The notes under the pieces: model-generated
Databases searched by the model: none
What the model was told of the DNA's origin: nothing
Seen by the model: only the letters and a program-made list of their open reading frames with translations
Program-made: the position numbers and the translations under genes
Assembly (NCBI RefSeq): GCF_016900655.1
Contig: NZ_JACJKH010000005.1
Span: 62,001-126,000 of the forward strand
Reading direction: 5' to 3'
From: Drancourtella massiliensis
GTDB taxonomy: Bacteria > Bacillota > Clostridia > Lachnospirales > Lachnospiraceae
Length of the DNA stretch: 64,000 nt
Shown: piece by piece, positions 1 to 64,000 of the stretch
Position numbering within the stretch: position 1 is the first letter of the stretch
How the letters are laid out: every line of letters starts with the position of its first letter

Positions 1-1360
1 TCTTTTTGCTGCCCGGCATCTCTACTTCCTCCGGGAGGACAATCTTCGTGGAAGCACCCGCTCCCGCCGCAATAATCGACTGTTTTTCCTCCATAATTAG
101 TATATTGTAAATTCCCGCTTTGTCAACCTCTGCATATCCGACATTCTCAAAATTTCCGGCCATATTTTTCTGGCGGTACAGATAGTACGGGACAAGCCCC
201 ATCTCCTCCGCGCACCGGTACGCCGCATCGATCATGGCCGTCAGGTCTTCTGCCGAAAGCAGATGACCGGTAAAGCCTTCTCCGCTTCTCTGTTCCTGGC
301 GCAGTCTCGATGCCCGCTTGATGGCAAGGGCATGCACCGTCAGACTGTCCGGGTGAAGCTCCCGGATCTGCCGCAGCGTATCTTCCATATCTTCCGGCGC
401 CTCCCCAGGCAGTCCGGCAATCAGATCCATATTGATATTCTCAAAGCCGAGTTCCCTGGCCAGACGAAACGTCTGCACCACATCCTCCACTGTATGCCTT
501 CTTCCTACCAGATCCAGTGTCTTCTGCTGCATGGTCTGAGGATTGACTGAAATCCGGCTGATTCCGTGGTTTCTTAAAACCTCCAGCTTCTCCCTTGTGA
601 TGCTGTCCGGCCGCCCGGCCTCCACGGTAAGCTCCAGAAGATGTTCATAGGAAAACTGCTGCTCCAGATGAGTCAGCAGACGGTCAAGCCGGGATGCACT
701 AAGGGATGTCGGCGTCCCGCCTCCCAGATAGATCGTATTGAGTTTTTTCTCTTTGGAAACATCTGCAATATAGGAAAGCTCCCGGCAGAGCGCATCCAGG
801 TAATCGTCCATCCGATCAAGATACTGCGCAATCGGGTAAGAAGTAAAGGAACAATATGCACAGGTTGTCGGGCAGAACGGGATTCCGATATAGAGACTGT
901 ATCCATTCTCGTAATCCAGTCTGGACAACAGCTCCTTTTCCCTTTTTGCAATTGCCAGTCCCAGTTCCGCCTTTTCTTCCGAGACAAAGTGCTCCTTTTC
1001 AATCCAGTTCAGAATCTCCTGATCCGGCACTCCTTCTTCTAATTTCTGCATGAACATTTTGGTCGGCCGCACCCCGGTGAGACTTCCCCACGGCAGTTTC
1101 TTTCCTGCCATTTTACTCAGTTTCTCATAAAGTGCACTTACTACCAGATGCTTTCTCCTGCTTCTGTCCATCTGCCCGATTTCACCTTTCTCTCCGGCCA
1201 GGCTGACACAAAAACAAGAATCACGGTCTGTCTCGATCCTGACCTGTGACTCTTGCTCTTCATTAACCTGCTGTTCGATTTCTTCGTCCGGATAAAAAGC
1301 TTTCAACAGATGATACGCGTCATATGTGTATAAAGTATCATTACATGTCAGCTTCATCAT
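1..1360 (-). CDS. hemZ: HemZ, oxygen-independent coproporphyrinogen III dehydrogenase-like radical SAM protein (3' end cut by window)
   Basis: Reading the minus strand from an ATGATG start gives about 453 residues that run off the window at base 1, so the C-terminus is missing. The radical-SAM cluster motif is visible as PFCPTTCAYCSF (CxxxCxxC), followed by the glycine-rich SAM contact YLGGGTPTS. Ahead of it lies the N-terminal extension typical of HemZ, with the segment LPWGSLTGVRPTK, which separates it from short HemN/HemW proteins. The family carries out, or is related to, anaerobic coproporphyrinogen III decarboxylation in heme synthesis; the true substrate in Clostridia is uncertain. A GGGAGAG ribosome site precedes the start. 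It lies 15 bp downstream of the MBL hydrolase gene, so the two probably share a transcript with relA. Confidence 0.9.
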   Translation of the reverse strand, partial: MMKLTCNDTLYTYDAYHLLKAFYPDEEIEQQVNEEQESQVRIETDRDSCFCVSLAGEKGEIGQMDRSRRKHLVVSALYEKLSKMAGKKLPWGSLTGVRPTKMFMQKLEEGVPDQEILNWIEKEHFVSEEKAELGLAIAKREKELLSRLDYENGYSLYIGIPFCPTTCAYCSFTSYPIAQYLDRMDDYLDALCRELSYIADVSKEKKLNTIYLGGGTPTSLSASRLDRLLTHLEQQFSYEHLLELTVEAGRPDSITREKLEVLRNHGISRISVNPQTMQQKTLDLVGRRHTVEDVVQTFRLARELGFENINMDLIAGLPGEAPEDMEDTLRQIRELHPDSLTVHALAIKRASRLRQEQRSGEGFTGHLLSAEDLTAMIDAAYRCAEEMGLVPYYLYRQKNMAGNFENVGYAEVDKAGIYNILIMEEKQSIIAAGAGASTKIVLPEEVEMPGSKK

Positions 1361-1375
1361 AGTCTCTCCCGCGTT

Positions 1376-2002
1376 TTATTTTCTCAAAAACGGATTGTAT
1401 TTTTTCTCTTCTCCGATGGTGGTCGCATCCATATGACCAGGCAGGACTTTCGTCTCATCCGGAAGACAGAGGAGCTTTTCCTCAATCCCGCGTACCAGAT
1501 CTGACATGCTTCCTCCCTCAAAATCCGTGCGTCCTACAGAATGGTGGAACAGAGTATCCCCGCTGAAGAGAATTCCCTCATCCGCCAGATAATAGCAGAC
1601 TCCGCCCGGCGTATGGCCCGGCGTAAAAAACACCTGAATGTCAAAACCGGCGATGTGGAGCATTTCTCCGTCTTTTACATAGACCGCATCGGAAAACGTG
1701 TATCCGTTCGTATAGATATCGGACTGATTCCAGTGGGCATCCTGTAAAAGCGCCGCTTCCCTCTCCCCTGCGTAAACCGGCACATCATAGACCTTCCGGA
1801 AATCCTGGATTCCCATAATATGGTCAAAATGTCCGTGGGTCAGGAGAACAGCCTTCATGTCAAGGCCCTCCTCCTGAATAAAGTTCATCAGCTTTTTCGG
1901 ACATGCTGCCGGATCGACCAGCACGGCCTCTTTTGTGTTTTCATCGTATAAAACGTAGGTATTTGTCCCGATAATGCCTGTTACAAATGTCTGAATCTTC
2001 AT
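1376..2002 (-). CDS. MBL-fold hydrolase, GloB/YqgX-like
   Basis: This 208-residue single-domain metallo-beta-lactamase-fold protein has the zinc motif THGHFDH near residue 55, then FTPGHTPGG, SGDTLF and a C-terminal PGHMDATTIGEEKKYNPF. These are the hallmarks of the YqgX/glyoxalase II-like subfamily, which hydrolyses thioesters such as hydroxyacyl-thiols in the cytoplasm. The physiological substrate cannot be read from sequence. It sits 22 bp downstream of relA and 15 bp upstream of hemZ, an arrangement consistent with one operon. Confidence 0.85.
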   Translation of the reverse strand: MKIQTFVTGIIGTNTYVLYDENTKEAVLVDPAACPKKLMNFIQEEGLDMKAVLLTHGHFDHIMGIQDFRKVYDVPVYAGEREAALLQDAHWNQSDIYTNGYTFSDAVYVKDGEMLHIAGFDIQVFFTPGHTPGGVCYYLADEGILFSGDTLFHHSVGRTDFEGGSMSDLVRGIEEKLLCLPDETKVLPGHMDATTIGEEKKYNPFLRK

Positions 2003-2024
2003 CTTTTTTTGCCCCGGCCTTTCT

Positions 2025-4343
2025 TTAGCCCGTCGTCCTTTCTATATCAATTACATTTTCAATCTGTCTGAGCTTGCCTACAAGGCGTCCCATCTCTTCT
2101 TTTCCTCTTACAACAAATCCCATCTCCACGGTAGATACGCCCTTCTTGCTTGTGCGCACATTCATCGTCTTGATATCGATCTCCGCCTCGGTAAAGACTT
2201 TGGAAATCTCCATCAGCATACCCGGCTTATCTTCCACAAACATTTTGATTTCCGCAAAATATTTGCCTTCGGAAGTTTCCGCAGCATCGGCCTCCCATTC
2301 TACCGGAATGAGTCTTGCTCTCTCTCTCTCTGTCAGATGAAGGACATTGATACAGTCTGTCCTGTGAATCGTAAGACCCCTTCCTCTGGTTACAAATCCT
2401 ACGATCTCATCGCCCGGAAGCGGATTACAGCATCTGGAAAAGCGCACCGCCATGTCATCGATTCCTTTGACAATGACACCGCTTTTCGATTTTGCGATGT
2501 GTACCACGTTCTTCGATGCCTCTGCTACCTTTTCAAGTACAGCCTCATCCGTAATCTCCTGTCTGTGGTCTTTGTTATATTCTTCTGCAAGACGGTTAAC
2601 AATCTGACCTTCTTTCAGTCCGCCGTGTCCGATTGCCGCAAGGACGGAATCCCAGTCCTTGAAGCCGTATTTCTGCTGCACGATCTGCTGATATTTCGGT
2701 TTCATCAGATTACCCTGCTCATAGCCTTTGGCCTTGCAGTAGGAAATCAGCATTTCTTTTCCTTTGACAATATTTTCTTCTTTAAACTGCTTTTTGAACC
2801 ACTGGTTGATCTTGTTCTTAGCCTGCGTGCTCTTGACAATATTCAGCCAGTCGCGGCTCGGTCCCTTGGAATTCTGAGAAGTCAGAATCTCGATGCGGTC
2901 GCCGTTCTGAATCTTGTAGTCTACTTTGACAAGTTTTCCGTTGACTCTTGCCCCGACCATTTTATTTCCCACCGCACTGTGGATCGCGTATGCAAAATCG
3001 ATCGGCGTGGAACCGTTCGGAAGATTTTTGACATCTCCATTCGGGGTGAAGCAGTACACATCTTCCGCGAACAGATCCAGGTCTCCTTTGATCAGATTCA
3101 AAAACTCCCGGTTATCCGACATGTCTTTCTGCCAGTCGAGGATCTGGCGGAGCCAGCTTAACTTTTCTTCTTCCTGAGCCTTGATATTCTTCTTTCCGTC
3201 ATTGGACTCTTTGTATTTCCAGTGGGCTGCGATTCCGTATTCGGCCGTCTTGTGCATCTCCTTTGTACGGATCTGAATCTCAAACGGCTGTCCGACGGAA
3301 CTCATCAGCGTCGTGTGAAGTGACTGATACATATTCGGCTTCGGCATGGCAATGTAATCTTTAAACCTGCCAGGTACCGGTGTATACATCTCATGGATCA
3401 CGCCGAGGGCCGCGTAACAGTCTTTCACCGTGTCAACAATAATCCGTACTGCAAAAAGATCGTAAATCTGGTCTACCGTCTTATCCTGATTAACCATCTT
3501 TTTGTAGATACTGAAGAAATGCTTGACTCTTCCATTGACTTCCGCCCTGATATGGGCATTTTCCATATGCTGTGAGACTTCCCTTACAATCTGAGCCACA
3601 AACTCTTCCCGCTCGGTCTTTCTCTCATTAATCTGCTGCACCAGGTCATAGAAAATCTCCGGATGGAGATACTTAAGCGCAAGGTCATCCAGCTCTGTCT
3701 TCACTTTGGAAATACCGAGTCTCTGGGCGATCGGAGAATAGATGTCCATCGTCTCTTTCGCTTTTTCCTTCTGCTTCTCCGGCTTCATAAACTGCAGCGT
3801 GCGCATATTATGAAGGCGGTCGGCAAGCTTGATAATGATGACACGGATATCCTTTGCCATGGCGAGAAACATCTTTCTTAAATTCTCCGCCTGCATTTCA
3901 AGCTTATCCGAAGAATAGGAAAGCTGTCCCAGCTTTGTAACACCATCCACAAGAAGCGCTACTTCCTCTCCGAATTCTTTTTCAATATCCTCTTTTGTAA
4001 CCTCGGTATCTTCTACCACATCATGCAGAATGCCGGCCGCAATCGTTTCCTTGTCCATCTCAAGCTGTGCCAGAATAATGCCTACCCAAAGAGGATGAAT
4101 GATATATGCCTCTCCGGATTTTCGGAACTGATTTGCATGGGCCTTGCTCGCCAGCTGATATGCTTTTTCAATCAGCGAAACATCTGCTGACGGGTGATAT
4201 TTATGGATATGCCCGATCAGATAACGGTACAGCTCATCCGGGTCCTGATAGTCCTCAGGCTCTTTTACAGCATGGCCGTCCACAATCCGCATCCCCTGGC
4301 GGACTTCTGTCGTAACTTCTTCCGGTCTGATTTTTTCTGCCAT
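2025..4343 (-). CDS. relA: Bifunctional (p)ppGpp synthetase/hydrolase RelA/SpoT
   Basis: This 772-residue Rel protein makes and degrades the alarmone (p)ppGpp. In order it has an HD hydrolase domain (ILHDVVEDT near residue 107), a synthetase domain (RFKDYIAMPKPN and EIQIRTKEMH, about residues 310-375), a TGS domain (VYCFTPNGDVKNLP, about 430), a helical/zinc-finger region (RFSRCCNPLPGD) and a C-terminal ACT domain. HD and synthetase motifs both look intact, so both activities are expected. The start at 4343 is chosen over an upstream in-frame codon because an excellent AAAGGAGGGG site lies 7 bp before it. A sigma-A promoter is visible upstream (4419-4447). Confidence 0.95.
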   Translation of the reverse strand: MAEKIRPEEVTTEVRQGMRIVDGHAVKEPEDYQDPDELYRYLIGHIHKYHPSADVSLIEKAYQLASKAHANQFRKSGEAYIIHPLWVGIILAQLEMDKETIAAGILHDVVEDTEVTKEDIEKEFGEEVALLVDGVTKLGQLSYSSDKLEMQAENLRKMFLAMAKDIRVIIIKLADRLHNMRTLQFMKPEKQKEKAKETMDIYSPIAQRLGISKVKTELDDLALKYLHPEIFYDLVQQINERKTEREEFVAQIVREVSQHMENAHIRAEVNGRVKHFFSIYKKMVNQDKTVDQIYDLFAVRIIVDTVKDCYAALGVIHEMYTPVPGRFKDYIAMPKPNMYQSLHTTLMSSVGQPFEIQIRTKEMHKTAEYGIAAHWKYKESNDGKKNIKAQEEEKLSWLRQILDWQKDMSDNREFLNLIKGDLDLFAEDVYCFTPNGDVKNLPNGSTPIDFAYAIHSAVGNKMVGARVNGKLVKVDYKIQNGDRIEILTSQNSKGPSRDWLNIVKSTQAKNKINQWFKKQFKEENIVKGKEMLISYCKAKGYEQGNLMKPKYQQIVQQKYGFKDWDSVLAAIGHGGLKEGQIVNRLAEEYNKDHRQEITDEAVLEKVAEASKNVVHIAKSKSGVIVKGIDDMAVRFSRCCNPLPGDEIVGFVTRGRGLTIHRTDCINVLHLTERERARLIPVEWEADAAETSEGKYFAEIKMFVEDKPGMLMEISKVFTEAEIDIKTMNVRTSKKGVSTVEMGFVVRGKEEMGRLVGKLRQIENVIDIERTTG

Positions 4344-4418
4344 ATCATTCCCCTCCTTTACCTGTTTCTTCACTGCTTTACTCTCAAATATTATGTCGTT
4401 TTTTGGAATATATCTTTT

Positions 4419-4447
4419 AGTATATCATTATTTCCAGAATGTGTAAA
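4419..4447 (-). promoter_or_regulatory. Sigma-A promoter of relA
   Basis: On the minus strand TTTACA and TATACT are separated by 17 bp, about 75 bp upstream of the relA start. The -35 differs from TTGACA at one base and the -10 is close to consensus. Confidence 0.6.
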
Positions 4448-4499
4448 GCAGAGCATTCTACAGGTTTTTCGCGTAATCCTGCCTTTTTTCTTATCAGTA

Positions 4500-6263
4500 T
4501 TACCGATAATCGAGAATTGTAATCTGAAGCGTCCTTCTTCCCATGTAATCGTTGATTCCCGGATAGTAAGTAACATCCATCAAAATCGGATTTCCTCTTC
4601 CATATAAAAGATGGTCTTTTGCATCCGGTCCGTACTTTTGTGACAGACAGGAAAAGAAGGTCTCCAGATCACCAAAAAAGATGGCATCCATAGTGGTGTG
4701 GTCCGCATCTTCTACTTCCAGTTTCAACACATTTTGATGCTTTCCGATAACCCGTCCCCGCCGAAAAAGCAGCTTTCTCCGGGCAAACACCGGTTTCGTA
4801 TTTCCTTTTCCAAACGGCTCCAGAAGAGAAAGTTCCTGCACAAAATCCTCGGTAATCTCACACAGAGGAAGCTGCATGTCGATCACAACTTTCTCCGTCA
4901 GGTCTTCTTCCGTCATTGTCGTATTTTCGTTCAGTTTTTTCCGAAGAGACAGAATTTTTTCTTCCGGGAGCGAAAGCCCCGCTGCCAGACGATGTCCGCC
5001 GAAACGTGTCAGAAGATCTTTGCATCTGCTCAGCTCATCGTACATATGGTAGGTTTCAATCGACCGCCCGGAGCCTTTTGCTCCTTCTTCTGCCTTTGTC
5101 AGGACAAACACCGGTTTGTAGTACCGCTCCCGCAGACGTCCTGCCACAATTCCCGCTATGCTTTCATGACATTTTGGCAGATACACCACAAGTACTTTAT
5201 CCTCCTTTAATCCGGTTGTCTCCACCTGGACCACCGCCTCTTTCACTGCTTCCTCTGTCAGATTCTTCCGGCTGTCATTGAGAGCTTTCAGATCTCCCGC
5301 CAGAAGATCCGCTTCTTTTTTTGTCTTTGCGCACAGAAGCTCCAGTGCCCGTCTGGCTGTATCCAGACGCCCCCCGGCATTGATGCACGGTCCGATCACA
5401 AAGCCGATATGATAGGCAGACAGTCGGTCCGTATGGACTCCGGTACATTCCATCAGCGCGGCAAGTCCCGGATTTTTCGTTCTCTTCAGCATTTCCAGCC
5501 CCTGTTTTACAAAAATCCGGTTTTCGTCGGTCAGATCCATAACGTCTCCTACCGTCGCGATGGCTACATTTTCCATCAGATAATCCACATCTTCCGGATC
5601 TCTTCCCATGGCATTGTAAAGTGCCTCGACCAGCTTGTAGGCCACAGCTGCTCCACACAGTCCTTTGAACGGGTACAGGCAGTCCTCTCTTTTGATATCC
5701 ACCACCGCGTCGGCAGGCGGAATCAGGTAGCCACGTGTACCGTCTTCGTATTCTTCATACGGCACTTCATGATGGTCTGTTACAACGACAGCCATTCCCA
5801 TACTTTTCCCATACGCGATCTCTTCGCGCGCTGCGATTCCGTTGTCACATGTCACAATCGTATCAATATTGTCATCCAGCGCACGGTCAATCAGATCAAT
5901 ATTTAACCCGTATCCGTCCCTGACACGATCCGGGATGTCATAATCCACTTCTGCGCCCAGTCCTTTCAACCCCTCCAGAAGAATATATGTAGCATTGACT
6001 CCGTCAATGTCATAATCTCCGATAATGCGGATACTCTGTTTCTCCACAATCTTTTCCTTCAGAAGATCCACCGCCTTATCCATATCTTTCATAAGCATTC
6101 CATCATACAGATCCGCGATGGTTCCATTCAGATAACGGTCAAAAGCCTCCTCTCCGATAATATCCCGGTTGCGGATCAGCGCCGCTGTTCTCGGCCGGAT
6201 CCCAAACCGTTTCCCCAGCTCTGTAAAATTTCCTCCCTTTCTAAGCAGTACCCAGTTTTTCAT
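4500..6263 (-). CDS. recJ: Single-stranded-DNA-specific exonuclease RecJ
   Basis: This 587-residue protein has the DHH phosphoesterase motifs DYDIDGVNATY (about residue 80), TCDNGI and VVTDHHEVP (DHH near 160), and the DHHA1 motif GGHRLAAG (about 390), followed by an OB-like C-terminal region. RecJ degrades ssDNA 5' to 3' in RecF-type recombination and mismatch or base-excision repair. The length is close to E. coli RecJ and shorter than B. subtilis RecJ. The start at 6263 follows a GGAGGAATACAATCG ribosome site; that site lies directly after the secDF terminator, so recJ must rely on read-through or a weak promoter nearby. Confidence 0.92.
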   Translation of the reverse strand: MKNWVLLRKGGNFTELGKRFGIRPRTAALIRNRDIIGEEAFDRYLNGTIADLYDGMLMKDMDKAVDLLKEKIVEKQSIRIIGDYDIDGVNATYILLEGLKGLGAEVDYDIPDRVRDGYGLNIDLIDRALDDNIDTIVTCDNGIAAREEIAYGKSMGMAVVVTDHHEVPYEEYEDGTRGYLIPPADAVVDIKREDCLYPFKGLCGAAVAYKLVEALYNAMGRDPEDVDYLMENVAIATVGDVMDLTDENRIFVKQGLEMLKRTKNPGLAALMECTGVHTDRLSAYHIGFVIGPCINAGGRLDTARRALELLCAKTKKEADLLAGDLKALNDSRKNLTEEAVKEAVVQVETTGLKEDKVLVVYLPKCHESIAGIVAGRLRERYYKPVFVLTKAEEGAKGSGRSIETYHMYDELSRCKDLLTRFGGHRLAAGLSLPEEKILSLRKKLNENTTMTEEDLTEKVVIDMQLPLCEITEDFVQELSLLEPFGKGNTKPVFARRKLLFRRGRVIGKHQNVLKLEVEDADHTTMDAIFFGDLETFFSCLSQKYGPDAKDHLLYGRGNPILMDVTYYPGINDYMGRRTLQITILDYR

Positions 6264-6286
6264 CGATTGTATTCCTCCAAAAAAGC

Positions 6287-6333
6287 AAAAGGATGCCGCA
6301 AGATCCATACTTTCCATCCTGCTGCATCCTTTT
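6287..6333 (-). terminator. Rho-independent terminator after secDF
   Basis: Ten-base arms AAAAGGATGC (6287-6296) and GCATCCTTTT (6324-6333) form a hairpin. On the minus strand it is followed by GCTTTTTT, placing it between secDF and recJ. Confidence 0.75.
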
Positions 6334-6339
6334 CATGTT

Positions 6340-8487
6340 TTATTTCTTCTTTCCGGTTCTTGTCTTCATAACGTACCAGAGTGCTCCCGTGATACATACG
6401 GAAGAATATGCACCGCACACGATACCGACCATCAGAGGCAGTGCAAATTCTCTGACTGATGTGACACCAAAAACAAAGAGCGCAAACACCATAATAAACG
6501 TCGTCAGAGAAGTATAGATGCTTCTTGTCAGCGTCATTGTGATACATCTGTTTACAAGTTCGGCAAGTGGTTCTTTCTTCCTCCGCGCTTTCAGCTCCTC
6601 CCGGATCCGGTCAAATATTACAATGGTTGCATTGATCGAATATCCTACAATTGTCAGCATGCACGCAATAAAGGTACTTCCGACTGTAATACGGGATACG
6701 GCGTAAAAGGCAAGCACGACGAGGACGTCATGAATCAGGGCCGTCACCGCGCTTGTGGCAAACCGGATGTCCTTAAACCGGAACCAGATATAAAGAAGCA
6801 TGCAGACTGTGGAGATAATCACCGCAACGACCGCATCCTGCCTCATCTCCGCACTGATCGTAGAACTGATGCTGGAATAGGTAATGTCCGAATCCGACAC
6901 CTGGAACTCATCAGCCAGTGCCTGATTTAATGCCTCCCTCTGGTCAAGATCAAGGGCTTTCGTCCGGATGACAATCTCAGTGCTTCCTTTCACCTTCTGT
7001 GTCTGTACTTCCGAGTCTCCGGATGCTTTCTCAACCACCGGAACAATCCGGGATTCAATTTGCGAAATCGAATAATCTTTCCGAAAATCCACTGTCGTGG
7101 ATGTTCCTCCCCGGAATTCCAGACTGTAGGCCAGCATACCGTTTTCTTTCACATGATGATATCCCATCACGGCAAATCCGGCAAGGATCACAAGCAGGGA
7201 AACAGCAAAGCAGATCTTTCTCTTTCCAAGGAAGTCTACCGGCTTTCTTTCCTTCATTTTCTTTGCATAGAACTTCTCGTTCCGGATTCCCACCGCATAG
7301 AACGAATTGATGATCATCCGTGTAATTACCAGCGCGGTAAACATGGAAACGACGATGCCAAGAGCCAGTGTCTGCGCAAATCCTTTGACCGTTCCCGATC
7401 CCCGAAACCAGAGTACCGCTGCTGCAATCAGCGTCGTGACATTTCCGTCAATGATTGCGGAAAGTGCCTTGTGAAATCCGCTCTTCAGCGCGTTCTGCAC
7501 ACTCTTTCCGGACGCGATTTCTTCCCTCACCCTTGCAAAGATAATGACGTTTGCATCCACAGCCATTCCAATGGACAAAATGATTCCGGCAATTCCCGGA
7601 AGGGAAAGAGTGATGTCAAATGCGTTCAACAGCACCAGCACCAGTCCGGTATAGATCAGAAGTGCAAGCCCTGCAGCAAGTCCCGGAAGCAGATAAACAG
7701 CAATCATAAAAAGGATGACTGCCGCAAGTCCGACTGCTCCTGCCAGAAGACTTGTACTGATTGCCTCCCCGCCAAGCTGGGCTCCCTGCACCTGTGAGTT
7801 GAGCTCTTCCAGTTCCAGGGAAAGACCGCCGATCCGGATTGCGGAAGCAAGCTCTTCGGCTTCTTCATAACTTGCCATTCCGTCAATATAAGCGGTATCC
7901 ACAGTAATAGCTTCATTCACAGTCGGGGAGCTGATTACCTCGCCGTCATAGATAATGGAAATTTCCTTTCCGACATTCTTCTCTGTCGCCTCGGTAAACT
8001 TTTCTTTTCCCTGCTCATTTAACTGAAGCTCTACCGTATATTCATTTGCTCCTGTCGTCTGGTTCTGACCGCTCATCGCCTTTGCGGTTTTAATGTCGCT
8101 TCCTGTCAGAACCGTCTCGCCATCTGCTGTCTGAAATTCCAGCGATCCCGGCTGTCCAAGCTCTTCCAGAATCTCATTGGCATCCGACACTCCCGGAATG
8201 GAAATGCTGATACGATTGTCTCCCTCCTGGTATACATTCGCTTCCGTACTGTATGCTTCTACTCTCTTCTGCAGTTTGTAGATAGTGTCCCGCATCTCTT
8301 CCGGCGACGGGTTTTCCTCTTTTGCCTGATAGGTAATGCTGACCCCGCCGGCCAGATCCAGCCCGAGTTTGATGTTTTCCATGGCACCGCTTTGGGAACG
8401 GCCCCATCCGATGGCTGTCGTATATACCAGCAGTCCGATTATAAGGACTGTCACAATCAATCCTGCGATCCCTCTGCTTTTCTTCAC
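6340..8487 (-). CDS. secDF: Fused protein translocase subunit SecDF
   Basis: This 715-residue protein joins SecD (about residues 1-400) and SecF (about 420-715) in one chain, as in many Firmicutes. It shows an N-terminal TM, a SecD periplasmic-type domain (YKLQKRVEAYSTEANVYQ), the SecD membrane block with GIAGIILSIGMAVDANVIIF, then a second TM, the SecF domain with LEFRGGTSTTVDF, and a final TM bundle with TIVGYSINATIVIFDRIRE. The two DANV/NATIVIFDRI motifs are the signature of SecD and SecF. It uses proton-motive force to help pull proteins out of SecYEG. The start codon is GTG with an AAGGGG site 9 bp upstream. It begins 17 bp after scfB and is probably cotranscribed with scfA-scfB. Confidence 0.95.
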   Translation of the reverse strand: MKKSRGIAGLIVTVLIIGLLVYTTAIGWGRSQSGAMENIKLGLDLAGGVSITYQAKEENPSPEEMRDTIYKLQKRVEAYSTEANVYQEGDNRISISIPGVSDANEILEELGQPGSLEFQTADGETVLTGSDIKTAKAMSGQNQTTGANEYTVELQLNEQGKEKFTEATEKNVGKEISIIYDGEVISSPTVNEAITVDTAYIDGMASYEEAEELASAIRIGGLSLELEELNSQVQGAQLGGEAISTSLLAGAVGLAAVILFMIAVYLLPGLAAGLALLIYTGLVLVLLNAFDITLSLPGIAGIILSIGMAVDANVIIFARVREEIASGKSVQNALKSGFHKALSAIIDGNVTTLIAAAVLWFRGSGTVKGFAQTLALGIVVSMFTALVITRMIINSFYAVGIRNEKFYAKKMKERKPVDFLGKRKICFAVSLLVILAGFAVMGYHHVKENGMLAYSLEFRGGTSTTVDFRKDYSISQIESRIVPVVEKASGDSEVQTQKVKGSTEIVIRTKALDLDQREALNQALADEFQVSDSDITYSSISSTISAEMRQDAVVAVIISTVCMLLYIWFRFKDIRFATSAVTALIHDVLVVLAFYAVSRITVGSTFIACMLTIVGYSINATIVIFDRIREELKARRKKEPLAELVNRCITMTLTRSIYTSLTTFIMVFALFVFGVTSVREFALPLMVGIVCGAYSSVCITGALWYVMKTRTGKKK

Positions 8488-8504
8488 ACTTTACATCCCC
8501 TTCT

Positions 8505-9920
8505 CTAAGCTTCTTCGCTCTCTCCGGAGTTGTCCGCCAGCGCCGCTTTGATCATGATGGCGCATTCCACACGTTTTCTTTCCATCTCGCATCCGATGTC
8601 ATATGCATCATTCAGATTTCCCTCAAAATGGTATGCATTCGCCATACATCCGCCGCTGCAGTAGAACTTCGCAAAGCAGTTTTTACATTTTTCTTTTGAG
8701 TAGACATTACAGCACCGGAATGCGTCCGCAATCTCAGGCTTTGTAATACCCTCATCTACATTTCCCATCAGGAAATCCTCATCTCCTACAAACTGATGAC
8801 AAGGATAGAGGTCTCCCCACGGTGTTACAGCCAGATATTCGGTTCCCGAACCGCATCCTGACAACCGTTTAGCAAGGCACGGTCCGCCTTCCAGGTCGAT
8901 CATAAAATGGAAGAAATTAAATCCATTCCCTTCTTTTTCTCTCTGAATCATATATTTTGCGAGTTTATCATACTCCTCAAAAATCTGAGGCAGGTCTTCC
9001 TCCCTGATTGCGTACGGGTCTGTATCATCACCGACAACCGGCTCGATGGACATCTGCTGAAATCCGAGATCTACAAAATGGCGCACATCCTCTGAAAAAT
9101 CCAGGTTCTGTCTCGTAAATGTACCGCGCACATAGTATTTCTGCTGGTTTCTGCTCTCGGCAAGTTTCTGGAACTTTGGAACAATCAGATCGTAGCTTCC
9201 TTTTCCATTCCGGAACGGACGCATCCGGTCATTGACTTCCCTTCTTCCGTCCAGGCTCAGCACGACATTGTCCATCTCCTTGTTGATAAACTCCTGAATT
9301 TCATCATTCAGCAGTACGCCGTTCGTCGTAACAGTAAAACGGAAATGTTTATCGTGAATCTTCTCCTGCTCTCTTCCATATGCCACAAGATCTTTGACAA
9401 CCTGCCAGTTCATCAGCGGCTCCCCGCCGAAGAAGTCTACTTCCAGGTTTCTTCTGCTTCCGGAATTTGCGATCAGGAAATCCAGCGCCTTTTTCCCTAC
9501 TTCATAGGACATCATCGCACGTCTTCCATGATATTCGCCCTCCTCGGCAAAACAGTATTTGCACGCCAGATTGCAGTCATGGGCAATATGGAGACAGAGC
9601 GCCTTTACTACTGTCTTTCTTTTCATGACATCCTGTATACAGGACTCATGAGTATCCGGTGCGAAGAGCTGTCCTGCCTCCGCTAGTTCAGCGAGATCAT
9701 CGAGCACCTCGTCAATCTCCTGCGGATTATATTTCTCCTGATACTGTTTTTTGATTTTTTCCTTTGTCTCACCCTCCCGGATGGTATCGGCTGTCTGCTC
9801 CGGATTCATCGCGGTCAGTGCTGCGATCAGATCGTATCCCATCTGATCTACGACATGGACACATCCGCTGTTAACATCCAGAACGATATTATATCCATTA
9901 TTCTGGTACTGATGGATCAC
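8505..9920 (-). CDS. scfB: SCIFF peptide maturase (radical SAM/SPASM) ScfB
   Basis: This 471-residue protein has an N-terminal RRE-like peptide-binding region with DVNSGCVHVVDQMGYD, the radical-SAM cluster motif CNLACKYC (about residue 110), FFGGEPLMNW and a SPASM domain rich in cysteine (CGSGTEYLAV, CNVYSKEKCKNC, CSGGC). The family installs thioether (sactionine-type) cross-links in the Six-Cysteine-in-Forty-Five (SCIFF) peptide. Its partner peptide is encoded 93 bp upstream. The start codon is GTG after AAAGGGG. A stem-loop (9960-9983) sits between peptide and maturase and may reduce maturase expression relative to the peptide. Confidence 0.93.
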   Translation of the reverse strand: MIHQYQNNGYNIVLDVNSGCVHVVDQMGYDLIAALTAMNPEQTADTIREGETKEKIKKQYQEKYNPQEIDEVLDDLAELAEAGQLFAPDTHESCIQDVMKRKTVVKALCLHIAHDCNLACKYCFAEEGEYHGRRAMMSYEVGKKALDFLIANSGSRRNLEVDFFGGEPLMNWQVVKDLVAYGREQEKIHDKHFRFTVTTNGVLLNDEIQEFINKEMDNVVLSLDGRREVNDRMRPFRNGKGSYDLIVPKFQKLAESRNQQKYYVRGTFTRQNLDFSEDVRHFVDLGFQQMSIEPVVGDDTDPYAIREEDLPQIFEEYDKLAKYMIQREKEGNGFNFFHFMIDLEGGPCLAKRLSGCGSGTEYLAVTPWGDLYPCHQFVGDEDFLMGNVDEGITKPEIADAFRCCNVYSKEKCKNCFAKFYCSGGCMANAYHFEGNLNDAYDIGCEMERKRVECAIMIKAALADNSGESEEA

Positions 9921-9959
9921 TTTGTGTACCCCTTTCTCTTTTTTCTGTAGACATCAAGA

Positions 9960-9983
9960 GACAGCGACCAAATAGCCGCTGTC
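9960..9983 (-). promoter_or_regulatory. Stem-loop between scfA and scfB
   Basis: Perfect 7-bp arms GACAGCG (9960-9966) and CGCTGTC (9977-9983) enclose a 10-base loop. No good T-run follows on the minus strand, so it looks more like an attenuating or RNA-stabilising hairpin than a full terminator. Confidence 0.4.
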
Positions 9984-10012
9984 CTGTAATTTCACTTATA
10001 AGTCCTGTCTGC

Positions 10013-10156
10013 CTATTTCTTCTGTTCGCAGGTCTGGTTTCCTACTGTGCAGGAAGTCTTGCATGCTGACTGGCAGGATGTCTGGCATTCTCCGCATCCG
10101 CCTTTTTTCATTGTGTTGTTTAAAGTCTGTGTATTTAATGTTTTAATGTGTTTCAT
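10013..10156 (-). CDS. scfA: SCIFF precursor peptide (six Cys in forty-five residues)
   Basis: This 47-residue peptide has a leader (MKHIKTLNTQTLNN) and a core holding exactly six cysteines, in the order GC, EC, SC, AC, SC, TC, with the central SCQSACKTSC segment. This matches the SCIFF ribosomally made, modified peptide family that is near-universal in Clostridia. ScfB forms thioether bonds from the cysteines; the biological role of the product is unknown. The start is fixed by AAGGAGGAAATCAGG immediately before ATG. A candidate sigma-A promoter lies at 10191-10219. Confidence 0.95.
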   Translation of the reverse strand: MKHIKTLNTQTLNNTMKKGGCGECQTSCQSACKTSCTVGNQTCEQKK

Positions 10157-10190
10157 CCTGATTTCCTCCTTATGCATTTTGCTAGAAATT

Positions 10191-10219
10191 ATTATATCAT
10201 AGGCGGTTTCTTTTTTAAA
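10191..10219 (-). promoter_or_regulatory. Sigma-A promoter of scfA
   Basis: On the minus strand TTTAAA is separated from a perfect TATAAT by 17 bp, about 35 bp upstream of the scfA start. The -10 is strong and the -35 moderate. It overlaps the 3' flank of the upstream membrane-protein gene. Confidence 0.5.
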
Positions 10220-10232
10220 GCCTTTTTTTCGT

Positions 10233-10604
10233 TTACGACAGCATTCCGCCAAGCATTCCTCCTGCCGCACACAGTATCAGCGTTGTCACAATCTGCATCG
10301 TATCGCCCTGAAGGGTGTGATATACACCAACGGACACCAGTACCAGGAGCAGAAAATATAGCATTCCAAGAATCAGTCCCCAGATAAATTTCCGTACTTT
10401 CTGCAGCTTCCCGATCAGAAAACCTCCCGCAAACGCGGACACAACATAGATACCGGTAATTCCTGCCGTCACTTTTCCTTTATCCAGATTCAGCTTATAA
10501 AGCAGCACCGCCAGCACCAGAAGCAGGATTCCCGTAACGATGTAGGATACCAGAAGTGCCTGAAAGATCCGCATGACCCCCGATTTTTGTCCTTTTACTC
10601 TCAT
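10233..10604 (-). CDS. TIGR04086-type small membrane protein
   Basis: This 123-residue protein is almost entirely hydrophobic, with about four TM segments (roughly residues 14-34, 42-62, 68-90 and 100-120), and a short basic N-terminus. Size, topology and location next to scfA match the TIGR04086 membrane protein family of Clostridia, whose function is unknown. The start follows AAGGGGGATGCG. Its constant association with the SCIFF locus makes a link with the peptide plausible (export, sensing), but nothing in the sequence shows this. Confidence 0.75.
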   Translation of the reverse strand: MRVKGQKSGVMRIFQALLVSYIVTGILLLVLAVLLYKLNLDKGKVTAGITGIYVVSAFAGGFLIGKLQKVRKFIWGLILGMLYFLLLVLVSVGVYHTLQGDTMQIVTTLILCAAGGMLGGMLS

Positions 10605-10664
10605 CGCATCCCCCTTGTCCCGTTTTTCTAAGACTATTGTATGATGCGGATTTTCTCTTTATGA

Positions 10665-11216
10665 CTACGTTTCCATCTGACTTCCAAGAAATGCAGCCGC
10701 GCACTGAGCCAGTTTCTGACAGATTTCTTCGGAAATGCCTTTTTGCCGCTCCGGTCTGACAAAAAGAACTGATCCGATCACATCGCCTCCTGCCAGCACC
10801 GGACAGACAAAAATTTCTCCATAGTCCACCATCTTTTCTTTCAGAAAATTGATACCGGATCCCCCGCTGTGGCTTATGGATACCGCTCTCCGTTCTTCCA
10901 GAAGACAGACAAACTCCTCTGATACCTCCTGTTCTGCTACATCTTTTCTCCCTGTTCCGGAAGCAGCAATCACCTTTTCCATATCCGTAATGCAGGAAAG
11001 CATTCCCGATGCCTGTGCCAGACTCTCTGCATAGTTCTGCGCAAATGTATATATTTCTCCAAGTGGAGAATACTTCTTCAGAATAACCTCGCCGTCCTGG
11101 CCCGTAAAGATTTCCAGCGGAGTTCCCTCGCGGATTCCCAGTGTTCTGCGTATTTCTTTTGGAACAACCACCCTTCCAAGATCGTCGATTCTTCGCACAA
11201 TTCCCGTCGCTTTCAT
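10665..11216 (-). CDS. spoVT: Stage V sporulation protein T, AbrB-type regulator
   Basis: This 183-residue protein has an N-terminal AbrB/SpoVT swapped-hairpin DNA-binding domain (GIVRRIDDLGRVVVPKEIRR, residues 4-23) and a C-terminal GAF-like domain (about 55-180). It matches SpoVT, the forespore regulator that tunes sigma-G-dependent genes. The length is normal. GGAGGGAACTTTACAGAA precedes the ATG. I searched the upstream 80 bp for a sigma-G promoter and found none convincing. Confidence 0.92.
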   Translation of the reverse strand: MKATGIVRRIDDLGRVVVPKEIRRTLGIREGTPLEIFTGQDGEVILKKYSPLGEIYTFAQNYAESLAQASGMLSCITDMEKVIAASGTGRKDVAEQEVSEEFVCLLEERRAVSISHSGGSGINFLKEKMVDYGEIFVCPVLAGGDVIGSVLFVRPERQKGISEEICQKLAQCAAAFLGSQMET

Positions 11217-11308
11217 TTCTGTAAAGTTCCCTCCATTTCACAAATCAGCCGCTTTTTTCCGGCTTTCACATAAGGCTAGTATCTGCAAAAGGAAAATTTT
11301 TATTCTGT

Positions 11309-11337
11309 TTGCACTTTTTCCTCAGAGATAGTAAAAT
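11309..11337 (+). promoter_or_regulatory. Sigma-A promoter of yqeY
   Basis: TTGCAC and TAAAAT are separated by 17 bp, about 30 bp upstream of the yqeY start. Confidence 0.6.
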
Positions 11338-11368
11338 AGAGAAAAACGTTTAGGAGGTCCATAAGGCT

Positions 11369-11815
11369 ATGAGTAAAATCGATGATGTAAGAAAAGAAAT
11401 GGTCGCTGCCATGAAGGCCGGCGACAAGGCAAGAAAAGAAACTCTGTCTTCTCTTCTTGCCGCTCTGAAAAATAAAGCAATCGACAAGCGGGAAGATCTG
11501 ACTGAGGAAGAGGAAGTACAGGTTGTCTTAAAGGAGATCAAACAGACAAAAGAGACTCTGGAGATGACCCCGGAAGACCGTACCGAAATCATTGAAGAAT
11601 GCCGGGCACGGATCGCGGTTCTTGAAGAATTTGCCCCGAAGATGATGGATGAAGAGGAGATCAGATCTGTCATCGCCTCTGTTCTCTCTGATATGGGTCT
11701 GGATCATCCGACTGCAAAAGACAAGGGAAAGATCATGAAAGAGCTGATGCCGAAGGTCAAAGGAAAAGCCGATGGCAAACTTGTAAACGAACTTGTCAGC
11801 ACATTTTTTGAATAA
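11369..11815 (+). CDS. yqeY: GatB/YqeY domain protein
   Basis: This 148-residue helical protein matches the stand-alone YqeY family, homologous to the C-terminal tRNA-binding domain of amidotransferase subunit GatB. Characteristic stretches are MVAAMKAGDKARKETLSSL, LPKMMDEEEI-like EFAPKMMDEEEI and VKGKADGKLVNELV. Its role is unclear; a tRNA-related function is inferred from the domain. It is one of few plus-strand genes here, with its own promoter and a TAGGAGGTCC ribosome site. It converges on prsA, and the two 3' ends share a hairpin. Confidence 0.9.
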   Translation: MSKIDDVRKEMVAAMKAGDKARKETLSSLLAALKNKAIDKREDLTEEEEVQVVLKEIKQTKETLEMTPEDRTEIIEECRARIAVLEEFAPKMMDEEEIRSVIASVLSDMGLDHPTAKDKGKIMKELMPKVKGKADGKLVNELVSTFFE

Positions 11816-11826
11816 AAGACAAAAAT

Positions 11827-11849
11827 GAAGCAGCCTATTCGGCTGCTTC
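11827..11849. terminator. Terminator at the convergent yqeY/prsA ends
   Basis: Arms GAAGCAGCC (11827-11835) and GGCTGCTTC (11841-11849) enclose TATTC. On the minus strand an ATTTTTG run follows, so it best serves prsA. The last Glu-Ala-Ala-Glu-stop codons of prsA form one arm. Confidence 0.7.
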
Positions 11850-12980
11850 TTCTGTATTATCTGTATTTTCGGAATCAGTGGATTCTCCACTGTCTGTGCT
11901 GTCGGAAGTATCTTCTCCATCTGTGTTTTCTGAAGAGCCTTCTGTACTGCCGCTGTCTTCTGAGCTGTCCTCTGTCTTCAGGGCAACCCCCTGACCGTTA
12001 AAGTCGATCTTTTCCCAGACATCCTTGTTTTCCTTGATGTCAGTGTCTTCTTTCCAGCCATCAAGGATCTCATTGTATCGCTCAGACTCACGTTCGGAGA
12101 TGATCTCCTGTTTCTTGCTGTCCGTTGCGCTCTGATCAAATGTGGATGTCACCTTTGCCACATAGTATCCGGTATCTGTCTCTATCACATCAGTTACCTG
12201 GCCTGCTTCCAGTTTGTCCGCCGCCTGAATGAGCTCCTCATTCGGGGATGTCGTACTGGAGTCAAACGTCAGATCCACTGCTGATTTCTCCTGATCCTCT
12301 GCGGCCTGACTGAAATCTGTGCCGCTGTTCACCGCGTTCAAAAATGTTTCCGCCTTCGCTTTTGCCTCTTCCTTTGTATCTGAAGTATTTTCGGAATCAC
12401 TTTCTTCGGATTCCTCCGTATCCGAGTAGGTAAATGCTACATACTGCAGCGCTTTCTGGGCAGCCTCCTCATCGGAAACATTCCGGTCCACATCTTTTAG
12501 CATCTCAGTCTGTACTTTCTGCTGGATTGTAAAGAGTTCCAGAACCTTCTGCACCGTCTCCTTGTCGCCAGAAATCACATCCCGGACCTCCGCATCGTTT
12601 GCCTCTACAAACTGGTCCGCAGCATCTTCAATCGACTTCTTTTCTTCGTCTGTCAGTGAAACGCTGTAATCACCGGCATGCTCGTTAACCAGATAGAGTT
12701 CCTCCAGCGACTGCATGATCGTCTCCTTGGCCGACTCTTCATAAGTCGTTCCTTCCTCAACCTCGGTTGTCCACATGTTTTCTCCCAGCATAGAGCTGTA
12801 ATAAGTCTCATACATTGCCTGCTGATATCTTGCAAAGAAATTTGCCACATTTCCTTTAATTTCTGTATCTCCCACGGTCGCAACGACATCGCTGTCTTCA
12901 ATCGTCTGCTGTCCGCAGCCTGTCATTGCTCCTGCTGCCACAGCGGCAGTCAAAAGGACTACTGCCAAACGCTTTTTCAT
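11835..12980 (-). CDS. prsA: PrsA-like foldase lipoprotein (peptidyl-prolyl isomerase)
   Basis: This 381-residue secreted protein starts with a lipoprotein signal peptide: KKR, a hydrophobic run and the lipobox AMTGC with Cys at about residue 22. A SurA/trigger-factor-like helical region (about 30-170) and a parvulin-type region follow (about 195-300, KAKAETFLNAVNSGTDFSQAA ending in DVIETDTGYYVAKV). The C-terminal tail of about 60 residues is a Ser/Asp/Glu/Thr-rich low-complexity linker of unknown role. It probably assists folding of exported proteins at the membrane-wall interface. It lies 29 bp after mfd and should be the last gene of a pth-mfd-prsA unit. Confidence 0.85.
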   Translation of the reverse strand: MKKRLAVVLLTAAVAAGAMTGCGQQTIEDSDVVATVGDTEIKGNVANFFARYQQAMYETYYSSMLGENMWTTEVEEGTTYEESAKETIMQSLEELYLVNEHAGDYSVSLTDEEKKSIEDAADQFVEANDAEVRDVISGDKETVQKVLELFTIQQKVQTEMLKDVDRNVSDEEAAQKALQYVAFTYSDTEESEESDSENTSDTKEEAKAKAETFLNAVNSGTDFSQAAEDQEKSAVDLTFDSSTTSPNEELIQAADKLEAGQVTDVIETDTGYYVAKVTSTFDQSATDSKKQEIISERESERYNEILDGWKEDTDIKENKDVWEKIDFNGQGVALKTEDSSEDSGSTEGSSENTDGEDTSDSTDSGESTDSENTDNTEEAAE

Positions 12981-13009
12981 ACTGTCAAAAGCCTCCTTCG
13001 TATTTCTAA

Positions 13010-16000
13010 CTACCCTATTATATCCGGTTTTTCCTGGACAATCAATGTTTTTATATCATTTAACAGATTTTTCACGACTTCCAGAATATCCGGGTCCTTT
13101 TCCTTCCGGTTCCGCTTTTTCTGCTCATAGAGAAAATACGGCGGCGTATCATTCTTAAAAACAAGTTCTCCTTTCCTGCGCTCCAGAAGTTTCGGTATCT
13201 CCTCGCCACGTACCTTCGCCCGCTCATACATGGTGATCTTCAGCGTCTGCCCTTTCTGCTCAATCGAAGTCACATACACGGAATGTGCAAAGGCTTTCAG
13301 CCTTGCAATCAGGATCAGCTTCTGTACCTTTTTCGGAATGTCTCCGAACCGGTCAATCAGCTCTTCCATCATATCATCCATCTCTTCTTCGGTCTCAATC
13401 AGCGCGATCCGTTTGTAGATATCCAGCTTCTGATATTCATCCGGAATATAGGAAGCCGGAATAAAGGCATCCACATTCAGATCCACCGTTGTTGTAAAGC
13501 TTGCGGCTTCTTCCTGGGAAGTGCCCTGTTTCATGTTTTTGACCGCTTCATTGAGCATCTTACAGTAGAGGTCATACCCGACCGCCTCCATATGACCGTG
13601 CTGTGCTTCTCCAAGCAGATTTCCTGCTCCCCGGATTTCCAGATCCCGCATGGCAATCTTGAATCCAGATCCAAGATCCGTAAACTCCCGGATCGCGGCA
13701 AGCCGCTTTTCCGCAACCTCTCTGAGCAGACGGTCTCTCCGGTAGAGAAGAAAGGCATAGGCCATCCGGTTGGAACGCCCGACTCTTCCTCGCAGCTGGT
13801 ATAGCTGGGAGAGCCCCAGTTTGTCCGCATCATGGATAATCATCGTATTGGCATTGGAAATATCAAGCCCGGTTTCAATAATAGTCGTGGAAACAAGCAC
13901 ATCGATATCCCCGTTGATAAAGTCATACATGATCCGCTCCAGCTGATGTTCCCTCATCTGCCCGTGAGCGTAGGCAACATTTGCCTCCGGAACAAGGCTC
14001 TGGACTCTGGCCGTGATCTCCGCAATATCCTTGACTTTATTATAGACATAGTACACCTGCCCCTGTCTGGACAACTCTCTTACAATTGCCTCCCTTACCA
14101 TCTCATCCTGATATTCCATGACATAGGTCTGGATCGGCATCCGGTCCATCGGAGCCTCTTCCAGCACACTCATATCCCGGATTCCAATCAGGCTCATATG
14201 AAGAGTTCTTGGAATCGGAGTAGCTGTCAATGTCAGGACATCCACATTTTCCCGCAGTTTTTTGATCTTTTCCTTGTGCTGCACTCCAAACCTCTGCTCC
14301 TCGTCGATCACAAGAAGTCCCAGATCTTTGAAGCAGACGTCCTGACTCAAAATCCGGTGGGTTCCCACCAGAATATCCACCTGACCTTTTTTCAGGTCTT
14401 CCAGCGTCTTTTTCTGCTGGGAAGGGGTACGGAAACGGCACATCAGATCCACCCGAACCGGGAAGTCTTTCATCCGCTGAACAAGGGTGTTATAATGCTG
14501 CTGCGCCAGAATGGTGGTCGGTACAAGAAATGCCACCTGCTTATTCTCCTGCACCGCTTTAAAGGCCGCCCGGATCGCCACCTCGGTTTTTCCAAAGCCA
14601 ACATCTCCGCAGATCAGACGGTCCATGATCTTGTGGCTTTCCATATCCTTTTTTGTCTCTTCGATGGCCGCTGCCTGATCGTCTGTCTCCTCAAACGGAA
14701 ACATCTCCTCAAATTCTTTCTGCCACACCGTATCCGGCTCATAGGCATAGCCTTCCTTTTCCTGCCGTGCGGCATAGAGCTCCACCAGATCTCTCGCGAT
14801 CACCTGTACCGCTTTACGGACTCTTGTCTTGGTACGCTCCCAGTCCTGTCCGCCCAGACGGTTGAGTTTCGGTTTCTTTGCATCCGCCGATGCGTATTTC
14901 TGGATCAGATCCATCTGGGTAGCCGGGATGTAGAGATTTCCGCCTCCTGCATAGGAAATCTTCATGTAATCCTTCTCAATCCGGTCTATCTCAATTTTCT
15001 CGATTCCCTGATAAATTCCAAGCCCATGATTCTCATGAACTACATAGTCCCCCGGCTTTAAGTCGGTAAAACTCTGGATCTTTTCCCCTTCGTAAATCCT
15101 TCTTCGCTTCTTTTTCTTCTTTTTCCCGAAAATATCGGTCTCCGAAATCACGGTAAACTTCAGCATCGGGTACTCATACCCAACTGCCACATGACCGTAG
15201 GACACAAGAATTTCTCCCGGTTTTACCAGTCTTTCGGGATCTTCATCATAAAAACTGTTCAGATCATAGTCCCTGAGATCTTCCGCAAGCCTTCTTGCCC
15301 TTGTCCGGGAACCCGAAAGCAGAATCACCCGGTACCCGTTTCGCTTCAGCCTTTTTAAGTCTCTCGTCAGCACCTCAAAACTGCTGTTATACGGGTTCAC
15401 GTTTTTAGCCAGAATGCTGTATACATCCCGGACCAGAAATTCTTTTACTTTTCCCTCCAGTGCTGTAAATCCGATACTGTGATACTGATTGATCAAACCT
15501 GCGATCTCATGGACTGGAAAGATCCTGATGTCTTTTTCTCCTTCCGGAAGCTTTTCTTCTTCCTCTCTTCGCTCCCTGGCCTGCCGGACTTCCTCCTCGA
15601 TGACTTCTCCACGTTCGTAGAGTCTTGCCGGCTCATCCAGAAACAAAAGCGTCTCTTCCGGACGGAAATAGCGCAGGAAAGAGACCTCCTCCTGCTCATC
15701 CGCCTCATCCCGGGCCGGATACACCGTGATCTCCTCCCTGTTTTCTATGGATCTTTGTGTCTGGGCATCGAAGGTACGGATCGAATCAATCTCATCGTCC
15801 CAGAATTCAATCCTCACCGGCATCTCCTCTGTCAAAGGAAAGATATCGACAATTCCTCCACGCACCGCAAACTGCCCCGGCCCTTCAATCTGTACTTCCC
15901 TGTCATATCCCATTGCGGATAACCTTTGAACAAGTTCTTCCAGATCTGACGTCTCCCCTGTGCGGACAGAAAAAACTTCCTCATCGATCTTCAACGGTGG

Positions 16001-16381
16001 ACGTACCCCGTCCATCAACGCGCCGATCGTTGTAATAACCGTTACATTTTCCTCTTCTTTCAGTGCGCGGAATACTTCCATCCGCTGCTTGACCAGATAT
16101 TTTCCTCTGATATCCGCCCGATAAAAGAGGAAGTCCTTCGCCGGATAGAACAGGACTTCCCCATCCAGAAACTGATATTCTTCAAGAACTTCCTTTGCCT
16201 TTTCTTCATCTGCAAGAATATAAAGAATCCTCCGGCCGTCTCCAGAAAGAGCATACGCAAGATGGCTTTTCTGCGAACCGGTACTTCCGGCAATCTGAAT
16301 CATCCCTTTTCCCCGGTATTTTGTCTTCTGAATCGTCTCGAATTCCGCAAGCTCCAAAAGAGGTTCCGTAAAAGCCTTCAT
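13010..16381 (-). CDS. mfd: Transcription-repair coupling factor Mfd
   Basis: This 1123-residue protein has UvrB-like N-terminal modules (about 1-350), the RNA-polymerase-interacting domain (VVHENHGLGIYQGIEKIE, about 445-530), SF2 translocase motor motifs (GDVGFGKTEVAIRAAFK Walker A near 595, DEEQ box VIDEEQRFGVQ, TATPIPRTL, QLRGRVGR) and a C-terminal TRCF domain. Mfd pushes stalled RNA polymerase off lesions and recruits UvrA. The length is normal for the family. GGAGGAGAACACA precedes the ATG, 18 bp after pth. Long plus-strand reading frames across it are shadows. Confidence 0.96.
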   Translation of the reverse strand: MKAFTEPLLELAEFETIQKTKYRGKGMIQIAGSTGSQKSHLAYALSGDGRRILYILADEEKAKEVLEEYQFLDGEVLFYPAKDFLFYRADIRGKYLVKQRMEVFRALKEEENVTVITTIGALMDGVRPPLKIDEEVFSVRTGETSDLEELVQRLSAMGYDREVQIEGPGQFAVRGGIVDIFPLTEEMPVRIEFWDDEIDSIRTFDAQTQRSIENREEITVYPARDEADEQEEVSFLRYFRPEETLLFLDEPARLYERGEVIEEEVRQARERREEEEKLPEGEKDIRIFPVHEIAGLINQYHSIGFTALEGKVKEFLVRDVYSILAKNVNPYNSSFEVLTRDLKRLKRNGYRVILLSGSRTRARRLAEDLRDYDLNSFYDEDPERLVKPGEILVSYGHVAVGYEYPMLKFTVISETDIFGKKKKKKRRRIYEGEKIQSFTDLKPGDYVVHENHGLGIYQGIEKIEIDRIEKDYMKISYAGGGNLYIPATQMDLIQKYASADAKKPKLNRLGGQDWERTKTRVRKAVQVIARDLVELYAARQEKEGYAYEPDTVWQKEFEEMFPFEETDDQAAAIEETKKDMESHKIMDRLICGDVGFGKTEVAIRAAFKAVQENKQVAFLVPTTILAQQHYNTLVQRMKDFPVRVDLMCRFRTPSQQKKTLEDLKKGQVDILVGTHRILSQDVCFKDLGLLVIDEEQRFGVQHKEKIKKLRENVDVLTLTATPIPRTLHMSLIGIRDMSVLEEAPMDRMPIQTYVMEYQDEMVREAIVRELSRQGQVYYVYNKVKDIAEITARVQSLVPEANVAYAHGQMREHQLERIMYDFINGDIDVLVSTTIIETGLDISNANTMIIHDADKLGLSQLYQLRGRVGRSNRMAYAFLLYRRDRLLREVAEKRLAAIREFTDLGSGFKIAMRDLEIRGAGNLLGEAQHGHMEAVGYDLYCKMLNEAVKNMKQGTSQEEAASFTTTVDLNVDAFIPASYIPDEYQKLDIYKRIALIETEEEMDDMMEELIDRFGDIPKKVQKLILIARLKAFAHSVYVTSIEQKGQTLKITMYERAKVRGEEIPKLLERRKGELVFKNDTPPYFLYEQKKRNRKEKDPDILEVVKNLLNDIKTLIVQEKPDIIG

Positions 16382-16399
16382 TGTGTTCTCCTCCTTCCA

Positions 16400-16969
16400 T
16401 CAGCCTTTCCGGTTAAACTGATTCATCGCTTCGTCAATTTCTCCAAGTCCGGCCATTCTGACGGCCTGTACTGCCTTTTCATATGCCACTTCCATCTTCT
16501 CTTTCTCTTCCTTTGAGAAATGGCCCAGTACATAATCCGCCAGATCATAGCCCTTCGGCTTCTCCCCGACACCGACCTTCACACGCATGAATACATCGTG
16601 CCCAAGGTGGGCGATAATATTTTTAATTCCGTTATGTCCGCCGGCGCTCCCCTTTTTCCGGATCCTGAGCTGACCCACATCCAGACTGATATCATCATAT
16701 ATAACAATCAGCTCCGTGGCCTCATCCACCTTATAATAGTCCACCAGCTCCCGGATACTTTCCCCGCTTAGATTCATAAAGGTCTGGGGTTTTGCGAGAA
16801 TCACTTTTACGCCGTCGATAACCCCTTTTCCGATCAGCGCCCGGTGTTTTCTTGTATCAACTGCTATATGGTATTCTTTCGAAATTCGGTCTATGACATC
16901 AAAACCGACGTTGTGCCGTGTGTCTTCATACTTTGATCCCGGATTTCCTAATCCTGCGATAATAAACAT
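16400..16969 (-). CDS. pth: Peptidyl-tRNA hydrolase
   Basis: This 189-residue protein has the family motifs IAGLGNPGSKYEDTRHNVGF (catalytic His of RHNVGF at about residue 20), KPQTFMNLSG, IYDDISLDVGQLRIR and GSAGGHNGI. It releases tRNA from prematurely dropped peptidyl-tRNA in the cytoplasm. It is first in the pth-mfd-prsA unit behind a sigma-A promoter at 17001-17029. Pairing of pth with mfd is common in Firmicutes. Confidence 0.96.
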   Translation of the reverse strand: MFIIAGLGNPGSKYEDTRHNVGFDVIDRISKEYHIAVDTRKHRALIGKGVIDGVKVILAKPQTFMNLSGESIRELVDYYKVDEATELIVIYDDISLDVGQLRIRKKGSAGGHNGIKNIIAHLGHDVFMRVKVGVGEKPKGYDLADYVLGHFSKEEKEKMEVAYEKAVQAVRMAGLGEIDEAMNQFNRKG

Positions 16970-17000
16970 GCATCTCTACCTCTCTTTTTCGTATTTTTCT

Positions 17001-17029
17001 ATTCTACCGCAAAAAGCCGCGTTTGGCAA
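17001..17029 (-). promoter_or_regulatory. Sigma-A promoter of the pth-mfd-prsA unit
   Basis: On the minus strand TTGCCA and TAGAAT are separated by 17 bp, about 32 bp upstream of the pth start. Confidence 0.6.
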
Positions 17030-17125
17030 CGCCGCATAATTTTTTCCGACGTCACATATATTTATAAAGACATAATCCCGTGGTGCTGCAGGATTCATCA
17101 TTACTGAAAGGAGGTCTTTTCACTT

Positions 17126-17557
17126 ATGAGTTCCAAAACCAGAATCGTCGTTTTTCACATGAAGGAAATTATCTATACCGCCATTTTTGCAGCCCTTGGC
17201 ATTCTTCTTGTGCTTCTGCTTCTTTTTATGTTCCTTCCGGATCATTCCGGAAAAAAGCAGACGTCCAAAGAATACACTCCCGGCATCTACACAGCCAGCA
17301 TGACATTGAATAACACGCCGCTGGAAGTGGAAGTTTCGGTCGACAAAAATCATATCAACTCTATCCGTTTTTCCAATCTGGATGAAAGCGTGGAAACCAT
17401 GTATCCTCTTGTTCAGCCGGCCATGGAAGAAATTGCCGGACAGATCATCGAAACGCAGTCGGCAGATCAGATCAAATCCGGAGAGGACGATTCCTATACT
17501 TCCAACCTGATTCTTGATACCATCCAAAAAGCGCTGAAAAAAGCCGAGGCAGACTGA
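17126..17557 (+). CDS. Membrane-anchored protein with FMN-binding-like domain
   Basis: This 143-residue protein has one N-terminal TM (about 14-35), then an extracytoplasmic domain opening with EYTPGIYTASMTLNNTPLEV and closing with GEDDSYTSNLILDTIQKAL. The pattern resembles the FMN_bind domain of RnfG/NqrC-type proteins, where the Thr of a S(G)AT.TS motif carries FMN covalently; here DSYTS is only a partial match. Function is unknown. An AAAGGAGG site precedes the start. It stands alone on the plus strand between pth and a small acidic protein. Alternative second start at residue 12 (MKEIIY) cannot be excluded. Confidence 0.65.
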   Translation: MSSKTRIVVFHMKEIIYTAIFAALGILLVLLLLFMFLPDHSGKKQTSKEYTPGIYTASMTLNNTPLEVEVSVDKNHINSIRFSNLDESVETMYPLVQPAMEEIAGQIIETQSADQIKSGEDDSYTSNLILDTIQKALKKAEAD

Positions 17558-17577
17558 TATGCTGCCCCGGCTTTCCC

Positions 17578-17841
17578 TTATCCTTCTACAACCAGATACT
17601 TCCCTTCCGGAAGCACAAACACTTCGGACGCATCTTCGATTTCCTGCAGTGTCATTCCATCCACATCCGCTCCGGACTCTTCCAGATATTCTTTTACCTC
17701 TTCGAGCGAATCCAGCACAACTGCCATGCAGTCCTCGAGGAAAGCTTCCGCCTCTTCCGGTGTCTCAGCGACCGGTTCATCAAAAAGCTGTGACTGATCT
17801 CTTAAAAACACTTCGATACATTCTTCACTAAATCCGTTCAT
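17578..17841 (-). CDS. Small acidic conserved protein, function unknown
   Basis: This 87-residue, strongly acidic protein (many Glu/Asp, e.g. ETPEEAEAFLEDCM and EEVKEYLEESGADVDG) has no TM or signal peptide. I do not recognise a characterised family. The start at 17841 is supported by GGAGGGAAAGA and overlaps the last 14 bases of the upstream HAD phosphatase gene, so the two are translationally coupled. A small cytoplasmic protein of unknown function is all that can be said. Confidence 0.6.
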   Translation of the reverse strand: MNGFSEECIEVFLRDQSQLFDEPVAETPEEAEAFLEDCMAVVLDSLEEVKEYLEESGADVDGMTLQEIEDASEVFVLPEGKYLVVEG

Positions 17842-18517
17842 TCTTTCCCTCCTCACCTTTGGTATTATTTACGATCACGGTCAGTTCTTCCGGATGATCG
17901 ATAATCACATCCGCCCCTGTTTCCTTCAGGATTTCTCTTGACCGGAATCCCCAGCTGACACCGACCGTCATTACCCCGGCATTGTTTCCGGTGCACATGT
18001 CCACATCGGAATCCCCGATATAGACACATTCTTCCCGGCTGATCCCTGCCATCTCCATAATCGCAAAGACAGCTGCCGGGTCCGGTTTCCTCGGAATCTC
18101 TTCCTTTTGTCCCTGTACATAGTCAAATATTGCATCTCCAAAAAAAGTATGGACCACATCCTTTGTCTGTCCGTCCGGCTTATTGGAAAGAACAGCCAGA
18201 TAAATCCCTCTTTCCTTGAGTGCCTTTAACATCTTTTCAATTCCGTCATACGGCTTTACATGATACGTACAGTTTTCTGCAAATACCCTGCCGTAAATCT
18301 CCATGGCTTCCTCAATACGCACAAGATCTTCATCTCCGCACGCCTTTAATGTCCTCTCCATGAGCTTTCTTGCGCCGCTTCCTACAAACTCCCGGCACTG
18401 TTCCAGGGTAATCACCGGCAGCCCCATCCGCTCCAGAGTCAGATTTACCGAGCGTGTCATGGACTCCAATGTATCTGTCAATGTTCCATCCAGATCAAAA
18501 ATACAAGCCTTATACAT
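17828..18517 (-). CDS. HAD-superfamily phosphatase, phosphoglycolate phosphatase-like
   Basis: This 229-residue protein has HAD motif I FDLDGTLTDT (residues 7-16), motif II LSNKPD, motif III with KPDPAAV, and motif IV YIGDSDVDM. The cap is the helical C1 type of the Gph/PpaX group. Likely substrates are 2-phosphoglycolate or pyrophosphate-type phosphoesters; the sequence does not decide. GAGGCAAAGAAA precedes the ATG. Confidence 0.88.
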   Translation of the reverse strand: MYKACIFDLDGTLTDTLESMTRSVNLTLERMGLPVITLEQCREFVGSGARKLMERTLKACGDEDLVRIEEAMEIYGRVFAENCTYHVKPYDGIEKMLKALKERGIYLAVLSNKPDGQTKDVVHTFFGDAIFDYVQGQKEEIPRKPDPAAVFAIMEMAGISREECVYIGDSDVDMCTGNNAGVMTVGVSWGFRSREILKETGADVIIDHPEELTVIVNNTKGEEGKNERI

Positions 18518-18590
18518 TTTCTTTGCCTCATTCTTTTCTTAGTACTTTCTACACGTATAGCATAATATATGCCTGCCAAAATTTCAACAA

Positions 18591-18619
18591 AAAAAGAACG
18601 CCCGGCAGGCGTTCTTTTT
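18591..18619. terminator. Terminator downstream of sigG
   Basis: Twelve-base arms AAAAAGAACGCC (18591-18602) and GGCGTTCTTTTT (18608-18619) enclose CGGCA. The A/T flanks make it usable in both directions; on the minus strand it ends sigG. Confidence 0.8.
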
Positions 18620-18621
18620 CC

Positions 18622-19398
18622 TTAGTCCAGATACTGCCGCATCAGACGGAGCGCATTTTTTTCCAGTCTGCTCACCTGAGCCTGGGAGATATTTACTTCT
18701 CTGGCCACCTCCATCTGGGTTTTCCCTTCGAAAAAACGGAGACGGATAATATATTTTTCTCTTTCATTCAGGTGTTCCATCGCCGCCTGCAAAGACAGAT
18801 CTTCAATCCACCGCTCCTCTTTGTTCTTTTTATCACTGATCTGATCCATCACATACAGTGCATCTCCGCTGTCATTATAAACCGGCTCATTCAAGCTGAC
18901 CGGAGCCTGGATTGCATCCAGCGCAAATACGATATCCTCTTTTGCAATTCCGATCTCTTCGGAAATCTCCTGAACGGTCGGTTCTCTTAAATTCTTTTTG
19001 ACATAATTTTCTTTCGCATAGATCGCCTTGTATGCTGTGTCCCGCAGCGACCGGCTGACGCGGATGGAATTGTTGTCCCGCATGTATCTTCGGATTTCTC
19101 CGATAATCATCGGCACCGCATAAGTAGAGAACCGGACGTCCAGCTCCGTATTAAAATTATTAACCGCTTTGATCAGGCCGATACAGCCGATCTGAAAGAG
19201 ATCATCCGGATTTTCATTGCTTCCCGCGAACCTCTTGATCACGCTGAGCACCAGTCTTAAATTTCCCTTGATGTATTTTTCTTTTGCCTCTTCGTCTCCT
19301 TCTTTGATCCGGGCAAACAGTTCCTCTTTTTCTTCCTCTTTCAAAAGCGGAAGTTTTGCAGTATTCACTCCGCATATTTCTACTTTGTTCAATGCCAT
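18622..19398 (-). CDS. sigG: RNA polymerase sporulation sigma factor SigG
   Basis: This 258-residue sigma-70 family protein has region 1/2 (LFARIKEGDEEAKEKYIKGN, DLFQIGCIGLIKAVNNF), region 3 and a region 4 helix-turn-helix (TQMEVAREVNISQAQVSRLE). The sequence and its place near spoIIGA-sigE identify SigG, the late forespore factor. The start at 19398 follows GGAGGATGTACG. Upstream, TGAATA and CATGATT are 18 bp apart (19440-19470), a fit to a sigma-F/sigma-G promoter and consistent with the known autoregulation of sigG. Confidence 0.95.
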   Translation of the reverse strand: MALNKVEICGVNTAKLPLLKEEEKEELFARIKEGDEEAKEKYIKGNLRLVLSVIKRFAGSNENPDDLFQIGCIGLIKAVNNFNTELDVRFSTYAVPMIIGEIRRYMRDNNSIRVSRSLRDTAYKAIYAKENYVKKNLREPTVQEISEEIGIAKEDIVFALDAIQAPVSLNEPVYNDSGDALYVMDQISDKKNKEERWIEDLSLQAAMEHLNEREKYIIRLRFFEGKTQMEVAREVNISQAQVSRLEKNALRLMRQYLD

Positions 19399-19439
19399 CG
19401 TACATCCTCCTGTCACGGCAACTCTGCCTTTCTAACAGA

Positions 19440-19470
19440 AATCATGCACATCCCGGCATCCTCTTATTCA
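19440..19470 (-). promoter_or_regulatory. Candidate sigma-F/sigma-G promoter of sigG
   Basis: On the minus strand TGAATA and CATGATT are separated by 18 bp, about 40 bp upstream of the sigG start. The -35 equals the common sigma-F/G form and the -10 matches CATNNTA at six of seven positions. Confidence 0.5.
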
Positions 19471-19529
19471 GTATGGAAAAAAATAAAAAAACTTTTAGTC
19501 CTTGACAATTCGGCTCTTCTTAACAGGTA

Positions 19530-21143
19530 CTAATCATTTCTGTCCCATTTGTCAGCAAGATTCAAAATCTGACTTTCCAGCTTCGCGAGATCTTTATTGG
19601 AAAGCCCTTCGTTTTTCATAACAACATCCAGCAGATGTTTTGCCGCGGAAACCGCACGGCCAAACACCTGATTTGCGCGGATTCTGGCCGGTTTCTCGGA
19701 AGACTTCTTCGGCACTCTGACTCCCTCGCTTAAGATTTCATCCTCTATCAGATCCACACATGCTCCAGAGTACGGCGCAAACGCTTCGTATCCGAGTGTC
19801 TCTTTGATGGATGCGGCAAATTCATCCGTCACCTGGTCTTCCCCGTGTACGACAAACACATGCTTCAACGGCGTTTCAAAAGCGGAAAGCCAGTTCAGCA
19901 GCCCGTTTTTATCCGCATGCCCGCTGATTCCCTGAAGTGTACAGATTCTGGCATTGACTTCTACATTTTCTCCGAACAGCTTGACACACTCCGCTCCTTC
20001 TATCAGTTTGCGTCCCAGCGTTCCCGCTGCCTGATAGCCGACAAAAAGAACCGTGCACTCTTTTCTCCAAAGATTATGTTTCAGATGATGCCGGATCCGT
20101 CCCGCCTCGCACATACCGGAAGCAGAAAGGATAATCTTCGGCTTTTCGTCAAAGTTGATCTGTTTGGATTCTTCGCTTGTTGTCGTCAGTTTCAATCCGG
20201 AAAACCGGAGCGGATTGATTCCTTTATTCACGAGCTCCATTGCTTCTTCATCGAAACATCCCAGCATATTTTTATTAAACACATTGGTTGCCTCAATGGC
20301 CAGTGGACTGTCCACGTACACTTCAAAGTCCGGATACTCCGGAAGGAGATTTTTTTCCTTGATCTCCCGGATAAAATAAAGCAGTTCCTGTGTTCTTCCT
20401 ACCGCAAAGGACGGTACAACAACATTTCCGCCTTTTGCAAATGTTTCCCGTATCACTTTCGTGAAATCGCCCACATAGTCCGGAATTCCCGCGCCATGTG
20501 TCCGGTTTCCGTATGTAGATTCAATGACCACATAATCTGCTGCTTTAACCGTCGATGGATCCTTGATAATCGGCTGATTGATATTTCCTACATCGCCGGA
20601 AAATACGATCTTTCTCGTTTCTCCGTCTTCTGTGATCCACACCTCAATGCATGCGGAGCCGAGAAGATGTCCCACATCGCTGAACCGGACTTCAATCCCG
20701 TCACAAAGTACAATCTTCTGTCCGTAGTCACATGGTGAAAACAATGCCGCCGCATCCACCGCGTCCTGCATCGTGTATAGAGGCTCATAGAATGGTGCGC
20801 CGCTTCTTCTGGCCTTACGGTTTCTCCATTCCGCCTCGAATTCCTGGATATGCGCACTGTCACGAAGCATAATGCTGCACAGATCCGCAGTCGCAAAGGT
20901 CGATACAATATCTCCCTGAAATCCGTTCTTGACAAGGAGTGGCAGATTACCGGAATGGTCAATGTGTGCATGGGTCAGGAGTACATAGTCTATCTCGGAC
21001 GCCGACACCGGGATTTCCTGATTTTCGTACAGATCCGGCCCCTGTTCCATCCCGCAGTCTACCAGAATATGTTTATTGCACGCTTCCAGAAGATGGCAGC
21101 TTCCCGTCACTTCATGTGCCGCACCTATAAATCTTAGTTTCAT
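19530..21143 (-). CDS. MBL-fold beta-CASP RNA-processing-type hydrolase
   Basis: This 537-residue protein has the MBL motif LLTHAHIDHSGNLPLL (about residue 55), SGDVGN, and the beta-CASP features VVPSFAVGRTQELLYF, ILSASGMCEAGRIRHHL and a HGEDQVTDEF C-terminal His motif, followed by an RMMBL region. Homologues are ribonucleases related to CPSF73/Ysh1; this subfamily is often annotated as an exonuclease. The target RNA is unknown. It lies between sigE and sigG, with no overlap with either, so its place there does not prove a sporulation role. Confidence 0.85.
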   Translation of the reverse strand: MKLRFIGAAHEVTGSCHLLEACNKHILVDCGMEQGPDLYENQEIPVSASEIDYVLLTHAHIDHSGNLPLLVKNGFQGDIVSTFATADLCSIMLRDSAHIQEFEAEWRNRKARRSGAPFYEPLYTMQDAVDAAALFSPCDYGQKIVLCDGIEVRFSDVGHLLGSACIEVWITEDGETRKIVFSGDVGNINQPIIKDPSTVKAADYVVIESTYGNRTHGAGIPDYVGDFTKVIRETFAKGGNVVVPSFAVGRTQELLYFIREIKEKNLLPEYPDFEVYVDSPLAIEATNVFNKNMLGCFDEEAMELVNKGINPLRFSGLKLTTTSEESKQINFDEKPKIILSASGMCEAGRIRHHLKHNLWRKECTVLFVGYQAAGTLGRKLIEGAECVKLFGENVEVNARICTLQGISGHADKNGLLNWLSAFETPLKHVFVVHGEDQVTDEFAASIKETLGYEAFAPYSGACVDLIEDEILSEGVRVPKKSSEKPARIRANQVFGRAVSAAKHLLDVVMKNEGLSNKDLAKLESQILNLADKWDRND

Positions 21144-21223
21144 AACATCGCCCCTTTTCCTGTGGTATCGTATGTAGATATTGTATCACTTTTTATCAGT
21201 TTCTTCTCCCTTTTTCTGAATTT

Positions 21224-21964
21224 TTATTCCAGTTTTGTAATTTCTTTTTTCAGACGTATCATAATCTTTTTTTCCAGTCTGGATATGTAAGACTGTGAGA
21301 TTCCAAGCACGTCCGCCACTTCTTTTTGTGTCATTTCCTCTCCGTCCGGAGTTCCCAGCCCGAACCGCATATTTACGATTCTGCGCTCTCTGACAGAAAG
21401 TCTCCCCACGGCCCGGATCAGCATGTTTTTCTCCGCTTCCGTTTCCATATCCTTGTAGATTGTATCTTCTTCTGTTCCGAGAATATCAGAAAGCAGCAGT
21501 TCATTTCCGTCCCAGTCTACATTGAGCGGCTCATCTATGGAAACCTCCAGTCTTGTCTTGCTGTTGCGTCTGAGATACATCAGAATCTCATTCTCAATAC
21601 ATCTGGATGCATACGTCGCAAGCTTGATATTTTTATCCGGATTAAATGTATTGATCGCCTTGATCAGGCCGATTGTACCGATCGAAATCAGATCCTCCAC
21701 TCCGACTCCTGTATTGTCGAATTTTTTTGCGATATAAACAACAAGCCGCAGATTATGCTCGATGAGCTGCTTTCTTGCGTCCTCATGCTGTTCCGTACAG
21801 AGCTGTTCAATCGCCTTTGCCTCTTCTTCCACTTCCAGTGGCGGCGGAAGAATATCTGAACCTCCTATGTAATACACTTCCTGCTTTTCCGGAAAAAGCC
21901 ATGTCCGGAAAGCCGGAAAAATTTTCTGTCTGAATGTGTTCGGCACCGTAATGTTCATAATCAT
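21224..21964 (-). CDS. sigE: RNA polymerase sporulation sigma factor SigE (pro-form)
   Basis: This 246-residue sigma-70 factor has an N-terminal pro-sequence of about 25-30 residues ([18 protein letters not shown]) that tethers it to the membrane until SpoIIGA removes it. Region 2 ([19 protein letters not shown]) and region 4 ([22 protein letters not shown]) follow. It is the early mother-cell sigma factor. The start ATG overlaps the spoIIGA stop as ATGA and follows GGAGGGG, so synthesis is coupled to the protease. A second ATG two codons on is possible. Confidence 0.96.
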
Positions 21965-22749
21965 TTACATCCCCTCCTAAAAATATCCGGATTTACAAGT
22001 ATCCGGTATGTTCCGTCTGTTGAAATCCTGGTATCCGATATCCCGATCCAGATATCACAGATCTGCTTTTTCTCTTTCCCCGGCAGATATAGACTGTCAA
22101 ACCGTACCAGAAGCAGTCTGGCATGCTCATTTCCGACAGACCGAAAACCGATATAGCGCCTTTTCTGCGTGCTCTCCATAAGGCTTTCGACCGCCTCTCT
22201 TTCCACGATACAGACCGGCTGTCCGGTAAGCGGATCCGTCAGGCTGTTTCCCGTATCAATCAGCCCTTTCAGCCGTACCTTCCTCCCGGACTGTTCCACC
22301 AGAAGTTCGCAGGTATATTGATTCTGCCTTTGCATCTGACGCCAGAATGCCCACACCGCCTGCATCAGTTCATAGCTGACAACGGCAAACAGAAAAAAAA
22401 GACTTCCTGTACGAATATATTGCCCGAAAAAGCTAAAAATACCGCCCAACAGAAATCCGCCCCCGTAAAGCATAAAAAAAGCTTTCACAAACTCCCTCAT
22501 GCCGTGTACGGGAATTGCCGCTTTGAGCATAACCGTATTCACCGCTACATGGTATAGCAGCAGTTTCACAAAGCCGGGAACCGGGAGCATCGTCGTAAGA
22601 CAGGTCAGCAAAGAGCCCAGAACCGCTCCCGGAAGCACCCGTCTTCTCCGGAAATCACCGGCCAGCATCCTGCACACCGCTGCTAAAAGCAGATAATCCA
22701 TCATAAAATTGACGAGGAAGAATACATCCATGTAGATTTCATAATACAT
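21961..22749 (-). CDS. spoIIGA: Sigma-E processing aspartic peptidase SpoIIGA
   Basis: This 262-residue protein has five TM segments in the first 150 residues and a cytosolic aspartic-protease half with the catalytic motif [11 protein letters not shown] (about 165-175). It cleaves pro-sigma-E after a signal from the forespore. It is immediately upstream of, and coupled with, sigE. Upstream DNA has TATAAT (22807-22812) with a distant CTGACA (22834-22839), recalling the long-spacer, Spo0A-activated spoIIG promoter of Bacillus. Confidence 0.94.
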
Positions 22750-22806
22750 GCTTCACCCTCTTTTCTCCTGTCGCTGCTAAATCGATTCAGTATACGAACA
22801 AATAGT

Positions 22807-22848
22807 ATTATAAAAAAAAGGAACTTGAAATTTTGTCAGAAACTGACA
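22807..22848 (-). promoter_or_regulatory. Candidate Spo0A-activated promoter of spoIIGA-sigE
   Basis: On the minus strand CTGACA and a perfect TATAAT are separated by 21 bp, too long for ordinary sigma-A action but like spoIIG. The -35 forms a dyad TGTCAG-AAA-CTGACA (22834-22848), and CTGACAAA resembles the 0A box TCGACAAA at six of eight positions. Confidence 0.4.
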
Positions 22849-22886
22849 GAGAAACTTGTTTTCTTTCGACATGTAAACATAGAAAA

Positions 22887-22916
22887 AAGGTATGGAAACT
22901 CTCGCCTCCATACCTT
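22887..22916 (-). terminator. Terminator after ftsZ
   Basis: Perfect 10-bp arms AAGGTATGGA (22887-22896) and TCCATACCTT (22907-22916) are followed by TTTTTC on the minus strand. Confidence 0.8.
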
Positions 22917-22937
22917 CTGATTATCTTAATTCACTTT

Positions 22938-24143
22938 TTATTTTTTAAAGAAATCCGGAATCTTGATAGTCTGCTCTTTTACTCTTCCCGTTCCTGCAGA
23001 GTAGGATGGTGTGGAAGACTGAGCAGTTGTGCTGCTTTCCGGTGCTGCAGATGTCCTCGGCTGCTGCGGCATTCTTGTCACTCTCCCCATATCTGATTTA
23101 AGAGAGGATGTATCCTGAGTCTCGGCAAATACAGATCCTGCCGGTCTGGCTGTTCCGATTTTGGATTTCAGCTTGGATGCTGTACTTTCCTTGCTGTTAT
23201 GTAAACCCGTCGCGATGACCGTCACTGTTGCTTCATCAGACTTGGATTCATCATACATAGCACCGAAGATGATGTTTGCATCTTCTCCTGCAAGCTCCTG
23301 AACATGCTCTGCTGCGTCGCTTGCATCCATAAGAGTGATATCACCGGAAATATTGATGATGACATGAGATGCTCCTGAGATTGTTGTCTCAAGCAGCGGA
23401 CTGGATACAGCCTGTTTTACAGCCTCCAGCGCCTTGTCATCTCCTCTTCCGTGTCCGATTCCGATATGGGCGATACCCTTGTCGATCATAACTGTCTGAA
23501 TGTCGGCAAAGTCAAGGTTGATCAGGGATGGTACATTGATCAGGTCAGTGATTCCCTGGATACCCTGCTGAAGTACTTCGTCTGCCTTTTTCAGTGCATC
23601 CGGCATCGTTGTTCTTCTGTCGACAATCTCAAGAAGCTTATCATTCGGAATGACAATCAGTGTGTCTACATTTTCTTTTAATTTTTCAATGCCGGCAAGT
23701 GCATTATTCATACGGGCTCTGGATTCAAAACGGAAAGGCTTTGTAACAACGCCGACTGTCAGGGATCCCTGCTCTTTTGCGATACGTGCTACAACCGGTG
23801 TTGCACCTGTACCTGTACCGCCGCCCATTCCGCATGTAACAAATACCATGTCTGCGCCTTTGAGTGCTGCCGCGATCTCATCTGCGCTTTCTTCTGCTGC
23901 TTTTTCTCCAACTTCCGGCTTTGCTCCTGCTCCAAGTCCTTTTGTGAGCTTGTCTCCGATCTGCATCAGTGTAGGGGCCTTGCAGAATGAGAGAGCCTGT
24001 TTGTCTGTGTTGATGGCGATAAATTCTACTCCAGCAATCTGCTCATCTATCATGCGGTTGACAGCATTATTACCGCCTCCACCTACACCAACGACGATAA
24101 TTTTTGCTGCTGCTTCTGATTCATTTGTCTTAATTTCTAACAA
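22938..24143 (-). CDS. ftsZ: Cell division protein FtsZ
   Basis: This 401-residue tubulin homologue has the GTP-binding signature [14 protein letters not shown] (about residues 104-117), [13 protein letters not shown] at the N-terminus, the T7 loop region [11 protein letters not shown], and a disordered linker ending in the conserved C-terminal peptide IKIPDFF that binds partners. It polymerises into the division ring. The start codon is TTG after GGAGGAG. It has its own sigma-A promoter (24217-24245). No ftsA lies next to it in this window. Confidence 0.97.
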
Positions 24144-24216
24144 GAGTGTCTCCTCCTTTGTTATGCTTTATTATTTATACACCCTACTAGTTCATGTATT
24201 CTGCCATATATACTAT

Positions 24217-24245
24217 ATAATATAGTCTTTCTTTCTAAATTTCAA
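24217..24245 (-). promoter_or_regulatory. Sigma-A promoter of ftsZ
   Basis: On the minus strand TTGAAA and TATTAT are separated by 17 bp, about 75 bp upstream of the ftsZ TTG start. Confidence 0.5.
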
Positions 24246-24305
24246 TAGAATTTTTCCTATTTTTCGATTTTTTTACGCCAGATTCCTATGGTACTTTCAG
24301 GTATT

Positions 24306-25076
24306 TTATTCCTCTGTTGTTTCACTTTTTTCAAAGCGGATCGTCTCCGTCAGCTCTCCATAATGTTCCAGATGGAGCGTCCCGCTCTGTCCTTCCAGCT
24401 TCTCAAGAATAGCCGGAAGCTGTGCCGCCTTCTCCTGCGGATCCCCGCTTCCAAGTTCCGCGCAGATGTTCCCGAAATACAGTGTCAGATTTTCTCCATC
24501 GCATACAATCCGGTCCGGGCTGACCCCGCTTCTTCCAAGAATTTCCTGGATCCGGACAATATATTCAAATACGGAAGAATCCTGAACGGTAAGTTTCTTT
24601 CCTTTTTCGGCTTTCGAAACATCAAGCCCCTCTACAAGACTGAGACCGTCTCTCTGGCTGTCCGTAACCCCGAGAACCATGCCTTCGTTGTCAAAATAGA
24701 CATATTCCTCATCCCGTCTGGCATACCCGGCCGGACTTTTTTCCTTCACATCCACCCGGATCGTCCAGGGATTCACCATATGAAATTCCATACTTTCGAC
24801 AGTCGGCGGCTCCGGATAGTCTCCCAGTTTTGTGCTTAAAAGCAGAACCAGAGAATTCCCATCCCCTCCCTGTTCACGGATGTACCGGCTTACTTCGCTG
24901 TCTGTAAGAAAATCGTTCCCCCTCACCCGGATATCTCTGAGCTGGAACAAAAGAAGAAACACGATGATGCCGGCAATGACAGCTGCCCCTGTTCCCAGTC
25001 TTGTCAGAATCTGCCTTCGCCTGGTACGCTTGATCCTCTTTCTCTTCTCATCCCTTTGCACAATCTGATCATTCAT
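24306..25076 (-). CDS. ftsQ: Cell division protein FtsQ/DivIB
   Basis: This 256-residue protein has a very basic cytosolic N-terminus (KRKRIKRTRRRQ), one TM (about 28-50), and an extracytoplasmic POTRA domain (LRDIRVRGNDFLTDSEVSRY) plus a beta domain. It belongs to the FtsQ/DivIB family that joins FtsL and the septal synthase complex. CAGGAGGCACATCC precedes the ATG. It is the last gene of the mra cluster before ftsZ. Confidence 0.88.
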   Translation of the reverse strand: MNDQIVQRDEKRKRIKRTRRRQILTRLGTGAAVIAGIIVFLLLFQLRDIRVRGNDFLTDSEVSRYIREQGGDGNSLVLLLSTKLGDYPEPPTVESMEFHMVNPWTIRVDVKEKSPAGYARRDEEYVYFDNEGMVLGVTDSQRDGLSLVEGLDVSKAEKGKKLTVQDSSVFEYIVRIQEILGRSGVSPDRIVCDGENLTLYFGNICAELGSGDPQEKAAQLPAILEKLEGQSGTLHLEHYGELTETIRFEKSETTEE

Positions 25077-25118
25077 GGATGTGCCTCCTGTATTTTTCCT
25101 ATCATTAACGCTTTTATT

Positions 25119-26204
25119 TTACCAACTGGCAACGCTGAATACAAGCCCCATTTCCACGAGAAGGAAAACAACAGATGTTCCTCCATAACTGATAAAAGGA
25201 AGGGTAATTCCGGTATTGGGAATTGTATTGGTTACAACGGCTATATTCAAAATCACCTGAATCATCATATGCCCCATGGCTCCTGCCGCAATCAGTGCCC
25301 CGAAAAGATCCGGTGCGTGAGATGCGATCACAAAGAAGCGCCAGATCAAAAGGAAGAACAGCAGAATAACAAGAACCGCTCCCACAAGCCCCAGTTCCTC
25401 ACATATAATAGAGAAAATCATATCGTTCTGCGCCTCCGGGACAAAACCCAGCTTCTGGATACTGCTTCCAAGTCCTTTCCCGAACAGTCCTCCTGATCCG
25501 ATGGCGTAAAGCCCCTGAAGGGTCTGATATCCTTTCTCATACTTCTCCGGATTCTGCCAGATCGCGATCCGCTCCAGACGGTAACTTTCCAGGCCGAGAA
25601 AGACTGCCATAAAGCCGGTCCCTGTCACCGCCATCCAGATGAACTGGCCATATTTGGGACTGGCCGTAAAAATCAGGATCACGGCGATTCCAAGAATGAT
25701 TACTGCCGTGCTTAAGTTGCTTGCTCCTACAAGACCCACAACCGGCAGAGCGAAAAGCATGATCCGAAACAAGATGGAAAGCTTTCCGATCTTCTTTGCA
25801 TTTCTTGTCACAAGCCATGCCAGAAACACGATCAGAGCAACTTTGACGTACTCTGACGGCTGAAAAGAAAATGGTCCCAAAGACAGCCATCTTTTGGAAC
25901 CATTGTATTCATCGCCAAACAGCATGACGGCGATGCAGAGCACAATCGCCAGAATATATCCTGGTACAGCAAGCTTCGCCCAGACATGATAATCGGTCTT
26001 TGCCACTGCGTACATCCCGGCAATGCCAAGCGTTGTAGCAAATATCTGTTTTTTTAAATAATAGAAAGAATCTCCAAATTTTATCCTTCCATTATAGGAA
26101 CTGGTACTGTACAGGATCACCAATCCCGTTATCACAAGTAAAAAAACGATCACCAGAAGGACTTTGTCAATTCCTCCGGACTCCGGTTTTTCCGCCCGCT
26201 TCAA
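25119..26204 (-). CDS. ftsW: SEDS peptidoglycan glycosyltransferase FtsW/SpoVE
   Basis: This 361-residue protein has about ten TM segments and SEDS family landmarks: LYSTSSY, WLSLGPFSFQPSEYVKVAL, the loop GLYAIGSGGLFGKGLG and FISYGGTSVV near the end. SEDS proteins polymerise glycan strands with a partner class B PBP. It is encoded between murD and ftsQ, the usual FtsW/SpoVE position. The start codon is TTG behind AAGGAGAGGATAGA. A paralogue is at 35802-36995. Confidence 0.93.
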   Translation of the reverse strand: MKRAEKPESGGIDKVLLVIVFLLVITGLVILYSTSSYNGRIKFGDSFYYLKKQIFATTLGIAGMYAVAKTDYHVWAKLAVPGYILAIVLCIAVMLFGDEYNGSKRWLSLGPFSFQPSEYVKVALIVFLAWLVTRNAKKIGKLSILFRIMLFALPVVGLVGASNLSTAVIILGIAVILIFTASPKYGQFIWMAVTGTGFMAVFLGLESYRLERIAIWQNPEKYEKGYQTLQGLYAIGSGGLFGKGLGSSIQKLGFVPEAQNDMIFSIICEELGLVGAVLVILLFFLLIWRFFVIASHAPDLFGALIAAGAMGHMMIQVILNIAVVTNTIPNTGITLPFISYGGTSVVFLLVEMGLVFSVASW

Positions 26205-26216
26205 TCTATCCTCTCC

Positions 26217-27572
26217 TTACAGCGATTTTACCAACTCTTTGAATTTCTCTCCACGTTCTTCATAACTTCCGAACATATCCCAGCTTGCACATGCAGGAGA
26301 TAACAGTACCGCATCTCCCTCTTTTGCCTCACGGCTTGCAAGTGTCACCGCCTCTTCCAGTGTATCCGCAAACATATACGCTGTAAAGCCGCACTTTCTG
26401 GCCGTCTCGGCGATCTTCTTTTTTGTTTCGCCGATCAGAATCAGCTTTTTCACTTTTCCGTGGAAACTCTCAATCCACTCATCGTATTCCGACTGCTTAT
26501 CAAAGCCTCCTCCGATCAGGACCGTAGGACGGTTCATCGCAGTGATTCCCCGGATTGCAGCATCCGGATTCGTTCCCTTGGAATCATTATAATAAGCTAC
26601 GCCGTTCTTTTCCGTCACGTACTCGATCCGGTGTTCCACTCCTGAGAATCTTCGGATAACATCCCGGATCGTATCCATCGGGACGCCGTAAAGTGCCGCC
26701 ATGGCGACAGCTGCCATCACATTTTCATAATTGTGTGTGCCAAGGAGCTGAAGCTCGTTTGTTTTGCACACCCGTACCTCATCCGGATTCCGGAAGATAA
26801 TCTCCCCGTCCTTTAAGAAAATTCCCGTTTCCAGTTCTCGTTTACTGCTGAAGAAAAATGGAGTCGCATTCGTCTTTTCTCCAAACTCTCTGAGGACTTC
26901 ATCCTCATAATTCAGTACACAGAACTCTTCTTTTGTCTGATTTTCTGTAATTGCCTCTTTGGCCTTGATGTAGTTTTCCATTGTATGGTGACGGTTCAGA
27001 TGATCCGGTGTGATATTCAGGATCGCGCTGATTTTCGGAGCAAACCGGTGGATCGTCTCCAGCTGGAAACTGCTGATTTCCGCAACTGTCACACTGGCCG
27101 GTGTCATCTTCAATGCTTCCAGCGTATACGGATTTCCTATATTGCCCACAACGAAAACTTCCGGTTTGTATGCTTTCATAATCTCTCCAAGGAGTGTTGT
27201 CGTCGTCGTTTTTCCATTCGTTCCGGTAATCGCCAGCACATCTCCTTTTCCAAAGCAGCTTGCAAGTTCCACTTCTCCCCAGACAGGAATTCCGGCCTTT
27301 TCCATATCCTGCACAACCGGAAGATCAGTCGGGACTCCCGGGCTTAGCACAAGCATCCCAATCTCATCCACTCTCTCGTACGGAAATGCTCCGATTACAA
27401 TCTCTGCTCTGCATCCTTCCGGAAGACGGCCTGCCACTTCCTCTCTGCTCAGCTTTTCATTTCCGTCATACAAAATCGTCTCAACACCTTCGTGCTCAAG
27501 CAGTGTTACAGCGCCGATTCCGCTTTTTCCCGAGCCAAACACAAGTACCTTTTTTCCATTACCGTCAAACAT
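26217..27572 (-). CDS. murD: UDP-N-acetylmuramoylalanine-D-glutamate ligase MurD
   Basis: This 451-residue Mur ligase has an N-terminal nucleotide-sugar-binding Rossmann region (VLVFGSGKSGIGAV), the ATP-binding loop ITGTNGKTTTTTLLGE (about residue 117), ISSFQLETI, LNITPDHLNRH and a C-terminal domain with NDSKGTNPDA. It adds D-glutamate to UDP-MurNAc-L-Ala in the cytoplasm. The start at 27572 is preferred for its GGACGGGAAG site; an upstream in-frame ATG has none. Confidence 0.96.
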   Translation of the reverse strand: MFDGNGKKVLVFGSGKSGIGAVTLLEHEGVETILYDGNEKLSREEVAGRLPEGCRAEIVIGAFPYERVDEIGMLVLSPGVPTDLPVVQDMEKAGIPVWGEVELASCFGKGDVLAITGTNGKTTTTTLLGEIMKAYKPEVFVVGNIGNPYTLEALKMTPASVTVAEISSFQLETIHRFAPKISAILNITPDHLNRHHTMENYIKAKEAITENQTKEEFCVLNYEDEVLREFGEKTNATPFFFSSKRELETGIFLKDGEIIFRNPDEVRVCKTNELQLLGTHNYENVMAAVAMAALYGVPMDTIRDVIRRFSGVEHRIEYVTEKNGVAYYNDSKGTNPDAAIRGITAMNRPTVLIGGGFDKQSEYDEWIESFHGKVKKLILIGETKKKIAETARKCGFTAYMFADTLEEAVTLASREAKEGDAVLLSPACASWDMFGSYEERGEKFKELVKSL

Positions 27573-27594
27573 CTTCTTCCCGTCCTTTCTTATC

Positions 27595-28551
27595 TTACAG
27601 TGCCAGCAACGCAATCAGACATAAAATCGCCGTTATAATTGAGAATACTGCCACAATCCTTGTCTCCGACCACCCGCAAAGTTCAAAATGATGGTGGATC
27701 GGGGCCATTTTAAAGATTCTTTTTCCGCCTGTCTTTTTAAAGTATGTGACCTGAATCATGACGGAAGCCACTTCAACAAGATAAATCAGGCCGACAATAA
27801 TAATGAAAATCGGCATCTGAAGCATATAAGCCGTGGATGCCACAAATCCCCCAAGTGCCAGCGAACCCGTATCTCCCATAAAAACACTGGCCGGATAGAC
27901 ATTAAACAGCAAAAATCCCATCAGAGCTCCTACTACCGCGCAGGTGACCGGTTCGATCCCGCTCTTTGTTCCCACTGCGACAACCGTGAAAAAGGTAGCA
28001 ACCAGCACTGTCACGCTGGAGGCAAGACCGTCCAGTCCGTCTGTAAAATTGACACCGTTTACCGTACCAATCACCGCTACAAACAAAAGCGGAATGGCAA
28101 GCCATCCAATGTTCCAGTATTTTCCCCCGGAAAACGGGATCAAAAGTGTAAGCGGTGTATTGGTGACATTGACAAGATAATAGGCAAATACTGCCGTAAC
28201 TACAATCTGAAGTGCGAATTTCTGTTTTGGATACAGCCCGTCGGAACGCTTCATCACTACTTTCAAATAATCATCCAGAAAACCGATCAGTCCAAATCCA
28301 AGTGTTACAAACAGAATCGGAATGATCTTCGGATAATCTTTCACATAAAAAAGGGATGTAATGACAATCGAAGCCAGTATCATGACTCCTCCCATCGTCG
28401 GTGTGCCCGCCTTCTGAAGGTGGGACTCCACTCCCTCCACACGTTCTGTCTGCTTCATCTTCATTTTTCGTAAAATTGGAATCACGATCGGCCCCATAAT
28501 CACACTCAGCACAAATGATATAAGAACCGGAATTACAAATGTATAATCCAT
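27595..28551 (-). CDS. mraY: Phospho-MurNAc-pentapeptide transferase MraY
   Basis: This 318-residue polytopic protein has about ten TM segments with the family motifs GTPTMGGVM, GFLDDYLKV (the Asp pair at the active site), NFTDGLDGL and APIHHHFE. It transfers phospho-MurNAc-pentapeptide to undecaprenyl phosphate, forming lipid I at the inner face of the membrane. It lies 22 bp upstream of murD. Confidence 0.97.
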   Translation of the reverse strand: MDYTFVIPVLISFVLSVIMGPIVIPILRKMKMKQTERVEGVESHLQKAGTPTMGGVMILASIVITSLFYVKDYPKIIPILFVTLGFGLIGFLDDYLKVVMKRSDGLYPKQKFALQIVVTAVFAYYLVNVTNTPLTLLIPFSGGKYWNIGWLAIPLLFVAVIGTVNGVNFTDGLDGLASSVTVLVATFFTVVAVGTKSGIEPVTCAVVGALMGFLLFNVYPASVFMGDTGSLALGGFVASTAYMLQMPIFIIIVGLIYLVEVASVMIQVTYFKKTGGKRIFKMAPIHHHFELCGWSETRIVAVFSIITAILCLIALLAL

Positions 28552-28647
28552 ATCTGCACCTCTTCATCCTTTGGTTTCTAAACAGGCCTTATGCCTGCGT
28601 TCAATTATAACGTATTTGCCCTGTCTTTGCAAGCTTACCGCCTGCGC

Positions 28648-30372
28648 TCACTCTTCTTTTTCAATTCCCAGATACGGAAGCACATCATCGAAAATCTCCC
28701 TCACGACCGGAGCTGCGATCGTTCCGCCATAATAGATTCCCTGGGGATCGTAAATGACACACATTCCCAGAACCTGCGGATCCTCGGCAGGAGCAAAACC
28801 GATAAAGGAAGAGATGTATTTATTGGCACTTCTTGGAAGCGTCTGAGATGTCGCTGTTTTCCCTCCGATGCTGTATCCTTCGATATAGGCATTTTTCCCG
28901 GAGCCTTCTGACACGACACTTTCCAGAATTTTCTGCATGGTCTTCGATGTTTCTTCCGAAACAATCCGTTTTCCCTGCTTATCGGAAAATGTCTTGATCG
29001 TCCTCCCGCTCTCACCGTCCTGTACCGATACCGCAAAGTGCGGTGTCACACGTTTTCCCCCGTTAATGAGCGAACTGACTGTCGCTGCCATCTGAACCGG
29101 CGTTACCTGGAACGACTGGCCAAAAGTCATGGTGGCAAGTTCCACCTCCCCGATATCTTCCAGCCGGTGCATGATTGTTCCTGCCTCTCCCGGGAGATCC
29201 ACCCCGGTTTTTTCCATCAGGCCGAACTGCTCGAAATAATCGCAGAACCGCTCCGCTCCCAGTCTGAGCCCGATCTCCATAAAAACCGGATTACAGGAAT
29301 TCTGCACTCCTTCCACGAATGTCTCCGCCCCGTGTCCTCCTACTTTGTGGCACCGGATTCTCCGATCCTCTACAATCTTATATCCAGGGCACACAAATGT
29401 ATCATCCAGATCGACTACCCCTTCTTCCAGGCAGGCGCTGGAGGTGATGATCTTAAAGGTGGATCCCGGTTCATAGGTATCATTGATACACCCGTTTCTC
29501 CACATCTGATTCAGAAGTTCCTGCTTTTCTTCCTCCGAGGAGGCAGATACGCCTTCCGGCAGTTCAAACGGCTCATTCAGATTAAATTCCGGCCAGTTGA
29601 CCATCGCATAGATCTCCCCGTTTTGCGGGTTCATCAGGATGATGGCCACTTTATCCGCCTGTTTTTCCTCCATCACCTTCTGTGCCATCTGCTGTGCGTA
29701 TTTCTGGATATTATAATCGATGCTGATCTGAAGCGTATTTCCCGCTGACGGTTCAATCCGGTCTTCCGCTATACCTTCCAGTTCCACTCCTCTGGCATCT
29801 GTTGTCGAGAGAATTTTCCCGTTTTCTCCTTTCAGATAGTCTTCATATTTTACTTCCAGCCCGATGATTCCCTGGTTGTCTCCTCCGGTAAATCCAAGCA
29901 CCTTGCTCGCCAGTTCTTCATATGGATAATACCGTTTAAAGTCTTCATCCACTTTGACCCCCGCCAGGTTCATCTCCCGGATCTTGTCTCCGGTCTCCTT
30001 TTCCACATTGGTCTTAATCCGTTCCATGGAGGATACCTTCTCCACCTTTTTCCGCACCTCGCTTTCCTCCAGTTCCAGAGTGCTGCTCAGCGCCCTGATT
30101 ACTGCCTCGGGGTCTTCAATCTGACTGTGTATCACGGAAACCGTGCAGACAGTCTTGTTGGTAGCCAGCACCTTGCCGTTTCTGTCTACAATTTCCCCTC
30201 TTGCCGCTTTGATCTCCCGTTCTCTCTCATGAAGATCTTCCGCCTTTTTCTGATAATATTCCGCGTCCAAAATCATCAGATAGCAGAGCCTCCCGATCAG
30301 TCCAAGAATCATGACAGTGGCGGCAAGAAAGACAATCAGTATCTTCTTTTTATTATAGGTTTTGTTTTTCAT
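28648..30372 (-). CDS. Class B penicillin-binding protein, SpoVD/FtsI type, with KTA in place of KTG
   Basis: This 574-residue protein has one N-terminal TM (about 11-30), a PBP dimerisation domain (about 55-210) and a transpeptidase domain with SxxK in EPGSTFKII (about 303), SxN in QNSCNPVF and the third motif IGGKTATSQ, where KTG is replaced by KTA. No PASTA domains. It should cross-link peptidoglycan with a SEDS partner. The ATG at 30372 is preceded by GAGG seven bases upstream, and that ribosome site lies inside the stem of the hairpin at 30378-30425. It is either the vegetative FtsI or the sporulation SpoVD; the neighbouring PBP is the other. Confidence 0.88.
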   Translation of the reverse strand: MKNKTYNKKKILIVFLAATVMILGLIGRLCYLMILDAEYYQKKAEDLHEREREIKAARGEIVDRNGKVLATNKTVCTVSVIHSQIEDPEAVIRALSSTLELEESEVRKKVEKVSSMERIKTNVEKETGDKIREMNLAGVKVDEDFKRYYPYEELASKVLGFTGGDNQGIIGLEVKYEDYLKGENGKILSTTDARGVELEGIAEDRIEPSAGNTLQISIDYNIQKYAQQMAQKVMEEKQADKVAIILMNPQNGEIYAMVNWPEFNLNEPFELPEGVSASSEEEKQELLNQMWRNGCINDTYEPGSTFKIITSSACLEEGVVDLDDTFVCPGYKIVEDRRIRCHKVGGHGAETFVEGVQNSCNPVFMEIGLRLGAERFCDYFEQFGLMEKTGVDLPGEAGTIMHRLEDIGEVELATMTFGQSFQVTPVQMAATVSSLINGGKRVTPHFAVSVQDGESGRTIKTFSDKQGKRIVSEETSKTMQKILESVVSEGSGKNAYIEGYSIGGKTATSQTLPRSANKYISSFIGFAPAEDPQVLGMCVIYDPQGIYYGGTIAAPVVREIFDDVLPYLGIEKEE

Positions 30373-30377
30373 CAAAA

Positions 30378-30425
30378 AACCTCACAGAAGTGATTGATAT
30401 AACTTATTAATCCTTCTGTGAGGTT
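30378..30425 (-). terminator. Long terminator-like hairpin between two PBP genes, covering a ribosome site
   Basis: Perfect 13-bp arms AACCTCACAGAAG (30378-30390) and CTTCTGTGAGGTT (30413-30425) are followed on the minus strand by TTTTTTG and, at once, the ATG of the downstream PBP. The 3' arm contains the GAGG ribosome site of that gene, so folding would both terminate transcription and block translation. Confidence 0.75.
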
Positions 30426-30432
30426 ATTCTTT

Positions 30433-32289
30433 TTATTCTGTTTTTGTGATATTCAGATATGGAAATGCTTCTTCCATAATATCTGCTGCAAGGCCCGTTG
30501 CGAGATAACTTGCTGCCTGCTGCGCAAGATTCGGTTCGTCCACAATTACGTAGATCATGACCTCCGGATTTTCCTGCGGCGCATAGCCGATAAAGGAGTT
30601 CAGATTCTTTCCTTCACTTCTTGGCAGTTTTTCCGCTGTTCCCGTCTTTCCACCAATTGCATATCCTTCTACCTGGGCCGATGTTCCGCTTCCTTCCTGC
30701 ACAACTCCATACATGTAGTCTTTCAGAATGTCACAGGTCTCCTGAGAAACCGTTTTTCTCGCCAGTACCGGTGTTTTTGTCTCCACTACATCTCCGTTGG
30801 CATTGCGGATCTCTTTGACAAGATACGGCTCATAATAGTTCCCGCCATTGATCAGTGAACAAAATCCGGCCGCAAGCTGTGTCATTGTCACATTAAAGTT
30901 CTGACCAAACGAGTTGGTTCCAAGGTCAATCGGCTGCATGTTGTCAGCCGAATAAAGAAGATTTGATGTATCTCCCTCTCCCGGAAGATCAATTCCGGTA
31001 TATTCTCCAAACCCGAACAGATGCTGGTACCGGCAGAAATCGTCCGCACCAAGCACTTCAGCAATCTGCATCATACCAACATTGCATGAATTTTCCAAAA
31101 CCTGCTTTAATGTTTCCGTCCCATGTCCGTTTGTTGCAATACAGGAAACCGGATTTGCCACTCCCTCATAGGAATAAGAACCGGTACAGACATACGTTTC
31201 ATTTCCTGTCAGTTTTCCCGTCTCAAATCCTGCCGCCATGGTAAATGGTTTCATTGTAGATCCCGGCTCAAACGTGTCACTGACACAGAAGTTTCTCCAG
31301 AGCGCATTCAGAGTATCCAGACGTTCCTCATCCGTCATTGCCTCCTGCTCCTCCGTGGTATAGTACTCTGACAGATCCCTTGGATTATTCAGATCAAAAT
31401 TCGGGTAACTCGCCTCAGCCAGAATGGCTCCCGTATTCGGATCCATGACGATGACGGCTGTATTTTTTGTCCCTTCTCCTTCATGGTCATTGTCCCGCAG
31501 ACGCTCGTTCAATGCGAGAATATGTTTTTCGACGATCGCCTGGAGATTGGCGTCAATTGTTGTAACAATCGAATTGCCGTCCGTCGGGCTCTGTATTACA
31601 CTTTCCGAACTTGATCCGGATGACAGATATCCGGTCCTCTTTCCGTCCGTTCCGTTTAATTCGCTGTTATAATATGCCTCCAGCCCGATCGTCCCAACAT
31701 TTCCGGATGAGGTAAATCCGATCACATCGCTTGCCAGCGTTCCATAAGGATAAGTTCTTACATACGAATCTTCCAGTGTCACACACACAATATCGGCATT
31801 CTGATCCATCTGGCTCTGAAAGTCTCTTCCTGTCTCATAATCCACATTGGATTTCAGTATGACATATCTGCTGTCCGCCTGATCCTGCAGAATCTCCCGG
31901 AGCTCCGGCTCATCCAGTCCAAATGCACTTACAAGTGCCTCCACTGTAGCATTGATCCGTTTGTTCTGATATGTCGTTTTTGTTTCCAGAAGCCCTGCCA
32001 CATCCAGAATCACATTGTAGGAGCGTTCACTTGTCGCAAGCGCCGTACCATTCGTATCCAGAATATCACCCCGTTTAAACGGGATCGTCTGACTTCCGCT
32101 TCGCATCTGGCTCATCACCTGTTTTTGGTATTCGTCTCCTTTTGTGAGATTTAAAGCCGCTGCCCTGCCTGTCAAAAAAACAAAAGCCAGTACGATTGCC
32201 GTAAACACTCCTACCAGCTTTATCTTCATTTTCTTTGGAAATTTTTTTGGAAAATGTCGGAATTCATTTCTTTTTTTTCTTTTTATCAT
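30433..32289 (-). CDS. Class B penicillin-binding protein (FtsI/PBP2 type)
   Basis: This 618-residue protein has a basic cytosolic tail, one TM (about 27-47), a dimerisation domain and a transpeptidase domain with SxxK in EPGSTMKPFTM (about 343), SxN in ENSCNVGMM and KTG in IGGKTGTAE (about 545). All three catalytic motifs are standard. It probably works in septal peptidoglycan synthesis with FtsW and FtsL. It follows ftsL by 24 bp and is ended by the hairpin at 30378-30425. Confidence 0.9.
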   Translation of the reverse strand: MIKRKKRNEFRHFPKKFPKKMKIKLVGVFTAIVLAFVFLTGRAAALNLTKGDEYQKQVMSQMRSGSQTIPFKRGDILDTNGTALATSERSYNVILDVAGLLETKTTYQNKRINATVEALVSAFGLDEPELREILQDQADSRYVILKSNVDYETGRDFQSQMDQNADIVCVTLEDSYVRTYPYGTLASDVIGFTSSGNVGTIGLEAYYNSELNGTDGKRTGYLSSGSSSESVIQSPTDGNSIVTTIDANLQAIVEKHILALNERLRDNDHEGEGTKNTAVIVMDPNTGAILAEASYPNFDLNNPRDLSEYYTTEEQEAMTDEERLDTLNALWRNFCVSDTFEPGSTMKPFTMAAGFETGKLTGNETYVCTGSYSYEGVANPVSCIATNGHGTETLKQVLENSCNVGMMQIAEVLGADDFCRYQHLFGFGEYTGIDLPGEGDTSNLLYSADNMQPIDLGTNSFGQNFNVTMTQLAAGFCSLINGGNYYEPYLVKEIRNANGDVVETKTPVLARKTVSQETCDILKDYMYGVVQEGSGTSAQVEGYAIGGKTGTAEKLPRSEGKNLNSFIGYAPQENPEVMIYVIVDEPNLAQQAASYLATGLAADIMEEAFPYLNITKTE

Positions 32290-32313
32290 GTAATTCCCCT
32301 TGTCAATATGCTG

Positions 32314-32805
32314 TTATTTATCCGATGCTTCCCCATCCTCCGGAATACTTTCATACTGTCTGATTTCATGAGTGCCTGCACTCTGATATTTCACGATCTG
32401 AGACGAATCCGCGTAGACCATTCCAAGTTCTTCAGCCCTTTCCCGGATTTCCTCCAGATTGACAGAGTTGGCAATATAGTTGTATTCCGATGTATTTTTT
32501 TCTTTCAGGCTGGTGATTTCCGTGCGAAGGCTTTCAATCTTTCTTGTCTGCTTATCCAGATCCGCCCGGACTCCCACATAATGGAAACAGACAAATAATG
32601 CCGCTGCCACTGCCCCGGCCAGAAATGTCACATATCCAAAGCCGAGTTTCATCGCTCTGCGCTGATTTTTCCTTGTCTGAGGACTCACCTGCTTTTCTTC
32701 TTCGTAACCATCTGTATTCTGCTCCGCCTGTGTCTGTCTGACCCGGACAAGATTATCATACATATAGATGTCATTTCCCTGTTTTCTTTTCTTTCCTGCT
32801 GCCAT
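32314..32805 (-). CDS. ftsL: FtsL-like division/septum protein
   Basis: This 163-residue bitopic protein has a cytosolic N-terminal half, one TM (about 75-95, FLAGAVAAALFVCF), and an extracytoplasmic coiled coil (LDKQTRKIESLRTEITSLKEKN) with a Glu/Arg-rich end (LEEIRERAEELGMVY) typical of FtsL/DivIC. Its position between rsmH and a class B PBP gene is the standard ftsL slot. Confidence 0.85.
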   Translation of the reverse strand: MAAGKKRKQGNDIYMYDNLVRVRQTQAEQNTDGYEEEKQVSPQTRKNQRRAMKLGFGYVTFLAGAVAAALFVCFHYVGVRADLDKQTRKIESLRTEITSLKEKNTSEYNYIANSVNLEEIRERAEELGMVYADSSQIVKYQSAGTHEIRQYESIPEDGEASDK

Positions 32806-32852
32806 ACACGTTCCTTCTTTCTGTGTCTGGTATTTCCGTATTTCATCCCGTA

Positions 32853-33788
32853 TCAGACATGTTCAAAAATACGGAGCTTTGCACTTTTTGATCTGCTGTT
32901 TTCCTCGGTTTCTGTTTCCCCCGGAAGGATCGGCTTTCTGGTGATGACCTTTCCTTTTGACTTCTTCCCGCATACACATACCGGAAAATGACTTGGACAT
33001 GTACACGGATTTTCATTCCGTCGGAATGCTTCCTTTACAATCCGGTCTTCCAGTGAGTGGAAAGTGATAATACAGATCCTTCCTCCTGAATTTAATAAAT
33101 CAATCATCTCATCCAAAGATTCCTTCAAAACTGTCAGTTCCTGATTCAGCTCAATCCGGATCGCCTGAAACGTCCTCTTGGCCGGATGTCCTGACATCTT
33201 CTGAAACTTCATTGGAATCGATGCTTTTATAATCTCTGTAAGCTCGCCAGTGGTTGTAATAGGACCTTTTTCCCTCGCCTGAACAATATGCTTTGCAATA
33301 TTCTTCGCAAATTTGTCTTCTCCATAGTCCCGGATAATCCGAAAAAGGTCCATCTCACTGTATCCATTGACAATATCGGCAGCCGTCTTTGTCTGCCTCG
33401 TATCCATCCGCATATCGAGCGGTGCATCTTTTGTGTATGAGAATCCACGCTCTGCCGTATCCAGCTGGTAGGACGATACGCCCAGATCGAGGACAATCCC
33501 ATCCACCTTGTCAATGCCTAATTCCCGGAGCCGCAGCTTCATATCACAATAATTGCTCCTTACTATTGTAACCTTCTCCCCGAAACTGCGAAGCCTGATT
33601 CCTGCCGCTTCAATTGCGGCGGCATCCTGGTCTATTCCGATAAAACTCCCCTTGTCGTTTAACCGCTTACACACTTCAAAAGCATGTCCGCCTCCACCAA
33701 GCGTTCCATCTACGTAAATGCCGTCTGGCTTGATGTTCAGACCATTTACGACCTCTTCCAACAATACTGATTTGTGTTCAAATGCCAT
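32853..33788 (-). CDS. rsmH: 16S rRNA (cytosine(1402)-N(4))-methyltransferase RsmH
   Basis: This 311-residue protein (MraW) has the SAM-binding segment [40 protein letters not shown] and the C-terminal [13 protein letters not shown]. It methylates N4 of C1402 in the ribosomal P site. The start at 33788 is fixed by GGAGGAGAACGCC. It lies 24 bp downstream of mraZ in the mra operon. Confidence 0.97.
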
Positions 33789-33812
33789 GGCGTTCTCCTC
33801 CATCATATGATC

Positions 33813-34250
33813 TTAAATACTAAGGCCCAGATCTTCCATGTCACTTGCGATATCATCGATATCCGCTTCCACTTCTTCACTATGTGCATCCCAGGCTTTC
33901 TTGTCCCAGATTTCAATCTTGTCAAGGACACCTGCCAGAACTACTTCCTTTTCCAGTCCGGCATATGCTCTCAGGGCAGAAGAGATAAGTACTCGACCTT
34001 GTTTGTCAAGTTCACCATCGACAGCGCTTCCAAGAAAGAAACGTTTGAAGTCTCTGGCTTTTTTGTTTGTAAGTGGTAATTCCCGGAGTTTTTCCTCAAA
34101 GGCACTCCATTCGTCGTCCGGATACACAAATAAACAGCCGTCCATTCCCTTTGTTATCACGAAATGTTCTCCCAGACTTTCGCGAAACTTGGAAGGGATG
34201 ATCAGGCGGCCTTTTGCATCAATACTATGATTGAATTCTCCGTTCAACAT
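33813..34250 (-). CDS. mraZ: Transcriptional regulator MraZ
   Basis: This 145-residue protein carries two AbrB-like MraZ domains with the doubled motif DAKGRLIIPSKFRE (about residue 11) and DKQGRVLISSALR (about 82). MraZ forms a ring that binds GTGG direct repeats and represses its own division operon. Six such repeats with 10-bp period lie just upstream (34286-34339) and overlap the promoter. The start at 34250 is set by AGAAGGTGATTGT. Confidence 0.96.
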   Translation of the reverse strand: MLNGEFNHSIDAKGRLIIPSKFRESLGEHFVITKGMDGCLFVYPDDEWSAFEEKLRELPLTNKKARDFKRFFLGSAVDGELDKQGRVLISSALRAYAGLEKEVVLAGVLDKIEIWDKKAWDAHSEEVEADIDDIASDMEDLGLSI

Positions 34251-34285
34251 ACAATCACCTTCTTCCAAAATGGGGATGGCCTCCA

Positions 34286-34339
34286 CCATTTTGTACCACT
34301 TCTCTCCACTTTCTACCACTTGAAACCATTGTAAACCAC
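34286..34339 (-). promoter_or_regulatory. MraZ operator: six 10-bp-spaced GTGG/ATGG repeats
   Basis: On the plus strand CCAT/CCAC tetramers begin at 34286, 34296, 34306, 34316, 34326 and 34336, exactly 10 bp apart (GTGG or ATGG on the minus strand). Known MraZ operators are three or four GTGG-type repeats with 10-bp period. The two upstream repeats lie over the -10 and spacer of the mra promoter. Confidence 0.75.
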
Positions 34340-34356
34340 ACACCCTGCTTTTTCAA
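34328..34356 (-). promoter_or_regulatory. Sigma-A promoter of the mra division operon
   Basis: On the minus strand TTGAAA and TACAAT are separated by 17 bp, with the start of mraZ about 80 bp downstream. It is overlapped by the GTGG repeat array. Confidence 0.65.
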
Positions 34357-34447
34357 GTGTTTTTTCCAAAATGATTCTTAATAATTTCTTACAGGTTTTC
34401 ACGTCTGTTAAGAGTCCTGCGGGCTTTTCCCGGAACAAAATAAAAGA

Positions 34448-34469
34448 CAGTATGGATGAAACCATACTG
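34448..34469 (-). terminator. Terminator after the small membrane protein gene
   Basis: Arms CAGTATGG (34448-34455) and CCATACTG (34462-34469) are followed on the minus strand by TCTTTTATTTT. Confidence 0.65.
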
Positions 34470-34496
34470 CCTTTTCGCCTTTCATTACATAGGATC

Positions 34497-34748
34497 TTAT
34501 TCCGTTTCTTCTGTGCCGCTCAGGCCATTAAGATATTCCTCAAACGCGGAATAATCAGCTGTCACACTTGCTCTCGGTCTGCTCTCTTCAATCTTCTGAT
34601 ATCCGGAAAATCCGATCCAGACAACAATCAGTACAATAATCACTGCCGCCAGAGCCGTCTTCAGACGGAACAGAAGCTTTTTCTTTTTCTCTTCCTTTTT
34701 TCTTTTTTCCCTGTTATTTTTATAAGAATCTGCTTTTGTCAGGCTCAT
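34497..34748 (-). CDS. Small membrane protein, function unknown
   Basis: This 83-residue protein has a highly basic N-terminal third (NNREKRKKEEKKKKLL), one TM (about 35-52, AAVIIVLIVVWIGFSGY) and a short acidic extracytoplasmic tail. I do not recognise the family. The start at 34748 is backed by AAAAGGAGTAACAG. It stands alone with its own terminator, between degV and the mra promoter. Confidence 0.6.
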   Translation of the reverse strand: MSLTKADSYKNNREKRKKEEKKKKLLFRLKTALAAVIIVLIVVWIGFSGYQKIEESRPRASVTADYSAFEEYLNGLSGTEETE

Positions 34749-34855
34749 ATCTGTTACTCCTTTTGCACTCAACTGGTATACATGATAACACATTCACCAT
34801 GCAAATACAAGTTTTGAATCCTGATTTCACATTTCTTACACAATCTCCGTCTGCA

Positions 34856-35695
34856 TTATACGGCAATGATCACGCCGCCATCATTGGCATACATACTGCT
34901 GACTCCTCTTGTATCGAGCACAATGACCTCTTTAAGCGGAATCCTCTTCTGGATCATTTCCTTTACAAGCTCTGCCCGTGCCGGACAGTTGCAATGCGCA
35001 ATACCGAGAATCTTTTCCTCCGGTTGGACAATCTCCTCCACCACGCGGTCCACCATTTTAACAAGTGCTTTGTTAATGCCTCTGGCCTGCCCATGCTGGA
35101 TAATGATGCCCTGCTTTGTCGCCCCCATAACGGGCTTGATATTCAGCACCGATGCCGCCAGCGCTTTCAATCCGGTGAGTCTTCCGTTTTTTCTGAGGGT
35201 TTCCAGTGACTCCAGAACAAAATACGTATTCTGTCCGTCGATGTATGTCTCTACCGCATCGATAACCTCCTGAAAGGTCATCCCCTGCTCTTCACATTCC
35301 ATAATCTTTTTTGCTATCAGCGTCTCTCCTACCGATGCAGACCGTGAGTTAAATACATAGATGTCTTTTTCGCCATACTCTTCCAGGAACAGGTTCTTTC
35401 CCAGCACAGCACTGTTGTAAGAGCCGCTCAGCTCCGCGGAAAGTGTCACCACATAAACCCGTTCGGCTTCTCCCTGAAATGCTTTCATATAGGACTCCGG
35501 AGATGGACAGGATGACTTTGGACATTCACTGCATTTTGCTACCCGCTCCAGAAAATCCGCCTGATCAAATGTCTCATCATCTACGACAAGATGTCCTCCG
35601 ACATTCAATATCAGCGGAGCTGTAAAAATCTTTCCCGAATTTTTCATCTCAGGTGTCAGTTCTCCGCAGCTGTCTACAATCACTTTATAACTCAT
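34856..35695 (-). CDS. DegV family fatty-acid-binding protein
   Basis: This 279-residue protein fits the DegV family: KVIVDSCGELTPEM at the N-terminus, the ligand-loop segment YVVTLSAELSGSYNSAVLG (about 85-103), and the C-terminal domain with GIAHCNCPARAELV. DegV proteins bind fatty acids; in Gram-positives FakB members present them to the kinase FakA. No fakA is next to it. The start at 35695 follows GGGAGGAATAAAA. Confidence 0.88.
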   Translation of the reverse strand: MSYKVIVDSCGELTPEMKNSGKIFTAPLILNVGGHLVVDDETFDQADFLERVAKCSECPKSSCPSPESYMKAFQGEAERVYVVTLSAELSGSYNSAVLGKNLFLEEYGEKDIYVFNSRSASVGETLIAKKIMECEEQGMTFQEVIDAVETYIDGQNTYFVLESLETLRKNGRLTGLKALAASVLNIKPVMGATKQGIIIQHGQARGINKALVKMVDRVVEEIVQPEEKILGIAHCNCPARAELVKEMIQKRIPLKEVIVLDTRGVSSMYANDGGVIIAV

Positions 35696-35801
35696 TTTTA
35701 TTCCTCCCACATTCCATGGTGTGATTTTTGCGTCTATAATATGTAGTTTTCAATACTACTTTATTTATCATAACACAAACCTGTGGGAAAGAAAAGATAT
35801 T

Positions 35802-36995
35802 TTATCTGCGTATTTTAATTTTTCCCGATACATTCAGGACAATCCCCATTTCAATCATCAAAAACAACGCCGAAGTTCCTCCGTAACTGATAAACGGAAG
35901 CGTGATGCCGGTCGTTGGAATCACATTCAGAACAACAGCGACATTCAGAATAACCTGAATCGCGATGTGCGCGAACACCCCAGTCACAATAAGAGATCCG
36001 TATAGATCCGGCGCATTCTGTGCAATAAACATCAGCCGGTAAAGAAGCATGCCAAACAATACCAGAACGACAATCAGGCCGAAGACTCCCAGTTCCTCGC
36101 AGATGATGGAAAGAATCATATCATTCTGCGGCTCCGGAATGACCATTTTCTGGGCGCTGTTTCCAAGACCTTTTCCAAAAAAGCCTCCGCTTCCGATTGC
36201 CAGAAGTCCCTGCATCGTCTGAAATGCTCCGCTCTGGGCATACTTTTCAGGATCTACCCAGGAAAGGATTCTCTGAAGCCGGAAATTGCCGCTGGACTCC
36301 AGAAGTCTTCCAAGGATCTGGCCTGCAATCAGCCCCCCGATTACAATTACAAAAAAAGCAATCGCAATTTTCTTCGTCCTTGGATATGTTACAAAAAAGA
36401 TGACTGCTGCAATTCCAAATACGATAACCGCAGTACTCAGATTCTCCGTCAGGACGAATACACCTGCTGCGGCAAGTCCTCCATACAGAAATATCCTGAA
36501 CGCCCCTTTTTTCGTATAAGCCTCTTTTTCAAGAGAGCATATGATATAAGGGATAAACAAAATCACGGCGATTTTGGTCACCTCGGACGGCTGCAGCTGC
36601 TGCCTGAAAGGAAGCTGAATCCATCTTCTCGCCCCGTTTGCCTCAATTCCCAGCGGTGTCTGAACAAGCGCCATCAAAATAAAGGAAATCACATAAAGAG
36701 CCTTGGCGTATCTCGCATAAAGATGATAGTCAATCTTTGTCACCACGTACATCACGACAAGTCCCAGAGCGCTGATCATCAGCTGTCTTCTGAAATAGTA
36801 CGTACCGTCCCCGTCATAGTCAATCTGCGCCGAATAATAGCTTGTACTATAAAGCATAATCAGTCCAAAACAAAGAAGAAAGATCAGCACAGCTACGAGC
36901 CCGTAATCAAAATAGGAATATTCTACTTTACCTGTCATTTTCTTCTGGCGTATCATTCGTTTTCTTTTTAGTCTTTGACGTTGATCCATATCCAT
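35802..36995 (-). CDS. Second SEDS glycosyltransferase (FtsW/RodA/SpoVE family)
   Basis: This 397-residue polytopic protein has a long basic cytosolic N-terminus (RQRLKRKRMIRQKK) and SEDS landmarks LYSTSYY, WIQLPFRQQLQPSEVTKIAV, GLLAIGSGGFFGKGLGNSAQK and FISYGGTSALF. It is paralogous to the protein at 25119. Monocistronic, with a TTGTTT-17-TATAAT promoter (37037-37065) back to back with the cotJ operon. It could be RodA or a SpoVE-type sporulation SEDS protein; the sequence does not settle this. Confidence 0.88.
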   Translation of the reverse strand: MDMDQRQRLKRKRMIRQKKMTGKVEYSYFDYGLVAVLIFLLCFGLIMLYSTSYYSAQIDYDGDGTYYFRRQLMISALGLVVMYVVTKIDYHLYARYAKALYVISFILMALVQTPLGIEANGARRWIQLPFRQQLQPSEVTKIAVILFIPYIICSLEKEAYTKKGAFRIFLYGGLAAAGVFVLTENLSTAVIVFGIAAVIFFVTYPRTKKIAIAFFVIVIGGLIAGQILGRLLESSGNFRLQRILSWVDPEKYAQSGAFQTMQGLLAIGSGGFFGKGLGNSAQKMVIPEPQNDMILSIICEELGVFGLIVVLVLFGMLLYRLMFIAQNAPDLYGSLIVTGVFAHIAIQVILNVAVVLNVIPTTGITLPFISYGGTSALFLMIEMGIVLNVSGKIKIRR

Positions 36996-37036
36996 TCACT
37001 CCATATTTTTCATTTATACTGCCCCGATGATTTCTT

Positions 37037-37065
37037 ATTATATCCGTATTGACGCGGAAAAACAA
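37037..37065 (-). promoter_or_regulatory. Promoter of the second SEDS gene
   Basis: On the minus strand TTGTTT and a perfect TATAAT are separated by 17 bp, about 45 bp upstream of the gene. Confidence 0.45.
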
Positions 37066-37147
37066 CCTTCTCCCGGAAATGAATTGTAACTTTCACTTTG
37101 TTTTCCCATATGATAATCTTAGAAAAAAGATTGAAAGGAGTTTCAGA

Positions 37148-37384
37148 ATGCAGAATTATTATCAGCGCCCTCCGTTCCGCCAGCCTTATAAGAATCAGGA
37201 TCACACGGGAAAGAGCATCTGCGGCGCGAAAGAAAATCTGAAAAAAGAGTTTCCTGTTGCAATGGCTTATGTCCCGTGGCAGCGCTATATGGAACCTTAC
37301 CCGGTTTGCAGGGCCTTTATACGGGGGACTATTTTCGAGGAGCTCGACAAACCGTTTCTTGGCAAAGGAGGCTGCTGTTCATGA
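37148..37384 (+). CDS. cotJA: Spore coat associated protein CotJA
   Basis: This 78-residue protein has the CotJA hallmarks AMAYVPWQRYMEPYP and the C-terminal FRGTIFEEL-type segment FIRGTIFEELDKPFLG, followed by a Gly-Cys end. In Bacillus the cotJABC operon is transcribed by sigma-E in the mother cell, and the proteins go to the inner coat. The start at 37148 is chosen because AAAGGAG lies 7 bp upstream; the frame is open further upstream but without a ribosome site. The stop overlaps the cotJB start as ATGA. A weak sigma-E-like -10 CATATGAT (37107-37114) lies upstream. Confidence 0.92.
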   Translation: MQNYYQRPPFRQPYKNQDHTGKSICGAKENLKKEFPVAMAYVPWQRYMEPYPVCRAFIRGTIFEELDKPFLGKGGCCS

Positions 37385-37650
37385 AAAACTTTCCTTCACG
37401 AAAAGAGCTTTTAAACCATATTAACACTGTCAGCTTTGCTGTAAATGACATTCAGCTGTATCTCGACACACATCCGGATGACGAAGAAGCACTCGCCTTT
37501 TTTCACAAATATAAAGAGCAGCGTATCAAGGCGCTGGAAGAATATGCAGCATGTTATGGTCCTCTCACCATTGACAGTACGGACGAATCATGCGGGGACC
37601 GCTGGAACTGGATCAACGAACCATGGCCATGGCAGGAAGGAGGATGCTGA
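37381..37650 (+). CDS. cotJB: Spore coat protein CotJB
   Basis: This 89-residue protein contains the CotJB features LLNHINTVSFAVNDIQLYLD, THPDDEEALAFF and the C-terminal WNWINEPWPWQEGGC. It is coupled to cotJA by ATGA and ends three bases before the cotJC start. It is expected in the spore inner coat with CotJC. Its intactness suggests the locus is still under selection. Confidence 0.93.
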   Translation: MKNFPSRKELLNHINTVSFAVNDIQLYLDTHPDDEEALAFFHKYKEQRIKALEEYAACYGPLTIDSTDESCGDRWNWINEPWPWQEGGC

Positions 37651-37653
37651 TTT

Positions 37654-37941
37654 ATGTGGAATTATGAAAAACGTCTTCAGTTTCCGGTAAAAATTTCAAA
37701 ACCGGATCCAAAAGCGGCCCAGATTATCATCAGTCAGTTCGGAGGCCCTGACGGAGAGCTTGCAGCATCCATGCGCTACCTCTCTCAACGGTATACCATG
37801 CCTTACAAAGAGGTTACCGGAATTCTGACCGATATCGGGACCGAAGAATCCGCTCCGATTTCTTATTTCTTTTTTGTCTTTCTTTGTCTTTTTCCGTCTA
37901 AAAATGTCGTATTTATATTTCCCGGCTTTTCTATATTATAA
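37654..37941 (+). CDS. cotJC: CotJC N-terminal part, interrupted by the 1591-bp element
   Basis: Codons 1-65 are a normal CotJC N-terminus: MWNYEKRLQFPVKI, SQFGGPDGELAASMRYLSQR (metal-ligand Glu35) and TDIGTEE (Glu65). CotJC is a di-manganese catalase homologue of the spore coat. After the second Glu codon of GAAGAA (37843-37848) the frame runs into unrelated DNA, adding a hydrophobic 30-residue tail before TAA at 37939. The missing part of CotJC resumes at 39440. Both parts are free of stops and frameshifts. As drawn, the vegetative gene makes a 95-residue dead-end product; excision between the GAAGAA copies would restore the gene. Confidence 0.93.
   Translation: MWNYEKRLQFPVKISKPDPKAAQIIISQFGGPDGELAASMRYLSQRYTMPYKEVTGILTDIGTEESAPISYFFFVFLCLFPSKNVVFIFPGFSIL
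37843..37848 (+). repeat. Left recombination core (attL), GAAGAA
   Basis: GAAGAA forms codons 64-65 of cotJC. The same hexamer in the same orientation is at 39434-39439. Bases to its left belong to cotJC, those to its right to the element. The half-site GCTCCGA follows at 37852-37858. Confidence 0.8.
37873..37911 (+). promoter_or_regulatory. Four 10-bp-phased GTC motifs, Spo0A-box-like
   Basis: GTC occurs at 37876, 37886, 37896 and 37906, in the contexts TTTTGTCTT, CTTTGTCTT, TTCCGTCTA and AAATGTCGTA. The 0A box is TTTGTCRAA (core TGTCGAA); the last site matches the core at six of seven bases, the first two match TTTGTC. The array lies between attL and the promoter of the Spo0A-C-like gene. 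T-richness could create part of the pattern. Confidence 0.4.
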
Positions 37942-37942
37942 T
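37914..37942 (+). promoter_or_regulatory. Candidate promoter of the Spo0A-C-like gene
   Basis: A perfect TATAAT at 37937-37942 lies 43 bp before the gene; no good sigma-A -35 is present. Read as sigma-E, TATATTT (37914-37920) and ATTATAAT (37935-37942) are 14 bp apart, a partial match. No terminator separates cotJB/cotJC' from this gene, so read-through from the cotJ promoter is also likely. Confidence 0.35.
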
Positions 37943-37985
37943 AGAACATTATGGTGTTGTCTCAGATGTAAGAGAAAGGAGAATC

Positions 37986-38321
37986 ATGGAAAATCTTTCG
38001 CAGCTGATTCACAGGCTGGGTATCAATGCCACTTACCGCGGGTATCACTACCTCTACAGAGCAGTCATTCTTGCCCTGTCCAATGAAGAGTATCTTCTTT
38101 CCATCACAAAAAAGCTGTATCTTGATATCGCTTCTTATTATCATACTCCGGTAAGTAATGTAGAACGAAACCTCCGTACAGTAATCACGATTTGCTGGGA
38201 ACGTGGAAACAGAGAGTTTTTAAGTCAGATTGCATCCTATCCTCTTGGCTTTAAACCTTCTGCCGGAGAATTCATTGATATCCTTGTTGCTTATTGCCAG
38301 GAACATAACATCAGACATTGA
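37986..38321 (+). CDS. Stand-alone Spo0A C-terminal-domain protein in the cotJC element
   Basis: This 111-residue protein aligns along its whole length with the DNA-binding effector domain of Spo0A: LIHRLGINATYRGYHYLYRA, LLSITKKLYLDIASYY, the recognition-helix segment VSNVERNLRTVITICWERGN and KPSAGEFIDIL. There is no receiver domain, so it cannot be controlled by phosphorelay phosphorylation. It follows AGGAGAATC. It may regulate the element's genes, act as a recombination directionality factor, or compete with Spo0A at its boxes; none of these is proven. GTC motifs resembling 0A boxes lie just upstream. Divergence from Spo0A suggests an old, specialised paralogue. Confidence 0.85.
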   Translation: MENLSQLIHRLGINATYRGYHYLYRAVILALSNEEYLLSITKKLYLDIASYYHTPVSNVERNLRTVITICWERGNREFLSQIASYPLGFKPSAGEFIDILVAYCQEHNIRH

Positions 38322-38446
38322 TCCGGTTACATATTGTTCATGCTTTTTTCAAATCAGAAACATATTTTTTTCATATTCTTCCTGTATATTAAAACACATA
38401 GAAAGCAAAACCTTTCTAAGTAAACAATTTTCTTTTTCATAATTCA

Positions 38447-38467
38447 GCCGGTACATTTTGTACCGGC
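38447..38467 (+). terminator. Hairpin between the two element genes
   Basis: Arms GCCGGTAC (38447-38454) and GTACCGGC (38460-38467) enclose ATTTT. A short CATTTTT run follows 8 bp on. It should isolate the Spo0A-C-like gene from the recombinase gene. Confidence 0.55.
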
Positions 38468-38490
38468 ACTCCTCATTTTTGGACCTCTTT

Positions 38491-38520
38491 TTCATATCTT
38501 CTCTTTTTTATTCATAAATT
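38491..38520 (+). promoter_or_regulatory. Candidate sigma-E promoter of the recombinase
   Basis: TCATATC (38492-38498) and CATAAATT (38513-38520) are 14 bp apart, compared with the sigma-E consensus KMATATT-N14/15-CATACANT. They match at six of seven and about six of eight positions. The predicted transcript starts just before the recombinase gene and after the hairpin at 38447-38467. This would give mother-cell expression. Confidence 0.5.
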
Positions 38521-38540
38521 TCTACAAAACAGTTAACAGG

Positions 38541-39458
38541 ATGATTTTTTTGTCTTATTGCATGTATCTTAGAAAATCCCGAAAAGATCTGGAAATGGAG
38601 CGTCTTCACCCGGGAAGCACACTTCTCCGGCATGAATCCGTTCTGAGATCCCTTGCCGACTCCATGTCTCTCCCCGTCCTGAAAATCTACCGGGAAGTCG
38701 GATCCGGAGATACGATCTCCGGCCGTCCCGTAATGAAACAGCTGCTTTCCGAGGTAGAACAGGGAAAGTGGGAAGGTGTCCTGGTTATGGAAATTGAACG
38801 TCTGGCAAGAGGCGACTCTATCGATCAGGGGATCGTAACACGGACTTTTCAGTACAGCGGCACGCGGATTATAACCCCGTACAAAATCTACGAACCGGAA
38901 AATGATTTTGATCTGGAGTATTTTGAATTCAGTCTCTTCATGTCCCGCAGAGAGTATAAAACAATCAACCGGCGGATGCAGGCCGGAAGGCTCGCCAGTA
39001 TCAAAGAGGGAAAATACGTCGGGAATATTGCCCCGTACGGATATGACCGTATTCGTCTTCCCGACCGGAAAGGTTTTACACTCTGCCCGAATCACGAATC
39101 TCCTGCTGTCCGTCTGATTTTTTCTCTTTACGGCGAAAAATCCTTCACTATTTCCGAAGTTGTCGGTGAACTGAACCGTTCCCGCACTTACCATCCCCGG
39201 AAAGCCCCTGCATTTACCTATTCCTCCGTTCACGATATACTGGATAATCCTGTCTATATCGGGAAACTTCGCTGGAATTACCGGAAGACTTCGCCAAAAC
39301 TGAAGGATGGAATTCTTACTGCACACCGGCCAAGGCAGAACGACTATCTCATTGTCCAGGGTCTTCATCCCGCCCTGATCTCCGAAGACCTGTTTTTTAC
39401 TGTTCAAAAGCGACTTCATCCTTATTCGGAGCAGAAGAACTCGCCCATATGGAAATGA
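38541..39458 (+). CDS. Compact serine recombinase of the cotJC element
   Basis: This 305-residue protein has a resolvase catalytic domain (1-150) with YLRKS (nucleophile Ser13), REVGSGDTISGRPVM and ERLARGDSIDQG, then a Recombinase domain (about 160-295: GKYVGNIAPYGYDR, VRLIFSLYG, ILDNPVYIGK). It ends where the zinc ribbon and coiled coil of large serine recombinases should begin. The reading frame crosses the right core (39434-39439), so its last residues SPIWK are encoded by cotJC DNA and would change after excision. The first ATG touches AACAGG; a TTG at 38550 is better spaced and may be the real start. It presumably excises the element. Confidence 0.88.
   Translation: MIFLSYCMYLRKSRKDLEMERLHPGSTLLRHESVLRSLADSMSLPVLKIYREVGSGDTISGRPVMKQLLSEVEQGKWEGVLVMEIERLARGDSIDQGIVTRTFQYSGTRIITPYKIYEPENDFDLEYFEFSLFMSRREYKTINRRMQAGRLASIKEGKYVGNIAPYGYDRIRLPDRKGFTLCPNHESPAVRLIFSLYGEKSFTISEVVGELNRSRTYHPRKAPAFTYSSVHDILDNPVYIGKLRWNYRKTSPKLKDGILTAHRPRQNDYLIVQGLHPALISEDLFFTVQKRLHPYSEQKNSPIWK
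39426..39439 (+). repeat. Right recombination site (attR): TCGGAGC-A-GAAGAA
   Basis: The core GAAGAA is at 39434-39439, preceded by the element half-site TCGGAGC (39426-39432). Together with GCTCCGA at the left end (37852-37858), the circular junction would be TCGGAGC-N10-GCTCCGA with GAAGAA in the spacer. Confidence 0.75.
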
Positions 39459-39856
39459 TCTGTGCCATTGTCCATCAGCTGACAAGAAACCTGTCCCCGG
39501 AAGAAATTGAGCGTTCCGGATTTGCCACATATTATGTGGACCATACACTGGCTCTCTGGCCTCAGGCCGCAAGCGGAATGCCATGGACCGCCACTGTATT
39601 CCAGTCCAAAGGGGATCCGATCACAGATCTTCACGAAAACCTTGCAGCAGAGCAAAAAGCCCGTACAACTTATGATAACATTCTCCGTCTGATCGATGAT
39701 CCGGATATCATCGCCCCGATCCGTTTCTTAAGAGAACGCGAAATTGTTCATTATCAACGTTTCGGCGAATCACTCCGCATTGTAACCGACCATCTCGACA
39801 GTAAGAACTTCTATGCGTTCAACCCTGAATTTGACAATCCGGCCTGCCGATCCTGA
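39440..39856 (+). CDS. cotJC: CotJC C-terminal part, needs excision to be joined
   Basis: From the right core this frame encodes LAHMEMICAIVHQLT to the end, 138 residues, corresponding to CotJC residues 66-203 of the rejoined protein. It contains the remaining di-metal ligands of the Mn-catalase fold: His68 (ExxH), Glu136 (AAEQKART) and His169 (REREIVHYQRF). The Mn-catalase stretch SGMPWTATVFQSKGDP is well kept. There is no ribosome site or good start codon for it, so it is probably silent until joined to codons 1-65. An ATG at 39449 exists, but CotJC made from there would lack His68. Confidence 0.92.
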   Translation, partial: LAHMEMICAIVHQLTRNLSPEEIERSGFATYYVDHTLALWPQAASGMPWTATVFQSKGDPITDLHENLAAEQKARTTYDNILRLIDDPDIIAPIRFLREREIVHYQRFGESLRIVTDHLDSKNFYAFNPEFDNPACRS

Positions 39857-39896
39857 CCGGGGGCATGGTGCCGGAAGCATTTTTCTCTCAAAAAAA

Positions 39897-39923
39897 CGGG
39901 AGTGTGTTGTTTACACACTCCCG
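39897..39923. terminator. Terminator between cotJC and csoR (convergent)
   Basis: Perfect 10-bp arms CGGGAGTGTG (39897-39906) and CACACTCCCG (39914-39923) are flanked by a run of A on the left, giving TTTTTTT after the hairpin on the minus strand, so it ends csoR and may also stop cotJC. Confidence 0.8.
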
Positions 39924-39949
39924 TCTCCATACCAGCCGGAGGCACCTTG

Positions 39950-40237
39950 TTATTTCATCAGCTTTTTAATCGTCTCACACAGTTCGTCTACACATTCTAC
40001 ATTCCCTTCCTGGATATCCTTCACCACACAGGAATGAATATGTTCAGAAAGGAGTGTTTTATTAAATCCATTCAACGCTGCCTGAATGGCCTGAACCTGA
40101 ACAAGAATATCAATACAGTACCGATCCTCTTCCAGCATCTTTTTAACTCCACGCACCTGTCCCTCTATTCGGCTCAGGCGGTTGACCAGATCCCGGTATT
40201 CTTTTCCTTCCCTGTGTTTTTTCTTCTCTTCTTCCAT
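39950..40237 (-). CDS. csoR: CsoR-type metal-sensing repressor
   Basis: This 95-residue all-helical protein belongs to the CsoR/RcnR/FrmR family: RLSRIEGQVRGVKKMLEEDRYC (first Cys), QVQAIQAALNGF and SEHIHSCVV (His and second Cys). The C-H-C pattern fits copper sensing. Metal binding releases DNA. The start at 40237 follows GCGGAGGAAACAGG. A dyad TATACC-N7-GGTATA (40297-40315) covers its promoter. No copA/copZ is next to it in the window, so its regulon must lie elsewhere. Confidence 0.88.
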   Translation of the reverse strand: MEEEKKKHREGKEYRDLVNRLSRIEGQVRGVKKMLEEDRYCIDILVQVQAIQAALNGFNKTLLSEHIHSCVVKDIQEGNVECVDELCETIKKLMK

Positions 40238-40294
40238 CCTGTTTCCTCCGCTTCTTTTCATTCGGCCTGCTTTTTTCTCCGGATCAGTCCTGCA

Positions 40295-40315
40295 ATTATA
40301 CCCTGACCCGGTATA
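40295..40315 (-). promoter_or_regulatory. csoR promoter -10 overlapped by a CsoR-type operator
   Basis: A perfect minus-strand TATAAT (40295-40300) overlaps the dyad TATACC (40297-40302)-CTGACCC-GGTATA (40310-40315). B. subtilis-type CsoR operators are ATACCC...GGGTAT dyads. The -35 is poor, suggesting regulation. Confidence 0.5.
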
Positions 40316-40379
40316 TAATCATACTACATTGCAGATGACCGTTTGTCAAGTAGCTCTCCTTTATTTCGGACGCGAAAAA

Positions 40380-40403
40380 ACGCCGGCATTACTCTGGCGG
40401 CGT
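40380..40403 (-). terminator. Terminator after the HtrA gene
   Basis: Arms ACGCCG (40380-40385) and CGGCGT (40398-40403) are followed by TTTTTTCG on the minus strand. Confidence 0.7.
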
Positions 40404-40412
40404 CTCTTCCTT

Positions 40413-41684
40413 TTAGCTTAGCTGTTCTGTCAACGTGACATCCACTTCTTTTTCGTTGTATTCTCCCTGACCTGCCGGGAACTGTACCGTCAATGTCACG
40501 GTCTCGCCAATTCTGTAGTAACTCAGCTGTTCCTGAAGGCTTTCCATATTGTTGATACCGGATCCTTCTATACCGGTGATAATACAGCCTTTGGTAATTC
40601 CTGCTTTTTCTGCTCCTCCATTTTCCATTACTCTGGAAACATAAACACCTTCCGGCATTCCAAACTGTTCCGAACTCTGAGAATCTACATTTGTACCTTC
40701 GATGCCGATATATCCTCTCTGAGCTTCCGGAACCTGCGTTCTCGTCTCTTTATTCATCAGACCGGTAATGATATCTGTCACATCGGAAATTGGAATCGCA
40801 TATCCCATACCTTCTACAGCTGAGGCATTTACTTTCACCGTATTGATTCCAATTACTTCTCCCCGGATATTAAGAAGCGCACCTCCACTGTTTCCCGGAT
40901 TGATCGCGGCATTTGTCTGGATCAGTTTGCTGTCAAATCCCTCCATCTCGATCTCTCTGTCCTTGGCACTGACAATTCCGTTTGTCACGGACTGTCCATA
41001 TCCAAGCGCATTTCCGATTGCAATGACTTCTTCTCCAACCTGAAGTTCATCAGAGTTTCCCAGTACGGCAACTTTAATACCATTCTTTGTTTCATCGCCG
41101 ATCTGACGGATCGGAACAGCTACCACCGCCAGATCTTTTGTGGAGTCTGTCCCTTTGACACTTGCCTCCACACTTGTTTCATCATTGAACGTGACTGTCA
41201 GTGTTGTACTTCCCTCCACTACATGATTATTTGTAACAATCATCAGTTCCGAATTATTTTGACCGACAATAATACCGGAGCCGACACTTGTCTGTGTTTG
41301 TTCTCTTGTTCCTCCGAAGAAATCCTGTACCTGCTGTACACTCATATTCTGAATGGAAACAACAAACGGCATGGAATTGGCTGCGATCTGTGTGATATCA
41401 GATCCCTGCAGCTCTTCCCCCGAATCCTCCTGTGTCTGTACTGTCTGTACCTGTGCCGAATTCTGTGAACTTCCGTTTCCGGTTCCAAGTATTCTTCCCG
41501 ATATATAATTTACACCCTGAAAAGTAAGACCTCCGACAACCCCAAACAGGACAGCAAGGCCCGCAACTTTCCCTACAACAGCCTTATTTACTTTCTTCTT
41601 CGGTCTTTTCGGGTTCTCGTTCGAAAACGATCCGTTCCCGGATGGTTCCGGCCCCGGATTGTAATATTCATACTCTTGATTCAT
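40413..41684 (-). CDS. HtrA/DegP-like membrane-anchored serine protease
   Basis: This 423-residue protein has a cytosolic N-terminus, one TM (about 35-55, KVAGLAVLFGVVGGLTF), a trypsin-like domain with catalytic His in IVTNNHVVEG, Asp in STKDLAVVAV and Ser in NPGNSGGALLN, and a C-terminal PDZ domain (about 330-415). It acts in quality control of exported proteins. The arrangement is that of HtrA/HtrB of Firmicutes. A dyad CGATAG-TCAGT-CTATCG (41730-41746) lies 46 bp upstream of the start and may bind a stress regulator. Confidence 0.92.
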   Translation of the reverse strand: MNQEYEYYNPGPEPSGNGSFSNENPKRPKKKVNKAVVGKVAGLAVLFGVVGGLTFQGVNYISGRILGTGNGSSQNSAQVQTVQTQEDSGEELQGSDITQIAANSMPFVVSIQNMSVQQVQDFFGGTREQTQTSVGSGIIVGQNNSELMIVTNNHVVEGSTTLTVTFNDETSVEASVKGTDSTKDLAVVAVPIRQIGDETKNGIKVAVLGNSDELQVGEEVIAIGNALGYGQSVTNGIVSAKDREIEMEGFDSKLIQTNAAINPGNSGGALLNIRGEVIGINTVKVNASAVEGMGYAIPISDVTDIITGLMNKETRTQVPEAQRGYIGIEGTNVDSQSSEQFGMPEGVYVSRVMENGGAEKAGITKGCIITGIEGSGINNMESLQEQLSYYRIGETVTLTVQFPAGQGEYNEKEVDVTLTEQLS

Positions 41685-41729
41685 AACATTTATCCCCTTT
41701 CCAACAGGTTACCCATTACTTTTTCTTTC

Positions 41730-41746
41730 CGATAGTCAGTCTATCG
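41730..41746. promoter_or_regulatory. Inverted repeat upstream of the HtrA gene
   Basis: CGATAG and CTATCG flank TCAGT, between the glmS terminator and the HtrA start. It could be an operator or a leader hairpin; no regulator is identified. Confidence 0.35.
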
Positions 41747-41780
41747 AAAAAATGTGTATAATTTGTGATCAATTCATAAA

Positions 41781-41819
41781 AAAAGGCTGAATTCCCATTT
41801 TGCGGAAATTCAGCCTTTT
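41781..41819 (-). terminator. Terminator after glmS
   Basis: Perfect 13-bp arms AAAAGGCTGAATT (41781-41793) and AATTCAGCCTTTT (41807-41819) are followed by a T-run on the minus strand. Confidence 0.85.
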
Positions 41820-41821
41820 CT

Positions 41822-43648
41822 CTATTCGACTGTTACAGATTTTGCAAGATTTCTCGGCTTATCCACATCACAGCCCCGTCCGACTGCCACATAATAGCCA
41901 AACAGCTGCAGTGGAATGATGGCAAGAGAATTTGTAAAATACTTGTTGGTCTTCGGAATATAGACCACATAATCTGCCGCTTTTTCCACATCGATATGCC
42001 CCTCATTGGTAACCGCCATGACAAAAGCTCCTCTTGTCTTGACTTCTTCGATGTTGCTGATCATCTTCTTGTACAGATTTTCCTGCGTCAGAAGCGCTGT
42101 GACAAGTGTTCCGTCTTCAATCAGCGAGATCGTTCCATGTTTCAGCTCGCCGGCTGCATATGCTTCGGAATGAATGTACGATACTTCTTTCAGCTTTAAT
42201 GACCCTTCCATGGAAATCGCGTAGTCAATGCCTCTGCCTATGAAGAAAATACTTTTTGCCGCCAGATAACGGTTGGCAAATTTCTGAATCCTGTCTTTGT
42301 TGTTCAAAAGCATCTCAACCTGAGCCGGAAGCTTCTTCAGCTCCTCAATCATCTCCGCAAGTTCGCCTTCCGAAATCGTTCCTCTTACATGCGCAAACTT
42401 CATTGCCAGAAGATAAAGCGCAATCAGCTGGCAGGAGTAAGCTTTCGTTGTTGCAACTGCAATCTCAGGTCCCGCCCATGTATACATTACGTTGTCAGCC
42501 TCCCGGGCAATGGAACTTCCTACCACATTTACAATTCCAAGTACCTTGCAGCCTTTTTCTTTTGCCTCTCTCAATGCGGCCAGAGAATCGGCCGTCTCTC
42601 CGGACTGGCTGATTACAATAACAAGTGTCCCATCTGTCAGAATCGGATCGCGGTACCGGAACTCGGACGCCAGATCTACTTCTACCGGAATTCTTGCCAT
42701 TCCTTCAAAAATGTATTTGCTTGTCATTCCCGTATGGTACGCGGATCCACATGCCACAATCACAATTTTCTTTACTGCGCGGATTGCCTCATCATCCATT
42801 CCAAGCTCTTCGATTTCGATCCTGCCATCTTTGATCCTAGGAGAAAAGGTGTCAGCGATCGCTTTCGGCTGTTCGTACATCTCCTTCAGCATGAAATGTT
42901 CGTATCCGCCTTTTTCCGCCGCGTTCGCATCCCAGTCAATATGGACCGGTTCTTTTTTCAATGGTTCTTCATCTACCGTGAAAAACTCCATATTTTGTTC
43001 GGTAAGCCTTACAATTTCCTCATTTTCAATGAAATAAACATCTCTTGTATATTTTAATACTGCCGGCACATCAGAAGCAATAATACTTCCTCCGTCCGTA
43101 TGTCCGACAATCAGCGGACTGTCCTTGCGGACCGCATATAACTCATTCGGATGATCTTTAAAGATAATTCCAAGGGCATAGGAACCTTCCATCCGGTGCA
43201 TAATCTTTGTCACTGCTTCCAGCGGATTTCCTCTATAGTAATAATCCAGAAGATGTGCAATGACCTCGGTATCTGTCTCTGATACAAACCGGTATCCTTT
43301 ACTTTCAAGTTTCTTTTTCAGCTTCAGGTAATTCTCAATAATTCCGTTATGTACAACTACAATTGTCTCTTCACTGTTCAAATGCGGATGTGCATTTGTA
43401 TCGGACGGTGACCCGTGTGTCGCCCAGCGTGTATGTCCGATCCCCAGTGTACCCGGAAGCATCCTGCCATCATGTGTCAGTTCACTCAGTACCTTAAGTC
43501 TTCCTTTCGTCTTTGCAACATTGATAGATTCTCCATCAAAAACTGCAATTCCTGCAGAATCATATCCTCTGTATTCCAGCTTTGACAATCCGTCCAGCAG
43601 AATCGGTGCAGCCTCTTCTTTTCCAATATATCCAACTATTCCACACAT
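41822..43648 (-). CDS. glmS: Glutamine-fructose-6-phosphate aminotransferase GlmS
   Basis: This 608-residue enzyme starts MCGIVGYIG, with Cys2 as the glutamine amidotransferase nucleophile after Met removal. The glutaminase domain (GHTRWATHGSPS, about 75-86) is followed by two SIS sugar-isomerase domains (VACGSAYHTGMTSKY, VISQSGETADSLAAL) and ends in DKPRNLAKSVTVE. It makes glucosamine-6-phosphate for peptidoglycan and surface sugars. The promoter (43708-43736) leaves only about 50 bp of leader, too short for a glmS ribozyme. Confidence 0.97.
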   Translation of the reverse strand: MCGIVGYIGKEEAAPILLDGLSKLEYRGYDSAGIAVFDGESINVAKTKGRLKVLSELTHDGRMLPGTLGIGHTRWATHGSPSDTNAHPHLNSEETIVVVHNGIIENYLKLKKKLESKGYRFVSETDTEVIAHLLDYYYRGNPLEAVTKIMHRMEGSYALGIIFKDHPNELYAVRKDSPLIVGHTDGGSIIASDVPAVLKYTRDVYFIENEEIVRLTEQNMEFFTVDEEPLKKEPVHIDWDANAAEKGGYEHFMLKEMYEQPKAIADTFSPRIKDGRIEIEELGMDDEAIRAVKKIVIVACGSAYHTGMTSKYIFEGMARIPVEVDLASEFRYRDPILTDGTLVIVISQSGETADSLAALREAKEKGCKVLGIVNVVGSSIAREADNVMYTWAGPEIAVATTKAYSCQLIALYLLAMKFAHVRGTISEGELAEMIEELKKLPAQVEMLLNNKDRIQKFANRYLAAKSIFFIGRGIDYAISMEGSLKLKEVSYIHSEAYAAGELKHGTISLIEDGTLVTALLTQENLYKKMISNIEEVKTRGAFVMAVTNEGHIDVEKAADYVVYIPKTNKYFTNSLAIIPLQLFGYYVAVGRGCDVDKPRNLAKSVTVE

Positions 43649-43707
43649 ACTTCTCCTCCATTTTGCACAATCAACCGTTTTTTTTATACTTTTGTATCAC
43701 GTGCACT

Positions 43708-43736
43708 ATTTTATCATCTTCCGGAATAGATGTAAA
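43708..43736 (-). promoter_or_regulatory. Sigma-A promoter of glmS
   Basis: On the minus strand TTTACA and TAAAAT are separated by 17 bp. Confidence 0.55.
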
Positions 43737-43780
43737 GCATTATTTTGTTCCTTCCACGTCCGAAAATTACACCAAAACAC

Positions 43781-43808
43781 AAAACAGCAGGAAAAATCCT
43801 GCTGTTTT
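43781..43808 (-). terminator. Terminator after the cohesin-like protein gene
   Basis: Perfect 12-bp arms AAAACAGCAGGA (43781-43792) and TCCTGCTGTTTT (43797-43808) enclose AAAA. Confidence 0.8.
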
Positions 43809-43825
43809 TGTATCTTGACAATTTC

Positions 43826-45364
43826 CTACAGATCAATAAAGTCTATGGAAAAATCATCGTCATCATCATTATTCTGCTCGTTGTTCTTTTTACTACGTCT
43901 GGATTTTTTAGACGGCTTTGTATCTTCATAATCCTCTTCAAAGTCATCGTAATCCGAATCATAGTCACTGTCTTCATCGGACTCTTCTTCATCCTCGTAA
44001 TCGTCTTCGAAGTCCTCATAGTCGTCGTCATAATCCTCAAACTCTTCGTCTTCGGACTCGTCATACTCCTCGAAGTCTTCGTCACCGTACTGCTCAAATT
44101 CATCGAACTGCTCTTCAGGCATCTGAATCTCCGGAAGATTTTCCGCGCTCTCTCTGCTCTCGCTTCTGCGCTCCGGTCCTCCCGGTCCGTCGGAACCTTT
44201 TTTCTTTGTCAGTTCATCCAGTTCATCATACACATCATCCAGCTCCAGATTTCTGCGGTGAAGCTTCACTGCCAGAATAATAATCAAGAGAAGCAGAACA
44301 AGGAATGCAAATCCGGCTCCGATCATCACTACATCCACATGATCCTGTACAAACGTCGAAACTCTTCCGAAAATACCGCTGTCGGAATTTGTACCTGAAG
44401 CCGTTGTTGTTACATCATCACCGTAGTACTGATATGTCTGATCGGTAGAATCATAACGGTAAAGCGCACGGTCTCCGGATGCATTCAGCGCGTTCATCAG
44501 ATAGTATCTGCTGTTTTTGCTGTCCTGCCATGCCGGCAGTGTCTGTGTATCGGAGATATCCAGCTCTACTTCCTGATATCTTGCCGGAAGTGTCACATCT
44601 CCTCTGTCACCGAGCAGAATCAGTGTACTGCCGGAAGTCAATGTCACAATCTGAATCGGGGAAGCTGTATTATCTTCGGAATTATAAAGGAAAAACGCTC
44701 CGTCATTGTTTCCGTCAAGAAGATAGACCAGCTGTGCACTGCCGTTTTCCTGTGAAGCTCCCGTAACTGTCTCTCCGCCAACTGTAATATCTGCGGAAAC
44801 AAATCCGGCCGGAAGCTCACTGTCAGGGTAGCTGCTTGCAACTGTGTATTCCGTATCATTGACTGTCAGGGTAACTCCGCTCGCCTGGGCAGTAGTAGAG
44901 GAAGATGCAGCCGTTCCGTCTCCTTCTACGATCTGAACATCTGAATATCCCGGAGGATCAAGCAGGTTCAGCGTATCGCCGTTCGCGTCCGTAACTTCCG
45001 CGCTCTCCTGTTCCAGTCTGGTCTCACCCTGGATCAAAGCCTCAAACTGCATGTCAAAATCGAGCCGGCTTCCGTCTACAGATCCGGAGTAAACAAGCGT
45101 CCCGTCTCCCTGATCTGTCACATTATCATCTCCGCCCACATACCTCATGGCTGTGCTGTCGTAACTCATCGTAAGATCGACCTGGCTGAGATTTCCGTCA
45201 CGATTCACCACGCTTCCTGTTATGGTGAAAGTCTCACCGACACTGATTCCCTCCAGATCTGTAAAGAAAATCAGCCCATCCGCCGCGTTTACAGCCAGAC
45301 TGGCACATGGTACTACCAAACATACTGCCAGCAGCATGGCTGCCAATCGTTTCATCAATTTCAT
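43826..45364 (-). CDS. Cohesin-like surface protein with one TM and a very acidic cytosolic tail
   Basis: This 512-residue type I membrane protein has a signal peptide (1-28, ending VNAA), a cohesin-like beta-sandwich (about 30-150: GETFTITGSVVNRDGNLSQV, YDSTAMRYVGG), a second beta-rich region (to about 330), a TM (about 340-362) and a 145-residue cytosolic tail. The tail is disordered and holds long runs of Asp, Glu and Tyr, then a basic patch (KPSKKSRRSKKN) and a final acidic stretch. No function is known. It could bind a dockerin-like partner outside. It has its own promoter region and terminator, downstream of the polysaccharide operon. Confidence 0.7.
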   Translation of the reverse strand: MKLMKRLAAMLLAVCLVVPCASLAVNAADGLIFFTDLEGISVGETFTITGSVVNRDGNLSQVDLTMSYDSTAMRYVGGDDNVTDQGDGTLVYSGSVDGSRLDFDMQFEALIQGETRLEQESAEVTDANGDTLNLLDPPGYSDVQIVEGDGTAASSSTTAQASGVTLTVNDTEYTVASSYPDSELPAGFVSADITVGGETVTGASQENGSAQLVYLLDGNNDGAFFLYNSEDNTASPIQIVTLTSGSTLILLGDRGDVTLPARYQEVELDISDTQTLPAWQDSKNSRYYLMNALNASGDRALYRYDSTDQTYQYYGDDVTTTASGTNSDSGIFGRVSTFVQDHVDVVMIGAGFAFLVLLLLIIILAVKLHRRNLELDDVYDELDELTKKKGSDGPGGPERRSESRESAENLPEIQMPEEQFDEFEQYGDEDFEEYDESEDEEFEDYDDDYEDFEDDYEDEEESDEDSDYDSDYDDFEEDYEDTKPSKKSRRSKKNNEQNNDDDDDFSIDFIDL

Positions 45365-45481
45365 ATTTGTACCTCTTCTTTCGTCTCAGATTTTATTTAC
45401 ATACATAAGATTATGATACACGTTTTATTATAAAATGTCCAGAAATTCTCTTATCAATTCCCTTACATTTTCCTTAACTTT

Positions 45482-46525
45482 CTATTGCTCCATTCCCGCA
45501 ATTAATCTTGCATACATTTCTCTGAGTCCAAACTCGGGTTTCCATCCAAGCCCGCGGAGTTTTCCTGCGTCCAGATGCATTTTCACATCAGGGGCATAGC
45601 CGAATGTTCTTGCGTCTTCCGGTATATCAAAAACAACCTTTGATTTCCCTCCTCCGAATTCTTCTGCCACCATTTTTGCCATATCTGCAATGGTAGTTGT
45701 CGTCTCCTCGTTGCAGATATTATACGCCTGACCGTTTTCCCCTTTACAGAGAAGAAGTGCGAGAGCCCTGATCACGTCTGTCGTATAACAGTAGTTTCCG
45801 TTTGATTTACCTTCTGTATGAAGTACGATATCCTCGCCCTTTACCGCGCTTCTTGCGAACTGGGCGTAGACACGGTTGTCACTTTTCAGCACACCCGCTC
45901 CGAATGTCTGGGCAAGTCTGGCAATCCGTACCGGAACTTTGTATTCATCCGCATAGGCAGCACAGAGACATTCTGAAATCCGTTTCCCTTCCGAATAGCT
46001 GCTCCGCACATTCAGAACATCAATATACCCCAGATCCTCTTCGGTCACTCTCTCAAGTGAAGGATCCGGCCTCCCGTACATTTCCATTGATGACAGATAG
46101 ACCATTCCTTTGCACTGTTTCTCCTTTGCAAGTTCCAGAACATGTTTTGTTCCCCGGTAGGATGTCTCAATGGTCTCCACCGGCTGATCCACAAAAAGCT
46201 TGGAAGTTGTAACGCTTGCAGTATGGAGAATATAATCAATGTCATCCGGAACTTCAAGCGGTTTTCTTAGATCTCCTTCTACCAATTCCAGATGAGGATT
46301 CGTCAGGGCCGCCTCAAATACTTCCTCCGCTTTTTTTCTATTCCGGATCATTCCAATGACAGAAATCTTTGTATCATGCGTTTCGTTGTATCTCAAACAT
46401 GCTTTTACCGTAAGCGAGCCGATCAGTCCTGTGGCTCCGGTAATCAGAATCCTGTTTCCGGCCAGTTGTTGAAAAAATGGATCTTCTGTGATCCGTTCCA
46501 TATCTTCCCGAATGATCTGATTCAT
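45482..46525 (-). CDS. NAD-dependent epimerase/dehydratase (extended SDR)
   Basis: This 347-residue protein has the Rossmann motif ILITGATGLIGSLTV (about 25-40), the active-site YSEGK (YxxxK near 185) preceded by a YLSSMEMYG Ser region, and a C-terminal sugar-binding part. It is an extended short-chain dehydrogenase of nucleotide-sugar metabolism. It sits 15 bp after the IspD/TarI-like gene, so it may act on a CDP-linked intermediate; the substrate is unknown. It is the last gene of the polysaccharide operon. Confidence 0.85.
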   Translation of the reverse strand: MNQIIREDMERITEDPFFQQLAGNRILITGATGLIGSLTVKACLRYNETHDTKISVIGMIRNRKKAEEVFEAALTNPHLELVEGDLRKPLEVPDDIDYILHTASVTTSKLFVDQPVETIETSYRGTKHVLELAKEKQCKGMVYLSSMEMYGRPDPSLERVTEEDLGYIDVLNVRSSYSEGKRISECLCAAYADEYKVPVRIARLAQTFGAGVLKSDNRVYAQFARSAVKGEDIVLHTEGKSNGNYCYTTDVIRALALLLCKGENGQAYNICNEETTTTIADMAKMVAEEFGGGKSKVVFDIPEDARTFGYAPDVKMHLDAGKLRGLGWKPEFGLREMYARLIAGMEQ

Positions 46526-46540
46526 GATATTCCCTCCGTT

Positions 46541-47263
46541 TTAAACTCCAAAAAGCTGTGAATTTTCATCCGCTTCAATTAATGCCTTAAACGTATAATA
46601 ATCCATCGGCGTAGTGATTTTAATATTCTCCATCGGTCCTTCCACAAGATGAAGATCGCTTCCGTAAAAGGACATCATAGATGCCGAATCAATAAATTCT
46701 CTTCCTTCTTCTTTCGCCTGTTGATGCCTTTTCAGAATTTCATCCAGATAAAAGCACTGCGGAGCTCTTGCCAGCATACAGTCTGAACGCTCAATGATCT
46801 GCTCAACTGTTTTTTTATCACTTGATCTGAAAATTGTCTCAATTGCCGGAGCTGTAGTAATCGCACTCCCGGTTTCCACAACTTTCTGTATACAGTTTGA
46901 AATCAGCTCCTTGTTGATCAAAGGTCTGACTCCATCGTGGATCAGGACAATTGCTCTGTCCCCGTCCGCAATTTCTCCGGCAGCACAAAGTCCATGGTAA
47001 ATGGACTGCTGCCCGGTTTCTCCACCCGGCACAATTTTTTTCACTTTGTCAAGATGATACTTCTCTGTCAGATCTTTCAAAAAAGGAATCCAGTCTTCCA
47101 CACAGGCAACCGCGATTCCGTCGATTTCACTGTGATTCTGAAAATGCTCCAGTGTATATACGATAATTTCTTTTCCATACAGCCTTAAAAACTGTTTCGG
47201 AAGGGCCTTGCTGTTCATTCTTCTGCCGATTCCTCCGGCAAACACTACTGCAATATGTTTCAT
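46541..47263 (-). CDS. IspD/TarI-family cytidylyltransferase
   Basis: This 240-residue protein has the nucleotide-binding signature VVFAGGIGRRMNSKALPKQF (8-27), VLIHDGVRPLI and RAPQCFYLDEI. IspD activates methylerythritol phosphate; TarI/Bcs1-type members activate ribitol-5-phosphate or related alditols with CTP. Its place inside a surface-polysaccharide operon beside an SDR enzyme favours a CDP-alditol or CDP-sugar role over isoprenoid synthesis. Confidence 0.82.
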   Translation of the reverse strand: MKHIAVVFAGGIGRRMNSKALPKQFLRLYGKEIIVYTLEHFQNHSEIDGIAVACVEDWIPFLKDLTEKYHLDKVKKIVPGGETGQQSIYHGLCAAGEIADGDRAIVLIHDGVRPLINKELISNCIQKVVETGSAITTAPAIETIFRSSDKKTVEQIIERSDCMLARAPQCFYLDEILKRHQQAKEEGREFIDSASMMSFYGSDLHLVEGPMENIKITTPMDYYTFKALIEADENSQLFGV

Positions 47264-47281
47264 CTTTCTACCGCACCTTTC

Positions 47282-48334
47282 CTATCTTTTTCCAAGCCGT
47301 TTTTTCAAAAATATAAATCTGACATATACTTTGGAAATACTCAGAAGCGCACTGTATCTGCCCTTTACGAACAGACGGACGACTCCTTTTTTGGTCAGCG
47401 GCAGATTCTGATCGGCTCCCTTTTTCTGCACGTCATGGAACACCTTGCTCTTTTTGAGTTTCCGCATAAATGCTGCCACTTCTTCCTGAGACATATCATT
47501 GTCTTTTCTGCTGAGCAGCATCAGAAATTCAATCAGATATTCCGCTGATCTTCTGATCCAGTCCGAATGAAAATCGTCACTTTCTTTCAGATGCTGGAAC
47601 AGACCGTATTCCGCTTCTGCCGACAGCAGTCCGGAATAAAGCATGTTCCGGTTGAATTTCTTGAATGTGCTGTGTTCGAAACGCTGGAAATACCGGTAGC
47701 CTATATGCGGATTCAGCACCTGTCTCCGTGCGAGTCTGAAGATCTCATAATTGAGTACACGGTCTTCGAATCCGCATTTGATTTCTGTATTGAATTTCAG
47801 ATGATGCTCCTGCCACCAGCTTCTTCTGTACATTCCATTCCAGATATAACTGAAATAGCGTTCTTTATCCGCAATGGCATAATACCTGGCAGCCTTACTC
47901 TGATCGAATACTCTTAACTTTTTGAATACATTCGCACGTTTTTCCACGTATCCGCTTTCAAAAGATTCTTCAATGCTGCATCCGTATTTCACAACATCTG
48001 CGTCATATTTTTTTGCAAGCGCATAATTCTCCGACAGCACATGGTCTGCCAGTTCATCATCATTATCAATAAAAACCAGGTACTCTCCTCCTGCGTGCTC
48101 CACCGCGAAATTTCTCGTGGCACAGATTCCTTCATTTTCCTTATGAAATACCCGTACTCTCGGATCATCCTGATACCGGTCACAGATGTTTCCACTGTTG
48201 TCTTTTGACCCGTCGTCCACAAGAAGCAGTTCCATCTCTTCTATATCCTGATTCAAAACACTTTTGATTGCGGTCTCCAGATATTCTTCGGAGTTATACA
48301 CCGGCATGATCACACTGACTTGTATTCTGCTCAT
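47282..48334 (-). CDS. Family 2 glycosyltransferase
   Basis: This 350-residue GT-A protein has VSVIMPVYNSEEYLETAIKS at the N-terminus, VDDGSKDNSG, and the metal-binding region VFIDNDDELAD (DND about 92). The C-terminal half is helical and basic, without clear TM segments. It transfers an unknown sugar in the cytosol during repeat-unit assembly. It is paralogous to the next gene upstream. Confidence 0.88.
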   Translation of the reverse strand: MSRIQVSVIMPVYNSEEYLETAIKSVLNQDIEEMELLLVDDGSKDNSGNICDRYQDDPRVRVFHKENEGICATRNFAVEHAGGEYLVFIDNDDELADHVLSENYALAKKYDADVVKYGCSIEESFESGYVEKRANVFKKLRVFDQSKAARYYAIADKERYFSYIWNGMYRRSWWQEHHLKFNTEIKCGFEDRVLNYEIFRLARRQVLNPHIGYRYFQRFEHSTFKKFNRNMLYSGLLSAEAEYGLFQHLKESDDFHSDWIRRSAEYLIEFLMLLSRKDNDMSQEEVAAFMRKLKKSKVFHDVQKKGADQNLPLTKKGVVRLFVKGRYSALLSISKVYVRFIFLKKRLGKR

Positions 48335-48349
48335 TTTCTTTCCTCCAGA

Positions 48350-49417
48350 TTATTCGTATTTGCGGACTGTCGCTCTTAATTTTCTTTCCAGCAGGGTTTT
48401 ATAAAATCTGGCAATCATTGTAACCGTTCTGTCATGTCCCTTTACAAATTCATGCAGAATGACCGCTTTCTTCCGGTCCTGTGCCCAGATTCTTTTAAAG
48501 AGTTCTCGGCTCATCCCATACTGGAATGCCGGCACATCATGAAGCTTTCTGATATAGCCTGTCCTTTGTTTCATATTCCAGTTACAGTTTCTATGATACA
48601 GCTGCACAAGAACCGGAATCAAATGATGCTTGGCACTGCTCAAAAGTGCTTTGTCACTTTTCCGGTCAATTCCCATTTTTTCCAGTACTTTCTCTTCAAT
48701 CACGGCCGAACGGACCAGCCCGTTCAGACTTTCAATATTAAATACACTGGATGTACTGGTAGCATATCTCTCATAGTGTTTAAAATATACACCGGTGTTA
48801 GTCGCAAAACGGTTTACACAAGCCAGGAACTCAAGACAAAAAGCAGTATCTTCCTCTCCCTGTTTGAACTCGGTTCTGAAATGAATCTGATGCTTCTGGA
48901 TCACTTCCCTCCGGAACAGCCCGTCCCATACAGGGGAAAATACATTCTTATCCCTGAGTTCGAAATATGCTTTTTTCAGTTCTTCACGGTCATAAAATTT
49001 CTTCTGCAGTTCTCTGACATCCTTTTTCAGAAGATTCCCGTTTTCATCGATCGTCTCCGCAATACGGCCTGATTTTACAAGATCCGCATCGTATTCTTTT
49101 GCCACTTCATAATTGTCGCTCAGCCACCCCGGAAGACAGTCATCATCCTGATCGGCAAATGCAATATACTCTCCTCTGGCTGCATTCAGACCGGTATTCC
49201 TTGCCCCGCATATGCCCTGATTTTTCTGATGGATCACTCTGACTCTCGGATCCATCTGCGCAAATTCATCACACATTTTCGCAGAGCCATCTTTTGATCC
49301 GTCATTAACCAGAATCAGTTCCAAATCATCCAGGGACTGATCCAATATTGTTTTTACCGTTGTTTCTAAAAATTTTTCGCCGTTGTACACCGGCATGATT
49401 ACACTTACTTTCATCAT
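48350..49417 (-). CDS. Family 2 glycosyltransferase
   Basis: This 355-residue GT-A enzyme opens VSVIMPVYNGEKFLETTVKT and has VNDGSKDGSAKM and IAFADQDDDCLPGW (DQD motif). The C-terminal half resembles that of the neighbour at 47282. The first codon of the open frame is TTG; the ATG at 49417 has the better spacing to GAGGAAG. The donor and acceptor are unknown. Confidence 0.88.
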   Translation of the reverse strand: MMKVSVIMPVYNGEKFLETTVKTILDQSLDDLELILVNDGSKDGSAKMCDEFAQMDPRVRVIHQKNQGICGARNTGLNAARGEYIAFADQDDDCLPGWLSDNYEVAKEYDADLVKSGRIAETIDENGNLLKKDVRELQKKFYDREELKKAYFELRDKNVFSPVWDGLFRREVIQKHQIHFRTEFKQGEEDTAFCLEFLACVNRFATNTGVYFKHYERYATSTSSVFNIESLNGLVRSAVIEEKVLEKMGIDRKSDKALLSSAKHHLIPVLVQLYHRNCNWNMKQRTGYIRKLHDVPAFQYGMSRELFKRIWAQDRKKAVILHEFVKGHDRTVTMIARFYKTLLERKLRATVRKYE

Positions 49418-49433
49418 CAATCTTCCTCTGGAT

Positions 49434-50849
49434 TTACCTGTTTTGAATTCTGTTTTTAACTTCCTGAATCATCACTTTTATAAAATCCCGTTTCCAGATT
49501 ACGTATATGATATACATACACAGATACAGAACGGTTGAAAGCCAGGATTCTATATTCCAGCTCAGAAGAATAAATCCTCCTGCCAGAACACATTCGGCAG
49601 TCATGTCTTTCCACAAAGAGAAACGAAGAGTTTTTGCCAGCAGGCTTTCTCCGATACAGCAGCGGATTCCCATCAGTACCGGAAGCATTGCAATCGCCAG
49701 CGTCAGATTATCCAGCACATAAACCGAAATTCCGGTTGCCACCAGTGTAATCGCCACGGAAATCCAGTTGATAATCATAAACTCTTTTTCTTTTCTCAAT
49801 GCTTTTAAATATGTGCTGATCAGCAGCGTTAATTTGCTTTCAAATACACACATCGGGAACAGCAGTGCCATATACCGGAGACTTTCCGCATATTTCGGAA
49901 GCCACCAGGACAGTATGACACGCGCCGGATAATAGATAATCAGAAGTCCCAGAACGAAAATCATCAGAATATTTCTCATCTTCACATAAATTTCAACATA
50001 ATGATTTTCATCCATGTTTTTCAGCATCGGATAGATTACAATGCTGACAGCACTGATAAAGGCAAGCAGCAGATTAGATGCTGTAATTGTCAGTGATACC
50101 CTTCCGAAAACTTCAACGGACCAGTGGTTCTCTATCGCAAATCTGACAATACCGACAAGGAGCTGGCCTGCAATATTGGCAATCATCAGTTTAATACCGA
50201 TGGACACATTATCCCATGCCTCACGGATCCCGCCTGCCCAGTCAAGCATTTTCCCCTTCACGATATCTTTACATTCTCTTGAAAGCAGAACAAGAGTCAG
50301 ACCTCTTGCAAACAGATCTGCCCCTATCAGTATCTGAAAGCTTCTGACACCCGCAATAAGAAATCCGATCACCAGAAGCGCGTATACAATTTTTTCCAAA
50401 AGGTAGTTTCTGGCATAGTCTACAATTCTGTTTGTCGTCTGCAGAAGATACTGAAGAAATGTCCTCGGAATCTGAAGCACACAGCATAATGCCACTGCCA
50501 GAAGGACCATTTCCCGGTTTGAATCCTCGCTGAACAGAATTGTACAACCTGCGAAAACCGCTGCAAGCACAATTTCAAAAATTGTCAAAAGCCAGAACTG
50601 TGAGTGAAAATAGCCTTTATCCAGCTCTTCATACTTTTTCCCGCCAAACTTCAAATATACTCCGTCTGCCCATCCGAAGTGGAAGAAACCGACATAAGAT
50701 GCATAAAACAGATACAGCTGCCAGTATGAATATTCTTTCACTCCAAGTATTTTCGGAACAAACAGCACCAGAATCAAAGAAACCAGAGTGTTTGTCCCGT
50801 TTGCCACTACGGAATATGATAGGTTTTTAATTAGTTTTCCTGTTTTCAT
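49434..50849 (-). CDS. Polysaccharide repeat-unit flippase (Wzx-like)
   Basis: This 471-residue protein has about 12-14 TM segments, beginning LIKNLSYSVVANGTNTLVSL, the pattern of the MATE/PST (Wzx) flippase superfamily. It should turn undecaprenyl-linked repeat units to the outer face. It overlaps the end of the polymerase gene by 23 bp and is followed by two GT2 genes. Confidence 0.82.
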   Translation of the reverse strand: MKTGKLIKNLSYSVVANGTNTLVSLILVLFVPKILGVKEYSYWQLYLFYASYVGFFHFGWADGVYLKFGGKKYEELDKGYFHSQFWLLTIFEIVLAAVFAGCTILFSEDSNREMVLLAVALCCVLQIPRTFLQYLLQTTNRIVDYARNYLLEKIVYALLVIGFLIAGVRSFQILIGADLFARGLTLVLLSRECKDIVKGKMLDWAGGIREAWDNVSIGIKLMIANIAGQLLVGIVRFAIENHWSVEVFGRVSLTITASNLLLAFISAVSIVIYPMLKNMDENHYVEIYVKMRNILMIFVLGLLIIYYPARVILSWWLPKYAESLRYMALLFPMCVFESKLTLLISTYLKALRKEKEFMIINWISVAITLVATGISVYVLDNLTLAIAMLPVLMGIRCCIGESLLAKTLRFSLWKDMTAECVLAGGFILLSWNIESWLSTVLYLCMYIIYVIWKRDFIKVMIQEVKNRIQNR

Positions 50850-52167
50850 ATCCTACGCCCTTTTTTCGTTGTCTATATTCTTTCAGAAGCTGCGGAATTT
50901 TTAATACCACTAAATAGCTGACAATCATATAAATAAACAGATTTACAGTTCCAACCGCAACATATGCAGAAAAGAACTTTTCTTCTATGGCCTGAATAAC
51001 CAGCGGATACGCAAAGATCGCATATACAATCATCGGGCCTTCCGACGACTGTTTCTTCACGAAGTTATAAAAGAATCCATAGAATACTCCCAGATAGAAC
51101 TGTACAATATAAAGTCCCACATAGCCAAAATCATTAATATATCTTCTCAGCGAAGTAAATACATTCCCTTCCACACCGTTAAAACTGATAAATTCCAGTG
51201 CCATGTTCATGCTGACATCACTCATTCCCAGTTTATTCAGCACGGCATAAACTCCGTACAAAGTTTCACTTCCAACGATCTGTGAAACCGGAATATGATT
51301 TGCGATGTAATGATCCAGAGACGGAATCGAAAGTCCCGTATAAAACGCGATCGTATCCACAATAGAAGCCAGATTAAACCGGTTTGCAGCCATCCCGAGG
51401 AAAATAAACAGTACAAGGAAAAGCGCAAGCGCTCCCCCGCCAACAAGAGCAATCTTCCAGATATTAATACTTTTCCAACGGTTCTTTTTACTGCACATCA
51501 AAAGATACAGCATGAGATAGTACGCAATCCACTCGATGGCAAATCCACGGGTCACTGTTCCAACCGCATAGATGCCAAATCCCAGCACAACGGGAACGGC
51601 ATAGAGACAGTCAGTCTTTTTGAATCTGCGGTACACAAAATTGTGGAGAGCCGCCCATCCGAAAATATAAGATAGCGCCTTTGAAAAAACAAGAATATGA
51701 TTCAGCCCTCTGCTTCTGCTGTAGCCTTCCTGCAAGGTCATTCTTCTTGCATAGGTCATCATTGCTCCGTATCCTTCCGCATTTCCGCCCTGTACTGACA
51801 ATGCATAAATTGTACGGAAGGCGTATAGAAGAAATACACACATAAGAAGAATAATGACAATCGTGAGTCCCGTCGGTATCTCAACTCTGTCCAGACGGAT
51901 TTCCGGCTCTTTCTTAAACAGGCACCCGCAGACTTTTTTTGAAAAGACCTCTCCAGCCCCGAATATAAGAAGCGCGGAAATAATAATAAATACCGTCACA
52001 TATGACAGGGAAAACTGCCATTTTGACATATAAACTACTGCTACTCCGGTACTGATCAAAAACATGATCGTGGAAACAGCAAACGGAGACAAAATATCCT
52101 TTCTGGATATGATCAGGGCTATGATCAGCAGGAGACATAACGCTGCCAACAATACATAACTGCTCAT
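50827..52167 (-). CDS. O-antigen/capsule polymerase-like membrane protein (Wzy-like)
   Basis: This roughly 446-residue protein has about 11-12 TM segments and a large extracytoplasmic loop toward the middle (NAEGYGAMMTYARRMTLQEG). Sequence is poorly conserved, but topology and position between a Wzz-like and a Wzx-like gene support a repeat-unit polymerase of the oligosaccharide repeat type (EpsG/Wzy). The ATG at 52167 fits GGAGAAGGG better than an earlier ATG at 52173. Confidence 0.75.
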   Translation of the reverse strand: MSSYVLLAALCLLLIIALIISRKDILSPFAVSTIMFLISTGVAVVYMSKWQFSLSYVTVFIIISALLIFGAGEVFSKKVCGCLFKKEPEIRLDRVEIPTGLTIVIILLMCVFLLYAFRTIYALSVQGGNAEGYGAMMTYARRMTLQEGYSRSRGLNHILVFSKALSYIFGWAALHNFVYRRFKKTDCLYAVPVVLGFGIYAVGTVTRGFAIEWIAYYLMLYLLMCSKKNRWKSINIWKIALVGGGALALFLVLFIFLGMAANRFNLASIVDTIAFYTGLSIPSLDHYIANHIPVSQIVGSETLYGVYAVLNKLGMSDVSMNMALEFISFNGVEGNVFTSLRRYINDFGYVGLYIVQFYLGVFYGFFYNFVKKQSSEGPMIVYAIFAYPLVIQAIEEKFFSAYVAVGTVNLFIYMIVSYLVVLKIPQLLKEYRQRKKGVGYENRKTN

Positions 52168-52187
52168 AAGCATCCCTTCTCCTTTGC

Positions 52188-52865
52188 CTATCTTGCCTTC
52201 TTATCGCTTCTGATAACCTTGATTCCGAAATACGTTGCTGATACAAGGATACCAAGAACCGCACCTACGCCCAGTTCCAAAATCGTATTGACCTTTTCTT
52301 CTCCCTGCGTAAAGATCGGCTCCTCGTTCATAATTTCCTTAGCAACATCATACTTAATATTTTCATCTGAAAGCGCCGCAATGGATCCTGCATATTCCAC
52401 ATAAGAGTTAATTACTTCCCTTGCAGCCTCCTTCTGGCTTTCCACACTGTCCTCTGTAACCTCTGTGTTATAAGTAATATTATACATAGTAGATGTGGCC
52501 AGTCTCTGAAGCCGGATATTTTCATTGATCCATTCCTTTTTGGATTTGGCATTTTTATCATCCCACTCAGGATCCAGAGTGCGGATTGCATCTCCCTGAT
52601 CCAGAAGCTCCACACAGTCACTGAGCAGATCTTCATTCTGCCATACACTCACATAATCATAAACAGATGCTGTTCCGTCTCCAAGATATGTATATGTAGT
52701 AATATCAAATTTCAGGACAGCGCCCACTGTCAGATTTTCTCTTTGTTCTTTTGCATCATTATTCTGGGCAAATCTCATTACTCCAAAGGCAACTGCTGTT
52801 ACCAAAACAAAAACTATGACCATTTTCAGCCAGCATTTTTTTAATATTTTTCCTGCTGTTTTCAT
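52188..52865 (-). CDS. Chain-length/BY-kinase-modulator-like protein (Wzz family)
   Basis: This 225-residue protein has two TM segments (about 12-30 and 192-212) flanking an extracytoplasmic domain, the plan of Wzz/YveK/CapA proteins that set polymer length. In Gram-positives they usually activate a tyrosine kinase (CpsD/EpsB); no such kinase, nor a CpsB-type phosphatase, is visible in this operon. AAGGAGAAAG precedes the start. Confidence 0.72.
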   Translation of the reverse strand: MKTAGKILKKCWLKMVIVFVLVTAVAFGVMRFAQNNDAKEQRENLTVGAVLKFDITTYTYLGDGTASVYDYVSVWQNEDLLSDCVELLDQGDAIRTLDPEWDDKNAKSKKEWINENIRLQRLATSTMYNITYNTEVTEDSVESQKEAAREVINSYVEYAGSIAALSDENIKYDVAKEIMNEEPIFTQGEEKVNTILELGVGAVLGILVSATYFGIKVIRSDKKAR

Positions 52866-52874
52866 ACTTTCTCC

Positions 52875-54017
52875 TTACTGTCTTTTGATAAATTGTATTA
52901 TTTTCCTGCATACTATCTCAGATGCGTGTCCGCTTTCTGTGTCTCCAAGAAGTTCATGATGCTTCCGGATCTTTTCCCGGCTTTCCTCGTCGTCGTATTC
53001 CCGGATCAGCCTCTGGAGCTCCGGATTGGTCTTTGCGATCGGGAATGCCCATGTTGCCGGATCAGAATAGAAATTCCGTTCCTGCTCATATTTGTCAAAA
53101 TCCGGAGCAAATAAAAATCCCGGTTTCTTTGTCAGTGAGTAATCCCATATCGTGGAAGAATAATCTGTAATAAATACATCCACTGTATACAGAAGCTCCT
53201 GCATATCCGGATAATCACCGGCATCAATGCAGCCGTCCGTTTTTACATGTTCCACAAAATGATGTTTTCTCATGAGAAAGACCCACTCACCGCCGAATCT
53301 GTCCTGCAGCGCTTTGAGGCAGCCTTCCACATCGATCTCAAGATCAAAATTGGCATTTCCTTCCACACCACGGTATGTCGGTGCAAACAATACGATTTTC
53401 TTTTCCGGATCCAGGCCGAAATACCGGTATACTTTTCCTTTGATATCTTTGTCAGTTCCATTGATAAGGAAATCATTTCTTGGCATTCCACATTCAAGAA
53501 ACCGATCCGTCGGAACTGCCTTTGCAATATGCATGACCTCCGTAAATTTTTTGCATCCGGATAAGAAGACGTCCGTCTGACCGCCGCAGATCCGGTTGAT
53601 CTTCACTTCCGGGTCATTCGGATCCGGAATGGTATCTCCTCCAACTCTTTTATATGCTCCTCCTCCATGCCAGGTATTAATAAAGCACTGGCTTTTCCGT
53701 TTCGGGATAAAACTTCCGATCCCGTCATTACTGATAATAATCCCTGATGTCAGCATATAGTAAATGGAGGCGGCTGTATGCGGTTTTACATACTTTACCC
53801 GGTCCATCGGTTCCGCCTCTTTGTCATATTCCCAGATGTACTCAAATATACCCGGATACTTTTCCCGTATATATTCAAATATATACCACGGGTTACAGGA
53901 AAGCGAAGTTCCTCTGTTTGCTGAAAGGTATATTCTTCTCTTTTTCACCGGTATCAAATATATCCCTTTGCAGACAAATCTCAGAATGTACACAATCCAC
54001 AGTTTGATGTGTTTCAT
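52875..54017 (-). CDS. CDP-glycerol glycerophosphotransferase (TagF/TagB-like)
   Basis: This 380-residue protein has the Glyphos_transf signature: NTWHGGGAYKRVGGD, VLFAPTYRG, MRKHHF and DVFITDYSSTIWDYSLTKKP. It transfers glycerol phosphate (or ribitol phosphate) from a CDP donor to a growing polymer or sugar. It points to phosphoglycerol decoration or a teichoic-like link in the polysaccharide. The start at 54017 follows AAGGGTGAATCT; the longer frame lacks a ribosome site. Confidence 0.88.
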   Translation of the reverse strand: MKHIKLWIVYILRFVCKGIYLIPVKKRRIYLSANRGTSLSCNPWYIFEYIREKYPGIFEYIWEYDKEAEPMDRVKYVKPHTAASIYYMLTSGIIISNDGIGSFIPKRKSQCFINTWHGGGAYKRVGGDTIPDPNDPEVKINRICGGQTDVFLSGCKKFTEVMHIAKAVPTDRFLECGMPRNDFLINGTDKDIKGKVYRYFGLDPEKKIVLFAPTYRGVEGNANFDLEIDVEGCLKALQDRFGGEWVFLMRKHHFVEHVKTDGCIDAGDYPDMQELLYTVDVFITDYSSTIWDYSLTKKPGFLFAPDFDKYEQERNFYSDPATWAFPIAKTNPELQRLIREYDDEESREKIRKHHELLGDTESGHASEIVCRKIIQFIKRQ

Positions 54018-54027
54018 AGATTCACCC

Positions 54028-55095
54028 TTACTTTCTTTTGATTTTTTCAAACAGAAGAGGCCCGTATTTTCTGGCCTCATATACACCTTTTCCAAGAAGC
54101 AGACAGGATTGAATTCTTTTTTTATTCAGGCTGTTCTGCAGAAGCTTCAGTGCCGGATTTTCCACCCTGCACATTGCTGCCGTTCTCAGATACAGTTCAT
54201 CCCTGGCCACGCAATGTACCCATGTCTTTTGCTGGCTTCCTTTCATCTTTGACTGCGGATCTGCGTTCCGCATCAGTCCGGAAAGAATATATCTCAGATA
54301 AATTACTCCGAGTATATCTACTGCTTCTTCAAGAATGTCTCTCCTCTGACAGAAGCGGTACATTTCATAAACTCTCCGTCTGCTGAGTTCAAAATACTCC
54401 TTTACAAACTTTGTAGTAATGCTCCCGTTAAACCGTTTATTATAAATGTATCCTGCTGTATCGACTGCCGCCAGCGATTCTGAATGTTCCAGCATTCTTA
54501 TTGTAAAAAAGAAATCTTCATAGAGCACTGCTTTCTCAAAACGGATTTCATATTTTTCCGCAGTCTCTCTTCTGTACAATTTATTCCACTGGTATCCCAG
54601 CAGTGTATTCTTTTCCAGTGTCAATGCCTCAGACGCAATCTCCCTTTTTTCTTTCCAAATCCCTTTTTCCGGCAGAATCGGGTTCTCGGAAACAACATCG
54701 CCGTCTGAGTTGTAAAACCGCTCTGTTGCTCCCCAGACGATCATATCAACCCGGCCGTCTTCCGAAGCGTCCACCGCTTTTTTATACAGCCCTGTCTCGA
54801 TGGTATCGTCCGCATCCATAAATGCAAGGTATCTGCCTGACGCCGCCTGAATTCCACGGTTTCTTGCCATTCCGGCTCCGATATTTTCTTTCAGCTGTAT
54901 CAGACGTACCCGCTCGTCCTGTTCCACATATCTTTTGCAGACTTCACGGCTGTTGTCACTGGAACAGTCATCGACAACAATCAGCTCCAGATCACGAAAA
55001 CTCTGATTTAAAACGCTTTCGATACTGTCAGCAAGATAGTCCTGTGCATTATACACCGGCATCACCACACTGATCCACGGTTGTCTCTTTTCCAT
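54028..55095 (-). CDS. Family 2 glycosyltransferase
   Basis: This 355-residue protein opens ISVVMPVYNAQDYLADSIES and has VDDCSSDNSREV and LAFMDADDTIE (DAD motif). It is a GT-A inverting enzyme of the polysaccharide pathway with unknown sugar. Its ATG overlaps the stop of the upstream GT2 gene by one base (TAATG), a sign of coupled translation. Confidence 0.88.
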   Translation of the reverse strand: MEKRQPWISVVMPVYNAQDYLADSIESVLNQSFRDLELIVVDDCSSDNSREVCKRYVEQDERVRLIQLKENIGAGMARNRGIQAASGRYLAFMDADDTIETGLYKKAVDASEDGRVDMIVWGATERFYNSDGDVVSENPILPEKGIWKEKREIASEALTLEKNTLLGYQWNKLYRRETAEKYEIRFEKAVLYEDFFFTIRMLEHSESLAAVDTAGYIYNKRFNGSITTKFVKEYFELSRRRVYEMYRFCQRRDILEEAVDILGVIYLRYILSGLMRNADPQSKMKGSQQKTWVHCVARDELYLRTAAMCRVENPALKLLQNSLNKKRIQSCLLLGKGVYEARKYGPLLFEKIKRK

Positions 55096-56159
55096 TATCT
55101 TCCCGCCTTTAATTTTGTAAACAGTTTCGTGTTCTTTGTTTTTACAAATGTGATCACTTTCGCCTCAAGATAAGTAAGCCATGTGCTCTTCCAGCGTACC
55201 GGCAAAAGCATTACCTTCATATAGGAAGATCTTGGTCTCGCGATTCTGACCATTTTCTCTACTCTTGGATTTGCCAGCATCTTTTTGATCTCGTCCCGTT
55301 TTTCTTTTTCTGTCATATCACATTTCGGGTTGGTGACATTTTCCACGCATCCGATAAAGCGTTCAATATATCTTCTGGCGATCATCTCTTTGCTTCTCGC
55401 GTCTCCGACATGCCATTCCTTATAAAGATCCATCATCCAGCCATGTTCTTCTTCCCGTTTTTCGTACATTCCCGGGCGGTAAGCCGCTGTCTCGGATTCG
55501 GAACGTGCCCGGAGAAAATGGTAGTACTGTCTGTGAGTCACTGTCACCCGTTCTACGTTTCTTACAATGCTGACATTAAACGGGAAATCATCCCAGAATG
55601 TTTCCGGAAACCGAAGATTGTTTTCCATGATGTATCTGGATTCAAAAAGCTTGTTCCACGGTGTGTAGAGCAGGTTTTTATCGAACAGTTTGTAGGCATT
55701 GCGGCGGAAAGACTCTTTGTCCGGATATACGGCATCCTCCACCACATAGTCATCTGTCACATAATTCTCTTTATCGTAGTAGGTATCGATATAAAATCCT
55801 GCCACGACAAGCTGAGCGTTATCACGTTTTGCAAGCTTGTACATATCTTCCAGCATGGTCGGCTCTGCCCAGTCATCGGAATCCATGAAATACATGTATT
55901 CCCCTTTTGCAATATCAATTGCTGTATTTCTGGCACTTGGAGCTCCCCCGTTTTCTTTATGGATCACATGAATTCTCTCATCTTCTGCGGCATAGGCATC
56001 GCAGATTTCACCGCTCCGGTCCGGAGTTCCGTCATCGACGATCAAAAATTCCCAGTCTTTTAATGTCTGGGCCTGAATGCTCTCAATCGCCTTTCCTACA
56101 TATTCTTCTACCTTATAGACAGGCATAATGACACTGACTTTGATTTTATTTTCTCCCAT
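55095..56159 (-). CDS. Family 2 glycosyltransferase
   Basis: This 354-residue protein opens VSVIMPVYKVEEYVGKAIES and has VDDGTPDRSGEI and MYFMDSDDWAEP (DSD motif); the C-terminal half is helical and basic. ATG at 56159 is preferred over GTG at 56165, which is too close to the GGAG site. It is coupled to the next GT2 gene. The specific linkage is not known. Confidence 0.88.
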   Translation of the reverse strand: MGENKIKVSVIMPVYKVEEYVGKAIESIQAQTLKDWEFLIVDDGTPDRSGEICDAYAAEDERIHVIHKENGGAPSARNTAIDIAKGEYMYFMDSDDWAEPTMLEDMYKLAKRDNAQLVVAGFYIDTYYDKENYVTDDYVVEDAVYPDKESFRRNAYKLFDKNLLYTPWNKLFESRYIMENNLRFPETFWDDFPFNVSIVRNVERVTVTHRQYYHFLRARSESETAAYRPGMYEKREEEHGWMMDLYKEWHVGDARSKEMIARRYIERFIGCVENVTNPKCDMTEKEKRDEIKKMLANPRVEKMVRIARPRSSYMKVMLLPVRWKSTWLTYLEAKVITFVKTKNTKLFTKLKAGR

Positions 56160-56171
56160 AATCACGCTCTC

Positions 56172-57269
56172 CTACTGTAATTCTTTTTCCACAAGCTGAA
56201 ATGCGGATTCAATCACTTTGTCCATGTCATAATATTTGTACTCCGCAAGTCTTCCGCCAAGAAGCAGATGTTCCTCATCCGCAAGGTTTCTGTATTTCTG
56301 ATAAAGTTCCTGATTTTTATCGTCATTAACCGGATAATACGGCTCCATACCCTCTTCCCAGTCGGTCGGATATTCTTTGGTAATCACAGTTTTCTCCTGA
56401 GTTCCAAATTCAAAGTGCTTATGCTCAATAATCCGGGTATACGGAGTTTCTCTGTCGGTATAATTGACAACCGCCACACCCTGATGATTTTTCTCATCAA
56501 GCACTTCCGTCTCAAATTTCAGACTCCGGTACTCCAGCTTTCCAAAACGATATCCGTAATATGCATCCAGCATTCCGGTATAGAGTACCTTCTCACCCAG
56601 TGCATTGTATTTCTCTTTTTCCTCGTTATAGTCAACGCCAAGCTCTACATCGCATCCTTCAAACAGAGCGTTAATCAAAACATTGTACCCGCCGATCGGA
56701 ATTCCCTGATAAAGATCGTTAAAATAGTTATTATCGTAGGTATATCTCACCGGAAGGCGCTTAATGATAAACGCCGGAAGATCTTTACAGTCTCTGCCCC
56801 ACTGTTTTTCCGTGTATCCTTTGATGAGTTTTTTATAAATATCCTCTCCTACAAGGCTGATGGCCTGCTCCTCCAGGTTTTTCGGTTCTCCCTTGACTGC
56901 GGCCTTCTGTCTGTTGATGATTTCTTCCGCCTCTTTTGGAGTCGCAATTCCCCACATCTTACTGAAAGTATTCATATTGAACGGCATATTGTAAATTTCG
57001 CCTTTGTAGTTTGCGACAGGAGAATTCGTATAACGGTTAAACTCTACAAGAGAATTGACAAAATCCCATACTTTCCTGTTGCTTGTATGGAAAATATGGG
57101 CGCCATATTTGTGTACATGAATTCCCTCGATATCCTCACAGTAAAGATTCCCTCCGAGAGTTTCTCTTTTTTCCACAATCAGGCAGGTCTTCCCTGCTTT
57201 TTTTGCAAAGTACGCAAAAGTACCTGCAAATAACCCTCCGCCTACAATCACATAATCATACTTTTTCAT
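56172..57269 (-). CDS. glf: UDP-galactopyranose mutase
   Basis: This 365-residue flavoprotein has the FAD-binding GGGLFAGTFAYFAKKAGK (about 9-26), VEKRETLGGN, KYGAHIFHTSN and the conserved YTEKQWGRD. It converts UDP-galactopyranose to UDP-galactofuranose, so the surface polymer probably contains galactofuranose. GGAGGAATAACAGGAT precedes the ATG; it follows the sugar transferase gene by 6 bp. Confidence 0.96.
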   Translation of the reverse strand: MKKYDYVIVGGGLFAGTFAYFAKKAGKTCLIVEKRETLGGNLYCEDIEGIHVHKYGAHIFHTSNRKVWDFVNSLVEFNRYTNSPVANYKGEIYNMPFNMNTFSKMWGIATPKEAEEIINRQKAAVKGEPKNLEEQAISLVGEDIYKKLIKGYTEKQWGRDCKDLPAFIIKRLPVRYTYDNNYFNDLYQGIPIGGYNVLINALFEGCDVELGVDYNEEKEKYNALGEKVLYTGMLDAYYGYRFGKLEYRSLKFETEVLDEKNHQGVAVVNYTDRETPYTRIIEHKHFEFGTQEKTVITKEYPTDWEEGMEPYYPVNDDKNQELYQKYRNLADEEHLLLGGRLAEYKYYDMDKVIESAFQLVEKELQ

Positions 57270-57275
57270 ATCCTG

Positions 57276-58667
57276 TTATTCCTCCGCTTCCGTTTCTTCT
57301 GCTTCTTTAAAAATATATTGACTTGTTTCGCCTGTCCGGAACGCCTCCGTGCTGTCCGATTTCAGAAGGACAATCGCCGTCTGGAAAATCAGCTGAATAT
57401 CGCGCAAAATATTGAATTCTTCAATATAGATCATGTCCATGATCAGCTTGTCTTTTGGTGATGTATTATATTTCCCCGCAATCTGCGCGTATCCGGTCAG
57501 TCCCGCCTTCACCCGGAGTCTGTAACGGAATTCCGGAAGTTCTTCCTCGTACGCCTCCACATTTTCCAGCATCTCCGGACGAGGTCCTACAAAACTCATA
57601 TCCCCTTTTAAGATATTGATCAGCTGAGGCAGCTCGTCCATCCGGATTTTCCTCAGAATTCTTCCCGGTTTGGTAATCCGGTCATCGTCATCTGTTACAG
57701 AGTGATTTTCTACATTTTCTTTCATCGTCCGGAATTTGTACACTTCAAAAACACGTCCGTTTAATGTCGCACGCTTCTGCTTGAAAAAAATGTGTCCTCC
57801 ATCATATGCTTTGATCGCAATTGCACTGACAATCCAGATTGGAGAAGTTACAATTCCAAGAACAATCGCAAGAGACATATCCAGAAGTTTCTTCATAACA
57901 CGCTGTTCCATCGTCCAGGCTTTGACATTGGCATTCAGAACGGAAACATCGTCCAGAAGATAGTATTTGGCACTCATCTCAACAATATCCTCGATTTCCG
58001 GATTAAAATAAATATTGATCTTATACTTATAACAAAATCTTACTATTTTACTTCTGACCTCAAGCGGAACGTCATGAATAAACACGGTATCGGCTTTCTT
58101 TACCGTCTCAAGAAGATGTCTATCTCTATAGTCCATGATATAGTCGATTTTATACTGTTTTTTATATTTCAGAATTCCTCTTACAATATTATCAAGGCTT
58201 TCCTGAGAAGATGTTACGATACAGCAGCTCTCCGGCTTGTGAATCGTAAAAAACAGTCCGTTTCCGGCATACGCAAAGATGATAATAATAATGACCTGAA
58301 CAATAAAACTCAAAATCAGAGACCCGATGCTGTCGAGCCGGAATGCATAAATGCTTGGAGTAATCGTATTCATAATCATCAGCTGAATATACGTCACAAT
58401 ATCCGTGAACAAAACAGCCAGAGAAAGTGAATAGATGATCGGTTTACTCTTTCTCCGGCCTACATCATACTTGCCGTAAATGCTGAGAAACAAAAGCCCT
58501 ACAATGCAGTATGTGGAAAACGTAATTCCCATCGTTCTGGAAAGTACGCCGAGAGCCTTATTTTCTCTGGACATAATAAACATAAAGGTGCCCATCAATA
58601 AAATATATAGCAACAATTTGATGCACAGCCACATGGTTGACTCAAATTTTTTCAGTTCTCGTTTCAT
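57276..58667 (-). CDS. Undecaprenyl-phosphate sugar-1-phosphate transferase
   Basis: This 463-residue protein has four N-terminal TM segments (1-130), a nucleotide-binding-like middle domain (CoA_binding_3 type, about 140-260), a fifth hydrophobic segment (about 272-292) and a bacterial sugar transferase domain with FFKQKRATLNGRVFEVYKFR, MDELPQLINILKGDMSFVGP RPEML. It loads the first sugar phosphate on undecaprenyl phosphate. It is the first gene of the operon, with promoter at 58699-58727. Confidence 0.93.
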   Translation of the reverse strand: MKRELKKFESTMWLCIKLLLYILLMGTFMFIMSRENKALGVLSRTMGITFSTYCIVGLLFLSIYGKYDVGRRKSKPIIYSLSLAVLFTDIVTYIQLMIMNTITPSIYAFRLDSIGSLILSFIVQVIIIIIFAYAGNGLFFTIHKPESCCIVTSSQESLDNIVRGILKYKKQYKIDYIMDYRDRHLLETVKKADTVFIHDVPLEVRSKIVRFCYKYKINIYFNPEIEDIVEMSAKYYLLDDVSVLNANVKAWTMEQRVMKKLLDMSLAIVLGIVTSPIWIVSAIAIKAYDGGHIFFKQKRATLNGRVFEVYKFRTMKENVENHSVTDDDDRITKPGRILRKIRMDELPQLINILKGDMSFVGPRPEMLENVEAYEEELPEFRYRLRVKAGLTGYAQIAGKYNTSPKDKLIMDMIYIEEFNILRDIQLIFQTAIVLLKSDSTEAFRTGETSQYIFKEAEETEAEE

Positions 58668-58698
58668 AAAACACCTCTCTGGTCTACAAACTTCCTAT

Positions 58699-58727
58699 AT
58701 TATATAAGATTTCCATACTTTCCGCAA
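58699..58727 (-). promoter_or_regulatory. Sigma-A promoter of the polysaccharide operon
   Basis: On the minus strand TTGCGG and a perfect TATAAT are separated by 17 bp, 30 bp upstream of the first gene. The remaining 140 bp up to 58870 is AT-rich with no other clear signal. Confidence 0.6.
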
Positions 58728-58869
58728 GTTTTTAGACCTTAAAAATTTCTTATCTTGTAATAATTTTGTAACACTTTTTTCTCAAAATCCTTTCTAAGCC
58801 TTTATCTTTTCCAATGTATTGTCATACTTTTCTTCATTTATCAATTTTCTGAAATTTTTGTGAAAATAA

Positions 58870-58908
58870 AAAACAAGGAGAATCCCGTAAAAGATTACTC
58901 CTTGTTTT
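58870..58908 (-). terminator. Terminator after the C39-like ChW protein gene
   Basis: Perfect 11-bp arms AAAACAAGGAG (58870-58880) and CTCCTTGTTTT (58898-58908) lie seven bases beyond the stop; a TTTATTTT run follows on the minus strand. Confidence 0.8.
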
Positions 58909-58914
58909 CCTCGT

Positions 58915-61386
58915 TTACTGTATTACCATTGCATTTCTGTTCATGGTCCTATACGCTTTTTCAAAACTCGAAAAGCTGTATTCTACTTTTCCCCGGATAG
59001 GATCATTGACTTTTACCACTTTTCTGTTTTTATCATAGCCGGTCAGAACGACACAGTGGGCTCTGGACGGCCAGTAAAAGGTAACACCATTTTTTCTTCC
59101 TGCCCGGAACCATGTCGTACTTCCCATATTGAGGGTTCCCCACACAACAACCGGCATTCCCTTGTCAATATACTGAAACAGTCCTTCAAGCGATGTTCCG
59201 GTAATATTTTTGGCAGATCTGTTTTTCACGTTGACCGCCTTGAAATAGTTCGCCGCCGTCTGGCAGATCACCGGGGCCCAGCATCCATAACCGCCTGTCA
59301 GTGAGCCCGGATTCCCCATATAGGCCGCATATGGATTTGTGGAATGAAGCGGCCCTCTTGGAAGATATTTATTACAGACATCATTTGTCGTCAGCATATA
59401 CCCATAATACCGAAGTACCATATATAAAGAGATTGCCTCACACCCGTTCGGATACTTTGGATTCTGATAGGTCAAAGGTACATTTAATGACTTCTTCCCC
59501 GTATACTGTTTATAGTATCCTGAATTTGCCGGAGCATTTCCTCCTTTGGGAACCATCTGGATCTGGAGTGCCTCCATACGATATCCGTATCCTGTCGTTC
59601 CGGCACTCTGACCATTTTTCGCCCACCCAAGCCAGCCAAAATTCTGGACATGGGCACGGTAGTAAATATCGTAGTACTTTGCGATCTCTCCGGTCAGTTG
59701 AATCTGAACCGCCTCCATACGAAGCGCCCTGCCGGTTGTCCCCGCAAGGGCTCCATTCTGTTTCCAGCCCTGCCAGCCGATATTCTGCACATGGGCGCGG
59801 TACTGAATTCCTCCGGATCTTCCATTCATGGCTGCATTCGTCAACCGGATTTTCAAAGCTTCCATCCGAAGACTCTTCCCGACCGTACCAAGAATCTGAT
59901 TATTTGTGACTTCACGGGTATTCCCGATATTCTGCACATGACCGGAATACTTCAGATTTCCCGTGCTGTACCCTTTACAAAACGCATTTCCGGCTGTTCC
60001 CGGTACCGGATCACCTTTTTTGACCAGACAGATTTTCATTGCCTCCATCCGATAGTAAAAAGCTTCGGTTCCGGCGCTCTCACCGTTTTTCGCCCAGCCA
60101 AGCCACCCAAGCTGCTGAACATGAACAGAATAGTATACATCATAATATCTGGCAAGTTCTCCCGTCAGCTCAATCTGGATCGCTTCCATTCTGAGCGACT
60201 TTCCTTTCGTACCTGCCAGTTCACCATTTTGTTTCCAGCCCTGCCAGCCGATATTCTGGACGTGGGCGCGGTACCGGATTCCTCCGGACGGACAACCTGA
60301 TTCCCCGGCTCCTTTTATAGTCAGCCTTAGACCTTCCATCCGCTTTTTCTCTCCGGTCGTTCCAATCAACTTTCCAGAACCCGTTGTCGTCCGGTCGCCG
60401 TATGTCTGAATATGTGCTGTGGCGGATAATGCGGAAGATGGAAGTCCTTTTACAAAATATCCCTGATTTTCTCCAGGCGCTTCGCTTCCTTTCTCCACCA
60501 GGCAGATCCGAATTGCTTCGACCTGCCGTGAAAAAGCTTCTGTTCCGGAACTCTGTCCGTTTTTCGCCCAGCCGAGCCAGCCGATGTTCTGGACATAGGT
60601 TGTATAATACACGTCATACTTCTCTTTTATTTCACCGGTCAGTTCAATCTGAACCGCTTCCATGCGAAGGGATTGTCCCTTTGTTCCGGCATAATCGTCA
60701 TCACTGACCCAGTCCATCCAGCCGATATTCTGCACATGGGCCCGGTACCGGATTCCTCCGGCAGGCTGTTCCTCCCCTTCTTTTGTATAAAGCTTTATGG
60801 AAATCCCCTCTATTCTCTGTCCGGATCCCGGCCGGCCCGCCACAGCACCGTCCATCACGGGTTTTTCCATATTACTCTGTCCGGATATCTGATAAGACAC
60901 GCCTGCAACCGGTTCTTCCAGACTCTGTGTCAGCAGATCCTGCTCTTCCTCTGCCGCTTCTTCTGTCTGACCTTCTGCATCCATATCCGGAGTTGTTTCA
61001 TCTATGTCTTCCGGGATTTCTCCATCCGGAAGAGTCTCTGTTTCCCCGCCTGTCTTGCCAGCTTCCTCTTCACCTGCTCCGGCTTCCGGGTCCTGTTCCT
61101 CAGTGCTTCCAGCATCATCCTGGCTGCTGTCAGTATCATCCTGAACAGAATCCGGGGCATCTGCGTCTTCTGCCGGATCCATATCCGGATTTTCACCGGA
61201 TTCTGCCATGTCTCCCTGATCCGTCAGATCTGTCTCCTGATTTTCCTGCGTTTCTTCCACAGTACCAACTGTCTTTTCCTGTTCCGGCATCTGGTCTGTT
61301 CCGGCGGCCGATGCCGGAACAAGCTGTCCTCCTGCCAGTGTCAGAGCCAGAATACACGCTATGAACCGTTTTTTCTGCTTTCTCAT
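58915..61386 (-). CDS. Secreted ChW-repeat protein with C39-like cysteine peptidase domain
   Basis: This 823-residue exported protein has a signal peptide (1-27, ending ASAA), an acidic low-complexity linker to about 165, eight ChW-type repeats (about 190-640) and a C-terminal peptidase C39-like domain (about 640-823) with Cys in YPNGCEA, His in RAHCVVLTGY and Asp in VNDPI. The repeats follow an A-B-C, A-B-C, A-B order: A is YRAHVQNIGWQGW, B is YDVYY..HVQ..GWLGW, and C lacks the second Trp (HVQNIGNTREV). ChW repeats are thought to bind cell-surface or extracellular polymers. The start at 61386 follows TAGGGAGACGGAAA. It is 11 bp downstream of the NlpC/P60 gene and shares its operon. Confidence 0.85.
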   Translation of the reverse strand: MRKQKKRFIACILALTLAGGQLVPASAAGTDQMPEQEKTVGTVEETQENQETDLTDQGDMAESGENPDMDPAEDADAPDSVQDDTDSSQDDAGSTEEQDPEAGAGEEEAGKTGGETETLPDGEIPEDIDETTPDMDAEGQTEEAAEEEQDLLTQSLEEPVAGVSYQISGQSNMEKPVMDGAVAGRPGSGQRIEGISIKLYTKEGEEQPAGGIRYRAHVQNIGWMDWVSDDDYAGTKGQSLRMEAVQIELTGEIKEKYDVYYTTYVQNIGWLGWAKNGQSSGTEAFSRQVEAIRICLVEKGSEAPGENQGYFVKGLPSSALSATAHIQTYGDRTTTGSGKLIGTTGEKKRMEGLRLTIKGAGESGCPSGGIRYRAHVQNIGWQGWKQNGELAGTKGKSLRMEAIQIELTGELARYYDVYYSVHVQQLGWLGWAKNGESAGTEAFYYRMEAMKICLVKKGDPVPGTAGNAFCKGYSTGNLKYSGHVQNIGNTREVTNNQILGTVGKSLRMEALKIRLTNAAMNGRSGGIQYRAHVQNIGWQGWKQNGALAGTTGRALRMEAVQIQLTGEIAKYYDIYYRAHVQNFGWLGWAKNGQSAGTTGYGYRMEALQIQMVPKGGNAPANSGYYKQYTGKKSLNVPLTYQNPKYPNGCEAISLYMVLRYYGYMLTTNDVCNKYLPRGPLHSTNPYAAYMGNPGSLTGGYGCWAPVICQTAANYFKAVNVKNRSAKNITGTSLEGLFQYIDKGMPVVVWGTLNMGSTTWFRAGRKNGVTFYWPSRAHCVVLTGYDKNRKVVKVNDPIRGKVEYSFSSFEKAYRTMNRNAMVIQ

Positions 61387-61397
61387 TTTCCGTCTCC

Positions 61398-63962
61398 CTA
61401 TACAAATGGTCTTGCGACCCCTGCAATCAGGGAGCGGTGTGAATTCTGAACCGGCCATACTACTACTTTATTTGGCCAGGACTCAATCACCCTGTTATTT
61501 CCGAGATAAATCGCCACATGGATAATCGTTCCATTTGCGCTCTTATAGAATATCAGATCTCCTCTCTGCCGCTGTGAATACGGAACATGTTTCATCGGGA
61601 GATTCCATAAATTCCTGCATTCATATTCGTATCCCGGTCTTGAATGGCGGATCGGACTCACCGGAGCCGGATCAATTCCTGCGGAATACAGTGCCTGCAT
61701 GACAAGGCCGCTGCAGTCCAGCCCGTGATTTGGATCTCCGGAAGCTCCGATAATATATGGATTGCCAAGATACTGGTACGCTGTACTGATCATCGCCTCG
61801 ATACAGTCACTGCGTGTGCTTGCCGGATTCGTCTTCAGAGGACTTGCGTATGCTCCAAGATGATACCATGCAGACTCGGAATATCCCATCTTTTTCCAGG
61901 TTGCCAGATCGACCACACCTGTCGCCGAAAGACCGTTCCTTCTCTGATAATTCCTTACAGCGTTGATGGTCGTGGAGTCCATGATTGCCCTTCTTCCGGA
62001 AAGTCCAAGTTTTCTCTGTACATACCAGACTTTCAGGCCCATGTATCCTCTGCTCAGATTATATCCGCCGCCGCTTAACGTCTTCTGCACATGTCTGATC
62101 TGGAGGTACTGCTTTGGATTCTGATAGCGATACGTATTATAGTATGCCTTTCCTGTCTGATAGGCACTCTGACTGTCTTTTTTCGGCACCAGTTTAATCT
62201 GAATGGCTTCGATTCTCAGAGACAGGCTGCTCGTTCCGGCAGACTCTCCATCCTTAGCCCAGCCCAGCCATCCGAAATACTGTGAATGAACCCGATAATA
62301 TACGTGATAGTAGGAAGCCAGTTCGCCGGTCAGTCTGATCTGAACGGCCTCCATCCGTTTTCCCTGTCCGGTTGTTCCGGCAAGAGTCCCTTCCTGTTTC
62401 CAGCCCTGCCAGCCGATATCCTGTACATGGGCACGGTACTGGATACTTCCTTTCGCCAGTCCATCTGCGGAATCATTCAGGTTGATCGAAAAACCTTCCA
62501 GCCTTCTTCCTTTTCCAACGGTTCCAAGTGTGGCACCGCCCTTTACTGCCGCTACGTTTCCCACGTTCTGAACGTGTCCGGAATAGGTCAGTTCATTGTT
62601 CGTATACTTTTTCAGATAAGCATGCGCTGTAGAGCCCGGGGCTTTCCATCCTTTCGGTACAAGCTGAATCTGGATAGCCTCCATCCGGTAGCCGAATCCG
62701 CTTGTTCCTGATACGGCTCCATTCTTAGCCCATCCCAGCCATCCGTAATTCTGAACATGTACCCGATAATACACATCGTAAATCTGAGCGATTTCACCGT
62801 CAAGCTGAATCTGAACCGCTTCCAGGCGCAGCGCCTTTCCGGTTGTTCCGGCACTGCTTCCGTTCTGTTTCCAGCCCTGCCAGCCAATATTCTGTACATG
62901 CGCCTGATACCGGATATTTCCGGATGCGTATCCGTTCATCCCTTTCAACCGGAGAGAAAGAGCCTCCATCCGCTTATACTGTCCTACTGTTCCCAGAACG
63001 CTTCCGGATTTAACCTCTTTTACATTTCCAAGTGTCTGGACATGGCCGGAATAATAAAGCACATTTTTCAAAAAACCATATCCGACAGCCGGTGCCGTGC
63101 CTTCATCCTTTTTCACCAGTTTGACTTCGATGCCTTCCAGCCTGAGTCCAAAGGCCTCACTTCCTGCTGCCGCCCCGTTCTTTACATATGGAAGCCATCC
63201 ATAATTCTGAATATGTACCCGATAGTATATATCATAATACTCCGCGATTTCCCCGGTCAGACGGATCCTGATGGCTTCCAGCCGAAGCGCTCTTGCCTGG
63301 GTTCCGGACAGCTGTCCGTCCCGTTTCCAGCCCTGCCAGCCGATATTCTGTACATGGGTCTGATATTCAATGCTTCCTTCATAATCGCTTTTTGAAAGCT
63401 TCAGCTCAATTGCTTCCAGCCGCTTGTAAAGCCCGCTGGTTCCGGCCATCTCTCCGTCCTTCTTCCAACTCTGCCAGCCAATATCCTGCACATGGGTTCG
63501 ATAGGTAAGCTCCGGCAGCACAGCCTCCTGCTCGTTCTCAAGCGCCGCTTTTTCCTGTACATCCGCCTCTGTCTGCTGCTGTACAGCCTCCGCCTGCGCC
63601 TCTTCCGCCGGCTGCGTCTGCTCTTCACTCTCCACTGCCGGATCCACTGCTGCAGGATTCTCAGTCTCTACTCCTTCGCCCGGCGTTGTCTGCTGTGCCG
63701 CATTTTCTTCTGCTCCTGCCTTCTCGTTTTCTATTTCCAGAACACTTCCTTCCGTAGAATCCGGATTCTGATCATCTTGTCCTGCCTGGTCGTTCAGGGA
63801 CTCCTGATCCACTGTGGCTGCCTCTTTCACAGCTTCATCCTGTACTGTATTCTCTGTCTCCGGATTTCCGGCCGCATCCTCTGCATAGGCCACCGGAACC
63901 GCCGTCAGTGCAACCGCAAACGCCAGTACCCACGCTGCTGCGCACTTCATCATTTTTCTCAT
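61398..63962 (-). CDS. Secreted ChW-repeat protein with peptidoglycan-binding and NlpC/P60 domains
   Basis: This 854-residue protein has a signal peptide (1-27, ending AYA), an acidic Gln/Glu-rich linker to about 150, nine ChW-type repeats (about 150-610, order A-A-B-C-A-B-C-A-B), a PG_binding_1-like domain (YVQRKLGLSGRRAIMD, RRNGLSATGVVD; about 640-700) and a C-terminal NlpC/P60 domain with catalytic Cys in GLDCSGLVMQAL and His in IIHVAIYLGNN. It should cut cell-wall peptides, as a hydrolase of its own or a competitor's wall. It is first in a two-gene unit whose promoter lies mostly beyond the window edge. Confidence 0.88.
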   Translation of the reverse strand: MRKMMKCAAAWVLAFAVALTAVPVAYAEDAAGNPETENTVQDEAVKEAATVDQESLNDQAGQDDQNPDSTEGSVLEIENEKAGAEENAAQQTTPGEGVETENPAAVDPAVESEEQTQPAEEAQAEAVQQQTEADVQEKAALENEQEAVLPELTYRTHVQDIGWQSWKKDGEMAGTSGLYKRLEAIELKLSKSDYEGSIEYQTHVQNIGWQGWKRDGQLSGTQARALRLEAIRIRLTGEIAEYYDIYYRVHIQNYGWLPYVKNGAAAGSEAFGLRLEGIEVKLVKKDEGTAPAVGYGFLKNVLYYSGHVQTLGNVKEVKSGSVLGTVGQYKRMEALSLRLKGMNGYASGNIRYQAHVQNIGWQGWKQNGSSAGTTGKALRLEAVQIQLDGEIAQIYDVYYRVHVQNYGWLGWAKNGAVSGTSGFGYRMEAIQIQLVPKGWKAPGSTAHAYLKKYTNNELTYSGHVQNVGNVAAVKGGATLGTVGKGRRLEGFSINLNDSADGLAKGSIQYRAHVQDIGWQGWKQEGTLAGTTGQGKRMEAVQIRLTGELASYYHVYYRVHSQYFGWLGWAKDGESAGTSSLSLRIEAIQIKLVPKKDSQSAYQTGKAYYNTYRYQNPKQYLQIRHVQKTLSGGGYNLSRGYMGLKVWYVQRKLGLSGRRAIMDSTTINAVRNYQRRNGLSATGVVDLATWKKMGYSESAWYHLGAYASPLKTNPASTRSDCIEAMISTAYQYLGNPYIIGASGDPNHGLDCSGLVMQALYSAGIDPAPVSPIRHSRPGYEYECRNLWNLPMKHVPYSQRQRGDLIFYKSANGTIIHVAIYLGNNRVIESWPNKVVVWPVQNSHRSLIAGVARPFV

Positions 63963-64000
63963 TCCTGATCCCTCTCTCTTTCCTTTGATAACTCTTTACT

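Follow-up and report, generated by a model that had tools for sequence, protein, structure and literature searches.

A 1,591-bp element at positions 37849-39439 of the window (the whole 64-kb stretch of DNA analysed, from a 3.27 Mb Sellimonas genome, G000) was found to interrupt cotJC, and its gene content is two genes, one encoding a Spo0A-C-only protein and the other a serine recombinase of 305 residues. At a probability that we put at roughly 70%, this is a domesticated, minimal skin-like element that arose from a prophage integrated into cotJC and that carries an excision-only recombinase. Judged by substitution rates, the short enzyme and the split cotJC are kept by purifying selection in two species.

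The gene order is cotJA, cotJB, the first 65 codons of cotJC, the element and the remainder of cotJC (Table 1), with the core GAAGAA at both ends of the element (37843-37848 and 39434-39439). When the flanks were rejoined in silico, cotJC was open over 203 codons, and one of the two congeners compared (G001 and G002), namely G001, contains an intact cotJC at the corresponding place. Skin-like elements are excised during sporulation in the mother cell. As in such elements, a sporulation gene is interrupted here between short direct repeats, precise removal of the insert in silico restores cotJC, and the insert encodes its own site-specific recombinase under selection; when a directionality factor was sought among the element genes, the sole other gene was the Spo0A-C-like one. 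A search of the G000 assembly for a healed cotJC or a circle junction returned the two integrated junctions only. The search pattern fits G000, and the attL of G002 and the intact cotJC of G001 do not match it exactly, so that the search is a fair test for G000 only; in G002, attR was matched.

RNA family searches gave two matches only (MIR5267 and snR84), both far below their gathering scores. Promoter scans found 5 candidates against 2.6 +/- 1.6 expected, and terminator scans 2 against 2.0 expected. The stretch between the two element genes is identical at 114 of 124 nt in the two species, despite a dS close to or exceeding 1.

Table 1. Features of the split cotJC and its insert (positions in the window)
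Feature	Position	Strand	Basis or remark
cotJA	37148..37384	+	Pfam CotJA
cotJB	37381..37650	+	Pfam CotJB
cotJC 5' part, 65 codons, core GAAGAA at its end	37654..37848	+	Pfam Mn_catalase; dN/dS 0.021; in-frame join
attL core GAAGAA	37843..37848	+	22-nt block 37840-37861 identical in second Sellimonas species
attL element arm, inner motif kept, outer degraded	37849..37878	+	score against 25 relatives
Four GTC triplets, exact 10-bp spacing, probably 0A-box-like promoter array of Spo0A-C gene	37876..37908	+	first triplet 28 nt from core
Spo0A-C-only protein, 111 aa	37986..38321	+	PF08769 E 4.7e-31; dN/dS 0.05; PDB relatives 1FC3, 1LQ1
Non-coding stretch	38322..38445	.	92% identity between two species
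Truncated serine recombinase, catalytic + Recombinase domain, 305 aa	38541..39458	+	Pfam, dN/dS, structure model
attR element arm and core, within recombinase codons; inner motif kept, outer lost	39404..39439	+	score against 31 relatives
44-nt block across attR, identical in both species	39428..39471	+	longest identical run of aligned region
cotJC 3' part	39440..39856	+	Pfam Mn_catalase; dN/dS 0.021

The truncated recombinase and its conservation

Pfam places a Resolvase domain at residues 8-159 of the recombinase and a Recombinase domain at residues 185-292 (PF07508, 64 bits), with nothing C-terminal of these. The catalytic domain (PF00239) keeps the invariant columns, including R11, S13, R87 and R90, which we take to be catalytic residues. 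No match to the zinc ribbon (PF13408) was obtained in this copy or in that of the second Sellimonas species (locus L044 of G002), whereas four of four full-length relatives scanned likewise contained one at residues 313-369 (E 1.2e-4 or better, two of the four above the Pfam curated cut-off). Just 13 residues follow the Recombinase domain, leaving no C-terminal extension, and the preliminary description of the protein as lacking zinc ribbon and coiled coil is thus borne out. Small serine recombinases of the resolvase/invertase type have a catalytic domain followed only by a short helix-turn-helix; here the catalytic domain is followed by a Recombinase domain, and by its domain content the protein is derived from the large serine recombinases without being a full member of that family. 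The possibility of a split enzyme was addressed with the C-terminal half of the recombinase at L016, which matched nothing in three of three Sellimonas genomes and gave a match in three of three control genomes, one of them its own.

At the C terminus, cotJC DNA supplies the whole of codons 301-305 (SPIWK), and the codon of N300 spans the edge of the core, exactly as in the earlier claim that the frame reads through attR and takes its last five residues from cotJC; the terminal residues EQKNSPIWK are common to both species. At the N terminus, the second species has no ATG at the annotated start of the window copy, and a TTG three codons on (38550 in the window), common to both, may be the true start. 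An AlphaFold2 model (27 sequences) had a mean pLDDT of 85 and a pTM of 0.58, with its last helix at residues 282-292. Its best PDB matches by Foldseek were the SP-beta integrase with or without its recombination directionality factor (RDF; E ~1e-22), at whole-chain TM-scores of only 0.44-0.46; a variable orientation of the two domains may account for the low values. Foldseek also matched 4BQQ, the catalytic and Recombinase-domain fragment of a Streptomyces phage enzyme.

The second Sellimonas species contains the same element with the same truncation end, and the divergence of the two copies therefore postdates the truncation, unless the truncation arose twice. Nei-Gojobori comparison of the two copies gave a dN/dS of 0.079 (dS 1.36) for the recombinase (Fisher p 2e-52, with site counts back-calculated from rounded values) and 0.050 (dS 1.17) for the Spo0A-C gene; the values for cotJC were 0.021 in both the 5' part (dS 0.94) and the 3' part (dS 1.38), and the intact neighbour cotJB gave 0.14 at a saturated dS of 2.1. 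Among 102 columns conserved to at least 95% in 20 relatives, 89 are unchanged in both Sellimonas copies and 13 are changed in one or both. A tree whose deeper branches are only partly resolved places the pair among its integrase relatives on a long stem of 1.04 changes per column. On the cotJC side, an identical run of at least 32 nt starting from the core occurred in 0.2% of codon shuffles, and 10% of shuffles had one as long somewhere in the cotJC 3' part. By these measures the short recombinase is truncated but not dead.

Integrases and att sites at cotJC

A search of 397 genomes of the family at E<=1e-30 yielded 34 recombinase matches in 31 genomes. Thirty lie in open frames of at least 519 codons (one with an internal TGA), and four have an open frame below 400 codons, namely the two Sellimonas copies, G251 (320) and G206 (351). 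Among the matches listed from 392 genomes of the order (E<=1e-40), 60 in 50 genomes, 55 lie in frames of at least 497 codons (one with an internal TGA), and five fall below 450: the window copy, G614 (two stops), G514, and partial matches in G537 and G679. Other loci looked short or broken because the contig ends there (L061, L105), because bases are unread (L059) or because the frame is broken (L064). Nearly all matches extend over approximately the first 290 residues, with 34-58% identity to the window recombinase, and the full-length relatives are mostly 490-580 aa long. The G251 copy (L126:9949-10893), a truncated integrase of 314 codons, showed no cotJC half in a 20-kb stretch.

A cotJC half was found beside the recombinase at 34 of the 40 loci inspected and at none of the other six; counted among the 34 are the window, L044 together with its duplicate L127, and L118, whose cotJC is uninterrupted. 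For the loci new to the order search, 17 of 28 contained a cotJC half within the fetched flank of ~1.5 kb. The cotJC homology ends at, or a few codons from, one common boundary, and some of the att arms look like the next cotJC codons. By this distribution, cotJC would be a site of repeated integration in Clostridia and Paenibacillus. The C. difficile prophage phi027 adjoins a CotJC-homologous gene, with a different att sequence (PMC11222575, excerpt). Among named phages with integrases of this family, the nearest are phiIBB_P123, Dorea phage DO134P1 and THSA-485A, and all 12 viral contigs matched at 48% identity or more have the match no further than 2.4 kb from a contig end, as for prophage integrases. 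Two further arrangements were observed: a 2,505-bp cotJC element in G260 (L114:6833-9337) with a full-length integrase, tRNA-Val and tRNA-Ala genes and, by eye, a holin-like frame, which is probably a shrunken prophage; and, in G300 (L118:9245-11721), a full-length integrase of the same family directly upstream of the uninterrupted cotJC. Searches of the open-access literature, with subscription papers outside their scope, for cotJC together with recombinase terms returned no paper containing cotJC; open-access listings on sporulation rearrangements since 2018 held nothing on such an element, and no open-access paper was found on integrases naturally without a coiled coil.

In 14 of the 15 usable elements whose integrase points to attR (the Sellimonas copies, L059 with its unread bases, and L118 being left out), the integrase stop lies 22-104 nt before the junction. 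Read-through of attR is not unique to Sellimonas, as the full-length integrase of a 2,370-bp element in G257 (L123:4619-6988) runs 85 nt past the attR junction into cotJC. From these distances and L123, integrase genes of the family commonly end at or within their own att site, and the Sellimonas read-through extends this pattern.

The att arms were scored against 31 relatives at attR and 25 at attL, the relatives themselves by leave-one-out. Rows were required to reach within three codons of the cotJC boundary, and L118 (intact cotJC) and L127 (same contig as L044) were left out; because rows L050/L166, L163/L188/L193, L185/L191, L049/L155, L164/L165 and L169/L172 are identical or near-identical, the 31 and 25 are not independent. 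The inner arms of the window scored 3.7 at attR and 1.7 at attL (relatives' mean 7.7 and 5.2; random -10.4 and -7.6), and those of the second species 2.8 and 1.7. For the outer arms, the window scored -11.3 at attR, where the relatives averaged 5.4 with a minimum of -8.9 and random stood at -8.7; at attL it scored -4.2, where the relatives averaged 7.8 with a minimum of -3.0 and random stood at -11.5. The loss of the outer arms is clear in the window, and those of the second species, at -8.0 and -2.6, lie just above the lowest relatives. When the Listeria integrase is bound to its site, 25 bp of the half-site are covered jointly by the Recombinase and zinc domains (PMC3783163, excerpt), and from its distance the outer motif is presumably the part read by the zinc domain. 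The attR arm consists of codons of the recombinase linker, which resembles that of L016 (HPYSEQ versus HPHCPLSEQ); a deletion joining linker to core would explain the loss of both the protein half and the outer motif at attR.

The Spo0A-C-like protein and the control of excision

Residues 4-100 of the 111-residue protein align to the DNA-binding domain of Spo0A (PDB 1FC3, 1LQ1). It differs from Spo0A in having no receiver domain and in its recognition-helix region (SNVERNLR, compared with SRVERAIR in Spo0A). The GTC array upstream keeps its 10-bp steps and its 28-nt distance from the core in both species. Nowhere else in the 64-kb window do three or more GTC triplets follow one another at 10-bp steps, and 20,000 mononucleotide shuffles of this 137-nt stretch never produced a run of four. 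Between species the array is identical at 44 of 46 nt, and the next 17 nt at just 10. In the Spo0A box, TGTCGAA, the contacted bases are G2, C4 and G5 (PMC3485338, excerpt); G2 and C4 are kept in all four triplets and G5 in the fourth only.

Spo0A-C-only proteins were found in 27 of 299 family genomes, its own genome included (E<=1e-20). Upstream regions were examined for 30 of 36 matches plus the G002 element copy (31 in total, one of just 35 nt), and three or four GTC triplets in a run occur in six of them: in both element copies, where the run starts 110 nt upstream, and, outside this element, in L209, L213, L220 and L221, where it starts 101-144 nt upstream. In several others, 0A boxes were seen by eye. 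As Spo0A-C-only genes outside elements carry similar upstream arrays, the array most likely arrived with the Spo0A-C gene as its own promoter array; a role as purpose-made recombination accessory site is weakened by the same arrays, and the closeness to attL may leave room for a second role. Several of the stand-alone Spo0A-C proteins of other Lachnospiraceae (L210-L237) are encoded beside a response regulator or lysozyme-like gene (named by eye), and some of these genes have 10-bp phased 0A-box arrays. In G142 (L238:3111-4695) a Spo0A-C-only gene with a 0A-box-like array lies directly upstream of an intact cotJABC operon, and its product is the closest relative found of the element's protein outside Sellimonas. 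At 56 loci searched, the Spo0A-C gene was present only at L044 and L127, which are one contig; the four cotJC elements complete end to end (L047, L114, L116, L123) gave no Spo0A-C match, and the other loci are mostly partial. The viral contigs contained no relative of the protein. Phages do carry proteins of this type, since 14 records of a phage collection matched (all below 60% identity, the best at 37-38%), and phrog_24603, with no function assigned, matches it as well.

In the mechanism that we favour, a phage-type integrase, full length in the relatives, would have lost its zinc ribbon and C-terminal half in Sellimonas, and the remaining catalytic and Recombinase domains would read the inner att motifs and carry out attL x attR recombination. 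Excision would restore cotJC during sporulation. Without a coiled coil the enzyme would face no block on attL x attR recombination and have little ability to integrate, a loss that should cost little because a domesticated insert needs excision only. A Listeria integrase from which the coiled coil was deleted excised with four of four site pairs tested and did not integrate, behaving as an "unregulated resolvase" (PMC3783163, excerpt). In the C. difficile skin element, the recombinase requires the RDF CD1234 for excision only (PMC5025042, excerpt). RDFs have been modelled as contacting the recombinase C-terminal region (PMC10747680, excerpt), which is absent from the Sellimonas enzyme, and a classical directionality factor would not be needed by it. 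Timing would then come from gene expression and possibly also from the neighbouring Spo0A-C-like DNA-binding protein. The main difficulty is weak DNA binding, as a Listeria integrase without its whole zinc domain (residues 1-264) bound att DNA ~25-fold more weakly (PMC3783163, excerpt); if the enzyme is assisted, the Spo0A-C-like protein is the first candidate. As further counterweights, the form is found in two species only, and selection on the recombinase could serve another role.

A stronger form of this reading, overlapping with it in odds and held only tentatively, makes the Spo0A-C-like protein an obligatory architectural partner, bound to the phased GTC array by attL in place of both the zinc/coiled-coil part and a directionality factor. 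The two-gene content, strong selection on both genes, the fixed position and near-identity of the array in the two species, and the modelled RDF contacts to a region missing here are consistent with it. The four genes outside elements with similar arrays argue that the array is first of all a promoter, and four other cotJC elements, complete end to end, have no Spo0A-C match. It is conceivable, if doubtful, that a large serine recombinase was in this way turned into an accessory-protein-controlled one-way excisase, shedding zinc ribbon, coiled coil and outer att motifs together, while a Spo0A-C-like protein bound beside attL took over control of a 1.6-kb resolvase-like developmental switch.

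It is improbable that another genomic recombinase excises the element and that the short protein is a mere DNA-binding regulator at the att sites. G000 does contain three other Recombinase-domain places, but the next-best match there has just 29% identity, and in G002 (91% complete) the zinc ribbon was matched only by a frame of 290 codons and by a second hit that fell short of the cut-off. The short protein also keeps the catalytic serine motif, and conservation is stronger in its catalytic part (dN/dS 0.041) than elsewhere in the chain (0.136).

That the recombinase is a dead remnant and cotJC a pseudogene is very hard to maintain: the relatives are full length and zinc-domain deletion weakens DNA binding (PMC3783163, excerpt), but dN/dS is 0.02-0.08 over the recombinase, Spo0A-C gene and cotJC parts at dS 0.94-1.38, with all frames open in both species. 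The preliminary description had held that full-length homologues would mark this copy as truncated and inactive; the truncation stands, and the inactivity is contradicted by the recombinase dN/dS. It had also proposed that excision changes the C terminus, the frame continuing for ~80 codons in the circle. The frame is indeed open for 79 codons in the window and 70 in the second species, but a new tail altering activity is barely credible, as pN/pS is 1.22 over the 45 extension codons before the Spo0A-C gene (where mononucleotide shuffles leave a frame open with ~7% chance), which argues against selection on the circle frame, and the DNA is conserved in promoter-like patches, the array and not the 17 nt after it. 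The extended tail is probably an incidental by-product of excision.

Comparison with known systems

The Sellimonas enzyme resembles the cotJC-inserted phage-type large serine recombinases in its target codon (the same in many), core, inner att motif and a gene end that adjoins the att site, and differs from them in having no zinc ribbon or C-terminal half and in running into cotJC. The likeness to phiIBB_P123, DO134P1 and THSA-485A is one of integrase family. The closest solved structure, by sequence (3.6e-43) and by fold, is the SP-beta integrase YokA with YotN/RDF (9DXD, 9DXH). Excision of SP-beta likewise restores a sporulation gene (PMC4191935, excerpt); its integrase differs in having 545 aa in the chain, a small protein as RDF and spsM as target. 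In skin of C. difficile (CD1231/CD1234), gin of B. cereus and yin of C. botulinum, an element with its own serine recombinase likewise sits in a sporulation gene, and CD1231, like the Sellimonas recombinase, closely precedes the 3' half of the interrupted gene. There are 19 genes in skin of C. difficile and 31 in gin, an RDF is known for skin (CD1234) and gin (GirX) and predicted for yin, and CD1231 and the yin recombinase have a zinc ribbon, unlike the Sellimonas enzyme.

According to models of large serine recombinases, directionality is imposed by the coiled coil and the zinc domain. An enzyme that lacks both in nature, and is still under selection, is a ready test of this model and possibly a small excision-only tool, and would show an end point of phage domestication at which only excision is still required. 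Its preservation despite the missing half suggests that a phage integrase was trimmed to an enzyme that cuts one way only. The nearest parallel is the coiled-coil-deleted Listeria integrase, like which the Sellimonas enzyme is predicted to excise with any pair of sites and not to integrate; that deletion was made by design and kept the zinc domain (PMC3783163, excerpt), whereas the Sellimonas enzyme is natural and has neither.
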